A DNA stretch of 56,190 nucleotides from assembly GCF_010672525.1 (NCBI RefSeq), contig NZ_JAAHGH010000019.1, forward strand, positions 50,304-106,493, in the 5' to 3' direction. The notes under the pieces are model-generated. The model saw only the letters and a program-made list of their open reading frames with translations. It had not been told where the DNA came from and did not search any database. Positions 1 through 56,190 of the stretch are shown here, one piece after another. Positions within the stretch are counted from its first letter, which is position 1. The number at the start of each line of letters is the position of its first letter. The translations under genes and the position numbers were made by a program. The DNA is from Okeania sp. SIO2B3 (GTDB lineage: Bacteria; Cyanobacteriota; Cyanobacteriia; Cyanobacteriales; Microcoleaceae).

Positions 1-2
1 AT

Positions 3-3000
3 GAAAACATATTATCAGCAGCAGTAGAAACTCCAGAGCAACCAATTAATCTATTACCAATATTGAGTGCAACAGAACGGCAACAGTTGTTAGTGGGTTG
101 GAACAAGACTCAGATAGATTACCCTACAAATAAATGTATCCATGAGTTATTTGCAGCTCAGGTAGAGAAAACTCCAGAAGCAGTAGCATTGGTGTTTGAA
201 GAACAAGAATTGACATATTCTCAGTTGAATAGCAAAGCTAATCAACTGGCACATGAGCTACAAAGGTTGGGAGTAGCTCCAGAAGTGCTAGTGGGTATAT
301 GTGTTCAGCGTTCAGTAGAAATGGTGGTAGGGTTATTAGCAATTCTCAAGGCAGGTGGTGCTTATGTGCCATTAGACCCCAACTATCCTCGTTCACGGTT
401 GAGTCAAATCAAAGAACAGGCTCAGTTACATCTGCTATTAACTGATTCTCAGTCTCAGTCTCAGTTACCAGCAACTGAAACATCTGTAATATTGATAGAT
501 AAACATTTGGAAGTCACTGCTAACCCATCAACTAATCCAGTGAGTGATGTTAAACCCCAGAACTTGGCTTATGTGTTGTTTACATCGGGTTCTACAGGCA
601 GACCAAAAGGTGTAGCGATTGAACATCGTAGTCCAGTGTGTCTGGTGTCTTGGACTCAAACAGTATTCGACCATGAACAATTATCAGGAGTGTTAGCTTC
701 AACTTCCATTTGTTTTGACCTGTCTGTGTTTGAGTTGTTTGTGCCTTTAAGTTGTGGTGGAAAGGTAATCTTGGCCGAGAACGCTTTGTATTTGCCGAGT
801 ATGCCGGCGGCAGAACAGGTGAGGTTGATTAATACTGTGCCTTCTGCAGCGAGGGAATTAATCAGAAGTAATGGTATTCCATCTGGTGTAGCTACAGTTA
901 ATTTAGCTGGGGAACCCTTAGATCAGCAATTGGTGGATGCTTTGTATCAACAGTCTACGATAAAGGCTGTGTACAATCTCTATGGACCAAGTGAGGATAC
1001 AACTTATTCTACTTTTGCTCTGATGGCTTTAGGTGTCTCACCTACTATTGGTCGCCCTATTGCTAATACTCAAACTTATATTTTAGATGATAAAAAGCAA
1101 CCTGTACCTGTGGGTGTGGCAGGAGAGTTGTATCTGGCCGGAGTTGGGTTGGCACGAGGTTACTTAAATCAACCACAATTAACTGAGGAAAAATTTATTG
1201 CTCATCCATTTAGTGAGTCGCCTGATGCTAAGGTCTATAAAACAGGAGATAGTGCTCGGTATTTGTGTGATGGTCAGATAGAATATCTGGGTAGGCTGGA
1301 CCATCAGGTGAAAATTAGGGGTTTTAGGATTGAGATTGGGGAAATTGAAACGGTTATGCGTCAAAATCCCACAGTGAAGGAAACTGTGGTGATAGCCAGG
1401 GAAGAGGAAGTAGGTGAGCAACGTTTATTTGCTTATATTGTGCCGGAGGTGGAAAATCTTAGTAGTGATAACTCAGAACTGTTAGAAACTCAACTCAGTA
1501 GTTGGCAAGAGATATTCAACCAACAAATTGATTTAGAGGCAAATGCAATCACAGACCCACTGTTCAATATTTCTGGTTGGCGCAGTAGTTATGATAACGA
1601 ACCAATACCAGAAACACAAATGCGAGACTGGTCAGGGGACATCATTACTCAAGTGTTAGCCCAAAAACCACAAACTGTCTGTGAAATTGGTTGTGGTACA
1701 GGAATGCTACTATTTCAAATCGCACCACACACACAAAGCTATTATGGTACAGATATTTCAAATGCTTCACTGGACTACATCAGAAAACAAATAGAACAGC
1801 AACCGGACAAATACGCTCATGTCACCTTGGCACAGAAAGCAGCAGAAAGTATGACTGAGATAGTTGATGATAGTTTCGATGTGGTGTTGTTGAGTTCTAT
1901 TGTGCAGTATTTTCCGAGTGTGGAATATTTATTGCAAATAATAGAAAATAGTATCAGGATCGTCAAACCAGGAGGGGTGATTTTCTTAGGAGATATCCGC
2001 AGTTTCCCATTAATGAAGGCATTTCATGCCTCGGTGCAACTGCACAAGGCGACCCCTTCCCTATCAGTCAAACAACTAAGGCAACGGATAGATAAAGTGA
2101 TGCTACAGGAGAAGGAGTTGTTAGTATCACCGGAGTTGTTTGTCGGTCTCAAAGACAAATATCCAGAAATAACTCATGTACAGATACGTTTACAGAGGGG
2201 AAGGGAAAACAATGAGCTGAATAAATATCGCTATCATGTGCTGTTACATATAGAAGCAAAGCCAGAATCTGTGATCAGAGCACCTGTAGAGAATGGAACT
2301 GGTATGTCGGTTCCAGATATAGAAGCATATCTAGGGCAAAATCAACCAGAAGCTATTTGTTTTAGTGGTTTAGCTAATGATCGAGTGGCAACTGATATAG
2401 CTGCGGTAGATTGGCTATCACAGGTTTCCGTAAAACTGAATGTGCAGCAGTTAAGACAAAAGTTGCAGTTGGAATCAGTCAATGGCATCGATCTAGAACA
2501 ACTATATCAACTGAGTGAGTCTTTAGGGTATTCTCTAGAATTGTGTTGGTCTGTGAAGGGACAAGGATTTATGGATGCAGTTTTGGTGAAGAGTACCTTG
2601 GCAGCAGAGGCGATCGTGTTAACACCTCTAACTCAAAAATTGTTGCCAGAGGGAAATTGGTATCGTTATTGCAATAATCCCTTGGTTTCTGAAAGTGCCA
2701 AACAACTGATACCGCAGTGGAAACAGTATTTGTTGGAGCGGTTGCCAGAGTATATGATTCCTTCTGGATATGTGGTTTTGTCACAACTACCACTTACTCC
2801 TAATGGTAAGGTAGACCGTAAGGCTTTGCCAACACCAGAAGCAAGATTAGAAGGAGAATTTGTTCTACCTCGTGATACTATAGAAAGTCAACTAGCAAAA
2901 ATCTGGTCAGAAGTTCTGAATGTTCATCCTATAGGGGTTCAAGACAACTTCTTTGAACTTGGCGGTCATTCCCTCATCGCTGTCCGTTTGATGTCTCAGG

Positions 3001-4007
3001 TTGAGAAACATTTTGGTAAAAATATACCCCTAGCAATCCTATTCCAAGCTCAGACAATAGAACAACTCGCAAATATTCTCCGTCAGTCAACAGATTCTTT
3101 TTCTTGGTCTCCTCTTGTACCCATTCAACCTAATGGTTCTAAACGACCTTTCTTCTGTGTACCTGGAGCGGGTGGCAACGTCATGTACTTTTCTTACTTG
3201 GCTCGCTATTTAGGTTCAGACCAACCATTTTATGGTTTGCAAGCCGTTGGTCTTGATGGAGAATCAGCACCTTACACGCGAGTTGAAGACATGGCTGCCT
3301 ACAATATCAAAGAAATACAATCAATTCAACCTCAAGGTCCTTATCTGTTGGGTGGTCATTCTTTCGGTGCTAAGGTCGCTTTTGAAATGGCTCAACAGTT
3401 ACAAAAACAGGGGCAAAAAGTGGCTCTACTAGCTATTCTAGATAGTACTGCACCGGAACCTGAAAATAAGCTAGCAAGTCTGGATATTGCTTGGAACGAT
3501 GCTATATGGCTAATTGCAATTACCGAAACTCTAGGCATCATATTTGGGAAGGAGCTAGAGGTATACTATGAAGCAATTGAAGGACTCACTCCCGATGAGC
3601 AATTGAATTACGTCTACGAGAAATTGCAACAAATTAATGTTTTCCCTCCCGGAACTGGGATTAAACAACTTCGTGGTTATATCCGAGTTATTAAGACCCA
3701 TTTCCTGTGTTCTTATTTTCCAAAGGAAATTTACCCTACTCAAATTACTCTGTTTCGCAGTGAATTGGGGCCAGTTAGCAGCTCAAAACTTGTCAATATT
3801 TTAGGTAAAGAGCTATTTGAATCTCCTCGTCCTGAAAGTATGAGTACTGAGGATTTTGGATGGAGCGGTTTTTCTGCTGGACCGGTAGATATTTATCAGG
3901 TTCCAGGTGACCACGTCTCAATGATAGCTGAACCTCACGTTCAGGTTTTCGCTCCCAAGTTGATAGCCTGCATTGAGCAAGCACAAGCAAAAATCCTCAC
4001 GGGGTGA
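3..4007 (+). CDS. Non-ribosomal peptide synthetase, terminal module (A-MT-PCP-TE), 5' partial
   Basis: The frame is open from base 3, so the gene starts left of the window; its first residues look like the end of a condensation domain (NLLPILSATERQQLL). Counting from the TTG at 63, adenylation motifs follow in order: LTYSQL (~50), AILKAGGAYVPLDP (~95), LFTSGSTGRPKG (~170), NLYGPSEDTTYS (~303), YKTGD, KIRGFRIEIGEIE (~417). A SAM methyltransferase (EIGCGTG, ~539) sits between motifs A8 and A10 (PLTPNGKVDRKA, ~909), the usual place of N-methyltransferases. A PCP (FFELGGHSLIA, ~967) and a thioesterase follow (GHSFG ~1097; ILDST; GDHVSM ~1281). Aligned to GrsA, the specificity residues read DLFNNALTY plus the A10 lysine, which I recall as the alanine code of McyA module 2. 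I infer the line ends by adding N-methyl-alanine and releasing the product by hydrolysis or cyclisation. The product is unknown because the upstream genes lie outside the window. Confidence 0.93.
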   Translation, partial: ENILSAAVETPEQPINLLPILSATERQQLLVGWNKTQIDYPTNKCIHELFAAQVEKTPEAVALVFEEQELTYSQLNSKANQLAHELQRLGVAPEVLVGICVQRSVEMVVGLLAILKAGGAYVPLDPNYPRSRLSQIKEQAQLHLLLTDSQSQSQLPATETSVILIDKHLEVTANPSTNPVSDVKPQNLAYVLFTSGSTGRPKGVAIEHRSPVCLVSWTQTVFDHEQLSGVLASTSICFDLSVFELFVPLSCGGKVILAENALYLPSMPAAEQVRLINTVPSAARELIRSNGIPSGVATVNLAGEPLDQQLVDALYQQSTIKAVYNLYGPSEDTTYSTFALMALGVSPTIGRPIANTQTYILDDKKQPVPVGVAGELYLAGVGLARGYLNQPQLTEEKFIAHPFSESPDAKVYKTGDSARYLCDGQIEYLGRLDHQVKIRGFRIEIGEIETVMRQNPTVKETVVIAREEEVGEQRLFAYIVPEVENLSSDNSELLETQLSSWQEIFNQQIDLEANAITDPLFNISGWRSSYDNEPIPETQMRDWSGDIITQVLAQKPQTVCEIGCGTGMLLFQIAPHTQSYYGTDISNASLDYIRKQIEQQPDKYAHVTLAQKAAESMTEIVDDSFDVVLLSSIVQYFPSVEYLLQIIENSIRIVKPGGVIFLGDIRSFPLMKAFHASVQLHKATPSLSVKQLRQRIDKVMLQEKELLVSPELFVGLKDKYPEITHVQIRLQRGRENNELNKYRYHVLLHIEAKPESVIRAPVENGTGMSVPDIEAYLGQNQPEAICFSGLANDRVATDIAAVDWLSQVSVKLNVQQLRQKLQLESVNGIDLEQLYQLSESLGYSLELCWSVKGQGFMDAVLVKSTLAAEAIVLTPLTQKLLPEGNWYRYCNNPLVSESAKQLIPQWKQYLLERLPEYMIPSGYVVLSQLPLTPNGKVDRKALPTPEARLEGEFVLPRDTIESQLAKIWSEVLNVHPIGVQDNFFELGGHSLIAVRLMSQVEKHFGKNIPLAILFQAQTIEQLANILRQSTDSFSWSPLVPIQPNGSKRPFFCVPGAGGNVMYFSYLARYLGSDQPFYGLQAVGLDGESAPYTRVEDMAAYNIKEIQSIQPQGPYLLGGHSFGAKVAFEMAQQLQKQGQKVALLAILDSTAPEPENKLASLDIAWNDAIWLIAITETLGIIFGKELEVYYEAIEGLTPDEQLNYVYEKLQQINVFPPGTGIKQLRGYIRVIKTHFLCSYFPKEIYPTQITLFRSELGPVSSSKLVNILGKELFESPRPESMSTEDFGWSGFSAGPVDIYQVPGDHVSMIAEPHVQVFAPKLIACIEQAQAKILTG

Positions 4008-4289
4008 CAAGCAAGCTGGAGAGTGAAAAAAATCGGGGGAGATGACAGTATATGGTAAGATAGACAAATGTCTATCTTACTCCGAACCCGTTATCTACTG
4101 GAGTTTAGACCAGGGCTAACGCATCTAATTTTTTTGACAAATTACCAAGAGGTCTCACGGGGTGACAAGGTAGCTGAAAACTATACTCACATCTTGCACC
4201 TGACAAGACAAAGTTCCAAACCCTGTTCATCAAACCAAGGATTTAGTAACTTTAATTTTTTGATCAGGCAAAGGAGTAAAATCTGAGTT

Positions 4290-4425
4290 CTGAGCAAAAC
4301 TAAGGCAATTTCTGCTCAATCATACCAATCTAAATCATCGATCTCAACGCTCCTTGCCAACTTTTTCAAGAGTTGTTAAATCTAGAATCACTTGTAAAAT
4401 GGGTTTTCGTCCTTAGTTAAAAGAT
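4290..4425 (-). pseudogene. Relic of an IS4-superfamily transposase
   Basis: On the minus strand one frame reads LTKDENPFYK and the next reads VILDLTTLEKVGK. The latter is a signature stretch of cyanobacterial IS4-type DDE transposases (VILDLTTLEK.GK). Stops and a frame change interrupt it, and no full catalytic core remains. It abuts the 5' end of the following protease frame, so an insertion here probably removed that gene's start. The DNA between the NRPS stop and this relic (4008-4289) shows no credible gene, only a short repeat of 'tcacggggtgacaag' at about 4000 and 4155. Confidence 0.4.
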
Positions 4426-5262
4426 TTTTACGAAACTATCTTCCCAAAGTATTTTCCTGTCAAGCAACCTCCATCTAATAACATTATTTCTGAGGAACAA
4501 AAGAAGGAATTAATAGATATTTTATCAGAAAAATTTTCAGGTTTTAGTGGTTATGAAATACTGAAAATAACTCTCGAATTTACTGAACGGTTAACTAAAA
4601 CCAAAGATGTAACTGAATCAGGCAAAAGTAGGATTAAACAATGGCGAGAAAAAATACCTTTTGAAGAATCTATTGTTTTAATTACAAGTTCTTATGATAA
4701 AAAAGCAACTTTGATTGGCACTGGATTTGCTTTTCATCGAGAACAAAATTTTACTTATCTACTTACCTGCGCTCATGTTGTTGAAGATATGGGGGGTGAA
4801 AATAATGTATTAGTAAATAATATTCCCGCAGAAATTGTAGCAATAGGAGATATTAGAAACTTTGATTTAGCAGTTTTGCGAGTAGCAGAGATTGACCATA
4901 TTCCCTTATTAAAATTAACTATTTTATCTTCACAAACAGAAAAAAATTTAAACATTAAAATCTGCGGTAATTATCTTTATGGTGAAGAAAAAAAAATGTT
5001 GCGTCAGACGGTCGAAGGAATGATAGAAACTTCTCAAAAAACCATGGTAGTTCAATCTACAGAAAAAGCCACTGTTTGGAAATTACAAATACAAAAAGAA
5101 CGACTACGACGAGGTTACAGTGGTGCACTCGTTGTTGACTCAGAAACAGGTTTAGTTTTAGGTGTCGCTACTAATATAGAAAAAGATGGAGAGCAAGGAG
5201 CAGCAATATCTATAGAAGCTTTAAGAAAGATTTGGCCGGAAATACCTCTTGAAAATATTTAA
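4417..5262 (+). CDS. Trypsin-like serine protease with helical N-terminal segment, 5'-truncated
   Basis: The frame opens after a stop at 4414, but the first usable start is TTG at 4711, already inside the protease domain; no ATG or GTG lies upstream. The region 4417-4700 encodes protein-like sequence (EEQKKELIDILSEKF, GYEILKITLEF) resembling the small helical effector-associated domains that precede trypsin-like proteases in bacterial conflict systems. The protease core shows a complete triad: His in TCAHVV (codon 4774), Asp in FDLAVLRV (4864) and Ser in GYSGALVV (5119). There is no signal peptide, so it should act in the cytoplasm. The missing start next to a transposase relic suggests a 5'-truncated gene that may be silent or expressed only as a short form. 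The effector-domain assignment is tentative; the protease fold is well supported. Confidence 0.7.
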   Translation, partial: LKDFYETIFPKYFPVKQPPSNNIISEEQKKELIDILSEKFSGFSGYEILKITLEFTERLTKTKDVTESGKSRIKQWREKIPFEESIVLITSSYDKKATLIGTGFAFHREQNFTYLLTCAHVVEDMGGENNVLVNNIPAEIVAIGDIRNFDLAVLRVAEIDHIPLLKLTILSSQTEKNLNIKICGNYLYGEEKKMLRQTVEGMIETSQKTMVVQSTEKATVWKLQIQKERLRRGYSGALVVDSETGLVLGVATNIEKDGEQGAAISIEALRKIWPEIPLENI

Positions 5263-5404
5263 CTTAGGGTAGTTTTGCATAGTAATAGTAAGGGTGAAAA
5301 TTTAGATCATTTCTACTCTCAAAAAAATCAATGATATTTAATGATATTTACATAATTCAAGATTTACTATTAAAACATTACTGTGTAGAACTACCAGCTT
5401 AAAT

Positions 5405-6598
5405 CTATCCCATCGCAGGTATACTTAAACCTTTCAAAATCTCCTTTTTTTCCTCCTCACTTAAACCCTTACTCTGTACTAAAACTCCAAAATTTCCCAA
5501 CCCCATTGGGTCTATTAATGAATGTAATACTTCCCTACGCCGCAAAACTTCCTGAATAGAAAATCCTTGATTATTTGATAATTCATTTAATCTATCTCCT
5601 AAACCTAACGCCATTAAAAATAAAGCCTGTTGAGTAAAACCTAGATTTTCCAATCCTGACAAAATTCCCTGTTTTTCCAATGCAGTAAAATCCACATGAG
5701 CCGTAATATCTTGTTGCCCAATATTCCAATATAAGTCATTATTTCGATGATGTTGAGAATAACATTGTAGAGTTCCTTGTCTGCGAGTGGGATTATAATA
5801 ACGTGCTGCTTGATAACCATAATCAATAGTTAACAAATATCCCTTTTGTAGCTTAGACGCAACAGTATTTATCCAATCCAAAGCTTGTAAATTAACTTCA
5901 GTTTGATAACCTTCTACATCTGGAAATGCAAGTAAATCTATACCCACTAAATTAAAATATTCAGCAATTCTAGGAGTAGAAGTTTCACCACTTATTTCTA
6001 TAAATTTTCCATCTGAGTCAGAGCTTACATAAACTTCTCGAATTTCCCGATCTTCTATGATAATTTTATGTACTGGAAAAGCATCCACTAATTCATTAGA
6101 AAATAAACACCCCATAATTGAACTATGAGAAATTTCATCCCAATTACACCACCTGACTTTATATGAGTATAACCTTTGTTTTTGCTCTTCTTTTAAAACT
6201 TCAGACTTTTCAATAATCACATATTCTATTGTTTGGAAAAAATCTAAATATTTTTGTTTTAAATATCCTAAAACTTGCTCTGCTAAAATTCCCTGACCAG
6301 CACCCATTTCTACCAGAGTGAAGTTATTGGGTCGATTGAGAATATCCCACATTTGCACAAATTGTTCTGCCAATAATTCTCCAAAATCTGCACTCCAATG
6401 AGAAGATGTTAAAAAATCTCCTTGTTTGCCAATATTCACAGGATGACTTGCATAATAACCATATTGGGAATGGTACAAAACTAAATCCATATATTGGGCA
6501 AAGGTAATCCGTTTTTTTGGAGATTCAGAAATGCTTTGACGGATAATTTTGCACAAATTTTCGTTACTGTTGTTGATAGTTATTTGTGGTTGATTCAT
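5405..6598 (-). CDS. MidA/NDUFAF7-like class I SAM-dependent methyltransferase
   Basis: A 397-aa protein of the MidA (DUF185) family. I start it at the ATG at 6598 (MNQPQIT), because the upstream in-frame sequence is encoded by a purine-rich simple repeat (gaagaag...) and is unlike the family. Diagnostic motifs are ITFAQYMDLVLYHSQYGYY near the N-terminus, then the SAM-binding strand LVEMGAGQGILA and the acidic motif SNELVDAFPVH. In eukaryotes NDUFAF7 methylates an arginine of a complex I subunit. It is notable that ndhH, a complex I (NDH-1) subunit of the 49-kDa family, lies two genes downstream on the same strand side of this window, but no operon links them. The bacterial substrate is not established. 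Confidence 0.85.
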   Translation of the reverse strand: MNQPQITINNSNENLCKIIRQSISESPKKRITFAQYMDLVLYHSQYGYYASHPVNIGKQGDFLTSSHWSADFGELLAEQFVQMWDILNRPNNFTLVEMGAGQGILAEQVLGYLKQKYLDFFQTIEYVIIEKSEVLKEEQKQRLYSYKVRWCNWDEISHSSIMGCLFSNELVDAFPVHKIIIEDREIREVYVSSDSDGKFIEISGETSTPRIAEYFNLVGIDLLAFPDVEGYQTEVNLQALDWINTVASKLQKGYLLTIDYGYQAARYYNPTRRQGTLQCYSQHHRNNDLYWNIGQQDITAHVDFTALEKQGILSGLENLGFTQQALFLMALGLGDRLNELSNNQGFSIQEVLRRREVLHSLIDPMGLGNFGVLVQSKGLSEEEKKEILKGLSIPAMG

Positions 6599-6849
6599 AA
6601 TTTCAGGAAGAAGTAAGAAGTAAGAAGGAAGAAGGAAGAAGTAAGATAAGTTTATAGTAAAATACAATTCAGTTAAGGATTTTTTTTGCCAGTTCCATAA
6701 CCTCAAGAGCTGCTCTAATGGTTCCATACCTTATAAGACTGATGTGCCTTACTAATATGAAATACCCTTAATGTACCTTACTAATATGAAATACGCTATA
6801 TTATCTTTCCCTTCTTCCTTCTTTCTTCCTCCTTCTTCCTTCTTCAAAA

Positions 6850-7605
6850 TTATTCCTGAGCCTTCTCCTCAGTTAATTTTATCCTGGGGATAGGAATTAA
6901 CATAGAAACTTTTTGCCGATATTCCTGATATAAATCTCCATAAATAGAAATCATGTCTACCTCTTCTAATTTAATTCCCACTAACGTATAAATTGTTGTA
7001 CCCAAGGCAAAAATCAAATGAGAAAATGTCATAGTTGGAGTTGCCCAAAAAACAATAACAAAACCCAACATAATCGGATGACGAACATATTTGTAAAACC
7101 CTGGAGTTCTAAATCCTAAATATTCATATTCCTGACCGCGCAAATATAAATATACTTGTCGTAATCCAAATAAATCAAAATGGTTAATCATAAAAGTGCT
7201 GATTAATACAATTAACCACCCCAAAGCAAAAATTCCATAAATAATATTAGAAACTATCGGAGTTTGTATATTCCAAATAATTCCACCGAGAGAATGCCAT
7301 TGCCAAAATAACAATAATAATGCCAGACTTGCCATCAATGTATAAGTGCTACGTTCAATCGGATGTGGAATTATTTTTGTCCACCATTTCTTGAAATTTT
7401 GACGAGCCATTAGACTATGCTGAATGCCGAACAAAGCAATTAATGAAACATCAATTAATATCCCGTTAATTAGAGTTCCATCTGAAGATGAATCAAGGGT
7501 TTTTGGAACTATTAAATTCCCGATAAAACCAACGCTGTAGGTCAAAGTTATTAATGATATTAGATAACAAAATATTCCATAGATAAATGCAAGTATTCTC
7601 TTCAT
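6850..7605 (-). CDS. MddA-like membrane methyltransferase (NnrU/isoprenylcysteine methyltransferase fold)
   Basis: A 251-aa protein with about five to six hydrophobic segments. I choose the ATG at 7605 (MKRILAF) because the longer frame adds an unlike N-terminus. The C-terminal part carries the signature of methanethiol S-methyltransferases: YVRHPIMLGF, LEEVDM, YGDLYQEYRQKV and MLIPIP. MddA makes dimethyl sulphide from methanethiol and S-adenosylmethionine. The family also includes uncharacterised NnrU-like proteins, so the substrate is inferred. It stands alone between long intergenic stretches. Simple purine repeats and a direct repeat (ccttactaatatgaaatac at about 6747 and 6776) lie just beyond its 3' end. 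Confidence 0.7.
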   Translation of the reverse strand: MKRILAFIYGIFCYLISLITLTYSVGFIGNLIVPKTLDSSSDGTLINGILIDVSLIALFGIQHSLMARQNFKKWWTKIIPHPIERSTYTLMASLALLLLFWQWHSLGGIIWNIQTPIVSNIIYGIFALGWLIVLISTFMINHFDLFGLRQVYLYLRGQEYEYLGFRTPGFYKYVRHPIMLGFVIVFWATPTMTFSHLIFALGTTIYTLVGIKLEEVDMISIYGDLYQEYRQKVSMLIPIPRIKLTEEKAQE

Positions 7606-8280
7606 TTTTCTATTATAAAACCTCCAGAAAAAGTTTATGTTGATAATTCTATAATTATATGAAGTACTAAAATTTTTACAACAAATACGCATGACTGTCT
7701 CAAGGAGTCAGGAGGGCTGAGTCAGTTAGGAGTAGCCTACATATCATTGAAACCAAAGCAGAGACAAATCTTCATTCTGTGAAGCTCTCAAGACAAAGAA
7801 CTAATGAGCGGAAAATTTTTCACCCCATCAGCCAGACCAGGATTTGTTTACGGATACACGGATGATTAATCTGCATTTTATGAAGCTCAAAAAAATCAGT
7901 AAGGCTTTTCCCCTTGCATCCCGAAAAAAATCATGATACTATGTAATTATTGGGTGTAATATGCCCTTGTACATGATTTTTTATTCAACCTCACAACAGC
8001 ACTTCGCTACTGAATATATATAGAAGAGATACTCACATAACCAATAGCAGAGAAAAATCATCATTTTCCTTCTTTAAAAAAACCAAAAGCAGAAAATCAA
8101 TAAATCTTTCTGACTTTTGGCTTCTCATACAATTTTCTTACTTTTAACTTTTGCCTGTCTTGAGTGTGTCTTACATCCTGGAGAGGCGGTGTGCGGAATT
8201 ACTTCCACACTTTATACCCCTTGTACCCCTTGTAGGAGACTTCAGAATTACACACTCGATGCATGACTTCTAGACTTTAC
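7606..8280. other. Intergenic region without a recognised gene
   Basis: The stretch between the MddA-like gene and ndhH has no frame that reads like protein. It is AT-rich, with one short purine-rich stretch. I see no RNA gene or clear terminator. Confidence 0.5.
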
Positions 8281-9465
8281 TTATCGATCTACAGACCCCA
8301 TAATAATGTCAATACTACCCAAAATAGCCACAATATCAGCCACCTTTGCACCTTGCAAAATATGAGGAAAAACCTGCAAATTCACAAAATCAGCAGCCCG
8401 AATTTTAAAACGCCAAGGGAAAGGACTATTATCACCAATAATATAAATCCCAATCTCTCCCTTACCACTTTCAATCCGGACATAATGTTCGCCTTCAGGA
8501 ATCTTAAAAGTCGGAGCTATTTTCTTACCTAAAAATTGATAATCAAAACCATTCCACTCAGACTTAGGCCCTCCAGCCATCCGTTTTGCTTCGAGATTTT
8601 CGTAAGGTCCCCCAGGAAGTCCCTCGATCGCTTGACGAATAATCTTAACAGACTCCCGCATTTCCCGAATACGCACAAAATATCGGGCCAAACAATCTCC
8701 ATCAGTTTCCCAATGAACATCCCAGTCAAAATCGTCGTAACATTCATAGTGGTCAACCTTCCGTAAGTCCCATTTCACACCTGAAGCACGCAACATTGGA
8801 CCAGAAAGCCCCCAATTAATCGCCTCTTCCCTACTAATCACACCTAATCCCGTAATCCGACGACGGAAAATAGGATTATTAGTAATTAAACGTTCATACT
8901 CATCAACCTTTGGCAAAAAATAATCGCAAAAGTCTTCGCACTTATCTACCCAACCGTAAGGTAAGTCGGCAGCTACCCCACCAATACGGAAGTAGTTATT
9001 ATTCACCATCCGATAACCTGTAGCAGCTTCCCACAAGTCATAAATCATTTCCCGTTCCCGGAAAATGTAGAAGAAAGGAGTTTGGGCACCAACATCAGCC
9101 AAGAATGGGCCAAGCCACAAAAGGTGATTAGCAATCCGGTTTAGTTCCAGCATAATTACCCGGATATAGCTAGCCCTTTTGGGGACTTCAATATCGGCCA
9201 ATTGTTCCGGAGCATTGACCGTTACGGCCTCGTTAAACATTCCCGCAGCATAATCCCAACGACTCACATAAGGGACAAACATTGTATTAGTGCGGTTTTC
9301 GGCAATCTTTTCCATGCCCCTGTGTAAATAGCCAATCACAGGTTCACAGTCAACTACATCTTCTCCATCTAAGGTGACAATTAACCGCAATACCCCGTGC
9401 ATTGAGGGATGGTGGGGTCCCATGTTGATAACCATGGGTTCGGTTCTAGTTTCAATTTTGCTCAT
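8281..9465 (-). CDS. ndhH: NAD(P)H-quinone oxidoreductase subunit H (NDH-1 49-kDa subunit)
   Basis: A 394-aa protein, the normal NdhH length. It opens [20 protein letters not shown] and carries the conserved [45 protein letters not shown] and [10 protein letters not shown] stretches; it ends [12 protein letters not shown]. It is a hydrophilic subunit of thylakoid NDH-1 next to the quinone site, serving respiration, cyclic electron flow and CO2 uptake. The start is supported by a purine-rich ribosome site (ggagaag) 8-10 bases upstream. It is transcribed alone here, as is common in cyanobacteria where ndhH is apart from the ndhC-K-J and ndhA-I-G-E groups. The open frames on the opposite strand are shadows. 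Confidence 0.98.
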
Positions 9466-9674
9466 GTTGACTCTTCTCCATAGTGACCTGTTTTTATTTC
9501 AGCCTAATTTTTAGACCATAAACGGGTTTAGGCTAAATGTTATTATTATTGCCTGTATTTATGTTTTGTTACATATTAAATCAAAGATTATAAAAGATTA
9601 TAATGGGTGATTTTTGCTTTGCTGGCGCAACGCTACGGGAACAAGAACTCTTAACTAGATAACAAATCAAACAA

Positions 9675-9798
9675 TTTGAGTTGTACCCCTGAGAGACAAT
9701 TGACCCAAGCTTTCTTGCTCCGTCTTTACGCCCTCGGAAACCGTTGACTCGCAGGCGGTGCGCTTTTCTTTAACGGTATGCCCTACCGCTATCAATCT
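9675..9798 (-). ncRNA. Probable omega-RNA / right-end scaffold of an IS200/IS605-type element
   Basis: Read on the minus strand, downstream of the tnpB relic, this DNA is GC-rich and structured, unlike the flanks. It runs through 'gagtcaacggtttccgag', 'ggcgtaaagacggagcaag' and 'tcaattgtctctcag', ending 'ggggtacaactcaaat'. This matches my memory of the conserved 3' scaffold after cyanobacterial tnpB genes, where the guide RNA of TnpB is encoded and the element ends. A palindromic repeat (9800-9846) now separates it from the last tnpB codons, so the natural RNA would be interrupted. The boundaries are approximate. Confidence 0.45.
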
Positions 9799-10283
9799 TC
9801 ACCCACCCCTCTTGCTCCCCTCCCGGGAGGGGATGGGGGTGGGTGCAGCAGCTACATCGCGATTTTCTTGATAATTACAATGGCTGCAATTATGCTTTCT
9901 ATTCCTGCGGAATGCTACGCAAACAGAAAGTTTTTTCTTTTCTATCTGCCCGCATTTAGGACATTCTTGGGAAGTATAATTTTTGTCAACTTTGGCGTAA
10001 TACTTACCTCTTTTCCAGCATATATAAGGTAATATTTCATTAATAAATTGACCGATACCAGAATCTAAAGACTGTTTTCTAACAATACCTCTAGACCAAG
10101 ATTTGAAGTTAATATCTTCAACAAAAATATTATCTGCCCAGTCGCAAAGTTGATGAGCTAGTTTGAAATGCCAATCTTGTCTATTGTTAGCTATCTTTTC
10201 ATGTAATATAGCTATTTTTTTCTGAAGTTTTAACCAATTATTTGAACCTATTTTTTTCTTCTTAAGTCTTCTTTGCAGTAATT

Positions 10284-10311
10284 GTAGGGGCAAATGGCCA
10301 TCCGCCCCTAC
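10284..10311. repeat. GTAGGGGC palindrome inserted in frame in tnpB
   Basis: A 28-bp near-perfect palindrome, GTAGGGGC ... GCCCCTAC around a central TGGCCA. It is translated within the tnpB relic. Related copies are at 22091-22120, 27921-27948, 42714-42741, and inside the composite repeats near 34200 and 53200. Confidence 0.8.
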
Positions 10312-10799
10312 CGTAGTTGACAAGAGCAAAAATTTAGGAGATTTGATTAATTTGCCAGTGGAAGTAGCGACAAAACTTTCTATTCCTGCATCAATACCTA
10401 ATGACTTATTGCCTACGATATTTTCTGGTACTGACTCTGATGAAGTAAAATTAATCATCAAATAATAACCAGTAGCTTTTTTGATTATCCTAGCTTGTTT
10501 AGCTTGGAAATTATTTGGGTATGGTCTACTTTGTTTAATCTTAACCCAGCCCAATTGAGGTAGTTTAACTCTGCTATTGCTTAAACAATTTTTCAGCATT
10601 GCAGGAAAGACAAAACTCCTCATCCTTTTCTTAAATCTAGGGAAGCCTTTACCAAGAGACTTCATCTCATAAAATGCTCGTTCTAAAGTCTTTAAAGTTT
10701 GTTGCAAAACCTGAACATTTTCATGTCGGCTCTTAGCCGAAACTAACCTTAATCTAGGATTAGTTTTCTTAGCCATTGTTAGGCTTTTAGCTTGATAAT

Positions 10800-10930
10800 T
10801 TTCAATAATTGATAATTGATAATGGATAATTGATAATTACCTCTCCCTAAAACGGATAGGATTGAATAAAAGGAAAATTAATTCATTGTTTCTCCTTTAA
10901 AGGAGAGGCTTTAAACCTTAATTATTCGGT
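10800..10930 (+). repeat. AT-rich MITE-like repeat (family A), copy 1, inside tnpB
   Basis: The copy begins with 'gataattgataatgg', continues with 'attacctctcc', 'aggattgaataaaagg' and 'tctcctttaaaggagagg', and ends 'ttaattattcggtaa'. Similar copies occur at 11080-11245 (reverse, with a nested insertion), 24690-24800, 42115-42215 (reverse) and 42775-42915. No open frame is inside. It separates two parts of the tnpB relic, which shows it moved after tnpB arrived. Confidence 0.7.
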
Positions 10931-11079
10931 AATTAGGATAAGGAGTATCAGCAGAGATAATATATTCAGTTAGGATTGAGCAACTATTAATTTGTGATTT
11001 TCTAGAACTTAACCAATCTTTACGCTCTCTTAAAGCATAATTATACAAACTTTTACCGAATTATTAATTATTAATTATT

Positions 11080-11245
11080 AATTATTAAATAATTCGCGCC
11101 TTGAAGCCTCCCCTTTTAAGGAGAAAAAAAACGGTCGAGGGATGGCGAGGTCTCGGAGCTGTCCGACCATCGACCAAGAGAAGAAATAATATCTCCTGAT
11201 ATTCAATTCCGTAACGGTTAAAACCCGAGGTAATTATCAATTATC
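11080..11245 (-). repeat. Family A repeat, copy 2, reverse orientation, with a nested hairpin insertion
   Basis: The flanks match family A in reverse (taattattaaataattcg ... gaggtaattatcaatt). The centre holds an extra GC-rich hairpin at about 11131-11180 (ggtcgagggatgg ... ccatcgacc). A related hairpin (ggtcag ... ctgacc, followed by aagagagg) lies at about 21550-21605. The copy separates the first two parts of the tnpB relic. Confidence 0.6.
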
Positions 11246-11334
11246 CATTAATGAAAAACATCAAGAATCTGGTTTATTTCGGTTTCTTGTTGTTTGTTTA
11301 GCTTAAGTTTGTATTGGTAAATTCAAGTAATCAT

Positions 11335-11786
11335 TAAGGTAATCAAAGATGAAAAATAAAAAGTTAATAACTATCTATATTATAATTCAATACGGTTTCC
11401 TAGGTTATGCTGCGCAAACAGATAAGACCAAAACTCATAAGGCATGAAACCATTAGATAAGCTTTTGAGGTTACAAAAGTGCCAAAAAAAATCTTTAACT
11501 AAACTGTATTGTATTATAACTAATGCTATATTGATTCGCTACCGCTCAATTAATTAGCTGGTTGAAATTCATCTCACCGCTAAATTAAAAATTATAGCGG
11601 CTCGAACTCTTTCAATATTCTCTGATAGGGATAGTCAGTTACTTGAACCAGATATAATTTTACTTACCCTGAGACACTATATATACTAGATCAAAACTAT
11701 AGTGCCACACTATAAGTAGTGTTTTAAATCAAAAATGCGTAATTTACAAACTAATTAGTCAATTTTTATTGTAAACTTCAGACTTG
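11335..11786. other. Intergenic region upstream of rsmH
   Basis: No coding signal on either strand. It contains a copy of the dispersed 'tgctgcgcaaacag' motif near 11410 and AT-rich DNA that probably holds the rsmH promoter, which I cannot place with confidence. Confidence 0.45.
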
Positions 11787-12638
11787 ATGAACCATATACC
11801 TGTTCTCAGTGCCGAATTAATCCAAGGTTTGACAATATCTCCAGGAGGTCTTTACTTAGATGCAACAGTAGGATTTGGTGGCCATACCAAGTCAATTTTA
11901 GCTACGGCCTCAGATGTTAAAGTAGTAGCGATTGACCAAGATGAACAAGCGATCGCCTATTGTCAAACTTTGTTGGCCTCTGAAAACTCCAATATTCAAT
12001 ATTGGCATGGAAATTTTGCTGATTATGAGCCAAAAAATCTTGAATTTGATGGTATAATAGCAGACTTGGGTGTAAGCTCTGTACAATTAGATACCCCAGA
12101 ACGAGGTTTCAGTTTCCGGCATCAAGCTAAATTGGATATGCGGATGAACCAACAACAATCTCTGACCGCAGCCGAAATAGTTAATTCTTGGGAAGAAGCC
12201 AAATTAGCAAATATTTTTTATACCTATGGAGAAGAACGTTTGTCACGACGTATTGCTAGAAAAATAGTAGAACATCGTCCTTTTGAAACAACAACCGAAT
12301 TGGCAGAAGCGATCGCCCACTGTGTACCTCGCAAATACCGTTATGGTAGGATACACCCAGCGACTCGTGTTTTTCAGGCTTTAAGAATACAAGTAAATCA
12401 AGAACTTACTGCCCTAGAAACTTTTCTAGAGAATGCTCCTAACTGGCTCAAACCAGGAGGTAGAATCGGAATTATTAGTTTTCATAGTTTAGAGGATCGT
12501 TTAGTTAAACATAGTTTAAGAAGTTCATCTGTTTTGCAAGTATTGACAAAAAAGCCCATCCAAGCCCAAGATAATGAAATAACATTAAATCCACGGGCAC
12601 GTTCTGCTAAACTTAGATTGGCAGAAAAAATTGGTTAA
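11787..12638 (+). CDS. rsmH: 16S rRNA (cytosine1402-N4)-methyltransferase RsmH
   Basis: A 283-aa protein starting at the ATG at 11787 (MNHIPVL); the TTG three bases earlier is less likely. Family motifs are clear: the N-terminal HIPVL, the SAM motif [11 protein letters not shown], the acidic strand [55 protein letters not shown] and the C-terminal [12 protein letters not shown]. RsmH (formerly MraW) N4-methylates C1402 in the ribosomal P site. It is monocistronic here, apart from the division-and-wall cluster it belongs to in many bacteria. Confidence 0.97.
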
Positions 12639-12947
12639 TCTAAGTATAAAAATACATAAATAATTAGCAAAAACAAACTGAATTATAATTAAATTTATTA
12701 TTGAATAATATTTAGTAAATGAGACATTTGTTGGAATAATCTATATCTAGAACTAAGTATAAAATATACTCAAAATGAGTTTTTCTTGGAAGTTTATGGC
12801 CAGAGAAGAAATGAAACCCAAATTCATAAAATTTAACTCAAGGCTATTTATCCTAAATATTAAATATATAGATTAATAAATTAGGAAACTCTCAAGGCCA
12901 ACCGGAGAGTATAAAATTTGAAAAATTGTCTGGGAGTAAGGCATAGC
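12639..12947. other. Intergenic region before the phosphatase gene
   Basis: AT-rich, with no coding frame or clear hairpin terminator recognised. It should contain the promoter of the two-gene regulator operon. Confidence 0.4.
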
Positions 12948-14612
12948 ATGAGTCGGGGAGAGGGGAAATTAAAATTGATGGTAGTCGATGACGAACCAGA
13001 CAACCTAGATTTGTTGTACAGGACGTTTCGGCGAGACTTTAAAGTATATAAAGCAGATAGTGCCTTCAGTGCCATGAAAGTCTTGGAAGATGAAGGAGAA
13101 ATGGCACTTATTATCTCTGACCAAAGAATGCCAGAAATGAATGGTACAGAGTTTTTAGGCAGAACATTAGAAAAATATCCAAATACAGTTAGGATTCTAC
13201 TGACAGGCTATACAGATGTAGAAGACTTAGTAGAAGCAATTAACTCAGGAAAAGTATTTAAGTATATTACAAAACCTTGGAATCCTGAAGAACTCAAAGC
13301 TGTAGTACAACAAGCTTCAGAAACCTACAAAATTGTCACGCAACGTACCAATGCTCTAACTCGTGCTTTGCGACGAGAGTCTATGTTAAATGAAGTAATG
13401 AGTGCTATTAGAGAATCATTGGATTACTCTAGTATGTTATCGACAATCATTCAAACAGTGGGACAGACTTTTGACGCAACAGAAGGCAAGTTATGGCCAG
13501 TAGAAGGCGATCGCTTAATGTCTGAATCTTTTTCTTATCAAAACCCTGAAATTACCCAAAATAACTTCCCTTTCGCTCCAGAAAAATTTTTGGAAGTAGT
13601 AACAAATCGTCAAACCCAATTAGAAGAAAGTTCAGATAAAAGCATTTGTAAATTAATAATCCCCCTGATTTATCAACAAGAGTTACTAGCAGTTTTAGCT
13701 CTTTATCAACAAAACAGCAGTAAATTCTGGTCTTCAGAAGATATAGAATTGATAGAAAGTGTCCTGGAGCAAGGAGCATTAGCATTATCTCAGGCCAAAC
13801 TCTATCAACGCACCAGAGAACTTGCAGAACAAATGCGTAATGAGCTAGAGGTAGCTCGTCAGATACAGAGCAACCTATTACCTCAAAGTTGGCCAGAATT
13901 TGAAAAATTAAGGATACAAGCTTGCTGCTATCCTGCCAGAGAAGTAGGAGGAGATTTCTTTGAAGTTTATACCCATTCTCAAGGTGACATCTGGTTGGCA
14001 CTGGGAGATGTTTCTGGTAAGGGAGTACCCGCTGCTTTATTCATGGCAAGTGCTATATCTGTGATGCGACGAGAACTTTCTCAAGAAAATCCCCCAGACC
14101 CTTACGAAATCATGCAAAATCTTAATATTGGTCTCTGTGACGACCTGATTAGTAACAATTGCTTCATTACAATGGTTTTAGCCCGTTATACACCAGAAAC
14201 AGGATTATTGGCTTATGCTAATGCTGGCCATATATATCCCTTGGTTTGGTCTCAAACTGCCCTGCTAACTGTAAAAAATCAGGATTCTGATGAGGTAAAA
14301 CCAAATTTCCTCAAGGAACGTGGTATTCCCCTGGGAATATTGCCAATATGGAAAGGAAAAGCAGGTACTATAAACTTAAATTCAGGAGATGTTTTCCTAC
14401 TGACCAGTGATGGCATCACTGAAGCTACAGTAGTTCAAGAGGCTACTGATAGTGAGGAACAAACTCGTGTAATGCTGCAACAAGAAGGTTTATGGCAACT
14501 TTTAAAACAGCACAAAAGCCAAATAGACCTAAATAGCTTATTAGCTTATATCCGAGCTAATAATCAAGTTCAAGAAGATGACCAAACTATACTATCTCTG
14601 GAGGTTCTGTGA
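12948..14612 (+). CDS. Response regulator with REC, GAF and PP2C (SpoIIE/RsbU-type) phosphatase domains
   Basis: A 554-aa protein starting at the ATG at 12948 (MSRGEGKLKLMVVDDEPDN). The REC domain is at about 8-130, with DDE, the phospho-acceptor Asp in IISDQRMP, and the TGY and Lys (YITKPW) switch residues. A GAF-like domain follows at about 165-300. The PP2C domain begins near 315 (ELEVARQIQSNLLPQ) and holds the metal-binding Asp residues in VGGDFFEV, LGDVSGKG and LLTSDGITE. The next gene starts five bases after its stop and encodes an RsbW-like ATPase, so the pair forms an operon of the partner-switching type. Phosphorylation of REC would be expected to control dephosphorylation of an anti-sigma-factor antagonist (STAS protein), which is not in the window. 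Confidence 0.92.
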   Translation: MSRGEGKLKLMVVDDEPDNLDLLYRTFRRDFKVYKADSAFSAMKVLEDEGEMALIISDQRMPEMNGTEFLGRTLEKYPNTVRILLTGYTDVEDLVEAINSGKVFKYITKPWNPEELKAVVQQASETYKIVTQRTNALTRALRRESMLNEVMSAIRESLDYSSMLSTIIQTVGQTFDATEGKLWPVEGDRLMSESFSYQNPEITQNNFPFAPEKFLEVVTNRQTQLEESSDKSICKLIIPLIYQQELLAVLALYQQNSSKFWSSEDIELIESVLEQGALALSQAKLYQRTRELAEQMRNELEVARQIQSNLLPQSWPEFEKLRIQACCYPAREVGGDFFEVYTHSQGDIWLALGDVSGKGVPAALFMASAISVMRRELSQENPPDPYEIMQNLNIGLCDDLISNNCFITMVLARYTPETGLLAYANAGHIYPLVWSQTALLTVKNQDSDEVKPNFLKERGIPLGILPIWKGKAGTINLNSGDVFLLTSDGITEATVVQEATDSEEQTRVMLQQEGLWQLLKQHKSQIDLNSLLAYIRANNQVQEDDQTILSLEVL

Positions 14613-14616
14613 ATTT

Positions 14617-15042
14617 ATGAAAACCGAGCTTCAGGTGCCAAGCGACTTACGCTTTTTGACTATTGTCGAACATTGGTTATTGAGCAGTTTAGAAGTAGAG
14701 CTAGGAGAACATATTGATTGGCCTCGTCAATCCAACCGTTTACGCTTGGTCCTGGCAGAAGCTTACTCCAATGTGATTCGTCATGCTCATAAAGACCAAC
14801 CAAACTTACCAGTATTAATACGCTTAGAAGCCAAAGACGGTGGTATTGCTTTAGAAATCTGGGACTATGGTCAAGGTTATAGTATAGGAGAGTATAACCC
14901 ACCAACACCAGAAGCTAAACAAGAAAGTGGTTATGGATGGTTGATTATGAATAGATTAATGGATCGTGTAGATTATACATTACAGATAGATGGTAGAAAC
15001 TGCCTAAAATTACAAGCAAATATACCAGAAAAAGTACCTTGA
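14617..15042 (+). CDS. RsbW/SpoIIAB-like anti-sigma-factor serine kinase (HATPase)
   Basis: A 141-aa GHKL ATPase of the anti-sigma kinase type. I start it at the ATG at 14617 (MKTELQVPSDL), four bases after the upstream stop. The N box is LAEAYSNVIRHAH, the G1 box is IWDYGQGY and a G2-like stretch is SGYGWLIMNRLMD. It lacks a histidine-kinase dimerisation domain, as expected for RsbW. It probably phosphorylates and is released by a STAS-domain antagonist, opposed by the PP2C protein encoded just upstream. The regulated target could be a sigma factor or another enzyme. Confidence 0.9.
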   Translation: MKTELQVPSDLRFLTIVEHWLLSSLEVELGEHIDWPRQSNRLRLVLAEAYSNVIRHAHKDQPNLPVLIRLEAKDGGIALEIWDYGQGYSIGEYNPPTPEAKQESGYGWLIMNRLMDRVDYTLQIDGRNCLKLQANIPEKVP

Positions 15043-15768
15043 AGAAGGCAGAAGGTCTAATTGCTTATGGATAGTCAACGATCGGCCACTTCGTGTCTTA
15101 TCACCCCAAACAATTTTCAGCATCCCCGTTGACGGTGGGGTATTAAACTCGCCACTGAAAAGATAAAAAAGTACCATAAAGCAGTTGCTTCATTAATATT
15201 ACATTTTAATTTTGATTAAAATATTGCTGATGGAAGTTAAGATTAACTACTTTTTCTGGGTTAGATTTATCGGAATTGCAACCTAAAATAATGCAACTAA
15301 ATAGATAAAAGTTGTCAGGCTTTTTCTTTGATCAAGATTAATTTGTGGAGATAAGTCAAAGTACCTAGTATAAAATTAAGATATATTATCAATATTTATT
15401 TACTTTTTTCCTGTTTATTTCATAGGTTGATCCTTAAGTATTTTCCCTATTCCCTGTTTCCTGTTCCAGGATAGTAGCAATATTTGATGAAATTTGTATT
15501 ATATCATGTTCGGTTAAACACTTATACTTTGGCACAGAGAAGGTAGAAGGCAGAAGGAAGAGAGCAAAGTGTGAAGTGAAGAGGTCTTTTATAACTAATC
15601 ATCCGAACATGGTATTACACAACTGAAAACAGATGGCGATAACTATTATATTTATATGATAAATCTGATAAGTTTTGTTAAGTTTGGTTGCATCTAACTA
15701 TACTCTACCGCAAGATAAAAATAAGGTTTATTTAGATACAATTAAAATATATATATTAGGTTTGTTAT
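15043..15768. other. Repeat-bearing intergenic region
   Basis: No gene is seen. A hairpin with TTTTCAG/CTGAAAA arms lies at 15114-15161 (inner CCCC/GGGG), resembling an IS200/IS605 end. The inverted-repeat element at 15501-15615 is listed separately. The end (15700-15768) is AT-rich and should hold the promoter of the following gene. Confidence 0.5.
15501..15615. repeat. Short inverted-repeat element with ATATCATGTTCGG ends
   Basis: It begins ATATCATGTTCGG and ends CCGAACATGGTAT, near-perfect inverted repeats about 115 bp apart. The inside is purine-rich (gaaggtagaaggcagaagg). Ends of the same kind (ATATCATGTCCGG) recur near 18980, 21675, 35554, 35622, 35751 and 39913. Confidence 0.6.
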
Positions 15769-16203
15769 ATGAATATGTTTTTTCCTTTAGCTCCTCGTTA
15801 TCGTCTAGATGACGAATCTCCTTGGCTAGAAAGAATCGATCCCACTCGTAATTATTGGATTCATATTAATGGAGAAAAAACACTAACGGCTGTAATTCCT
15901 GGTTTTACAGTGTCTTCTACAGATGAATTTAAACAAAATATATTTCAATTTCGTGATCTAGAACCAGGGGCACATATAAAAATTGAGAGAGCTTCCGAAA
16001 CTTGTTATATTTACTGTATTAGTCAAAACTGCTATGCAGTCGAATGCTATTTTAATAAATCGCTAGTATGGCATCTATTTGACAAAGAAACTTTAGAAAG
16101 TTTATTAATGACAAGTCATCCAGACTGGAAGTGTGCTTCTAGTCATATAGAACTAGGACAACAAATGTTAGCTCGTTCATTGCAAGTATCCACTACAGCT
16201 TGA
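15769..16203 (+). CDS. Conserved-looking hypothetical protein
   Basis: A 144-aa protein I do not recognise. It is soluble, with no signal peptide or membrane segment, and rich in aromatic residues (MFFPLAPRYRLDDESPWLERID; RNYWIHING). It has four cysteines, three of them in CYIYCISQNC, and ends with a likely helical tail (HIELGQQMLARSLQ). Codon use and composition match the neighbours. It stands alone, downstream of a repeat-rich gap and upstream of the carotenoid-protein locus on the opposite strand. I can give no function. Confidence 0.75.
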   Translation: MNMFFPLAPRYRLDDESPWLERIDPTRNYWIHINGEKTLTAVIPGFTVSSTDEFKQNIFQFRDLEPGAHIKIERASETCYIYCISQNCYAVECYFNKSLVWHLFDKETLESLLMTSHPDWKCASSHIELGQQMLARSLQVSTTA

Positions 16204-16372
16204 AATGAATCATCTAACATGAAATCTAGTTTGAGGACGCAAATTTAACTAGCTCTGGGCTAAGAGCTTTCAGGTATCAGTTTGGGTTGAAATCCCCGGT
16301 TTATAAGTGCCGAATAATTTCAAAGGGATTTCAACGCCTCTTAAATTGCATTTCTCTCCGTTTCAGTATAAC

Positions 16373-16429
16373 AGGACTTACGCAGGGACTCTACAGATGG
16401 TGCTTTAAAGGTCAATTTGTGTAAGTCCT
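16373..16429. repeat. MITE-like repeat with AGGACTTACGC ends (family B), uninterrupted copy
   Basis: A 57-bp unit starting 'aggacttacgcagggact' and ending 'gtgtaagtcct', with inverted ends. The copies at 34132-34264 and 53162-53270 carry extra DNA in the middle, so this copy represents the empty form. Confidence 0.7.
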
Positions 16430-16439
16430 GTATAGATTT

Positions 16440-16830
16440 AAGCTGAATGCTTTTTAACAACTTTTGTGGAGAAGCTAACAGCTTGAAACTAAGAGCAATT
16501 ATTTACTCCTACTGACGGTTCAAAATAAATTTCCCCAGTGAAATTCACCTAAAATCAAGAAGTTTAGTTTCCCTGACTTAAACTTCTACTTCGCTTTCAT
16601 CAAGCTCTTGGTTCACTCCTACTTGAGGATAAGTGGGTATAACTTTAGCTTCTTCCTGAAGAGAGGAAGCGATCGCACTCCTACTAAATAATAGGATCTT
16701 GAAAAGGATCATTAAGTGAGCTATTAGCAGTAAATAGACTTGCTGCAAACGCAGAAGGAAGAAAGAAGAAGTTTGATTATTGTTGCAGCTATTTCATAAG
16801 TCAAATACAGTAATGGCGACTGCTGTACTT
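16440..16830 (-). pseudogene. Decayed CTDH (orange carotenoid protein C-terminal-domain homologue)
   Basis: On the minus strand, downstream of the helical carotenoid protein gene, frame pieces read AASLFTANSSLNDPFQDPII, then (after stops and a frame change) AIASSLQEEAKVIPTYPQVG, and later LLASPQKLLKS. These match in order the family's ALF...PPFQ.PI.G.EAI..Y...E and the C-terminal LLASPQELL. The middle beta-sheet region is largely lost, and a purine-rich simple repeat (agaaggaagaaagaagaa, ~16752-16770) sits in the N-terminal part. CTDH proteins are NTF2-fold carotenoid carriers that pair with helical carotenoid proteins. Confidence 0.65.
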
Positions 16831-17051
16831 TCAAAATTATCGTGATTAAAAGTTTCTTGGTATTAGATAAAGTAGCGAGTAACTACTTGCTTTTCAATAC
16901 CAGTAATTCTTTGTTTTGTACTGCCCAATATCAGAGGGTTTTACGGTTTGATTACCATCTCCCCTACTCCCCTACTCCCCATTACTAAAGATATATAGCA
17001 AACTTGTTGAGATTTGGTATTAGATTCGGTTTCGGGAATGTTACTAAAAAA

Positions 17052-17552
17052 TTAAGCTAAAGGATCTACACCCATATTCGCTACAACATTGCGTAATACA
17101 GTAATTTGTTGACCAAAATCTAATACTTCTATAGAGGTCAATACTTGAGAGCCAGAAACCGAGAGCTGATGAAAAGTAGGCATTGGAACTATATCGCCTT
17201 CTTCAATGGACTCCGTTAGTTGATACCAGAAAGCTAGCTTAGTATTGGCACTTAGTATACCATAAGCACGAGAAATAGGGTTATTTTTGCTAGCAGCTAA
17301 GTCACGAATGGCTCCTAATTGTTCTTCGTGAAACATATATTTAATTTCATTCAGCAGACCTTCAGCCAACTGTAGGCGTGCTGCACCGGAAGTTGCAGGT
17401 GTAACAGAGCGTCTAATTTTGGTGTAGATGTTCCAGAGTAATGCCAGTTGCTCATCAATACTGAGAGCATTAAACTGAGCTGTAGTTTCAACAACAGTCC
17501 TAGGGTTACTACAGATAAAAATTTTCATTGTAGATTCAGCAGTATATGTCAT
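17052..17552 (-). CDS. Helical carotenoid protein (OCP N-terminal-domain homologue)
   Basis: A 166-aa protein matching only the N-terminal, all-helical, carotenoid-binding half of the orange carotenoid protein. Anchors are FNALSIDEQLALLWNIYTKI, GAARLQLAEGLLNEI, PISRAYGILSANTKLAFWYQL, and the terminal GQQITVLRNVVANMGVDP. The ATG at 17552 aligns with the OCP start. The protein should bind a ketocarotenoid and act as a singlet-oxygen quencher or phycobilisome quencher, depending on subclass. Its usual partner type, a CTDH, survives only as a relic just downstream, so this protein may now work alone or with a CTDH encoded elsewhere. Confidence 0.93.
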   Translation of the reverse strand: MTYTAESTMKIFICSNPRTVVETTAQFNALSIDEQLALLWNIYTKIRRSVTPATSGAARLQLAEGLLNEIKYMFHEEQLGAIRDLAASKNNPISRAYGILSANTKLAFWYQLTESIEEGDIVPMPTFHQLSVSGSQVLTSIEVLDFGQQITVLRNVVANMGVDPLA

Positions 17553-17812
17553 GTCTGCAATTTAGAGATTTATATTTATGTTCGCCAACCTCAAATAAAA
17601 TGGCCTTGTAAATCTCTGCCTTCTTGCTTGGCATTATGTAACTTTTTGTTAATAGATGCAAATAAAATTGACAAGTTTCAAAACAAAGTATAATTTAAAA
17701 TTAATAGTGCTTTTATTCTAAATTATTATACAGTTTTGTCAATATATGTTACCAATTAAGGTATTTAAAATATTAAAAATTAATACAAATTTTACAAATC
17801 TAGCTAGTATCA

Positions 17813-18736
<924 letters not shown>

Positions 18737-18738
18737 TG

Positions 18739-18795
18739 GGCGTTGCTGAAGCGCGTGTATGATATTAATCGCGCATTACTTAGGAGTCAACCCAC
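18739..18795 (+). repeat. Dispersed repeat following queG (copy 1)
   Basis: The unit runs from 'ggcgttgctgaa' through 'tgtatgatattaatcg' to 'acttaggagtcaaccca'. A near-identical copy lies at 19869-19925, overlapping the end of the HAD gene and the truncated IS66 frame. The tail 'ttaggagtcaaccca' also occurs near 53310. In this copy a CCCCTCC-type palindrome follows. Confidence 0.7.
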
Positions 18796-19239
18796 CCGCG
18801 GGTCCCTCCCAGGAGGGGAAGACAGGAGGGAACAGCGAACAGGGAACAGGGAAGATGTGGGGAGAAATAATACAAAAAATTCAACACTCCTTGCTGATGA
18901 TTTTTCCTCAAAATTGATGCACGAAAAGACTTTACTACCATAATTATATAGCTCTCAAATGGGTTCTATAACTGTTCAACCGGACATGATATAACTAGCT
19001 ATCAGACTAAAAATTTGTGCATAGATAATGGTATCTGTTTGCAGAAGTATTCCGAAACGGAAAAGCTTGAGTAAAACATCCCCGACACGCGAGCAAGTCG
19101 TTTAATTTTAGGAGGGGTGGCGCATCCCCTTCTCGCAAAGCTGACCGCTGAACTGCTGAACTGCTGTTTGCGCAGCATTCCGTACTGAAACGCTTTTTAA
19201 TGATAGAATCAGAAAGCAATTAGTAATTGTTATATAATA
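18796..19239. other. Intergenic repeat mosaic
   Basis: No real gene. It holds 'gggaacagggaa' purine repeats, the 'tagctctcaaatgggttctata' repeat (18950-18972, also at 21963), a CCGGACATGATAT motif (18980-18992) and a 'tgtttgcgcagcattccg' copy (19165-19182). Small open frames here are made of these repeats. Confidence 0.6.
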
Positions 19240-19884
19240 ATGATAAAAATAGTTATTTTTGATTTTGATGGTACATTAGCAGATACTTTCGATCTGATTT
19301 TTGCAATTACAAATGATTTATCAGTTGAATTTGGATATAAACAAGCGAAGAAGGAAGAAATTCCAGAAATAGAAAAATTAAGCCCTCTACAAGTGATTAC
19401 TCAGTCAGGAATATCTATTTTTAAATTACCTTTTTTATTGAGAAGAATTAGAGCAGAATTTCAAAAAAAAATTAACAATGTCAGGTTGTTTTCTGGTATT
19501 AAAGAAATTTTATTTGCACTGAAACAGCAAGGTTATCAACTGGGAATAATTACTTCTAATAGTCAGAAAAATGTAGAGTTTGTCTTGCAAAAATATGATT
19601 TATTAATCTTTGATTTTATAATTTCAGCCCCAACACTTTTTGGCAAAGATAAGGTTATTAAACAATATCTAAAAACGGAGAATATTCAACCAGAAGAGAT
19701 TGTTTATATTGGAGATGAGGTTAGAGATATTAGTGCTTCCAAAAAAGCTAAAGTTAAAGTAATAGCAGTGACTTGGGGATTTAATTCTAGAGAAGTATTA
19801 TCCGATTATCAGCCAGATGCTTTAGTCGATCGACCGCAAGAATTAGTGGAAGTAATTAATAACTTTTCGGCGTTGCTGAATTAG
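19240..19884 (+). CDS. HAD-superfamily hydrolase, phosphoglycolate phosphatase-like
   Basis: A 214-aa protein with the HAD motifs in order: motif I FDFDGTLAD (residues 7-15, nucleophile Asp), motif II IITSN, motif III with GKDKVIKQYL, and motif IV YIGDEVRDISASKKA. A helical cap lies between motifs I and II. The family includes Gph-type phosphatases for small phosphorylated metabolites, and the exact substrate cannot be read from the sequence. The last residues (FSALLN) are encoded by the start of a dispersed repeat, so the original C-terminus was slightly altered by its insertion. Confidence 0.9.
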   Translation: MIKIVIFDFDGTLADTFDLIFAITNDLSVEFGYKQAKKEEIPEIEKLSPLQVITQSGISIFKLPFLLRRIRAEFQKKINNVRLFSGIKEILFALKQQGYQLGIITSNSQKNVEFVLQKYDLLIFDFIISAPTLFGKDKVIKQYLKTENIQPEEIVYIGDEVRDISASKKAKVKVIAVTWGFNSREVLSDYQPDALVDRPQELVEVINNFSALLN

Positions 19885-19925
19885 TGTATGATATTAATCG
19901 TGCATTACTTAGGAGTCAACCCACT
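19869..19925 (+). repeat. Dispersed repeat (copy 2) joining the HAD gene to a truncated IS66 frame
   Basis: The copy is near-identical to 18739-18795. It supplies the HAD stop codon and the last residues of the convergent IS66 frame, so both reading frames end inside it. Confidence 0.7.
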
Positions 19926-20763
19926 TATCTGGTATATGTAAGGTCTCCAACAGCAAGAAGGTCAGGGGGTTGATAATAAATTCTAGTTCTTGTCCGTTAA
20001 GTAAACCTTGAAGTACACTTAATCTATCTTTGTTAGCAGTAGTAAAGTAGACTGTATAAAGAGGGTTACACACTACATTCGTCGTATAGTTGACTCCTCC
20101 CACACGGGCTGCTGTTTGGTCAAAGTGCTGCCAGGGACTGCTCAATAGTCCTGCTTCATAAATTTCGCTTTTTTCTGTCTCAAAAAAAGACTGGTTTTTG
20201 ATTAACAGATTGGACAAATGCCCTGCTGAAATGGAAATGCCCATATCCTCTAAAAACTCTAACAGTTTGCCTTGGGTCATATTCCCCCCATAGTACAAAC
20301 TTATGATTAAGCTTTTGATTCCAGGACCAAATTCTCCTTCATAACCTGGTGGTAATTCTGCCAAATAAGTTTTTCCCGCTGAAGGTGAGTAGTATTTTTG
20401 TTTCCGGAATAATACGTTATCAGTTCCCAAGGTAATATCTTGAATAATTACTTCTTCGTAACCTTTAAACTGTGCATCAATGGGCAGTAATTCCATCGGA
20501 TACTCTAATATTTCTTCTCTATCTATTTTGAGCTGAGATTTTTTATGGACTTTAGAATGGTTTTGAGGTAGCTTTCGTTCTTTTTCTGATGAGTAGTTGT
20601 GAGAAAATTCTCTTGGTTTTTTGGCTTTGATTTTGGGCTGTTGTTGTTCTCCCTTCAGACGGTTGTTTTCGTCTTTTAAACGTTGGTTTTCTTCTTGTAA
20701 CTCTTGGAGTTGTGTCTGTAATTGCTCTATCAGGTTCAGTAATACCTCTACTGTTTGAGACAA
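19909..20763 (-). pseudogene. IS66-like transposase, C-terminally truncated
   Basis: A 284-aa frame with an N-terminal coiled coil (LLNLIEQLQTQLQELQEENQ), a basic linker, and the IS66-type central region (GPGIKSLIISLYYGGNMTQGKLLEFLEDMGISISAGHLSNLL). It reaches WQHFDQTAARVGGVNY, the first DDE aspartate, but the C-terminal half with the other catalytic residues is missing. The frame ends in the dispersed repeat at 19869-19925. It is therefore inactive. Next to it lies a second transposase relic on the opposite strand. Confidence 0.8.
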
Positions 20764-20979
20764 GGATTTTTCTGCAATTTCTGTAGGGTTAATTGTTTGC
20801 AGGACTTGCTATACTAATTTTTGGCTATCATTTTTTTGTCTCATATTTCATATTTTATCACCAACTTTATTCTCCTGTGATTATTCTTTATACTTTATTC
20901 TTTTTTGTGATTGGGCCGATATTATCGATCGCGATTCTTGGTCTTGGCAGCTATCATAATTGCCTACCCCATCATATTG

Positions 20980-21525
20980 AGTGGATACAAAAAATTACCA
21001 TTTAAGACTGTATTAATGGATAGTTGGTATGGAACACAAAGGTTAATGGGATTGATAGATAATTTGAAAAAAACTTATTACTGTCCCTTAAAAATAAATC
21101 GCGCGCGTAGATGATACTGGTCGCGAGTGAAAAATATAAAAACATAGGAGAATTAAGTTGGAACTCCTCAGAAAAAATATCAGGTAAAATAATTAAAGTC
21201 AAAGGAATTCCTTTGAGGTCAAAAAGTTAAGTTCCATACGGGCTAATGTTTCTACCAACAGAACAGAATATATTGTCACTAATGACTTAAGTCAATCTTC
21301 GCTCTTATGCTGTAGAATTTGAATCTCAAACTAGATGGAAAATTGAAGAATTTCACAGAGAGATTAAGCAGTTAAAGGCAAGCGAATTTTGTCAATGTCG
21401 TCGAGCGCGATATTCAAAAAAATCACATAGCCTGTGCTATGTTAGTCTGGAATTTATTAAAAATATTAGCAGTGAAAATAGGAAAAACTATTTATCAAGT
21501 CAAACATGAATTACTCTCAGATTAG
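20980..21525 (+). pseudogene. IS4/IS701-type DDE transposase relic, frameshifted
   Basis: Successive frames read LPFKTVLMDSWYGT and YYCPLKINR, then VSTNRTEYIVTNDLSQ, WKIEEFHREIKQLK, FCQCRRAR and (shifted) HIACAMLVWNLL and TIYQVKHELLSD. This is the C-terminal half of a common cyanobacterial transposase, including DSWYGT and the WKIEEFHRE region, but stops and frameshifts break it at least three times. The N-terminal half is missing. Confidence 0.8.
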
Positions 21526-22451
21526 AGGTAAGGCAAAAGGCAGGAGGCAGAAGCGGTCAGACCCCGCGACGACGATAGTCGCAAGGGAATGCTGACCAAG
21601 AGAGGAAAGAAAAGGTTAGAAGGGAAAAGGTTTTTTGGTCGCGTAAGCGGAACGGAGTTCTATCACGCTATGATCCGGACATGATATTACACAAAACAGA
21701 AGTAGAAAATAGACTCAAACATAGACAGGTACAGGTTTTTACGTCAAAAAGGCATAAATCTTTGGTAATTAAGGATTTTAGCCATTTTTAAGGTATCGAC
21801 ATAATTCCCTTGTATAGACTGACTTTTAGGCATTTTTTATCCCAGAAAATGTCTAAGTACCATTAGGAAGACCGAGTCAGAAAAGGAATATGGAGGGAAG
21901 GAATATAGGAAAAAGATTGAAAAATACTCGCCACTTCCCTATCTACCAATCTCTTTTTAAATAGCTCTCAAATGGGTTCTATATACTATAGTATTATAGT
22001 TTTTGTTTACTATATGTGTAGCACTACGCAATTAGGGCGCGGACAATATATCAAATCAGTTGGCTTCTGAGTAATATAATTCTTGACATTAGTATGGGCA
22101 AACGGCCGTTTACCCCTACAATATTGACTTTTATTACTAAATATTGAATTATGCCAATGCTACCGGATTTGAGCTTACTATTCTTTCAAAGCTTCATGTA
22201 CTATACTTCGTTGTGCAGAATTTAGATTAGTAGTATAATATAAATTTAATAAAATAATGCCATATTAAAGATAAGAAAGAAGGAAAAGTAAAGAGTAAAT
22301 AAAGAAAAAAATGATATATATAGATAATTTTTAGGATCTAATCATCTCCTATTAGGTATAATTTTTAAAACTCCTTTTTAGAACATGATTTTTGATAATT
22401 AGTATAATAGTATGTACAATCAAATTATCCAACTTATGCAGGTAAAATGCG
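21526..22451. other. Intergenic repeat mosaic before the EAL gene
   Basis: No coding frame recognised. It contains a GC hairpin (ggtcag...ctgacc, 21550-21605), a CCGGACATGATAT motif (21675-21687), the 'tagctctcaaatgggttctata' repeat (21963-21985) and a GTAGGGGC-type palindrome (22091-22120). The last 150 bp are AT-rich and likely hold the promoter of the next gene. Confidence 0.5.
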
Positions 22452-24284
22452 ATGGATATTACTCAAAATTCTGTTAAAGATCCCATCTCTACCACAAAAA
22501 TTTTAGTTATTGAAGATGAACTTATTGTTGCGGAAAATATTGCAAGAAATCTTCGTAAATTAGGATATGAAGTAATTGGAATTGTAGACTCTGGTGAAGA
22601 AGCTATTCAAACTGCAACAAAAAAACATCCTAATTTAGTACTAATGGATATCATGCTTCAAGGGGATATGGATGGCATTGAAGCTGCTGGATATATTCGC
22701 TCTCAATTAAAAATACCTGTTGTTTATATGACTGCTTATGCAGATGATAATACATTAGGACGGGCAAAGTTAACCGAACCTTATGGATATCTAGTTAAGC
22801 CATTTAAACCTCAATCATTAAAAACTACAATTGAGATTGCCCTTCAGAAATATCAAAGTGAACAAGCTGTAGAGTCACGGTACATTCAGCAAATTGAAAC
22901 GGTAAAAAATCAACTTAATAAGTTAAGCGATCGAGAAAATTCAAATATTTTAAGTAATCGGCTGTTATTATCAGAGAAATTTGATAAAATTATTAATAAC
23001 ATCACAAATTCAAAAACACAATATTCTGGAAAAGAACAAAATTTTATACCAACTCTTCCTGTAATTTGTTTAGGTATAAATCGCTTCAAGCGCATTGATG
23101 ATTTAGGACATGATTGGAGTGATTTATTGATGACAAATATAGTTGAAAGGCTCAATAAATTTATTGGTAAAAACAGCGTTATAGCTCGCTTAAATACAGA
23201 TGAATTAGTGATTATCTTAGAATCACTTCATCAGAAGATAAAAATTACAGGTATAATTCAAAATATCCTACAGCAATTTGTCGAACCTTATGTATTAAAA
23301 CAACAAAAATTTTTGATGAGTGCTAATGCTGGAATTGCTCTTTATCCTATTGATGGAGAACAACTGGGGCAATTACTTTTAAAAGCCAGAAAGACCATGG
23401 AATATGCCAGAAAACAGGGCAATAATAAATATTATTTTGATAATGAAATAGGTAAAGATCAAAACAGCAATACTTTGCAGTTAGAGAATGATTTACATTC
23501 GGCACTATCAAGTAAACAATTTAAGATTTACTACCAACCAATAATTAATTTAAAAACAGGAAAAATTGTAGGTGCTGAAGCTCTACTGCGCTGGCAAAAA
23601 TCTGATGGTTCTATAATATTACCACAACAATTTTTACCCCTAGCAGAAGAAACAGGATTAATTGAACCAATAGGTGAATTTGTGTTGAAGACTGCTTGTG
23701 AAAATGTTAAAGCTTTGCAGGATATTGGGTTAGGAAAAATACGAGTAGGAGTCAATATATCTGCTTGCCAGTTAAATCAATTAGATTTACGTCAAAGATT
23801 AGTTAAAGTTCTCTTAAATAGCGGTCTAGCTCCTAATTATCTCGAGTTAGATTTTAATGAAAGTGTTTTGATTACAAATGAAACAAAGGCTGTACGATGT
23901 TTACATGGTTTAAAAAGTTTAGGTATTCAAATTTCTATAGATGATTTTGGTACAGGTTATTCTTCCTTAAGTTATCTGCAAAAATTCCCCATTGATAGTA
24001 TAAAAATCAATCAAAATTTTATTAGTAAAATTCATAGTAATCCTACTAACCAAGTTATTATATCAGCAATTATTTCGATGGCTCACAAACTAAATATGCG
24101 AGTTATTGCTGAAGGAGTTGAGACCGAAGAAGAATTGGCTTTTTTAGTTAAAAATCAGTGCGATGAACTTCAAGGTTATGTATTTCATCGTCCGTTACCT
24201 TTGGTAGAGTTTGCATCCTTAGCAGAGTCTTTAGCTAGTTGTCCTCAAATGATTAATGATTGGATACATGGAAAAGGGAAATGA
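22452..24284 (+). CDS. Response regulator with degenerate GGDEF and intact EAL domain (c-di-GMP phosphodiesterase)
   Basis: A 610-aa protein. The REC domain (about 15-135) has EDE, the phospho-acceptor Asp in LVLMDIML, and YLVKPFKP. A GGDEF-fold domain (about 190-340) has lost its active motif: the site reads ARLNTDELVII in place of GG(D/E)EF, so cyclase activity is not expected. The EAL domain (about 350-600) keeps the catalytic set: GAEALLRW, NISACQL, LDFNESVLI, IDDFGTGYSSL, IKINQNF, AEGVETEEE and LQGYVFHRPLP. I infer a phosphodiesterase gated by phosphorylation, with the GGDEF part possibly sensing GTP. No cognate histidine kinase is nearby. Confidence 0.93.
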   Translation: MDITQNSVKDPISTTKILVIEDELIVAENIARNLRKLGYEVIGIVDSGEEAIQTATKKHPNLVLMDIMLQGDMDGIEAAGYIRSQLKIPVVYMTAYADDNTLGRAKLTEPYGYLVKPFKPQSLKTTIEIALQKYQSEQAVESRYIQQIETVKNQLNKLSDRENSNILSNRLLLSEKFDKIINNITNSKTQYSGKEQNFIPTLPVICLGINRFKRIDDLGHDWSDLLMTNIVERLNKFIGKNSVIARLNTDELVIILESLHQKIKITGIIQNILQQFVEPYVLKQQKFLMSANAGIALYPIDGEQLGQLLLKARKTMEYARKQGNNKYYFDNEIGKDQNSNTLQLENDLHSALSSKQFKIYYQPIINLKTGKIVGAEALLRWQKSDGSIILPQQFLPLAEETGLIEPIGEFVLKTACENVKALQDIGLGKIRVGVNISACQLNQLDLRQRLVKVLLNSGLAPNYLELDFNESVLITNETKAVRCLHGLKSLGIQISIDDFGTGYSSLSYLQKFPIDSIKINQNFISKIHSNPTNQVIISAIISMAHKLNMRVIAEGVETEEELAFLVKNQCDELQGYVFHRPLPLVEFASLAESLASCPQMINDWIHGKGK

Positions 24285-24308
24285 AATAATATATCTATTA
24301 GTTATTAG

Positions 24309-24599
24309 TTAGTTATTAGTTTGATTTTCTGAAATAGGCATTATCTCCCAGTTATGTGCTTCTAGAATAGGTGCAATATCTATAACTGCTCGCTGCCGTA
24401 GAGCAATAACTTGTTTAATCTTACAAAGTCCTTCTAACTGAATTTTATCCATAGAGGTAGCTCTACTAATAGTTTCATTATTTTTGCAATATAAATATCC
24501 AGTAGCTTGATTACCAATACCTCGAAGGTGAAGATGATATAGTTGTAAATCTTGATAAAGAAAGTGATTTGGAGTAACAATAATTTGCATCTTGTTCAT
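24309..24599 (-). CDS. Small hypothetical protein
   Basis: A 96-aa protein I do not recognise, convergent with the EAL gene. It reads like a compact alpha/beta protein (MQIIVTPNHFLYQDLQLYHLHL ... IDIAPILEAHNWEIMPI) without signal or membrane segment. The first ATG (MNKMQ) or the one three codons later could be used. Composition matches the neighbours. Confidence 0.55.
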   Translation of the reverse strand: MNKMQIIVTPNHFLYQDLQLYHLHLRGIGNQATGYLYCKNNETISRATSMDKIQLEGLCKIKQVIALRQRAVIDIAPILEAHNWEIMPISENQTNN

Positions 24600-24689
24600 T
24601 AACTATAGAAGTTATACTTTAGTTATTCTAGAAAATTTCAAATCAATAAACAGGGTTCAAGAATTAAGAATTTAGAATTAAGAATTTAG

Positions 24690-24800
24690 AATTACCTCTT
24701 CTTATAAATAAAGAGGATTGGATCAAAGGATTTTTTCTTTTTTATCCATGAATGGAGAGGCTTTATACCTGAATTTTTCGGTAAAGTTTGAAGCTTTTTA
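24690..24800 (+). repeat. Family A MITE-like repeat, copy 3
   Basis: The order is 'aattacctcttc', 'aagaggattgga', 'tggagaggctttata' and 'tgaatttttcggtaa', the same layout as at 10800-10930. It is preceded by three tandem 'aagaatttagaatt' units. Confidence 0.6.
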
Positions 24801-24893
24801 TTTTAAGGAGAGGTAATGATTAATTGTTGAAGATTCATTTAGAATGGCTACATCTTCTATCAAGTTAGTTATTTTTTTGTCAACTCAATCTCA

Positions 24894-26204
24894 CTAAATA
24901 TCAATTTTTTTTTTATTTAAAGTAGAACGAATTTGTTGTATCAATTTTTCTTTATCTTTTTTGTTATTCAATATTTGCATTTGCAATTCAGAAATATCTG
25001 TATTTTTCTCCTCAAACTTTTCTTTATAGTTATTGACTGTATTTTTATCTTGATACAGATTTTCTTGAGAAATATCAGTACCTTTGCTACCTGGTGTAAC
25101 AGGAGGCAAATTTACTGCTGCTCGATCCAAGTTTGGTTGTTGAATTAATTTTTCTAACTCATCTAATGTTATCTCAGAACGTTGATTATTTTCTACTAGA
25201 GACTGAGCTGTTTGTTTACCAGTTTCAGCTAAATTGTTAAGTTCAGAAATTTTCATCATTAAGTTATTAGCTACTAAATTCATTTGACGACCTGCTTGTG
25301 AAGTTTCATTCACCAATTTTCCAATCTCGTTAGTAATATGACTAAAACCACCAAGTTCAGAATTTGAATGACCAGCAACAATGGCAGCTTGTATTGCCAA
25401 GTGTTTTGCTTGCTTACTAACTGTTTCAATTTGATGGGATGTAGAGTTAATTAGTTTGAGTTCATTGGTAAACAAATGACCAATATTGAAAATTTCATCC
25501 ATATTTTTGTTAATTTTTTGTACTCCTTCAAATGTTGCATAAAATGCTTTTTTTCCTTCCTGAGAAATAAAACCAGTAATTTCCTTCAGTCTGTGGTTCA
25601 GGTTATGAATTTGTTTTGATTGACTAATTAGGTCATTTTGCTGTATTTCTAATAACTTGTGTCTAGCCAAAATTTCTTGTTTTTGCGTTTGTAATGCTGC
25701 CGTATGTTGTTGGAGTTTTTGCTGTTTATGTTTTAGCTGAATCAAATAATTTTTAGCAGAACTTTTGTAGCGAGATAACTCATTATTTACTTCTCTAAGT
25801 AGATGGGATTGAGCCAGAATTAAAGTTTGAAAATTCAGTAAAAAATAAGTAGAAAAATTATTATTTTTTTTGTTTACAAATTTAATTACGAGTGGTTCAT
25901 AAACAGTTTCTTCAGAACGATTTAGTGCTATTTGTACAGCTAAATTAATTTTTTCTTCTTTAATCTTACCTACTTTTGGTAAGTAAATTTTATCTTGACC
26001 AATTTTGTAATTATCACCTACAAATCTTGCAGATTGCCTAGATTTTTTAGACTTAAACTTTGGAGGCTTAACCTTAATCCCTTTTCGTTTACCCTTGCAA
26101 CCATCAAAAAAGTTTTTGTAAGCTTGGTCTAAATCCTTGAGAGACTGTTGTAATGGAGTAGATGCGACTTCTTTTAACCAAACTAATTCTTGCGCATGCT
26201 TGAG
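24894..26204 (-). CDS. Chimeric frame: TnpB fragment fused to an MCP-like coiled-coil protein
   Basis: The minus-strand frame is open from a stop at 26205 down to 24894. Its first part reads AQELVWLKEVASTPLQQSL ... KFKSKKSRQSARFVGDN ... KIGQDKIYLPKVGKIK, clearly the middle of a TnpB. It then passes without a stop into NLAVQIALNRSEETVYEPLV, a coiled coil (ELSRYKSSAKNYLIQLKHKQ...), and a segment like the methyl-accepting chemotaxis signalling domain (SKQAKHLAIQAAIVAGHS, ITNEIGKLVNETSQAG). The only start codon in frame is TTG at 25745, inside the coiled coil, giving a 283-aa soluble protein. An insertion has replaced the N-terminal sensor part of the original gene. It may be dead or make the short form. 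Confidence 0.65.
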   Translation of the reverse strand, partial: LKHAQELVWLKEVASTPLQQSLKDLDQAYKNFFDGCKGKRKGIKVKPPKFKSKKSRQSARFVGDNYKIGQDKIYLPKVGKIKEEKINLAVQIALNRSEETVYEPLVIKFVNKKNNNFSTYFLLNFQTLILAQSHLLREVNNELSRYKSSAKNYLIQLKHKQQKLQQHTAALQTQKQEILARHKLLEIQQNDLISQSKQIHNLNHRLKEITGFISQEGKKAFYATFEGVQKINKNMDEIFNIGHLFTNELKLINSTSHQIETVSKQAKHLAIQAAIVAGHSNSELGGFSHITNEIGKLVNETSQAGRQMNLVANNLMMKISELNNLAETGKQTAQSLVENNQRSEITLDELEKLIQQPNLDRAAVNLPPVTPGSKGTDISQENLYQDKNTVNNYKEKFEEKNTDISELQMQILNNKKDKEKLIQQIRSTLNKKKIDI

Positions 26205-26433
26205 TTATGAATTGTTTAGTTAAGTCTACATAGCTAGGTTTATTTTGGCTGTTAGAGTATAGTTGATTGCAATGTGCTAATGTGCTATTCCAAACATATC
26301 TACAACAACCAAATAGTTGATTTAATTTGGTTATTTGAATGTGGTTTGGATAGATACGGTACTTGTATCTGGACTTCAATGTTTTTGGCGTGTTACTAAT
26401 ATTAAGTAATTTTATTATAGCACGGGTTGGCAT
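26104..26433 (-). pseudogene. tnpB: TnpB N-terminal fragment (IS200/IS605 type)
   Basis: From the ATG at 26433 the frame reads SRYKYRIYPNHIQITKLNQL, FGCCRYVWNSTLAHCNQLY and SYVDLTKQFITQ, a typical TnpB N-terminus. It then leaves the TnpB frame at about 26205, where the next frame continues TnpB with LKHAQELVWLKEV. The sequence there (ataactcaagcat) suggests loss of one copy of a 5-bp 'actca' duplication. The real TnpB continues in the chimeric frame listed above, and the catalytic RuvC part is absent. Confidence 0.8.
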
Positions 26434-26479
26434 TCATCCCGACGCTCCCCTACGGGAGAGCGCGGGTATAAATGCCAAC
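26426..26479. repeat. Imperfect hairpin at the left end of the IS200/IS605-type fragment
   Basis: The arms GTTGGCAT and ATGCCAAC enclose further pairs (cccg/cggg, cgctcccc/gggagagcg) around a 'tac' loop. Such structured ends are bound by TnpA in this element family. The tnpB ATG lies within it. Confidence 0.6.
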
Positions 26480-26587
26480 ATTAGATAAAATATACTCGAG
26501 TCAATTAATCTTGATTGCGAGAAAAATTTGCTGACTCTTCTTCTATAATGATAACTGATTCAAAAATTCTCAATTAATAGTTGATCT

Positions 26588-27592
26588 TCAAGTATCACTA
26601 ACATTATTTGTTACTATCTCTATAGGCTGTATTTCTTTAGATAAAGGTTTAATCTTATCTGGACTAAAATTTAGACTAGAAAACAAAGGTAAAATTTCCT
26701 TACTAAAAGCCTCAGCAGCTTTAGAGCGGTAGCGATTAGGATTATAAATAACCGATAATATTCTATTAACAACTATCTGATCTATTTTAGCCGTAGTCAA
26801 AACCCCAATTTGTAACTCCTTCTCAATAGCTGAAACAGAAACAAAAGCTACTCCTAAACCAGATTGAACAGCATTCTTAATTGCCTCAATTGAATTTAAT
26901 TCCATCTCCACTTTCAGACGGCGAGTATCAATACCACTACGGGATAATACCAGGTCAATAACCTTGCGAATAGTAGATTGAGAATCTAGAGTAATAAAAT
27001 TTAAGTGATACAAATCATCCTTTTGAATAGTCTCCTTTTCTGCCAAAGAATGAGAAACAGGCAAAATTAAAGCCAACTCATCCTCAGCATAAGGTATAAC
27101 TTCCAAAGACTCCTGTAACTCTGGAGGAACTTCACCCCCAACAATAGCTAAATCTATTTGTCCATTAGCCACACTCCAAGCGGTACGACGAGTAGAATGA
27201 ACGTGTAACTGCACAGCCACATCAGGATATTTTTGTCTAAACATCCCAATCATTCGGGGTAGTAAATAAGTACCAGTAGTTTGAGAAGCACCAACAATTA
27301 AAGTACCACCCTGAAGGTTTTGTAAATCCTCAATAGCTCGGCAAGTTTCTTGACACAAAGATAATATTTTCTCACCGTAAGTAAGTAGCAAATGACCAGC
27401 TTCAGTTAATTGTGCCCGGCGGCCACCCCGGTCAAATAAAGGTACATTCAACTGTCGCTCTAAATTTTGTACCTGTAAACTAACCGCTGGTTGAGAAACA
27501 AACAAACTATCGGCAGCTCGTTTAAAACTACCTTCAGCAGCGATCGCCTTGAGAATGCGTAATTGGTCTAGGGTGAAAGGAAGCTCAGACAT
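26588..27592 (-). CDS. rbcR: LysR-type transcriptional regulator RbcR
   Basis: A 334-aa protein from the ATG at 27592 ([16 protein letters not shown]); the longer frame adds a hydrophobic N-terminus foreign to the family. The winged-helix part reads [31 protein letters not shown] and is followed by [18 protein letters not shown]. The effector domain carries [25 protein letters not shown] and [24 protein letters not shown], which mark the RuBisCO regulator among cyanobacterial LysR proteins (CmpR, NdhR, RbcR). It is expected to control rbc genes in response to carbon status. It is divergent from the NnrU-thioredoxin pair, with a repeat-filled gap between. Confidence 0.93.
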
Positions 27593-28286
27593 ATTGTTAA
27601 AGGAAAAAGAAATTGAGAGAATTAACGCCCAAAGGGTTAGCAAATGGGCAAATTACTTAATGGCCTTTGATTTGATTCGTTAGGTATTTCCAGAGCAAGT
27701 AGAGAGTGGGAAAATTTTAACAAGCTTGAATTTAGAGTGTTTTTCTGTCTTAAATTGGTTTTCATTTAAGTTACTTAATTTTATTAAATCAGGAAGAAAT
27801 TACAATTATCAAACAGGATTGGGTCGCGCAACCCCGCCTTTTAAGGCGATCGGGTTTTTGGAGCTTTTCTCAAATCCCCTACCTCCCCTCCTGGGAGGGG
27901 TTAGGGGTGGGTTAACTTCTGTACGGGCAAATGGCCATTCGCCCCTACTTCCCCTCCACGGTCGGGGCCCGCGGGTGGGTTGACTTCTGACTTCTGACTT
28001 CGTTAACTCCATACCCCATATCTTCAATCTTGTTCGTTAATCAAGCTCTGATTGTCCTGTTTAGATTAAACTGAATCAGGGACAAAAGTCCTTAAGACAG
28101 AGGTTGAGAGTTGAAGACCTTTGATTTCCAAATTCCTCAGTTAGGGAATCAATAATTTGAGAAAATCAAACTCCAAACTCACCGCATTTGCTTCCCCATT
28201 CCAGGGATTGGCATTACGTCCCTTCAGCATACTGCGGGACGATTCCTCCAAAAGTTAACTTTTATTATCAATTTCCCATAGTACCC
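27593..28286. other. Divergent intergenic region with palindromic repeats
   Basis: Between rbcR and the NnrU gene. It contains a CCCCTCCTGGGAGGGG unit (27888-27910), a GTACGGGC/GCCCCTAC palindrome (27921-27948) and a CCCCTCCACGGTCGGGG unit (27950-27975), side by side. The small open frames on both strands here consist of these repeats. Promoters for both flanking genes should lie in the outer parts. Confidence 0.6.
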
Positions 28287-29000
28287 ATGTCTAATGATTG
28301 GTTAACCCCTAGCCATTTTATTATGTTGGGGTTACTGCTAAGTTTTGCGATCGCTCATAGTGGTTTAGCAGCCCTCCGACTGTGGGCCGAAACCAAAATT
28401 GGTCCTAGACCCTATCGCATCTTATTTGCCCTGGTAAGTCTGCCACTAGCAGTAATTCTGATTATTTACTTTTTCAACCACCGTTACGATGGGTTACAGT
28501 TGTGGCAACTGCAAGGTGTCCCCATAGTTAAGCCTATAGTCTGGACACTATCAGCAATTTCATTTATCTTTCTCTATCCCTCTACATTCAACCTTTTAGA
28601 AATTGCTGCAATTCAAAAACCCCAAGTCCATCTCTATGAAACAGGGATTATTCGGATCACCCGCCATCCGCAAATGGTAGGCCAAGTAATTTGGTGTATT
28701 GCCCATACTCTTTGGTTAGGGACAAGTTTTACCCTAGTCACCTCTTTTGGCCTCATACTCCATCATTTGTTCGGTGTATGGCATGGGGATCGACGACTTC
28801 AACAGCGTTTTGGTGAATCTTTTGAAAAGTTAAAGTTTCGCACATCGGTTATGCCTTTTGTGGCTATTATTCAAGGACGTCAAACTCTACAGTTACAGGA
28901 GTTTTTCCGATGGGCCTATGTGGGAGTAGCTATTTTTATTTTTTTACTTTGGCAAGCTCATCCACTACTCATCCGTGCAACTGGGAGCGTAGACTGGTAG
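28287..29000 (+). CDS. NnrU-family integral membrane protein (Z-ISO-like)
   Basis: A 237-aa membrane protein starting at the ATG at 28287 (MSNDWLTP). About six hydrophobic segments are visible. Family marks are FAIAHSGLAALR near the N-terminus, RLYR-like RPYRILFALVS, TRHPQMVGQVIWCIAHTLW and the loop HGDRRLQQRFG. NnrU-family members include plant and cyanobacterial 15-cis-zeta-carotene isomerases, haem-dependent enzymes of carotenoid synthesis; histidines that could ligate haem are present. The isomerase role is plausible but not shown by the sequence alone. A thioredoxin gene starts 30 bp downstream, so the two are likely co-transcribed. Confidence 0.85.
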   Translation: MSNDWLTPSHFIMLGLLLSFAIAHSGLAALRLWAETKIGPRPYRILFALVSLPLAVILIIYFFNHRYDGLQLWQLQGVPIVKPIVWTLSAISFIFLYPSTFNLLEIAAIQKPQVHLYETGIIRITRHPQMVGQVIWCIAHTLWLGTSFTLVTSFGLILHHLFGVWHGDRRLQQRFGESFEKLKFRTSVMPFVAIIQGRQTLQLQEFFRWAYVGVAIFIFLLWQAHPLLIRATGSVDW

Positions 29001-29030
29001 CATGATCCCAGGATATAAAAATTTAATTTA

Positions 29031-29417
29031 ATGTCACATCGATCAGCCATGCTTTTGTCAGTTAACGAAAAAACTTTTAAAAAAGAGGTGTTAGATACTT
29101 CTAACCCAGTTTTAGTAAATTTTTGGGCACCTTGGTGTGGCCTGTGTAAAATGATTGTCCCCCAATTAATTCAATTTCAGTCTGAGTGGAATGGCCGCTT
29201 AAAGCTGGTGGGGGTGAATGCTGATGAAAGTTTAAAGCTTGCTAGTAAATATCAACTCAGAACCTTGCCTACCCTAATCTTATTTGAAAATGGCCAAATA
29301 GTGACTCGAGTGGATCATTTTCAGGCACGGGAAGATTTTCTACGGACATTAGATGCTTTTATGACCAGTTACCAAAAAACTCGCCTAACTCGACTTTTGG
29401 AACCTCAGTTAATGTAA
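29031..29417 (+). CDS. Thioredoxin-fold protein with WCGLC active site
   Basis: A 128-aa thioredoxin. The core reads NPVLVNFWAPWCGLCKMIVPQL, then VNADESLKLASKYQLRTLPTLILFENGQ with the cis-proline (TLPT). The active site is CGLC where classical thioredoxins have CGPC, so its redox potential may differ. It has a C-terminal extension of about 20 residues (SYQKTRLTRLLEPQ). The start is ATG 29031 or the ATG six codons later. It follows the NnrU gene closely, which suggests a shared transcript. Confidence 0.9.
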   Translation: MSHRSAMLLSVNEKTFKKEVLDTSNPVLVNFWAPWCGLCKMIVPQLIQFQSEWNGRLKLVGVNADESLKLASKYQLRTLPTLILFENGQIVTRVDHFQAREDFLRTLDAFMTSYQKTRLTRLLEPQLM

Positions 29418-30065
29418 TAATTAATAATTAATAATTAATAATTAATAATTAGTTATTGAAAATTCCTTGTACCAGTCTCTTATGCCTAGCATTTTTGGAG
29501 TTTAGCGAATATAAAACGCTAATTGTACTTTTGCTGAGTCTTAAATAAAGAGGTTAAAACTAGAATTGAAGGGAATAATTATTTCCTTTGGAGCTAGTTT
29601 TAGCCTCTTTCAGTTTTATAGCAGAAGAAGGAAGAAGAAAGAAGAAAGAAGAAAGAAGAAAGAAGGAAAAATCTTGTTTTGTCTGGGTTTTAAGAGGTTG
29701 TCTGAGAATTCCCATTCGCTACATCGCTCGCCCCCGCGCATCCCCCATTTAACAAAAAGCGCAGCATCTTCTGGCCTCCCCCGATCCTGCGGGGGACGGG
29801 AGGGGGATTAATAAAGGGGGACTAGAGCAAGCAAATTGACTCTTGTTCCCCCCAAAGTTGGCTTGCTCGGGGGGCAAAATTCAGTATCAAAAAACTTTTC
29901 AGATATCCTCTAAGCTTTTGATATGTCTGCTGCCTTTGCTTCGACTACTATATTTTCATTAATTTATAGTACTTAGGTAAGTATTCAGCTTTTTGATTTT
30001 TCTCTCAGTGTTTAATTTGAGAGAGTTGATTACTGTATTTCATCAGTATAAAAATCCCATACATT
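29418..30065. other. Intergenic region with simple repeats
   Basis: It holds 'attaataattaataatt' repeats (29418-29450), a purine tract of 'agaagaaagaag' units (29622-29668) and a CCCCCGATCCTGCGGGGG-type palindrome near 29778-29800. The small open frame at 29566-29811 is built from these and is not taken as a gene. Confidence 0.55.
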
Positions 30066-33017
30066 ATGATTCAAAATTATCAAAAAATCAGCAAATTATT
30101 AGTCATAATATTAGTAAAATTCTCAATATTTTCCAGTTTGATTATTCCTGAAAAAGCTCAGGCATCTGAAAAATTTAAATTACCTAAAAATTGGCAAAAT
30201 GTACTATCAAAACCGCCACAATATTTAGCCAATAATCAACCCAATATTAAATCTAGAGAAATAGCAGAAAAATCATCAATTAATCAACCTATTTTATTAG
30301 CACAAAATTATCAGGTAGAGGATTATGTAGAAGTGCTTTGGGAAGGAGAATGGTATCTCGGAAAAATTTTAGAGATAAAAAATAATCAATATTGTATTAC
30401 TTATCCTACTTATGATGATTCCTGGGATGAATGTTTAGGTAGCGATCGCCTTCGTCCTATTGAATATAAAAATTCTACAGAAGAAAGACTGAGGCTAAAT
30501 CAATATATAGAAGTTTTATGGCAAAATGAATGGCATTTAGCAAAGATTTTAGAGATAAAAAATAATCAATATTGTATAACTTATGTAGGCAATGACCGCT
30601 CCTGGGATGAGTGTATTGATAGAGTTCGTATTCGCATTGCAGACCCTAGAAAAATTGATGCAGAAAGACTACTACTGCAAGGTTATCGTCGAAATACTAA
30701 TACTAATCTAGAACAACATAATTCAGAATTTACCCAAACAAATAGAGATTATTCAGTCAATGAATATGTAGAAGTTTTGTGGAATAAGCAATGGCATTTA
30801 GCTCAAATTTTAGAGATAAAAAATAATCAATATTGTGTAAATTATGTAGTTTACGACCGCTCCTGGAATGAATGTGTAGATAGCGATCGCCTGCGACAAG
30901 TAAATTCTCGCAAAGCAGAAGCTGAAAGACTAAGGTTAGAAGCAGATAATTTAGTCAGTAATGCTCATCAATATCAAAAAGGTTTAGAAACAGCTAAAAA
31001 ATCTCTGAAAATCTATCAGGAAATTGGAGATAAATCTGGGCAAGTACAAGTTTTATCTAGTGTAGGATGGGCTTATTATTGGTTAAATGATTATGTTAAT
31101 GCCATTGATTATTATCAGCAAAGTTTTGAATTAGCTGAAGAAATTGATGATGATTACGCAGCGACAGCCAGATTATATGACATATCAAAGCCTTACTTAT
31201 ATTTAGGAATTTATCATAAAAGTCTTGAGTATCAAAAGCAATATTTAGCCAGAGGAAAAGAAATTAAAGATACAGATATTCAAGCTCGTGCTTTAGAAGG
31301 AATTGGGGATATTTACTATTTTCAAAAAAATTACAAAAAAGCCATTGAATACTATAAGCAAAGTGCAGCACTGGGGAGAAAAGCATTCTATATTGGAGGT
31401 CTTTATACTGTTTTTGGAAAACATGATCAAGCAATAGAATTTTTTGAGAATATAGTTACTAATACAAGCGATATTTATACAAAAGCTGCCTCCTTTAACC
31501 AACTAGGTCAAAATTATTTAGCTTTAGGAAACTATGACAAAGCAATTAGTTATTTTCAGGAACAGTTAACCATCTCTCAAGACATTAAGGAAATTTATGG
31601 AGAATCAGAAGCCTTCAAAAGTTTAGGTATAACTTATGTGGCAAAAGGAGATTTAAAACAAGCAGAAAAAAATTTACGTTCGGCAATAAAAGTCAAAGAA
31701 TCAATCAGAAAAAAACTAGGTGGTAAAGATTTATTGAAAGTATCATTATTTGAAACTCAAATAGATACTTATAACCAATTACAGAAAGTCTTAGTTCAAC
31801 AAAATAAAATCAAAGATGCTTTAGAAATTGCCGAACGAGGTCGTGCCCGAGCATTTGTAGAACTATTATTTGACCGTCTCTCTTCACAAGCTATTACTCA
31901 AGCAAACATTGAGCCACCAACCTTCAAAGAAATTCAACAAATAGCTGCCGAACAAACTGCAACAATAGTTGAATATTCCATCATTGAAGAACAACTTTAT
32001 ATTTGGGTAATTCAACCAACTGGTAAAATAGTATTTCGTCAAATAGAGTTGAAATCTGTTCTAGAAAATAACAGTTTAACCGACCTAATTATAGATACTC
32101 GTCGGGCGCTTTTAGTTGAACCATACCAACCACAAATTCAACTCAAAAAACTACACAAATTATTAATTGAACCCATAGCAGATATTCTTCCCACTAATGC
32201 CGAAGAATCAGTAATATTTATACCTCAAAAAGAATTATTTTTAGTTCCCTTTGTTGCGTTGATAGACGAGAGAGAAAAATACTTAATAGAAAAACATACT
32301 ATTCTGACTGCACCAGCAATCCAAATATTAGAATTAACCCACAAACAACAGGCTAAAAATCAAAAAGCAAATCCACAAAAATATTTAATAGTTGGCTTAC
32401 CTAGAAATAATAATCAAAGTGATTTAGTAGTAGGAAACCCCTCCATGCCTAAACTAAATGAGCAACCATTAGAACCTTTAGTAGGTGCCGAAACTGAAGC
32501 AAAACAAATAGCTAATTTTCTAGAAACTCAAGCAATAATTGGTAAACAAGCAACAGAAAGCTTAGTCAAAAAACAAATGGAAAATTCACGAGTAATTCAT
32601 ATAGCAACTCATGGTTTACTGACAGATATTAGAAAATTAGGAATACCTGGAGCATTAGCACTTACTCCCGACAAAAATAATGATGGTTTCCTTACTTATT
32701 ATGAAATTTTAGAACTAAATTTGAATGCAGAATTAGTAGTTTTAAGTGCTTGCGATACAGGTCGTGGAGAAATTACAGGAGATGGAGTAATCGGATTATC
32801 TCGTTCTTTTTTAGCAGCAGGAACCCCTAGTATTATTGTCTCTTTATGGAAAGTTCCAGACGATGCCACCCAATTATTAATGGTCGAATTTTATCGTCAA
32901 TTAGATGTTAGTGGAAATAAAGCAGAAGCTTTACGAAAGGCGATGTTAACAACTCTAAAAAAATTTCCCGAAGTCAAAAATTGGGCAGCTTTTACTTTAA
33001 TCGGAGAAGCAAATTAA
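30066..33017 (+). CDS. Secreted Agenet/Tudor-like x3 - TPR - CHAT peptidase protein
   Basis: A 983-aa protein. An N-terminal hydrophobic segment (LLVIILVKFSIFSSLII, then KAQAS) reads as a signal peptide. Three repeats at about 80-135, 142-197 and 232-285 share VEVLW..EW.LAKILEIKNNQYCI.Y and SWDECV..DRLR, the pattern of Agenet/Tudor-like SH3 barrels. TPR units follow (about 290-580), such as ARALEGIGDIYYFQKNYKKAIEYY and ASFNQLGQNYLALGNYDKAI. The C-terminal CHAT domain (about 680-983) has the caspase-type dyad: His849 in IHIATHG and Cys896 in LSACDTGRGE. CHAT-TPR proteins are common in filamentous cyanobacteria, but triple Agenet-like barrels on them are unusual to me. No partner gene is adjacent. 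The role may be proteolytic signalling outside the plasma membrane. Confidence 0.9.
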   Translation: MIQNYQKISKLLVIILVKFSIFSSLIIPEKAQASEKFKLPKNWQNVLSKPPQYLANNQPNIKSREIAEKSSINQPILLAQNYQVEDYVEVLWEGEWYLGKILEIKNNQYCITYPTYDDSWDECLGSDRLRPIEYKNSTEERLRLNQYIEVLWQNEWHLAKILEIKNNQYCITYVGNDRSWDECIDRVRIRIADPRKIDAERLLLQGYRRNTNTNLEQHNSEFTQTNRDYSVNEYVEVLWNKQWHLAQILEIKNNQYCVNYVVYDRSWNECVDSDRLRQVNSRKAEAERLRLEADNLVSNAHQYQKGLETAKKSLKIYQEIGDKSGQVQVLSSVGWAYYWLNDYVNAIDYYQQSFELAEEIDDDYAATARLYDISKPYLYLGIYHKSLEYQKQYLARGKEIKDTDIQARALEGIGDIYYFQKNYKKAIEYYKQSAALGRKAFYIGGLYTVFGKHDQAIEFFENIVTNTSDIYTKAASFNQLGQNYLALGNYDKAISYFQEQLTISQDIKEIYGESEAFKSLGITYVAKGDLKQAEKNLRSAIKVKESIRKKLGGKDLLKVSLFETQIDTYNQLQKVLVQQNKIKDALEIAERGRARAFVELLFDRLSSQAITQANIEPPTFKEIQQIAAEQTATIVEYSIIEEQLYIWVIQPTGKIVFRQIELKSVLENNSLTDLIIDTRRALLVEPYQPQIQLKKLHKLLIEPIADILPTNAEESVIFIPQKELFLVPFVALIDEREKYLIEKHTILTAPAIQILELTHKQQAKNQKANPQKYLIVGLPRNNNQSDLVVGNPSMPKLNEQPLEPLVGAETEAKQIANFLETQAIIGKQATESLVKKQMENSRVIHIATHGLLTDIRKLGIPGALALTPDKNNDGFLTYYEILELNLNAELVVLSACDTGRGEITGDGVIGLSRSFLAAGTPSIIVSLWKVPDDATQLLMVEFYRQLDVSGNKAEALRKAMLTTLKKFPEVKNWAAFTLIGEAN

Positions 33018-33164
33018 AAAACATTAGAATGCTAATTGCCCAATTGTAACCCCTATCAGAATAACGAACTTTAGCTAATATCAAATCCGTTTAATTCGGC
33101 ACGTAAAAAATGTTCCATCTTCAACCATTACCAAATATTTCTCGATTTTCCCCTCCAGGCTCCC

Positions 33165-33290
33165 CTCCTGGGAGGGGCGGGGGTGGGTTTGGTTAGGGGT
33201 GGGTCTCCATCCCCCCATCTCCCCACATACCCCTCCAGGCTCCCCTCCTGGGAGGGGCGGGGGTGGGTTTGGTTAGGGGTGGGTCCCCCA
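33165..33290 (+). repeat. Tandem GC-rich palindromic repeat (CCCCTCC/GGAGGGG family C)
   Basis: Two near-identical units of 'ccctccaggctcccctcc', 'tgggaggggcgggggtggg' and 'tttggttaggggtgggt' in tandem. Single members of the family occur near 9810, 18800, 27890, 27955, 44440, 46115, 50015, 50305, 53330 and 53560. Confidence 0.75.
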
Positions 33291-33462
33291 TCTCATTACA
33301 CCGATGCTACCCGATTTGATATAATACCATTTATCCATGAAATTTCATTTACAGCGCTTTTCAGATTGATGAACCACATCGTCATAACATTTGTTGGGTT
33401 GATAGTTACTTTTGCTGTACCTAGAGTATTATCACCTTAATCTCCAGCAAAATAAATACCGT

Positions 33463-33541
33463 TTTATTCAGGTTTATTCAGGAAAAAAATTCAGGTTTAT
33501 TCAGGAAAAAGTTCAGTTTTATTCAGTTTTATTCAGGTTTG
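33463..33541 (+). repeat. Short tandem array of TTATTCAGG-type units
   Basis: Six to seven imperfect units of 'tttattcagg(aaaaa)' in 79 bp. No frame crosses it. Confidence 0.7.
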
Positions 33542-33989
33542 AACATGGGTAATAAGTATAATTACTTAGAAATTGCTAAAAAGGAGCGTGGAGACAAAGT
33601 TTCCAACTAATCCGCATTAACCCAAGCAGTGGGGTGACAGCGAACTGGAATCTGCTTGCATATGCACTGCTATTCATTTTTCGAGGTGCTTCATGCCAAC
33701 ACCATAACTCTTAATCTTAACTTTAAGTATACAAATTGTCAACCCCCTTCGAGAAGTCAGAAGTTAGAAGTTAGAAGTCAGAAGTTAGAAATTAGCAGTC
33801 AACAATTATACCATTTATCAAAAACTTTTCTATATTTTCTTGAGTGCGGGAGAAGTCAGAAGTTAGAAGTTAGAAGTTATATCAAATTAGCCATAATCAA
33901 AATTTTCTTCTCTTGAGAGAGAATATTCTTCAAAATTCCCCTTGTTCCCTACTCCCTACTCCCTGCTCTCTAAATTTTTTATTGTGGTT

Positions 33990-34100
33990 ATTTACAGCGC
34001 TTTTCATATTGATGAACCACATCTTCACAATCACAACCCAGTAGGGACGTTCCATGGAACGTCCCTACTGTGGTCTACGGAAATGAAAACCGCTGTAAAG
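33990..34100. repeat. TIR element carrying a 32-bp perfect palindrome
   Basis: The ends 'tttacagcgcttttcat' and 'atgaaaaccgctgtaaa' are inverted repeats about 110 bp apart. Inside, 34039-34070 is a perfect palindrome (CAGTAGGGACGTTCCA and its complement, centred on an NcoI site). A copy of the left end, without the palindrome, lies at 33352-33384. Confidence 0.7.
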
Positions 34101-34131
34101 AGACATGATATCAGACTTTTTTAACATTGGC

Positions 34132-34264
34132 AGGACTTACGCAGGGACTCTACAGATAGCTAGTGCGCCATTCGTTTGCACTAGCAAATGCCATTTGCGT
34201 TCCGTATAGCTGCCGAATTGCGCCCCTACAGATGGTGCTTTCAAGGTAAATTTGCGTAAGTCCT
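34132..34264. repeat. Composite MITE: family B repeat interrupted by a GTAGGGGC-type repeat with 8-bp duplication
   Basis: The ends aggacttacgc and gcgtaagtcct match the empty copy at 16373-16429. At the point where the empty copy reads 'ctctacagatggtgc', 76 bp are added here, and the octamer CTACAGAT is present on both sides (34150-34157 and 34226-34233). This is the pattern of an insertion with target-site duplication. Confidence 0.75.
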
Positions 34265-34369
34265 GATTGGTTAAATTACATAAAAATAACGCACCCTACT
34301 GGACTGAACTACTAGACTGAACAAGATATGATAATAAAAACTAAACAGTTGTTCAGGAGGATATAATCT

Positions 34370-35425
34370 ATGACATTGCTACTAGCTGGTGACATTGGTG
34401 GTACTAAAACAATACTACAACTGGTAGAGGCTAAACGAGAAGAATCAAAGGCGGCCGTGGAATTTCAGAGCCTCTATGAGAATCGTTACTCCAGTCACGA
34501 TTTTCCAGATTTAGTACCTATTGTACAAAAATTTTTGGCAGAAGCAAATGAGAAATTGGGACAGCAATTCCAACCAGAAAAAGCTTGTTTTGCGATCGCA
34601 GGTCCGGTCGTCAATAATACTGTTAAATTAACTAACCTACCTTGGATGCTGGATGCTAAATTGCTAGAAAAAGAATTAGGGGTATCCCAAGTTAGCCTGA
34701 TCAACGATTTTGAAGCAGTGGGTTATGGAATTTTAGGTTTAACTGACAATGATTTAGAGACTTTACAAGCTGGCGAACCTCAAAGTGATACTCCAATAGC
34801 TGTAATTGGTGCAGGTACGGGATTAGGAGAATGCTTTTTAATTCGAGGAGGAGGAACAGTTAGGGTTTACGCCACAGAGGGGGGTCATACAGATTTTGCA
34901 CCACGCTCTGAGTTAGAATTTGATCTATTAAAATATTTGTTAGCAAAGCATAATATAGACCGAGTGTCTGTAGAAAGGGTAGTTTCAGGCATGGGAATTG
35001 TGTCAATTTATCAATTTTTACGCGATCGCAAATCTGCTGCTGAATCTCCTGAAATAGCAGAAGTACTAAGAAAGTGGGAAACAGAAATAGGCTCAAGTGA
35101 AATTACAGTAGATCCAGGTGCAGTTATTGGGAAAGCTGCCTTGGAAAAGAGCGATCGCTTGTGCGAGAAAGTTTTAGAGCTTTTTGTGGCAGCTTATGGA
35201 GCGGAAGCAGGTAATTTAGCATTGAAACTTTTACCCTATAGTGGTTTATATATAGCAGGTGGTATCGCTGCTAAAATCCTACCACTGATGAAGTCAGGTG
35301 CTTTCATGGAAGCTTTTCATCATAAGGGACGGATGAGACCATTGTTAGAAAAAGTACCTGTTCATATTGTGTTAAACCCTCAAGTGGGATTAATTGGTGC
35401 GGCAATTCGTGCTTCTAATTTATAA
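34370..35425 (+). CDS. glk: Glucokinase
   Basis: A 351-aa ROK/Glk-type glucokinase, phosphorylating glucose to glucose-6-phosphate with ATP. The phosphate motif is LAGDIGGTKT at the N-terminus. The sugar-site region reads CFAIAGPV and SLINDFEAVGYGI, the adenosine part VIGAGTGLGE, and a further motif is YATEGGHTDFAPR, typical of the bacterial Glk group. The C-terminus GLYIAGGIAAKILP completes the fold. A strong ribosome site (caggagg) lies 8-9 bases before the ATG. It is monocistronic, with a possible terminator hairpin 57 bp downstream. Confidence 0.97.
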   Translation: MTLLLAGDIGGTKTILQLVEAKREESKAAVEFQSLYENRYSSHDFPDLVPIVQKFLAEANEKLGQQFQPEKACFAIAGPVVNNTVKLTNLPWMLDAKLLEKELGVSQVSLINDFEAVGYGILGLTDNDLETLQAGEPQSDTPIAVIGAGTGLGECFLIRGGGTVRVYATEGGHTDFAPRSELEFDLLKYLLAKHNIDRVSVERVVSGMGIVSIYQFLRDRKSAAESPEIAEVLRKWETEIGSSEITVDPGAVIGKAALEKSDRLCEKVLELFVAAYGAEAGNLALKLLPYSGLYIAGGIAAKILPLMKSGAFMEAFHHKGRMRPLLEKVPVHIVLNPQVGLIGAAIRASNL

Positions 35426-35481
35426 GTAATGATACTAAGTAGGGGAGGAGGGGAGATTAAATATTGAAGTAATTGGGCGAT

Positions 35482-35507
35482 CGTTAGTTTTGGTAGAAAA
35501 ACTAACG
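35482..35507 (+). terminator. Possible terminator hairpin after glk
   Basis: CGTTAGTTTT and AAAACTAACG form a 10-bp stem with a 6-base loop, 57 bp after the glk stop. The following bases (tgtttgac) are only weakly T-rich, so Rho-independent action is uncertain. Confidence 0.35.
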
Positions 35508-35553
35508 TGTTTGACAATTTGAGCTGCTGTGAGAATTCTTAAAACCCTGATTA

Positions 35554-35763
35554 ATATCATGTCCGGATAATCTGTAGGGGCGAATGGCATTCGCCCTTGC
35601 TATATGTAGAGTCCCTGCGTAATATCATGTCCGGTAGCATCGTTTGTGTATAGAATTAGGTTAAAATTGGAATAAACCCTTCTGCCTTCTGCCTTCTGCC
35701 TTCTGCCCTCTGCCCTCTGCCTTCCTTACCACCAAAGTCTAATTATTCAACCGGACATGATAT
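35554..35763. repeat. Cluster of ATATCATGTCCGG-ended repeats
   Basis: Exact ATATCATGTCCGG occurs at 35554-35566 and 35622-35634, and its inverse at 35751-35763. The last two bracket a 142-bp element whose centre is a 'tgccttctgcc' tandem. Between the first two lies a GTAGGGGC...GCCC repeat followed by a family B end (gtagagtccctgcgtaa). The rest of the gap 35426-35935 has no gene. Confidence 0.65.
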
Positions 35764-35935
35764 AAGTCCTGAAGTTTATGGAATGTGAAATTTACCTGAA
35801 AATTGGGGGTCTAAAATTCAATTCTATTAAGAGTTTTAGCCTTAGCGTACAAATCCGTACTGTTACTACCGATCGCCCTCTAACTTCTAATTTCGTAGTA
35901 GTATAATGAATATTATTTCCGGTAACTTTTGATTT

Positions 35936-38900
35936 ATGATTAATTGGAGACCCTATCTAGAATCAATTTGTCGGGGCTACGCCAAATGGTGGGAGGTTTA
36001 TACTCTGACGGATGTGAGGGGAAAAAAGTCTCTTGAGCAGCGGCAAAATATTTCTCCACTGTTGGATTTGGCTTTGATGGTACAAACTGTTGAGTCAGAG
36101 GAAAAACAGAGGGAACGTCCAGAAAAGAAAATTGAACGGTTGACGGTTTTGGAGGGTTTGCGCAAATATGCTCCAAATCATGTGTTGTTGGTGGGGCGGC
36201 CGGGGTCGGGAAAATCAACTGCTTTGGCCAGGTTGTTGTTGGAGGAGGCAACAAAGTTGATATCCCCCCTTAGTCCCAAAGAAGAATCCCCCCTTAGTCC
36301 CCCCTTGGAAAGGGGGGAAATAAGAGAAGGGGAAATAAGAAGAGATACTCCCCCCTTACAAAGGGGGGTTGGGGGGGATAAACCCAAAATTCCCATCCTC
36401 ATCGAACTCCGCTACAGTCAAACTTCTATACTTTCCAGAATTCAAGCATTTATCCACAAACACCACCCCACCATAAATATAGATACAGCAACTCTAGAAA
36501 CTTTGCTCCGTCAAGGTGAATTTTTGCTGCTATTCGATGGGTTTAACGAGATGGCATCGGAAGCGGCACGACAACAGGTAAGAATATTTCGGCAAGACTA
36601 CCCCCAAACTGCTATGGTGTTTACCACGCGAGATTTGAGTCTGGGGGGAGATTTAGGGATTGAGAAAAGGTTGGAAATGCAACCTCTGACGGAATCTCAA
36701 ATGCGGGAGTTTGTCTGTGCTTATTTGCCTGAGCATGGTGAAAAATTATGGCAGCAGTTGCAGGGGAGGTTGCGGGAGTTGGGGGAAACTCCGATGTTTT
36801 TGTTGATGTTGTGTTCGGTGTTTGACTATAACAAGGTAATACCTGCAAATCTGGGGTTGGTGTTTCGGAGTTTTACTCAGACTTATAGTGGTCGTCTGAA
36901 GCAAGATGTTCCGGTTGATGAAAGTTCTCGACGTTGGTGGGATAGGTTATTGCAGGAGTTGGCGTGGGTGATGACGAATGGGGAGTCGAAAACTGAGATT
37001 ATGGTTGCTATTTCTCGCCCAAAAGCTGAGGAGGTGTTGACGGAGTTTTTGCGAGGGGAGGTGGTAGCTCCGACTGACTGTGCGATGCGTTGGTTGGAGG
37101 ATTTATTGGAGCATCATTTGATTCAGGTGGGAGATGATGGTCAGATTTCGTTTCGCCATCAATTGTTGCAGGAGTATTATGCGGCGGAAAGGTTGTTGTG
37201 GCAGTTGTCTGGTTTGAGTGACTATGAGTTGCAGTGGGATTATTTGAATTATTTGAAGTACACGGAAGTAGTGGCGTTGATGTTGGGGTTGGTGGAGGAT
37301 GAGGTGTTGGCGGTGCGGGTGGTAAGGTTGGCGTTGGAGGTAGATTGGTTTTTGGGGGCGAGGTTGGTGGGAGATGTGCAAAGGAGGTTTCAGGAGCTGG
37401 TTTTTGTGGAGGTTGAGCGGTTGGAGTTGCCTGTGTTGTTGAAGGTAGAGTTGGCAGCATTAACAAAGTCGGATGCTGCTGTTCCGGGGTTGGTTAAATT
37501 ATTAGAAGACTCAGACTCTAATGTGCGTATGAGAGCAGCAGATGCTCTGGGTAAAATTGGCTCGGAAACTGCAATTCCGGAGTTAATTAAACTATTAGAA
37601 GACTCAGACTATAGTGTGCGTCATAGTGCAGCAGAAGCTTTGGGTAAAATTGGCTCGGAAACTGCAATTCCAGAGCTAATTAAACTTTTAGAAAACTCAG
37701 ACTCTGGTGTGCGTCATAGTGCAGCAGAAGCTCTGGGTGAAATTAACTCGGAAACTGCAATTCCAGAGCTAATTAAACTTTTAGAAAACTCAGACTCTGG
37801 TGTGCGTCATAGTGCAGCAGAAGCTCTGGGTGAAATTAACTCGGAAACTGCAATTCCGGAGTTAATTAAACTCTTAGAAAACTCAGACTCTGGAGTGCGT
37901 GAAACTGTAGCAAATACTCTGGGTGAAATAGGCGAAGAAACTGTGATTTTTGAGTTGACTAAACTATTAGAAAATTCAAAGGCAGACTTGCATGAAACTG
38001 CAGCATATATTATAGAAAAAATTGGCTCTAAAAGCGTGATTTTTAATTCAATTAAACATTCAGAATACATAGACTACGACTATGATTATCCCATGAGTTG
38101 TACATATTATCAAGATGAAATTGATCCTAAAAGTGCTATTCGTGGCTTAATTATATTCTTAAAATACGAATACGAATACTCCAGTTCAATTTTCCCTTCT
38201 AGCATAGCAGATGCTTTAGCTGAAATTATTGAATCGGAAATTGCAATTCATGGGTCAATTAAACCTCTAGAAGACATAGAATATCCAGAAGACATAATAG
38301 AATACATAGATATAATATCGGGTGTAATAAATAATTTGAGTAAAATTGGTTCAGAATTAGCAATTGAAGTTTTAATTAAAATCTTAATCTTAAACAAATA
38401 TGACACAGATGTAGTATTTGAGGTTGCCGATGCTTCAAAGAAAATAGTTTCAGAAGCAGCTATTACAAAGTTAAATAAAGTAATGATTCCTATTTTAATT
38501 AAAATTTTAGAAGAACAAGAAGATACGGAGCCAGATGTTTACTATAGAGTTGTAGATACTTTGATGGACATCGAATCACCTTCCGTGATTCCTGGATTAA
38601 TTAAACTACTAGAAAGCTCAGATTCTGATGTGCGTAGGAGTGCAGTAGAGGCTTTGGGTTATTTAAGTTCAGGTACCGAATTAATTCCACTCCTAGAAGA
38701 CTCAAACTCTGATGTGCGTGAAACTGCAGCAGATATTCTAGGTAAAATTGGCTCGGAAAATACAATTATTGAGTTAACAAAAAAACTAAGAAATGATAGT
38801 TTTGTCAAACAAATTATATCTGAAACTGAAATTATCGAAATTATCGAAGCCATTGAAACCATCCAACAACGCCTTCAATACTACAAACCAACCCCCAAAA

Positions 38901-39910
38901 TACCCATGTCTAACACACTTTCTCACAACTACGCCCTACTAATAGGAGTCGGCGACTGCAAATACCCCAACTGGTCACTTCCCGTCACAGTTAAAGACGT
39001 TCAAGCCATCAAATCATTCCTCATAAAACCCGAATCATGTGGTTACATTGACAATGAAAATCATCTCCGCTTCCTCTGCAATGAACAAGCAACAAAACAA
39101 AACATTTTAGACAACTTAAACTGGCTCCAACAACAAGCAAAAAACGACCCAGAAGCAACAATATTAGTCTATTATTCCGGTCATGGTGCGTTGGATGAAT
39201 CAACTGGAAAATATTACTTAATACCTCACGATACCGATCCTCTTGACTTCGACGTTTCAGCTCTTGTTTTTGACATTAATTCGGCTGTCCCCGCTGAAAC
39301 ATTTAACAATATCCTCAGCCAAATACCTGCTAAAAAACTATTAGTAATTATAGATAGTTGTCACGCCCAAGGAATGGCAACAGCCAAAGAGCAGCCCCGA
39401 CTCAAACTACCTGCTAACCTGAGTCAAACCATCCTTCCTAAAAACTTAAGAGACGAATTAAGAAAAGGCAAAGGGCGAGCAGTATTTACATCATGTACAG
39501 AAGAGCAGCTATCATGGATACGCCCTGATGAAGCAATGAGCATTTACACATACCACTTTTTGGAAGCATTAAATGGTAGAGGCAACCAACCAGGAGATAA
39601 AGAGGTCAAAGTTTCCCACCTAATGAATTATTTAGACAAAACCGTTCCCGAAAGTGCTAAACAACTAGGCAAAACACAAACCCCCATATTCGAGTTACAC
39701 CAAGCAACAAATTTTCCCGTAGCATTATTGCGTGGGGGAAAAGGTTTACCGGATGGTGGGTTGGAAGAGGTTAAGTCAGAAGTTCAGGAGAATATTCGAG
39801 CAGGATGTGATATTAATACTGCTGGTGGTGATAATACTAGCCAAATTAATGTTTTTGGTGGTTCTGAAACAACTATAAACATTGATAATATTAGATCCAA
39901 ACGAAGCTAG
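35936..39910 (+). CDS. NACHT NTPase - HEAT repeats - caspase-like (metacaspase/orthocaspase) fusion
   Basis: A 1324-aa STAND protein. The NACHT domain has Walker A VGRPGSGKSTA (~83), Walker B FLLLFDGFNEM (~200) and the winged-helix end FRHQLLQEYYAAERLL (~405). HEAT/PBS-lyase repeats follow at about 500-700, near-identical 31-residue units (AIPELIKLLENSDSGVRHSA), and again at about 880-945. The C-terminal caspase-like domain starts near 990 (HNYALLIGVGDCKYPNW) with His1083 in YYSGHGA and Cys1142 in IIDSCHA, so the dyad is intact. The last 40 residues are Gly/Asn-rich (AGGDNTSQINVFGG). Such NTPase-sensor-protease fusions are thought to oligomerise on a trigger and kill or arrest the cell. A repeat-derived insert lies between Walker A and the next strand (residues ~108-149). 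There is no signal peptide. Confidence 0.93.
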   Translation: MINWRPYLESICRGYAKWWEVYTLTDVRGKKSLEQRQNISPLLDLALMVQTVESEEKQRERPEKKIERLTVLEGLRKYAPNHVLLVGRPGSGKSTALARLLLEEATKLISPLSPKEESPLSPPLERGEIREGEIRRDTPPLQRGVGGDKPKIPILIELRYSQTSILSRIQAFIHKHHPTINIDTATLETLLRQGEFLLLFDGFNEMASEAARQQVRIFRQDYPQTAMVFTTRDLSLGGDLGIEKRLEMQPLTESQMREFVCAYLPEHGEKLWQQLQGRLRELGETPMFLLMLCSVFDYNKVIPANLGLVFRSFTQTYSGRLKQDVPVDESSRRWWDRLLQELAWVMTNGESKTEIMVAISRPKAEEVLTEFLRGEVVAPTDCAMRWLEDLLEHHLIQVGDDGQISFRHQLLQEYYAAERLLWQLSGLSDYELQWDYLNYLKYTEVVALMLGLVEDEVLAVRVVRLALEVDWFLGARLVGDVQRRFQELVFVEVERLELPVLLKVELAALTKSDAAVPGLVKLLEDSDSNVRMRAADALGKIGSETAIPELIKLLEDSDYSVRHSAAEALGKIGSETAIPELIKLLENSDSGVRHSAAEALGEINSETAIPELIKLLENSDSGVRHSAAEALGEINSETAIPELIKLLENSDSGVRETVANTLGEIGEETVIFELTKLLENSKADLHETAAYIIEKIGSKSVIFNSIKHSEYIDYDYDYPMSCTYYQDEIDPKSAIRGLIIFLKYEYEYSSSIFPSSIADALAEIIESEIAIHGSIKPLEDIEYPEDIIEYIDIISGVINNLSKIGSELAIEVLIKILILNKYDTDVVFEVADASKKIVSEAAITKLNKVMIPILIKILEEQEDTEPDVYYRVVDTLMDIESPSVIPGLIKLLESSDSDVRRSAVEALGYLSSGTELIPLLEDSNSDVRETAADILGKIGSENTIIELTKKLRNDSFVKQIISETEIIEIIEAIETIQQRLQYYKPTPKIPMSNTLSHNYALLIGVGDCKYPNWSLPVTVKDVQAIKSFLIKPESCGYIDNENHLRFLCNEQATKQNILDNLNWLQQQAKNDPEATILVYYSGHGALDESTGKYYLIPHDTDPLDFDVSALVFDINSAVPAETFNNILSQIPAKKLLVIIDSCHAQGMATAKEQPRLKLPANLSQTILPKNLRDELRKGKGRAVFTSCTEEQLSWIRPDEAMSIYTYHFLEALNGRGNQPGDKEVKVSHLMNYLDKTVPESAKQLGKTQTPIFELHQATNFPVALLRGGKGLPDGGLEEVKSEVQENIRAGCDINTAGGDNTSQINVFGGSETTINIDNIRSKRS
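36260..36383. repeat. Palindromic C/G-run repeat translated inside the NACHT domain
   Basis: Runs of C and G (ccccccttagtcccaaag ... tccccccttggaaaggggg ... ccccccttacaaaggggggttggggggg) of a cyanobacterial dispersed repeat. They are read in frame as PLSPKEESPLSPPLERGEIR and further proline/glycine-rich residues. Flanking codons (LLLEEATKLI and KPKIPILIELRYS) are normal NACHT sequence. Confidence 0.75.
37495..37965 (+). repeat. Tandem 93-bp coding repeats (HEAT units)
   Basis: Five to six units encoding AIPELIKLLE.SD..VR..AAEALG.I.SET. The central units around 37640-37860 differ by only a few bases, e.g. 'gaaattaactcggaaactgc' occurs twice exactly 93 bp apart, pointing to recent expansion by recombination or slippage. 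Confidence 0.85.
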
Positions 39911-39930
39911 TAATATCATATCCGGATAAA

Positions 39931-40173
39931 ATGAGTTTATTAATACCAGATCAAATTGTACAAGCAAGTGGCTTGTCAGAAGATGAACTATTAGTAGAAA
40001 TTGTAATGATGCTTTTTCAACAAGAAAAAATCAGTTTAGGTAAAGCCAGTGAATTATTGGGAATACACCGAATGCAATTTCAGAAATTAATCAGCGATCG
40101 TGGAATTTGTGTCCATTACGACGTAGCAGAATTTCAGGAAGACCTCAAAATCTTACAAACAGAAGGCTGGTGA
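39931..40173 (+). CDS. UPF0175-family small protein (antitoxin-like), orphan
   Basis: An 80-aa protein matching UPF0175: LSEDELLVEIVMMLFQQEKISLGKASELLGIHRMQFQKLISDRGI, a helix-turn-helix-like core, with HYDVAEFQEDLKIL at the end. These genes usually overlap a downstream DUF3368/PIN-type toxin gene by ATGA/TGATG. The overlap is still here (stop TGA at 40171, ATG at 40173), but the following frame is only 19 codons, all encoded by a GC-rich repeat. The toxin gene is thus missing or displaced. The ATATCATATCCGG repeat end lies between the caspase-fusion stop and this start. Confidence 0.75.
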   Translation: MSLLIPDQIVQASGLSEDELLVEIVMMLFQQEKISLGKASELLGIHRMQFQKLISDRGICVHYDVAEFQEDLKILQTEGW

Positions 40174-40176
40174 TGA

Positions 40177-40471
40177 ATTTTGCCCCCCTAGCCCCCCAAT
40201 TCTGGGGGGAACAAGAATTTATTAGCTGGTAAAAGTCCCCCAATTTTGGGGGATTTAGGGGGCGTAGACCAGAACCAAATTTTGCCCCCCTAGCCCCCCA
40301 GAATTGGGGGGAACAAAAATTCATTAGCTGGTAAAAGTCCCCCAATTTTGGGGGATTTAGGGGGCGTAGACCAGAACCAAATTTTGCCCCCCTAGCCCCC
40401 CAATTCTGGGGGGAACAAGAGTCAATTTGCTTCTCAAAGTCCCCCAATTTTGGGGGATTTAGGGGGCTTTG
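40177..40471 (+). repeat. Three tandem copies of a 102-bp GC-run palindromic repeat
   Basis: Units start at 40177, 40279 and 40381 with 'attttgcccccctagccccc', followed by 'ggggggaacaag' and 'gtcccccaattttggggg', then 'atttagggggcgtagacc'. The units differ by a handful of bases. An open frame on the opposite strand (40145-40498) is an effect of the repeat period being a multiple of three. Confidence 0.85.
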
Positions 40472-40541
40472 ATGTAGCAAATGAGGCTTCTCAGACAATC
40501 TCTAAGCGAAGCGCAAAACCCAACCCCGGTCTACTTTAATT

Positions 40542-42035
40542 TTAACTTAAACCACACTTATCTTTCAAAGCATCCCTTGCTTGCTCCCGGTCATCAAAAT
40601 GGATTTTTTCTGTTCCCAAAATTTGATAATCTTCGTGACCTTTTCCTGCTATTAATACCCCATCTCCAGGTTTTGCTTCCATAATGGCAGTATGAATAGC
40701 TTGGGAGCGATCGCCTATTACTAAAGGCTTAACTTCTGGAGATATTCCTTCTAAAATATCCTGTAATATTTTTTCCGGGTCTTCAGTGCGGGGGTTATCA
40801 GATGTCACTACAGCTAAGTCTGATAATTCGGCAGCTATTTTACCCATTTTGGGCCTTTTAGTACGGTCGCGATCGCCTCCACAACCAAATACACAAATCA
40901 TGCGACCGGGAATAAATGGTCGTGCTGCTTTTAATAAATTCTCTAAACTATCGGGAGTATGAGCATAGTCAACTATGACGCTGACATCTTGCTCGTTACT
41001 AACCTCTACCTTTTCCATCCTACCAGGAACACCAGGAAATTCTGATAACTGAGCAACCACCATCGCCAAATCTAAACCCAAATGTAAAGCTGTTCCCACT
41101 GCTGCCAACATATTAGATAAATTATACTGTCCTACCAAGGGCAAACTAAAAGGAATTTCACCTTGGGGAGTATGCAGAATTCCTTTAACTCCAGTGGGTT
41201 GATATTCCAAGTCTGAAGCCCACAGATCGGCGGAAGTGTTGCTGGTGCTATAGCTCCAAACTTGCTCCGGTTTCATTCTGGCAATTAACTTTTTACCGTA
41301 GGGGTCATCAGCGTTAACTATAGCGCGACCCTTGAGATAGTCTGAGCTAAACAGTAGCGCTTTTGCCTCAAAGTAATCATCCATATCTTTGTGATAGTCG
41401 AGATGATCTTGAGTCAAATTGGTAAATACTGCCACCTCAAAACTACAACCCCAAACACGTTTTTGATGTAGAGAGTGGGAACTAACTTCCATAACTCCAT
41501 ATTTGCTACCTGCTGCTACTGCTTGCGCCAGTTGTTTTTGCAATTCCACTGGAAAAGGTGTGGTGTGAGTTGCAGTTTCCTCAAAACCAGGCCAACGAGC
41601 GTAGAGGGTGCCAAATAAAGCAGTTGGTAGTTGAGCGTTATTGAGGAGAAATTCTACTAAGTGGGTAGTGGTTGTTTTACCGTTGGTGCCAGTAATACCT
41701 ACCATCTTCATTTTTTGCCCTGGATAGTCATAGAATGCTGTAGCAACTTCCGGACAAATTTGAGTCATGTCGGCAACTGGGATTACACATTTATTTTTAG
41801 CTTGGTGTTTTTGAGCTGCTTGTTGAGATACTAAAGCTGCCACTGCACCATTAGCGATCGCGCTTTCCCAAAATTCTCCTCCATCGACACGGGTACCTGG
41901 CATTCCTAAAAATAAATCCCCTGTCTGGCAAGCATGAGAATTTGTGGCTAAACCTGTGATTTCTGTCTCTAATGCAGGATGATTATTGCCAAGGGAAATA
42001 CTGGGAATTTTTGCTAATAATTCTCTCAATTTCAT
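40542..42035 (-). CDS. murE: UDP-N-acetylmuramoyl-tripeptide synthetase MurE
   Basis: A 497-aa Mur ligase adding meso-diaminopimelate to UDP-MurNAc-L-Ala-D-Glu in the cytoplasmic phase of peptidoglycan synthesis. It shows the early MurE substrate loop (GLATNSHACQTGDLFLGMPGT in part), the ATP motif VGITGTNGKTTTTHL, the HTTPFPVELQ and VSSHSLHQKRVWG stretches, FTNLTQDHLDYHKDM, the carbamylated-lysine region (FEAKALLF) and the DAP-selecting DNPRTEDP. The C-terminus has AGKGHEDYQILG. Length is normal. It is not in a dcw cluster, as usual in cyanobacteria. Confidence 0.97.
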   Translation of the reverse strand: MKLRELLAKIPSISLGNNHPALETEITGLATNSHACQTGDLFLGMPGTRVDGGEFWESAIANGAVAALVSQQAAQKHQAKNKCVIPVADMTQICPEVATAFYDYPGQKMKMVGITGTNGKTTTTHLVEFLLNNAQLPTALFGTLYARWPGFEETATHTTPFPVELQKQLAQAVAAGSKYGVMEVSSHSLHQKRVWGCSFEVAVFTNLTQDHLDYHKDMDDYFEAKALLFSSDYLKGRAIVNADDPYGKKLIARMKPEQVWSYSTSNTSADLWASDLEYQPTGVKGILHTPQGEIPFSLPLVGQYNLSNMLAAVGTALHLGLDLAMVVAQLSEFPGVPGRMEKVEVSNEQDVSVIVDYAHTPDSLENLLKAARPFIPGRMICVFGCGGDRDRTKRPKMGKIAAELSDLAVVTSDNPRTEDPEKILQDILEGISPEVKPLVIGDRSQAIHTAIMEAKPGDGVLIAGKGHEDYQILGTEKIHFDDREQARDALKDKCGLS

Positions 42036-42114
42036 GTTAGGAATTCCTATAGTTTTTTACTAAGATTTAGGGCTTTTTACCAACAGGATTTTTTGGTTAT
42101 CCATATCACAAGTT

Positions 42115-42215
42115 TACAGAATAATTAAGGTATAAAGCCTCTCATTTAAAGGAGAAAAAATTTTCCTTTTAGTCAATCCTCTTCTTTTCAATGAGAGGTA
42201 ATTATTAATTATTAA
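42115..42215 (-). repeat. Family A MITE-like repeat, copy 4 (reverse)
   Basis: Order 'ataattaaggtataaagcctctc', 'atttaaaggagaaaa', 'ctcttcttttcaatgagagg', then 'taattattaattattaatt'. It fills most of the gap between murE and the glutaredoxin-like gene. Confidence 0.6.
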
Positions 42216-42218
42216 TTA

Positions 42219-42509
42219 TTAATTATTCATTGTTGAAAGATATTTTTGTAACATTTGCTGCAATTTTCTCACTGACATTCTGGGAGAGGGACGTGGTATG
42301 AATTTTTCAGTTGTGGTATCCGCCTCGCAGACGGAAAGCACGGGTACTTCATATTGATATGCTTGAAACCAATCATCACGGGTGGTAATGTCTCTAATCT
42401 CTAAGTCGAATTTACAGGGGTTTTCAGGGTCTTTCAGTATTTCTTCGAGTTTTTCTTGGAGTCCTTCGCAAAGATGGCAACCTGGTTTACTGTATAAAAT
42501 TAGGTTCAT
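42219..42509 (-). CDS. Glutaredoxin-like (thioredoxin-fold) protein
   Basis: A 96-aa protein with N-terminal LILYSKPGCHLCEGLQEKLEE, i.e. a CHLC redox pair at residues 11-14, then DLEIRDIT and YEVPVLSV with the cis-proline. It fits the COG0526/DUF836-type glutaredoxin family found widely in cyanobacteria. The C-terminus (SPRMSVRKLQQMLQKYL) is helical. The partner is unknown. Repeats fill both flanks. Confidence 0.85.
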   Translation of the reverse strand: MNLILYSKPGCHLCEGLQEKLEEILKDPENPCKFDLEIRDITTRDDWFQAYQYEVPVLSVCEADTTTEKFIPRPSPRMSVRKLQQMLQKYLSTMNN

Positions 42510-42713
42510 AGTTTAGATTAAATTCTTTGGTTTACTCATTTTAGAGTGCCTGGAGTTTGAAAGTATATATCATATAGAACCCGGTTGAATAGTTATTGTA
42601 TAGTTGGGAGTAGGGGAGTGGGGGAGATTAAATATTGAAGTAATTATAGAATTATCAACATATACTATATAACCGGATTCTATATCAGGACTTACGAAGA
42701 ACTACCATATCTA

Positions 42714-42741
42714 GTAGGGGCGAACGGCCGTTCGCCCCTAC
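42714..42741. repeat. Perfect 28-bp palindrome of the GTAGGGGC family
   Basis: GTAGGGGCGAACGG followed directly by its reverse complement. It is the most perfect copy of this family in the window. Confidence 0.85.
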
Positions 42742-42774
42742 AGGCGATGTATAATTTGATCTGTGTGGTTCATT

Positions 42775-42915
42775 AATGGATAATGGATAATTGATAATTA
42801 CCTCTGGTTAAAACCGAGAGGATTGAATATAAGGAATATTGTCTTTTTTTTCCCTTTAAAAGGGGAGACTTTAACCCTGAATTATTTAATTATTTAATTA
42901 TTAATAATTCGGTAA
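42775..42915 (+). repeat. Family A MITE-like repeat, copy 5
   Basis: 'ggataattgataattacctc', 'gagaggattgaatataagg', 'ccctttaaaaggggagactt' and 'attaataattcggtaag' in the same order as at 10800-10930. Confidence 0.65.
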
Positions 42916-43020
42916 GTCCCATTAGGAGCAGGGGAGTAGGGAAGTAAAGCTTAAAACTCAGATAAAACAAGATTTTTCCTTCTTCCTTCTTCCTTCTTCC
43001 TTCTTCCTTCTTCAATGGAT

Positions 43021-43818
43021 TTAATTTTCCTCCCCTTGACACAAACGCTGCAAAATATTGCTACGAAAATCTTGTAATTCTATAGAAGGTTTCTTAACTT
43101 TAAATACTTCTGATAAAGCGTCAGACCATAAATTACGTTCAGCAAAAAATTGAACTTTAGCAAAAGCGATCGCTTCTTTTGTAGCTCCTTGTTTGTTTAA
43201 ATCTTGATCGAGTTTTGCTAAATCTTGAGTAATAGCTTCATGTTCTTCTACATCTATAATGCTAAAAGTTCTTTGTTGCATACCAGCAATAGAATTTGTA
43301 CTATCAAATATTCTCCAACGATAAGTACTACCAGGTTCTAATTCTTCCCCAGAATAATCAACTATTTCTTCATTTTCTTGAATATCAAAAGTCCATAAAA
43401 CCTCCTCGTTATTAGAGGGATGAATTTCAATTCTGCTTAATTGTCCTTGCCAAATAAATATAGGGCGAGTGTTCCAAATTTTTCCTTCTACCTCTATTAG
43501 ACCAGGAGAAACTAAACATAAGCTGCTACCTCTGGTAGTGCCATCTTTAATATCTACTGGTGGGTCTTCATCTGATTGATTAAATACATTTTCAAAAGCT
43601 TTTTCCCATCTGTTCCATCTGGTAGTACCATTGTTTCCAATTCCTGGTGGGTCTTCATCTGATTTATCAAATGTATCATCAACATCTTTTTCCCCATTCT
43701 TATTAGAATTATTTTGTACTTGAGTAGTTTGTGCTATTACCATTGGTAAATGCAAAGGCGCTATTATTGTTAATGTCAAGAAAAATAAAACCAGGTTAAA
43801 TTTTTGATTCATAATCAT
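43021..43818 (-). CDS. Secreted protein with DUF928-like region and an internal acidic repeat
   Basis: A 265-aa protein with a signal peptide (FNLVLFFLTLTIIAPLHLPMVIAQ). After it, two copies of an acidic motif occur about 30 residues apart (FDKSDEDPPGIGNNGTTR and FNQSDEDPPVDIKDGTTRG). The rest reads like extracytoplasmic proteins of the DUF928 type found near CHAT and CHASE2 genes in cyanobacteria: SSLCLVSPGLIEVEGKIW, RPIFIWQGQ, then a helical C-terminus (EAITQDLAKLDQDLNKQG). I cannot give a function. The start may be the second ATG (MNQKFN). Confidence 0.75.
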   Translation of the reverse strand: MIMNQKFNLVLFFLTLTIIAPLHLPMVIAQTTQVQNNSNKNGEKDVDDTFDKSDEDPPGIGNNGTTRWNRWEKAFENVFNQSDEDPPVDIKDGTTRGSSLCLVSPGLIEVEGKIWNTRPIFIWQGQLSRIEIHPSNNEEVLWTFDIQENEEIVDYSGEELEPGSTYRWRIFDSTNSIAGMQQRTFSIIDVEEHEAITQDLAKLDQDLNKQGATKEAIAFAKVQFFAERNLWSDALSEVFKVKKPSIELQDFRSNILQRLCQGEEN

Positions 43819-44560
43819 TCTCGTTAATCTAATTTAATGAATATAATTTTAAGTATTTGTTTCCTGATTGCACAGAAATTATATCAAACATAGTTAATTG
43901 ACTATACTATTTCCCTTTTTTTTCAAAACAGATAATTTGGATCAATTAACATTATTTCAATAGTTTAAAAATATTAATATTATCATTATATTCTACCAAT
44001 GAAGAGGTGTAAATAAACTTGATAATCTTTCAATATATTAAGATATGAATTACCATCTATTGAAAGGCATCTTAAGTTTTACTCCAATATTATAGGCTAA
44101 CTTTCCTGTAAGCTTCCTGTTTTGCATAAGCTATTCTGACCCAGAAATAGAGTCCTACATATACATCACTTTAATCAGGAACTTATCTGTTTCTTGTGGG
44201 TTGAGAATCTCAGATATAGTAGAATAAAAAAGAAAGAATAAAGAAGGCTTTAGTTATCTAGGAGAGAAGGAAAAATCTCGTGATGTATAAATTCTATATT
44301 TAGTTACCATTCTATCACCCTATCAAAAAGGATATATAGGAAAACTTTTGAGTTTTGGTCTTGCATAGCTAATAGACATTTCCGATAATAAAAAATCAAA
44401 TCAATTATCACACAGAAATTATCAATTCTTTCCCCTCCACGGTCGGGGGAGGGGCAAGGGGTGGGTTCTCTACTGCCTACTTCCTACTCCCTCTTTTCTG
44501 AAGATATCTAATTAATTTCTGCTCAACCCAAGAAAGGCAAATCAACTAAACTAAAACTGT
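43819..44560. other. Intergenic region
   Basis: AT-rich, with one family C palindrome (CCCCTCCACGGTCGGGG, 44433-44466). I see no gene or RNA in it. Confidence 0.5.
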
Positions 44561-45736
44561 TTAACTTTTTGGTTCAACGCAAGTATTGAAAATATCAAAC
44601 ACAATTTGAATTAGACAGGCAAAAGCAACTAACATAATGATAGTTAAAGACGAAAGTAAATTAGCAGAAGTAGCAATAACAATAATAAATGCTGCTCCTC
44701 CAAGGCGATAAAAGGTCAAAATTTTTGTACATTTAGTTTGTCCGATATTGCAACTTGTCCAATGAATTACTCCTAGAATTAATAGACATAAAGCTACAGA
44801 AAAACAGAATAAAGCTTTTTCTATACTTACAGGATCGTGAGCTAAACCGTGAATCATTTTTTCCACACCTACTCCTGTAGCTGTTAAACCAATAGTTAAA
44901 GGCAAATGAGAATAAAGCCAAGTAAGAGCAATATTCATTTTGCCTTGTTTCATAGCATACAAAGGAGAATTATCTATAGTATCAAAGTACATCCACCAAA
45001 AACTAAAAGTAATAGATAAACCTAGTAAACCAACAATAATAGAAGACAAATTCCATTCTATTCCAGAAACTCCAGCAACTACTGCTACAATAGATTCTCC
45101 CAAAACAATAATAGTAAATAAGCCAATTCTTTCCGTAGTATGAGATAAATCTGGGGGAACTTTAACAACTTTTTTGCCAGCTGTTAAAGGAGTAGCAAAA
45201 TCGATTACTAAACCTATGCTCCAACATAAAAAACGCCAAGGAGTAGGAAGAAACAGCGAAATTAACCATAAAATAATACTGCTGCCAAATCCCAGAGAAT
45301 ACCAATTAGTTAATCCTCGTGCTTCTGGAATATGATATCCTGCATGGAGATATTGACAGATTAAAACACTCCTAAATGCTATATAAGTAAGAGCAAAACC
45401 AATAGCAGAAGAGTCTAAAGCATGATGTATATTAACTGCCATCATCGCAATGATTGCCATTTCGAGTAAAGTGATGAAACGATCTACTAAACCATCATTA
45501 TCAAAGCGAGTGTCATAAAAAGTTGCTCCTATCCAGCACCACCAAACAGGAATAAATAAAACTGCAAGTTTGACTAAACCAACAATGGAATAATCTTCAT
45601 GCAAATCATGAGCTAATTGAGCGATCGCTACGACAAAAACAAGGTCAAAAAATAATTCTAACCAAGTTGCCCGACGTTCACCTTCTTCAAGTTCTTCTCT
45701 GCGCAATTTTGGAGGCTGAAAAATAGCTTTAGTCAT
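44561..45736 (-). CDS. LtrA-like membrane protein (low temperature requirement A family)
   Basis: A 391-aa membrane protein with about ten hydrophobic segments. The N-terminal signature RRATWLELFFDLVFVVAIAQLAHDL is that of the LtrA family. HTTERIGLFTIIVLGESIVAVV, also diagnostic, lies in the middle, followed by SFWWMYFDTID. The family is named from a Listeria gene needed for growth in the cold; its biochemical role is not known. The gene is monocistronic. Confidence 0.9.
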   Translation of the reverse strand: MTKAIFQPPKLRREELEEGERRATWLELFFDLVFVVAIAQLAHDLHEDYSIVGLVKLAVLFIPVWWCWIGATFYDTRFDNDGLVDRFITLLEMAIIAMMAVNIHHALDSSAIGFALTYIAFRSVLICQYLHAGYHIPEARGLTNWYSLGFGSSIILWLISLFLPTPWRFLCWSIGLVIDFATPLTAGKKVVKVPPDLSHTTERIGLFTIIVLGESIVAVVAGVSGIEWNLSSIIVGLLGLSITFSFWWMYFDTIDNSPLYAMKQGKMNIALTWLYSHLPLTIGLTATGVGVEKMIHGLAHDPVSIEKALFCFSVALCLLILGVIHWTSCNIGQTKCTKILTFYRLGGAAFIIVIATSANLLSSLTIIMLVAFACLIQIVFDIFNTCVEPKS

Positions 45737-46559
45737 AGTTAAATATTGAAAATTAATTGATTCTTATAATTTATTTATAAACATTATAATCTGGATTAGC
45801 ACCTATTGACAGCTATCCTAAGTTTTAGATCATGAAAACTGCTACTCTAAATTAAAATATTTTTATTGTAGTTTTAAAACTTATAAAATTCAGCATTCAG
45901 CATTCAACATTTCCGTTTGTCATGCTGCGCAAACAGATACATGAACATATTCAATAAATTATACCAATTCCTAAAAGTAACGCTATACTTGGGTAAGACT
46001 TCAGTTATTAATTAATCAAAACAGATATAATCACTTTTTTGCTAAAAATAGCCCAGTTAATGTTAATTATTCTTACTTTTTACTTCTCCCCTACTCCCCC
46101 ACTCCCCTATTTCCCCTCCTGGGAGGGGCGAGGGGTGAGTCCCCTGCTCAACAAAATGTAGAAAAGTTTTTGATAAATGGTATTACTAAGGTTAGCTGAA
46201 GACATTTTTTTTATAAGTTTTAATTTTCCTTGGAGACTAATTCCTATTTTGAGCTGATAATGAGCTAACAACTCATAGCTGATAACGTAGTTCCGACCAT
46301 AGGAGGCTAGCTGATAGCTGATGGCTGAATGCTTAAGTTTTACTATACTCCTGGTTTAATTTAAGTTCAATATATTTGATATTTTTAATTAAATAGGAAT
46401 AATGGTATTTGAGTAATTTCCTGACAGTATTTTGTACTTTTTTGGAAGCTGTATGATATTTTTTACTATTGTTTATATTGGATTTTTTTGCAGTAATTTG
46501 AACCAGGGGTTTTTTCGTGGCAATAGTTGTGTCTACTGCTTAGGTTTTATCTGTGATTT
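45737..46559. other. Intergenic region
   Basis: No gene recognised. It includes a 'tgctgcgcaaacag' copy (45924-45937), a family C palindrome (46112-46140) and an 'agctgatagctgatggctgaatg' tract (46311-46333) that resembles the end of the 203-bp duplication near 49090. Confidence 0.5.
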
Positions 46560-48659
46560 TTACTCTTTCCTTTTTTCGATTTCAGCTATGGGTAAAAATA
46601 ATTCATCTTTAATTTTATTTCGCACAGAATTAGTTAAATGATAATCACAATAGTAGAGGCAATATAAAAGTAAAACATTTGCATGATAATATTCCTTCAA
46701 AAGTAAGCAGTCATGCAAACTAAATTGCCAGTCGTGACCAATTTCACGATATTCAATCATTACTTTTCTTAGTTTTTCAGCCCAATTTTTACTATTAGTT
46801 TTCCACCAAGCATCAAACAGTTCTTCTTTTTGATTTGGGTCTGGCAATTCGGATTTTAATTTCTGTAATGCTTGTTTTAGTTCTACATCAATATACTGTC
46901 CATCTCCAGTCAAATAATCAATTTCACTTGCTAAATAATTTTTAGGATCGAAGCTCGAACACCTGCCAAGTTTAAGTATATCGTATAAACTTTTGTCAAT
47001 TAAAAGGTCGTATAGTAGATATTCATGTATTTCATAAACTACTTTCATTTCTTCTTCAATCTTACTAACATCAGTGGAAGTAATAAAGTTAAAGAATACT
47101 TCTCCAATTTCTTCCATAGAAGGGATACCAAAAAAATTAGCTAGTTCCAAAAATTCATCTTGATAGAAAATTCTGAAACTGTACACATATTCAAGACAAA
47201 GATAAAAAGCTCTAAAATCTAATGGGGTAAAATCTGAATCGAGAAGAGTAACTTCTCTTAGCCATTCTAAAAAATGCTGGAATTTCTCATCTCTTACCAA
47301 TAATTTATCAATTTCTTCCTTCATCAAAAGAAGAGTATTATCCAGAGCATCTAATCTTGTCAGAGATTCTGCCCTAATAACTGGATGTAGCCAATATTCT
47401 CCCGCTTCAAACTCTATTAAATATCGTCTTTGTAAAGATTCAATTGCCTGCATAGTTCCTGATTCTTTGACATCCCAAAGTAAACAAGAAAGCCCAATTT
47501 TTTGTACTCTAGGAATCTCTCGATAAGGATAAATTCCTAAACGACAAAGAAGATTATAAGCATGACGGTCATGTTCAAATAAACGGTCAAACTGACTAGC
47601 AATTAAATCCTTAATTTGCCCCTTTAATAAAAATTGTTTATTATCCAGCCAATAATTCTGTAAGCTACCACCATAATATGTTTTTATTGGATGGGTAAGA
47701 ACTTTCATTGCTAAAGCATTTCCACCATAAGCTGTGTGAATTTCACTTAAAGCAAGAGTATTTATATTAATTTCAAATATGCTGAAAAATTCCCGCCATG
47801 CTAACTCACTTAATTCTGGCAGTAAGTATGATTCGACAAAACTTAATTTTGCCTCATTAATCTCTTCACGACAAGTAATTAATGTAATGGCATTAACAGT
47901 GGGATGATTTAAAACTCTTGTGATTAATTCAATATAATCACGATGCTCTTGTTTAAACTTTCCCTTTTCATCAAGAGCAGTTTCTAAGTTATCAATTAAT
48001 ATTCCTACTTTTTCTTTTTCATTCTGAAGTAAATATTTTAGTTGCTCCAGCATATCAATAAATTTTTTTTTAGCCTTCTGTTTAAATTGTTGGTTTATTT
48101 GACGTTTTACCCAACTTTTGACAGAAGTAATATATTCAGTATCCATCCCAACATTAAGCTCTAAAATTTTGATTATTTGAACTTGCAAATATTCACGAGC
48201 AAGAGTTGTTTTTCCAATACCTCCCTTGCCATAAATACCAATAACCTTTGCACCTCGACCAGTAATAAGAGTATTAAGGTGAGCGATCGCTTCTTCTCGC
48301 CCCACAAAATCAGGTTTTTTTGGAACATTTATTTCTGTAGTGAACTCTTGAGGTAAAGAGTTGTTTGAAGAAAGAGAGAGTGGTAACTTTGCAGAGCAAT
48401 CTTGTCGTCTTTCTAAGGCTCCCAAAAAATTATTTTTACTAACCTTTTCTCCCAATATTTTTGATAGTAAACGCCAAAAAGCAGCACCTTCATTTTTAAT
48501 ATACTGCACATCATAATCATTATTTTCTGCTATTTTGTCGTAAGTATATTTTTGTAAAGAACCCTTAAAAATAAGTTCTTCAATATACTTTAATTTTCTT
48601 TGTTTATTTTGAAAAATTGCCTCATTAACAATTTCTAATGCTTCTTGTTCATTCATCAT
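46560..48659 (-). CDS. NB-ARC STAND ATPase with vMAP-like N-terminal domain
   Basis: A 699-aa protein. Residues 1-85 (MNEQEALEIVNEAIFQ ... LKYIEELIFKGSLQKYTYDKIAENNDYDVQYIKNEGAAFWRLLSKILGEK, in part) form the helical, HTH-like N-terminus seen in many cyanobacterial STAND proteins (vWA-MoxR-associated type). FVGREEAI and Walker A IYGKGGIGKTTLA (~142-155) start the NB-ARC domain, followed by ILIDNLETAL (Walker B), ITLITCREE and YGGNALAMKVL (GLPL-like). Residues 400-699 are helical without a known repeat or effector. No effector gene is adjacent, so the partner may act in trans through the N-terminal domain. The second ATG could be the start. Confidence 0.85.
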   Translation of the reverse strand: MMNEQEALEIVNEAIFQNKQRKLKYIEELIFKGSLQKYTYDKIAENNDYDVQYIKNEGAAFWRLLSKILGEKVSKNNFLGALERRQDCSAKLPLSLSSNNSLPQEFTTEINVPKKPDFVGREEAIAHLNTLITGRGAKVIGIYGKGGIGKTTLAREYLQVQIIKILELNVGMDTEYITSVKSWVKRQINQQFKQKAKKKFIDMLEQLKYLLQNEKEKVGILIDNLETALDEKGKFKQEHRDYIELITRVLNHPTVNAITLITCREEINEAKLSFVESYLLPELSELAWREFFSIFEININTLALSEIHTAYGGNALAMKVLTHPIKTYYGGSLQNYWLDNKQFLLKGQIKDLIASQFDRLFEHDRHAYNLLCRLGIYPYREIPRVQKIGLSCLLWDVKESGTMQAIESLQRRYLIEFEAGEYWLHPVIRAESLTRLDALDNTLLLMKEEIDKLLVRDEKFQHFLEWLREVTLLDSDFTPLDFRAFYLCLEYVYSFRIFYQDEFLELANFFGIPSMEEIGEVFFNFITSTDVSKIEEEMKVVYEIHEYLLYDLLIDKSLYDILKLGRCSSFDPKNYLASEIDYLTGDGQYIDVELKQALQKLKSELPDPNQKEELFDAWWKTNSKNWAEKLRKVMIEYREIGHDWQFSLHDCLLLKEYYHANVLLLYCLYYCDYHLTNSVRNKIKDELFLPIAEIEKRKE

Positions 48660-48700
48660 TATTTTACTTATAAAACTTACTTTTTAGTTTAACCTAACTT

Positions 48701-49106
48701 GTAAGCATTTTCTGCGGAATGCTGCGCAAACAGCTATTAGCTGTCAGCTCTCAGCCATGATATCCCAACCTTAAACAGAGGGTTGAAATTAATATAGACT
48801 TTAAAGTCAGCTTTTGTAGTTAGATTTAATTCTGACTTAATTAATAAAGCTTTTATCTAAAACTAAAAAATAGCTGATAGCTGATAGCTGACGGCTGAAT
48901 ACTGTAAGCATTTCCTGCGGAATGCTGCGCAAACAGCTATTAGCTGTCAGCTCTCAGCCATGATATCCCAACCTTAAACAGAGGGTTGAAATTAATATAG
49001 ACTTTAAAGTCAGCTTTTGTAGTTAGATTTAATTCTGACTTAATTAACAAAGCTTTTATCTAAAACTAAAAAATAGCTGATAGCTGATAGCTGACGGCTG
49101 AATACT
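48701..49106 (+). repeat. Recent 203-bp tandem duplication
   Basis: Copy 1 is 48701-48903 and copy 2 is 48904-49106, both starting 'gtaagcattt' and ending 'gacggctgaatac'. I count two differences (t/c near the start, t/c in 'attaa.aaagc'). Each copy contains a 'ggaatgctgcgcaaacagc' motif and an 'agctgatagctgatagctga' tract. No frame spans it; the flanks 48660-48700 and 49107-49222 hold no gene either. Confidence 0.95.
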
Positions 49107-49222
49107 TATCCTGACTTTTTCTTACTTAGTCAGGTTACTAAACTTCTTAACTTATCTTACCGACAAATAATGAAATTCTCAGCACAATAGTTTCATACCT
49201 TAAATGAATAGGAAATATCCAA

Positions 49223-49795
49223 ATGTTTATAACCACTAACTCTCACGGAAAAAATACCGACCCCTTTAACTGCCAAGAACTCATCCAAGGTAAAAATCAA
49301 CATCGTTACCTACTCCTAAAAACCCTCCACCAAGCACAAGAAAAAATTATTATTGTTTGCCCTTGGCTAACTCGTTATAGCCTCAATAATCATCTGATTC
49401 AAGAATTTCAAAATACCCTTAAACGCAAAGTAAAAATACAAATTAATTGGGGATGGCAACAAGATATTGGTAATATTATTATTCCTGGTAATGGTTGTTG
49501 GCAATTAAATCCTGCCAATATTTGGAAATACGATGGTATGAAAGAACTACAAAAACTTAAACAATTATACCCCGAAAATTTTCAACTGAAACTAATAGGC
49601 ACTCATGCCAAAATTTGGGTTTGTGATTATAAATTTGCCGTAATTACAAGTGCCAATATTCTCTGTTCAAAACCAGGAAATACTGATAACTGCCATGAAG
49701 AAATAGGAATTTGGACAAATAATATTAATAACATTCAAAACTTGATTAACTCTTTTGCCCAAGCACCAAACTTAGCAGCAAAAAAAACTAGCTAG
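49223..49795 (+). CDS. Phospholipase D-like domain protein with a single HKD motif
   Basis: A 190-aa protein. An early strand reads ALLKTL-like YLLLKTLHQAQEKIIIVCPWL, and the catalytic motif is HAKIWVCDYKFAVITSANIL (HxKxxxxD, about residues 127-146). Only one HKD motif is present, as in Nuc-type endonucleases that work as dimers. There is no signal peptide, so a role on nucleic acid in the cytoplasm is more likely than on lipids. It could also be a detached half of a larger two-HKD protein. Position near the NB-ARC gene may be coincidence. Confidence 0.75.
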   Translation: MFITTNSHGKNTDPFNCQELIQGKNQHRYLLLKTLHQAQEKIIIVCPWLTRYSLNNHLIQEFQNTLKRKVKIQINWGWQQDIGNIIIPGNGCWQLNPANIWKYDGMKELQKLKQLYPENFQLKLIGTHAKIWVCDYKFAVITSANILCSKPGNTDNCHEEIGIWTNNINNIQNLINSFAQAPNLAAKKTS

Positions 49796-50418
<623 letters not shown>

Positions 50419-51660
50419 CTAGGTAGTGTACTCAGCGTTAATTTTCACATAATCATAACTCAGGTCACATCCCCAAGCTTTCCCACTACCAACACCATCC
50501 CCAACTTTGACAGAAATTAACACAGTATCATCCTTGAGATATTTCCCTGCTGCTCTCTGCTTCAAATACTCGCTAGCAGCAGCTCGGTCAAAATCTAAAG
50601 GTTGACCATTTTCCATCATCAAAAAGTCTCCCAACTTTATCTGTAACTGCTCCTGCTCAAACTTCACTCCAGCGCGACCAGCAGCTCCGGCAATTCTTCC
50701 CCAGTTCGGGTCGCGACCAAAAATAGCTGATTTTACAAGAGAAGAACCTGCAATAGTCTTAGCAATTTTATTCGCAGATGCTTCATCAGACGTTCCTGTA
50801 ACCTGAACTTCCATCAGACAAGTTGCACCCTCTCCATCACGAGCTACCGCTTTTGCCAAATAGACACAAACCTCTGTCAACATAGCCTCCAACTTTTCCG
50901 CCTCCGCCCCCACATTAGTAATAGCAGAGGTGCGAGATTGACCATTTGTCAAGGCAATTACTGTATCATTGGTACTCGTATCCCCATCAACAGTAATCTG
51001 ATTAAAACTACGATTAACTGCTCTAGTTAACATCTCTTGCCATAATGGAGGAGAAACCGCTGCATCACAAGTTACAAACGACAACATTGTTGCCATATTC
51101 GGATGGATCATACCAGAACCTTTGGCAATACCACCAATACGCACCGGGCGATCGCCCATTTGAGTTTCCAGAGCAATTGACTTTGTAACTAAATCTGTAG
51201 TAACAATAGCTTTTGCTGCTGCTTCTCCCCCTTCGGTAGAAACTGTAGAGACTAACTCGGGAATTGCTGCTTTGAGAGCATCCATTTTAATTCGTTTGCC
51301 AATAACTCCAGTAGAAGCTAGTAAAATTGACTCTGGAGAAATATTGAGCGCTAAACCCAATGCTTCCGCACTTTCCACAACATCCTGCCAACCTAAACTT
51401 CCAGTACCAGCATTTGCTTGTCCAGAATTACACAAAATTGCCCTAGCACTTGGTTTAGCTTCTAGCTGTTGCCGACAGTAGTCCACACAAGCAGCTCGTA
51501 CTTGACTTGTCGTGAAGACTCCAGCTGCGATCGAGTCTACATCTGACAAAATCAAGGCCAAGTCTGGTGCTCCGGAGGGTTTTAACCCCGCAGTAATTCC
51601 TGTTGCTCGATATCCTTTGGGAGCTGTTACCCCACCATCGATCATTTGCCAGTCTGACAT
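50419..51660 (-). CDS. argJ: Bifunctional ornithine acetyltransferase / N-acetylglutamate synthase ArgJ
   Basis: A 413-aa protein of the normal ArgJ length. It moves the acetyl group from N-acetylornithine to glutamate in the cyclic arginine pathway. The autocatalytic cleavage site is visible in GMIHPNMATMLSF, with Thr191 as the nucleophile after cleavage. Other marks are LCNSGQANAGTG, LLASTGVIGKRI, NQITVDGDTSTNDT, DGEGATCLMEV and FGRDPNWGRI(A)GAAGRAG. It is monocistronic. Confidence 0.97.
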   Translation of the reverse strand: MSDWQMIDGGVTAPKGYRATGITAGLKPSGAPDLALILSDVDSIAAGVFTTSQVRAACVDYCRQQLEAKPSARAILCNSGQANAGTGSLGWQDVVESAEALGLALNISPESILLASTGVIGKRIKMDALKAAIPELVSTVSTEGGEAAAKAIVTTDLVTKSIALETQMGDRPVRIGGIAKGSGMIHPNMATMLSFVTCDAAVSPPLWQEMLTRAVNRSFNQITVDGDTSTNDTVIALTNGQSRTSAITNVGAEAEKLEAMLTEVCVYLAKAVARDGEGATCLMEVQVTGTSDEASANKIAKTIAGSSLVKSAIFGRDPNWGRIAGAAGRAGVKFEQEQLQIKLGDFLMMENGQPLDFDRAAASEYLKQRAAGKYLKDDTVLISVKVGDGVGSGKAWGCDLSYDYVKINAEYTT

Positions 51661-52063
51661 TGTTTCTTTCCTTTATTTGATAACTGACTGGAAATTATAA
51701 ATTACTGAGGGGGTATTATAGACTAAACTTCATCAAAAATCTAGATTTTCAATTAGACATCTCCTCCAAAAGAGGGAATACCAATTTGATAAATGTTTGT
51801 TACAAATTGTAGAAGTTAAGAAAGAAGGAAGAGGGAAGAAGGAAGAAGGGGTAAATATTGAAAAAAAGGGAAAAAAAGATATGGATAACTATCTTAAATG
51901 AACTGAAGCAGCTATTTTTAAGCATATCCGATCAATATCTACCTTTTTGTAGCATTCTTTTTTCAAATTGGTAGAACAGGGAACAGGGAACAGGGAAGAA
52001 TAATTGATAATTTATGGATAAGAATTGATTTTATTTTTGATTTTTACCAGATGTCTATTGAAG
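51661..52063. other. Intergenic region
   Basis: Contains 'ggaagaaggaag' and 'gggaacagggaacagggaa' simple repeats and AT-rich DNA upstream of argJ. No gene seen. Confidence 0.5.
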
Positions 52064-52121
52064 ATAAAAAAATCAGTCGCAACTTCCTTTGATGGGTATC
52101 TCAGATAGGGAAGCTGCGACT
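52064..52121 (-). terminator. Rho-independent terminator of the gifA operon
   Basis: On the minus strand AGTCGCAGCTTCCC pairs with GGAAGTTGCGACT across an 18-20 base loop and is followed by GATTTTTTTATC. It lies about 40 bp after the stop codon of the last gifA gene. Confidence 0.75.
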
Positions 52122-52161
52122 CTTGAGTCAAAAACATTATTCAGTTATTCAGAAAATATTC

Positions 52162-52356
52162 CTAACTCATGGAAGCATGACTACGGTCATAAGTAGTGAC
52201 AAAACTAGGATGTGGTTTTCCTTGAATATTTCCCCAGTAATTATCTGCTTCTACACCCACTTCTGTTGCGGTGCGGTTCAGCATCGACTGTTGACGATTT
52301 TTAATTAGGTTGTGATGACGCATCATTAAAGCACGAGCTTGATGTTCTACATACAT
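52162..52356 (-). CDS. gifA: Glutamine synthetase inactivating factor IF7 homologue (copy 1)
   Basis: A 64-aa basic protein (MYVEHQARALMMRHHNLIKN...). It matches my recollection of cyanobacterial IF7: ARALMMRHH, KNRQQSML and a C-terminal QGKP.SSF..YDRS-like stretch (here QGKPHPSFVTTYDRSHASMS). Arginines fall at positions 8, 21 and 28, the three residues reported to contact glutamine synthetase in IF7. IF7 is intrinsically unfolded and inactivates GS type I by binding when nitrogen is plentiful. It is the last gene of a three-gene operon. Its amino-acid sequence is identical to copy 2. An AGGAG ribosome site precedes the ATG. Confidence 0.88.
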   Translation of the reverse strand: MYVEHQARALMMRHHNLIKNRQQSMLNRTATEVGVEADNYWGNIQGKPHPSFVTTYDRSHASMS

Positions 52357-52394
52357 ATTTTTAATTCTCCTATTGCTGACTTTTGATTTTCACT

Positions 52395-52589
52395 CTAACT
52401 CATGGAAGCATGACTACGGTCATAAGTAGTAACAAAACTAGGATGTGGTTTTCCTTGAATATTTCCCCAGTAATTATCTGCTTCTACACCCACTTCTGTT
52501 GCGGTGCGGTTCAGCATCGACTGTTGACGATTTTTAATTAGGTTGTGATGACGCATCATTAAAGCACGAGCTTGATGTTCTACATACAT
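52395..52589 (-). CDS. gifA: Glutamine synthetase inactivating factor IF7 homologue (copy 2)
   Basis: 64 aa, the same protein as copy 1. The two genes, including the ribosome site (tttttaattctcct on the plus strand), differ by a single synonymous base that I can find (gtgac/gtaac), with a period of 233 bp. This indicates a very recent tandem duplication or gene conversion. It lies 38 bp upstream of copy 1, so co-transcription is expected and GS inhibitor dosage would rise. Confidence 0.88.
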   Translation of the reverse strand: MYVEHQARALMMRHHNLIKNRQQSMLNRTATEVGVEADNYWGNIQGKPHPSFVTTYDRSHASMS

Positions 52590-52666
52590 ATTTTTAATTC
52601 TCCTGTTTCTGTTTAATTAACTGTTGTTTGTTAAAGATTAATGGAGGTGGCAAGAAAGAAAATAAA

Positions 52667-52861
52667 TTAGCTCATCGAAGCATGACCACGCTCATAATTT
52701 TTCCTAAAGCTAGGCTGTACTTTTCCTTGAATATGGCTCCAATAGTTACTATTTTCTAAGCCCACTTCTACAGCTACTCTGTTTAGCATTGACTGTTGAC
52801 GATTTTTTACCAGATGGTGATGACGTACCATTAAAGAGCGTGCTTGAGGTTCAGTAAACAT
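52667..52861 (-). CDS. gifA: Glutamine synthetase inactivating factor IF7 homologue (copy 3, divergent)
   Basis: 64 aa, MFTEPQARSLMVRHHHLVKN..., with the same arginine positions (8, 21, 28), KNRQQSMLNR and QGKVQPSF..NYERGHASMS. It differs from copies 1 and 2 at roughly a third of positions, so it is an older paralogue. It is the first gene of the operon, 77 bp before copy 2. A GTA-N8-TAC site lies upstream. Retention of two diverged types suggests distinct affinity or timing, which is inference. Confidence 0.87.
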   Translation of the reverse strand: MFTEPQARSLMVRHHHLVKNRQQSMLNRVAVEVGLENSNYWSHIQGKVQPSFRKNYERGHASMS

Positions 52862-52942
52862 CTTTAGATTTTCTCCCTTGATTATTTAACTCATGTTTGG
52901 GAAGCTTTTTTCCCTTACATTTTTATATTAACTAAAAATTCT

Positions 52943-52956
52943 GTAACTGTTGCTAC
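52943..52956 (-). promoter_or_regulatory. NtcA-type site upstream of the gifA operon
   Basis: A perfect GTA-N8-TAC palindrome 82 bp before the first gifA ATG, with a TATAAAA box about 15 bp downstream (minus strand; plus 52921-52927). The spacing is shorter than in NtcA-activated promoters, which suits repression; gif genes are known NtcA-repressed genes. The motif alone is common by chance in 56 kb, so the support comes from the context. Confidence 0.5.
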
Positions 52957-53655
52957 AAAATGCTAATTATTTACAAATCTTTATCTTTATTATTTATAAA
53001 CGCTATATGTAGAGTTTGAATATATTAAATTGATATATGTAGCGTTTTGGTGCAATAAGGTAGAAGGCAGAAGGAAAGGTTTAGAAGAGTAGGGCTAATT
53101 AATTGTCGTCAGAGAATATTTATAGAGAATATTTATATGGATATGAAATACATTTAATTGTCAGGACTTACGCAAATTCACCTTTAAAACGCAATATGTA
53201 GGGGCGCAATTCGGAGTTTTGCGTTAGCAAATGGCATTCGCCCTCACTGGATTTAGTGCCCGTGCGTAATACCAAATTGATAAATGTTTGCTACAAATAG
53301 CTAGGATATTTCTTAGGAGTCAACCCACCCCTAACCCCTCCCAGGAGGGGAGGGGACGTCAGGAGTCAGGAGTCAGGATTTAGGAGTCAGAATGAATGGC
53401 TTCAATATCATTTTTTAGGTCGGAACTTATCTTTTTAGTCAAAGGGACATCTCCTATAAAATCTTTTAATCAGCCAAATTATTCGTAACATTATTTTTGG
53501 AAAATTGTATAAGTCCTAATTGTGCAAATATAAGAATTTCCCCATCTCACCAAATTCCCCTCCTGGGAGGGGGTTAGGGGTGGGTTAACTTCTAACTTCT
53601 GACTTCTGACTTCTGACTTCGTTATTTCCCCCTACTCCCTACTCCCTATTCCCTC
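52957..53655. other. Intergenic region with repeats
   Basis: No gene. It holds a composite family B/GTAGGGGC repeat (53162-53270), two family C palindromes (53325-53350 and 53556-53582), and 'cttctgacttctgacttctg' units. The segment 'agggctaattaattgtcgt' (53091) recurs near 50028. Confidence 0.6.
53162..53270. repeat. Composite MITE, family B with nested GTAGGGGC-type repeat (second example)
   Basis: 'aggacttacgcaaattcacc' matches the reverse complement of the right part of 34132-34264; then 'gtaggggcgcaattcgg' and 'gcaaatggcattcgccc' follow, again as in that copy. The far end (gtgcgtaat) is degraded. The nested insertion is at the same place as near 34200, so the composite itself has probably moved. 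Confidence 0.65.
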
Positions 53656-55251
53656 TTACTGAAAAAGCGGTTTGTACACTCGATAGTTGATTTGAGGAAA
53701 AATATTGTCGATCGCCTCCAGCTTTTCCAACCAACCTGAGTCAATCTTTCCCTGTAGAATCTCTTCATAGAGCTTATTAAAACGCATCAAATGGGATCTT
53801 GTTCTCCGCACAGCATAAGAAACCATAGTACCCGTACTCATAATAAAAGCCCAATCAGAAGATTGAGCCAGCAAAAGTTCTCTGGCCGCTTGATTTAACG
53901 CCCGCAACTCCAACTCATCTGCTGGTGTTCGTCCACCCAACTCAATCATTCGCTCTGTAGTAGTATGTAGATGAGGATAAATCCAAGAGTTAGTATTATT
54001 GAGCCAATATTCATGGAAACCCTTATATCCCCAGCTAGACTGTGCTGGAAGACAAACTTGATGTTCTGGGTGTTTCTGCAAATAATCTGCTAAATGAATC
54101 ATCCGATAGGTACTTTGGTCATACCAAGTTTTACGGAAGAGGAAATCCAAAAACCAAGGTCCTTCATACCACCAGTGACCAAACAACTCAGCATCGTAGG
54201 GAGAAACAATAATCGGGAGTTGCTCCATAATATGGTATAGATGCTCAACCTGGCGTTCCCGATTAAACATAAAATTGCCAGCGTGTTCCGCAGCTTTTTC
54301 CCTGGCCCAGTATGGGTCGTAAAGTTGTTTATCTCCTAATCCCAAGCCACGACCTGTAATTTTGTGATATTTAATACCAGTATTCTTCCTCTGGCCATTA
54401 GGCATAATATAAGGTTTAATATATTCATATTCTGCTTCCCAACCTAAATCTTTATAAAATTCTCGATACTCTGAGTCTCCTGGATACCCTACTTGGGAAG
54501 ACCAAACCTGTTGAGAAGATTCATGGTCTCTAGAAAAAACAGCCACTCCTGTTTCTGTAAAGATAGGAGCATAACTACCAAATCTGGGCCGTGGTCGAGC
54601 GTATAGTACACCGTGACTATCTGTTAAAAAGTAACGTATACCAGCATCCGCCAACATTCGCTCTAGACCTTCATAATAGGCACATTCTGGCACCCAAATC
54701 CCTCTGGGACGACGGCCAAAATTTGCTTCATAATCTTGACAAGCAACTTCTATTTGTGCCCAGACTGCCTCCGGATACATTTTCATCAGTGGAAAGTAAC
54801 CATGAGTAGCTCCACAGGTAATAATTTCTAGGTTATTGCTGTCTTGAAACTGTTTAAATGCAGAAATTAAGTCGCAGTCGTAACGTTCCCAGAGTTCTCG
54901 AACATTATTGAAGTGAGTAGCGTAATGTTCTGCAAGGTAGCGGATATGACCGTTATGGAGATTGTGGTCATATTCTTTTTCTACTAATTCTTCAAGTAAG
55001 CTTAAGTGATGTTCATAGCGTTCTTGTAATAGTGGGTCTCGTAGCATAGACACCAAAGGTGGTGTGAGACTCATAGTAATTTTAAAGTCCACACCATCTC
55101 GTTTTAATCCCTCAAACATTTGTATCAGGGGGACATAAGTTTCGGTTATTGCTTCAAAGAGCCACTCTTCTTCTAGGACATAATCACTTTCTGGATGTCT
55201 GACAAAAGGTAGATGGGCATGAAGAACAAAGGCGAGGTAGCCAATAGCCAT
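53656..55251 (-). CDS. GH57 1,4-alpha-glucan branching enzyme
   Basis: A 531-aa glycoside hydrolase family 57 protein of the DUF1957 branching-enzyme type. It starts MAIGYLAFVLHAHLPFVRHP. The catalytic nucleophile is the Glu in RGIWVPECAYYEGLE (~183-190), and the acid Asp is in SPYDAELFGHWWYEGPWFLD. The C-terminal helical domain (ELRALNQAARELLLAQSSDWAF) is typical. It forms alpha-1,6 branches in glycogen. GH57 enzymes coexist with GH13 GlgB in many cyanobacteria. It is monocistronic. Confidence 0.93.
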   Translation of the reverse strand: MAIGYLAFVLHAHLPFVRHPESDYVLEEEWLFEAITETYVPLIQMFEGLKRDGVDFKITMSLTPPLVSMLRDPLLQERYEHHLSLLEELVEKEYDHNLHNGHIRYLAEHYATHFNNVRELWERYDCDLISAFKQFQDSNNLEIITCGATHGYFPLMKMYPEAVWAQIEVACQDYEANFGRRPRGIWVPECAYYEGLERMLADAGIRYFLTDSHGVLYARPRPRFGSYAPIFTETGVAVFSRDHESSQQVWSSQVGYPGDSEYREFYKDLGWEAEYEYIKPYIMPNGQRKNTGIKYHKITGRGLGLGDKQLYDPYWAREKAAEHAGNFMFNRERQVEHLYHIMEQLPIIVSPYDAELFGHWWYEGPWFLDFLFRKTWYDQSTYRMIHLADYLQKHPEHQVCLPAQSSWGYKGFHEYWLNNTNSWIYPHLHTTTERMIELGGRTPADELELRALNQAARELLLAQSSDWAFIMSTGTMVSYAVRRTRSHLMRFNKLYEEILQGKIDSGWLEKLEAIDNIFPQINYRVYKPLFQ

Positions 55252-55515
55252 AGTTTTTAAGGGTAATTAATAAAAGGGTGAGCTAAAATTGAAAATATTT
55301 ACAATGTTTTAAGATTGTAAGGGTAAAGAGTACAAAAGTTAACTAGCTATCAGCTTTTAGCGCTTCAGCTTTGATAGCTCTGGGTAAAAATCTCCGGCTT
55401 CTGGGCAGCCGGATGGCCCTCGGAGGAGTTGAAATCTCCTTTCCGTTCCGGAATGATCCACAAACGAAGGCATCTCAAAAAAATTTGCTGAGTAGCAAGT
55501 TGAGGTAGTTAACGC

Positions 55516-56025
55516 CTATTTGTATTGATATACGCTGCCATCAGGTAAGATTGCACCGTTGAGCTGGGCATCGATGAAGCTAGCATTACTAATATCAGTG
55601 TCCCGCAAATCTGCTCCTCTTAAATCGGCATTCCAAAAAATGGCTTCTGTGAGGTCTGCTCCGCGTAAATTGGCCTCTTGAAGATTTGCCCCCCAAAAGT
55701 TAGTAGATTTGAGGATAGACCTTTGTAAGTTAGCTTCTTGTAAGTTGGCGCTCTCGAATTTTGCCCCTGTTAAATCTGTGTTGGTAAAGTTGGCTTTTTC
55801 AAGATTTGTACCAGAGAAGTTAGCATTTTGTAGTACAGAACCAGTCACGTTCATTTTTTTATAATTAGAATCACTGAGATTTATATCGGAAAGATTGCAG
55901 AAAAAACATTCATTTGAACGTTTTAAAATTCGTACTTGCCACTTTGTATATGCCACTACGGGTGTAGCAAAAGCTAGTGAAAATAATAGGGTTGTTATTA
56001 ATATTTTAAATTTCATTTTAGCCAT
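55516..56025 (-). CDS. Secreted pentapeptide-repeat protein
   Basis: A 169-aa protein with a signal peptide (ILITTLLFSLAFATPVVAYT). From about residue 45 it carries tandem A(D/N)LXX units (ANFSG, ANFTN, ADLTE, ADLRG, ANLQE), which fold as a right-handed quadrilateral beta-helix. A CFFC pair (residues ~40-43) precedes the repeats, as in other cyanobacterial thylakoid-lumen or periplasmic pentapeptide proteins. The role is unknown. The start may be the second ATG (MKFKIL). Confidence 0.88.
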   Translation of the reverse strand: MAKMKFKILITTLLFSLAFATPVVAYTKWQVRILKRSNECFFCNLSDINLSDSNYKKMNVTGSVLQNANFSGTNLEKANFTNTDLTGAKFESANLQEANLQRSILKSTNFWGANLQEANLRGADLTEAIFWNADLRGADLRDTDISNASFIDAQLNGAILPDGSVYQYK

Positions 56026-56051
56026 TAATATTTAAAGACAAAATAAGTTTT

Positions 56052-56190
56052 AGAGCTGATTTATAAACTGAGTTAAAACTCCTTTCTAGCATGGGTTGGC
56101 GGAAAATTATGCCCTAGGGGCTTAGATAGTGTCGAACCCTTACACTGTAAAGCATTTATCCTCTTAATATTTACTTTATAAATCAGCTCT
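56052..56190. mobile_element. Inverted-repeat element (MITE-like) at the right edge
   Basis: AGAGCTGATTTATAAA at 56052-56067 is repeated exactly in inverse at 56175-56190, 139 bp overall. No open frame is inside. A TA precedes 'gagctg', and the last base of the window is T, so a TA target duplication (IS630/mariner type) would need an A as the next base. Confidence 0.6.

Follow-up and report, generated by a model that had tools for sequence, protein, structure and literature searches.

Why should a marine filamentous cyanobacterium carry three genes for one small inhibitor of glutamine synthetase (GS) side by side, and what would the extra copies do? The question arises from a 56,190-nucleotide stretch of DNA from Okeania sp. 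SIO2B3, analysed here as a whole and referred to as the window. An earlier note, made from the letters alone, had described in it a self-contained operon of three tandem IF7-type GS inhibitors and had taken the triplication to be exceptional. The reading that we favour, with a probability of about 0.82, is a tandem gifA array with one NtcA-repressed promoter and two IF7 subtypes, in which the extra copies would raise the dose of IF7. The array is real, and it is a mostly ordinary yet informative example of its kind. Its features are collected in Table 1.

Table 1. Features of the gifA array and its downstream neighbour in the window, followed by examples of short gif genes in the loci of relatives (locus:positions).
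Feature	Position	Strand	Evidence or remark
NtcA-type site GTAGCAACAGTTAC	52943..52956	-	exact GTA-N8-TAC; 81 nt before first ATG (52861)
predicted -10 box TAATAT	52925..52930	-	12 nt after NtcA-type site; inferred, start site not mapped
gifA copy B (promoter-proximal, diverged IF7A, 64 aa)	52667..52861	-	NF052599 112.5 bits; B clade 99/95
gifA copy A1 (IF7A, 64 aa)	52395..52589	-	NF052599 118.8 bits; A clade 98/95
gifA copy A2 (IF7A, 64 aa; protein identical to A1)	52162..52356	-	NF052599 118.8 bits
hairpin and T-run, predicted intrinsic terminator of array	52066..52121	-	-22.2 kcal/mol, then TTTTTTT
argJ (413 aa), next gene downstream	50419..51660	-	TIGR00120 ArgJ 538.9 bits, cut-off 298
mini-IF7 examples	L044:8257-8394; L080:325-447; L100:8250-8831; L122:6211-7066

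The three predicted proteins were compared with NF052599, the curated NCBIfam equivalog model for 'glutamine synthetase inactivation factor IF7A', which has a cut-off of 70 bits. This was the profile check that had been proposed for them, and all three score well above the cut-off, with matches that span model positions 1-66 of 66. By this curated model all three open reading frames are gifA genes encoding IF7-type GS inactivating factors, so the original family call was right. It is also clear that, as first described, copies A1 and A2 encode identical proteins and differ in DNA by a single base over 210 bp (52162-52371 versus 52395-52604, a spacing of 233 bp), and that the third protein, B, has diverged from them, being 67% identical to A1/A2. 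The arginines at positions 8, 21 and 28, which we take to be the GS-binding residues of IF7, are found in all three proteins and are invariant among 22 aligned sequences, including two from the window. Three conserved arginines in IF7 are required for it to bind GS (PMC6316151), and binding and inactivation of type I GS is the function that we propose for A1, A2 and B. A Pfam search found no family for two of the three proteins; the match of the third lay below the cut-off (15 bits against 29.7) and was taken as chance. A search of solved structures gave nothing convincing, the best match (E 0.064, to a transcription factor chain) again being taken as chance.

The GTA-N8-TAC site that had been noticed upstream of the unit is exact. 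Of 80 loci scanned over the 300 nt that precede the first gif gene, 76 contain the same exact motif (79 loci of relatives plus the window; 75 before and 76 after the start of L057 was corrected), against a mean of 3.6 and a maximum of 10 loci in 200 order-1 Markov simulations. Since the 79 were drawn from the best-scoring 80 of 198 relatives they lean toward the window's own lineage; L119 repeats L040, several of L005-L033 repeat loci of the 79, and L037 enters the count because inserted DNA there happens to contain such motifs, its true site lying farther upstream. The four loci with no such motif in the scanned 300 nt are L041, L093, L094 and L097; in L041 a site precedes a degenerate B copy, beyond the range of the scan. 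The sequence TAN3T is placed exactly 12 nt 3' of the site in 47 of the 80 loci and 10-13 nt 3' of it in 64. If TAATAT is the -10 box, we estimate that the NtcA-type site would cover the -35 region, with its centre at around -31; the repressor site of Anabaena gifA is centred at -28.5 (PMC6316151). A scan for the sigma-70 consensus listed no promoter at the predicted place. In 69 of the 80 loci AGAA directly follows TAC, giving a conserved motif, GTAN8TACAGAA, that is longer than GTA-N8-TAC.

A small hairpin, GGGAAAAAAGCTTCCC on the coding strand (window 52899-52914), lies in what is predicted to be the 5' leader of the unit; L034 has it too, and L035 has it with a change of one base. It is possibly a site of small-RNA or translation control. 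An Rfam search of the window gave no match; in Synechocystis, the small RNA NsiR4 targets gifA (PMC6316151).

Within the array the genes are separated by gaps of 77 and 38 bp, neither of which contains GT-N10-AC, and a GGGAG or AGGAG ribosome-binding sequence lies ahead of each ATG. The strong downstream terminator that had been reported is borne out by a stable hairpin followed by a run of T. A similar stem (GTCGC..AACTT type) with a T-run is found after gif in seven of the eight Okeania-type loci L034-L041, the exception being L041. Terminators were searched for in 17 of the 79 loci as well as in the window, and among these 17 no terminator of the array's hairpin type was found in L043 and L077. 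A simple consensus terminator scan omits the hairpin in the window; the scan accepts only loops of 3-8. Since the gaps are short and without GT-N10-AC, and a terminator-like hairpin stands behind the last gene, the three gifA genes are likely to be carried on a single transcript. The description of the operon as self-contained is thus correct in that the site and the terminator flank the genes, but argJ, on the same strand, lies 501 nt beyond the last gif gene. The three genes probably make up a single unit, repressed by NtcA, whose products shut off GS under plentiful nitrogen.

In the mechanism that we propose, the single NtcA-repressed promoter would give an mRNA on which B is followed by the two identical A copies, with a ribosome-binding sequence ahead of every gene. 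Under nitrogen limitation, NtcA positioned over the -35 region would hold the unit off; with ample ammonium NtcA would be released and IF7 would be made. Through the three conserved arginines the protein would then bind type I GS and bring ammonium assimilation to a halt. Having more copies would increase the amount of IF7, in a host in which IF17 was not detected and glnA is not beside gifA. The repression, the co-transcription, the binding of GS and the effect of dosage are all inferred from sequence.

How unusual is such an array? Counting matches at E <= 1e-22 as full-length IF7 copies, at least two are present in 23 of the 61 genomes of the host's family, and up to six; one of the 23, G008, includes a copy with an internal stop. 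At least three copies are present in 18 of the 61, a single match in 30 and none in eight. The four genus-mates of the host have 2, 3, 3 and 4 copies, and in G013 and in G018, genomes of one contig each, six IF7 matches stand in a row, one of those in G013 beginning at model position 5. In a draw from the whole class, 131 of 291 genomes had an IF7 match at the same threshold, IF17-like frames included; among the matches listed, G241 alone, besides the host genome, has two short-frame copies close together. Tandem gif arrays are therefore a habit of the host's family. Thus, while the earlier note had the gene family right, its claim of an exceptional triplication is contradicted by the two to six full-length copies in those 23 family genomes, and by the four potential gifA genes of Limnospira indica PCC 8005 (PMC8400943). 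Several IF genes seem to be more widespread than a single gifA (PMC11288750). PMC3610870 mentions gifA and Planktothrix, and our literature search found no report that combines gifA with Okeania.

The copies in these arrays are of two kinds. In a protein tree of 38 rows and 64 columns, of whose 31 inner branches 12 remain open, the promoter-proximal copies of seven loci (the window, four Okeania, Hydrocoleum and MO_207) form a B clade (99/95) and 20 downstream copies form an A clade (98/95). Because the B copies of the seven loci and the A copies fall into separate clades, the tree dates the A-B split before the split between Okeania, Hydrocoleum and MO_207; a gene of the Microcoleus type joins the B clade with weak support (85/83). 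The B sequences have a pooled dN/dS of 0.144 and the A sequences one of 0.135, with 0.25 for A against B, from pairs that are not independent, and on these ratios both A and B are under purifying selection. The triplication had been thought to reflect dosage or subtype control of GS; the subtype part is supported by the tree, with its two old paralogue clades, and this old split, as read from the tree, is a useful addition of the present analysis.

It may be, and we put this forward only tentatively, that A and B are subtypes that function differently, through GS affinity, stability or translation, beyond mere dosage. The two sets (20 A and 7 B sequences) have no overlap in residues at ten positions, which together with their separate supported clades and the location of B as the first gene in all seven loci with an intact B would be expected of such subtypes. 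Against this, A and B have the same three arginines, and with only 64 residues most forks of the tree are weak. Further, among nine loci examined L039 has only a remnant of B and L041 a degenerate copy, and in L037 inserted DNA cuts B off from its promoter; with B lost or degenerate in two of the nine and displaced in a third, it appears to be dispensable in some lineages.

The same decay could be expected if the arrays arose by neutral tandem duplication, with unequal crossing-over, a drifting copy number and extra copies of no physiological effect. The differing copy numbers of the four genus-mates agree with this, as do the partial copy in L036, the B remnant in L039 and, in L041, a frameshifted A copy alongside the degenerate B. 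So does the A pair of the window, whose 99.5% identity in DNA (next-closest among the loci compared, 97.9%) points to a recent, renewed multiplication of A by duplication or conversion. We nevertheless consider a neutral origin unlikely, as the A-B split appears older than that between Okeania, Hydrocoleum and MO_207, pooled dN/dS is near 0.14 in both clades, and three or more full copies recur in 18 of the 61 family genomes.

L041, with its degenerate B and frameshifted A copy, is a locus of a Trichodesmium MAG. In the genus g7, which contains the Hydrocoleum genome, five of the seven genomes (G010, G016, G025, G028 and G031) gave no IF7 match at E <= 1e-22, G016 having an IF7 fragment at 3.2e-11 and G031 being 81% complete; the other two, G021 and G034, have five and three copies. 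In part of the g7/Trichodesmium lineage gif seems to be decaying or lost.

For our preferred reading, that of a dosed inhibitor under one promoter, the rest of the host genome (10.0 Mb in 249 contigs, 99.85% complete) is of importance. A single full-length glnA (473 aa) is present, and a single nifH scores above cut-off. A search for further IF7 at E <= 1 gave one extra, weak match of 13.4 bits (E 0.85), and DUF4278, the N-terminal domain that precedes the IF7-like part of IF17, had no match in the host genome at E <= 0.001. The array proteins, of 64 aa and in a genome whose search gave no DUF4278, are thus not IF17 (gifB). The glnA gene is on contig C46 and the array on C101, so that the tail-to-tail glnA-gifA pair of the Nostocales type is not formed here. 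With no IF17 and no glnA-gifA pair found, and with three gifA genes in place, it is fair to suppose that the brake is strengthened by dose, and the array may plausibly act in this way in the host. The hypothesis is weakened by the array-bearing genomes G007, G009, G013 and G018, which keep IF17-like frames; on the same ground a role of the arrays as a simple replacement of IF17 was rejected. No match to DUF4278 was found in seven of the nine genomes of the A-type lineage (G000-G004, G011, G021, G034 and, judging by a copy pattern that fits L041, probably G008), with one 85-aa frame in G003 and frames of 108 and 88 aa in G008. As these nine form one lineage, the association between arrays and the absence of IF17 represents at best one event. 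One of them, G001, has B only as a remnant.

A GS-like fragment was also seen on host contig C184 (L114 1501-1752), matching PF00120 positions 253-334 with 57 bits, and it is possibly the remnant of a second GS-like gene. By eye, a gene near it presumably belongs with transposase-associated genes, which it resembles.

Elsewhere glnA can be found directly beside gifA. In family f25, presumably Nostocales, the two are tail-to-tail in six of the seven loci fetched (taken from seven of the 15 genomes of f25 that had a match). This arrangement is published for Nostocales, and it is speculated by the authors that strains with a single IF acquired the antisense as an extra layer (PMC11288750). The gifA of Nostoc (Anabaena) sp. 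PCC 7120 resembles the array in its IF7-type product and, as predicted for the host, has an NtcA site near the -10 box and a terminator behind the gene (PMC6316151, PMC11288750). It is, however, a single gene, tail-to-tail with glnA, from which read-through yields glnA antisense RNA, and it has a second NtcA site at -77.5 (PMC6316151, PMC11288750), whereas the host has three genes, glnA on another contig and argJ downstream. Another close system is that of Limnospira indica PCC 8005, whose four potential gifA genes have the consecutive tags _60802 to _60805; it differs in additionally having two potential gifB genes (PMC8400943). In G013 and G018 the diverged copy is the last of six, whereas in the host array it is the first. 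Like the host, Synechocystis sp. PCC 6803 encodes more than a single GS inactivating factor, and it has the NtcA control that is predicted for the host, but there the second factor is IF17, encoded by a separate gene with a glutamine riboswitch (PMC6316151); in the host the genome has no DUF4278 match and the window no Rfam match.

The gene that follows the array is often the same in relatives. Co-directional argJ lies downstream of gif in 37 of the 79 loci, within 1 kb in 34 of them and at a median gap of 326; of the 42 loci without this order, two have less than 1.5 kb of downstream sequence. The order is also seen in six of eight hand-picked loci of the host's family, one of which repeats L040. 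This conserved gif-argJ order is a further useful addition of the present analysis. It is mostly found in Microcoleaceae, plus four loci named otherwise (L077, L091, L092 and L112). Where PMC10937788 treats gifA and argJ it does so in terms of expression, not gene order, and PMC6058095 mentions both genes. Co-transcription of gif and argJ as the main path is disfavoured by the hairpin between them. A wider proposal, that the array is a dosage-plus-subtype solution for strong GS shut-off, evolved without IF17 and glnA antisense, from which read-through of the terminator feeds argJ, seems to us quite improbable; if it were true, the signal of plentiful nitrogen would turn GS off and arginine synthesis, and with it nitrogen storage, up.

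An assembly artefact, which A copies one base apart over 210 bp in a 249-contig draft might suggest, can be dismissed with near certainty, given that the same plan appears in other assemblies with different copy numbers and that six matches in a row are carried by each of G013 and G018, both assembled in one contig; there could still be more A copies than the assembly shows.

Small proteins that inhibit GS act as a major brake on cyanobacterial ammonium assimilation. Across the host's family the number of full-length gifA copies ranges naturally from 0 to 6, in genomes that do or do not have IF17-like genes, and this would allow a comparative test of whether the dose of inhibitor sets the speed and extent of GS shut-down. 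The old subtypes and the gif-argJ order are leads absent from the two model strains, each of which has one gifA.

Shorter relatives of these genes were also observed. Mini-IF7 genes of 41-52 aa lie beside a full gifA, 21 of them in the 79 loci, and L122 contains more such short genes. Their products retain the three arginines but not the C-terminal third, and many end in DRK. Three that were scanned against NF052599 matched at approximately positions 1-38, with 70.8, 66.2 and 64 bits, and the 46-aa set has a pooled dN/dS of 0.32.
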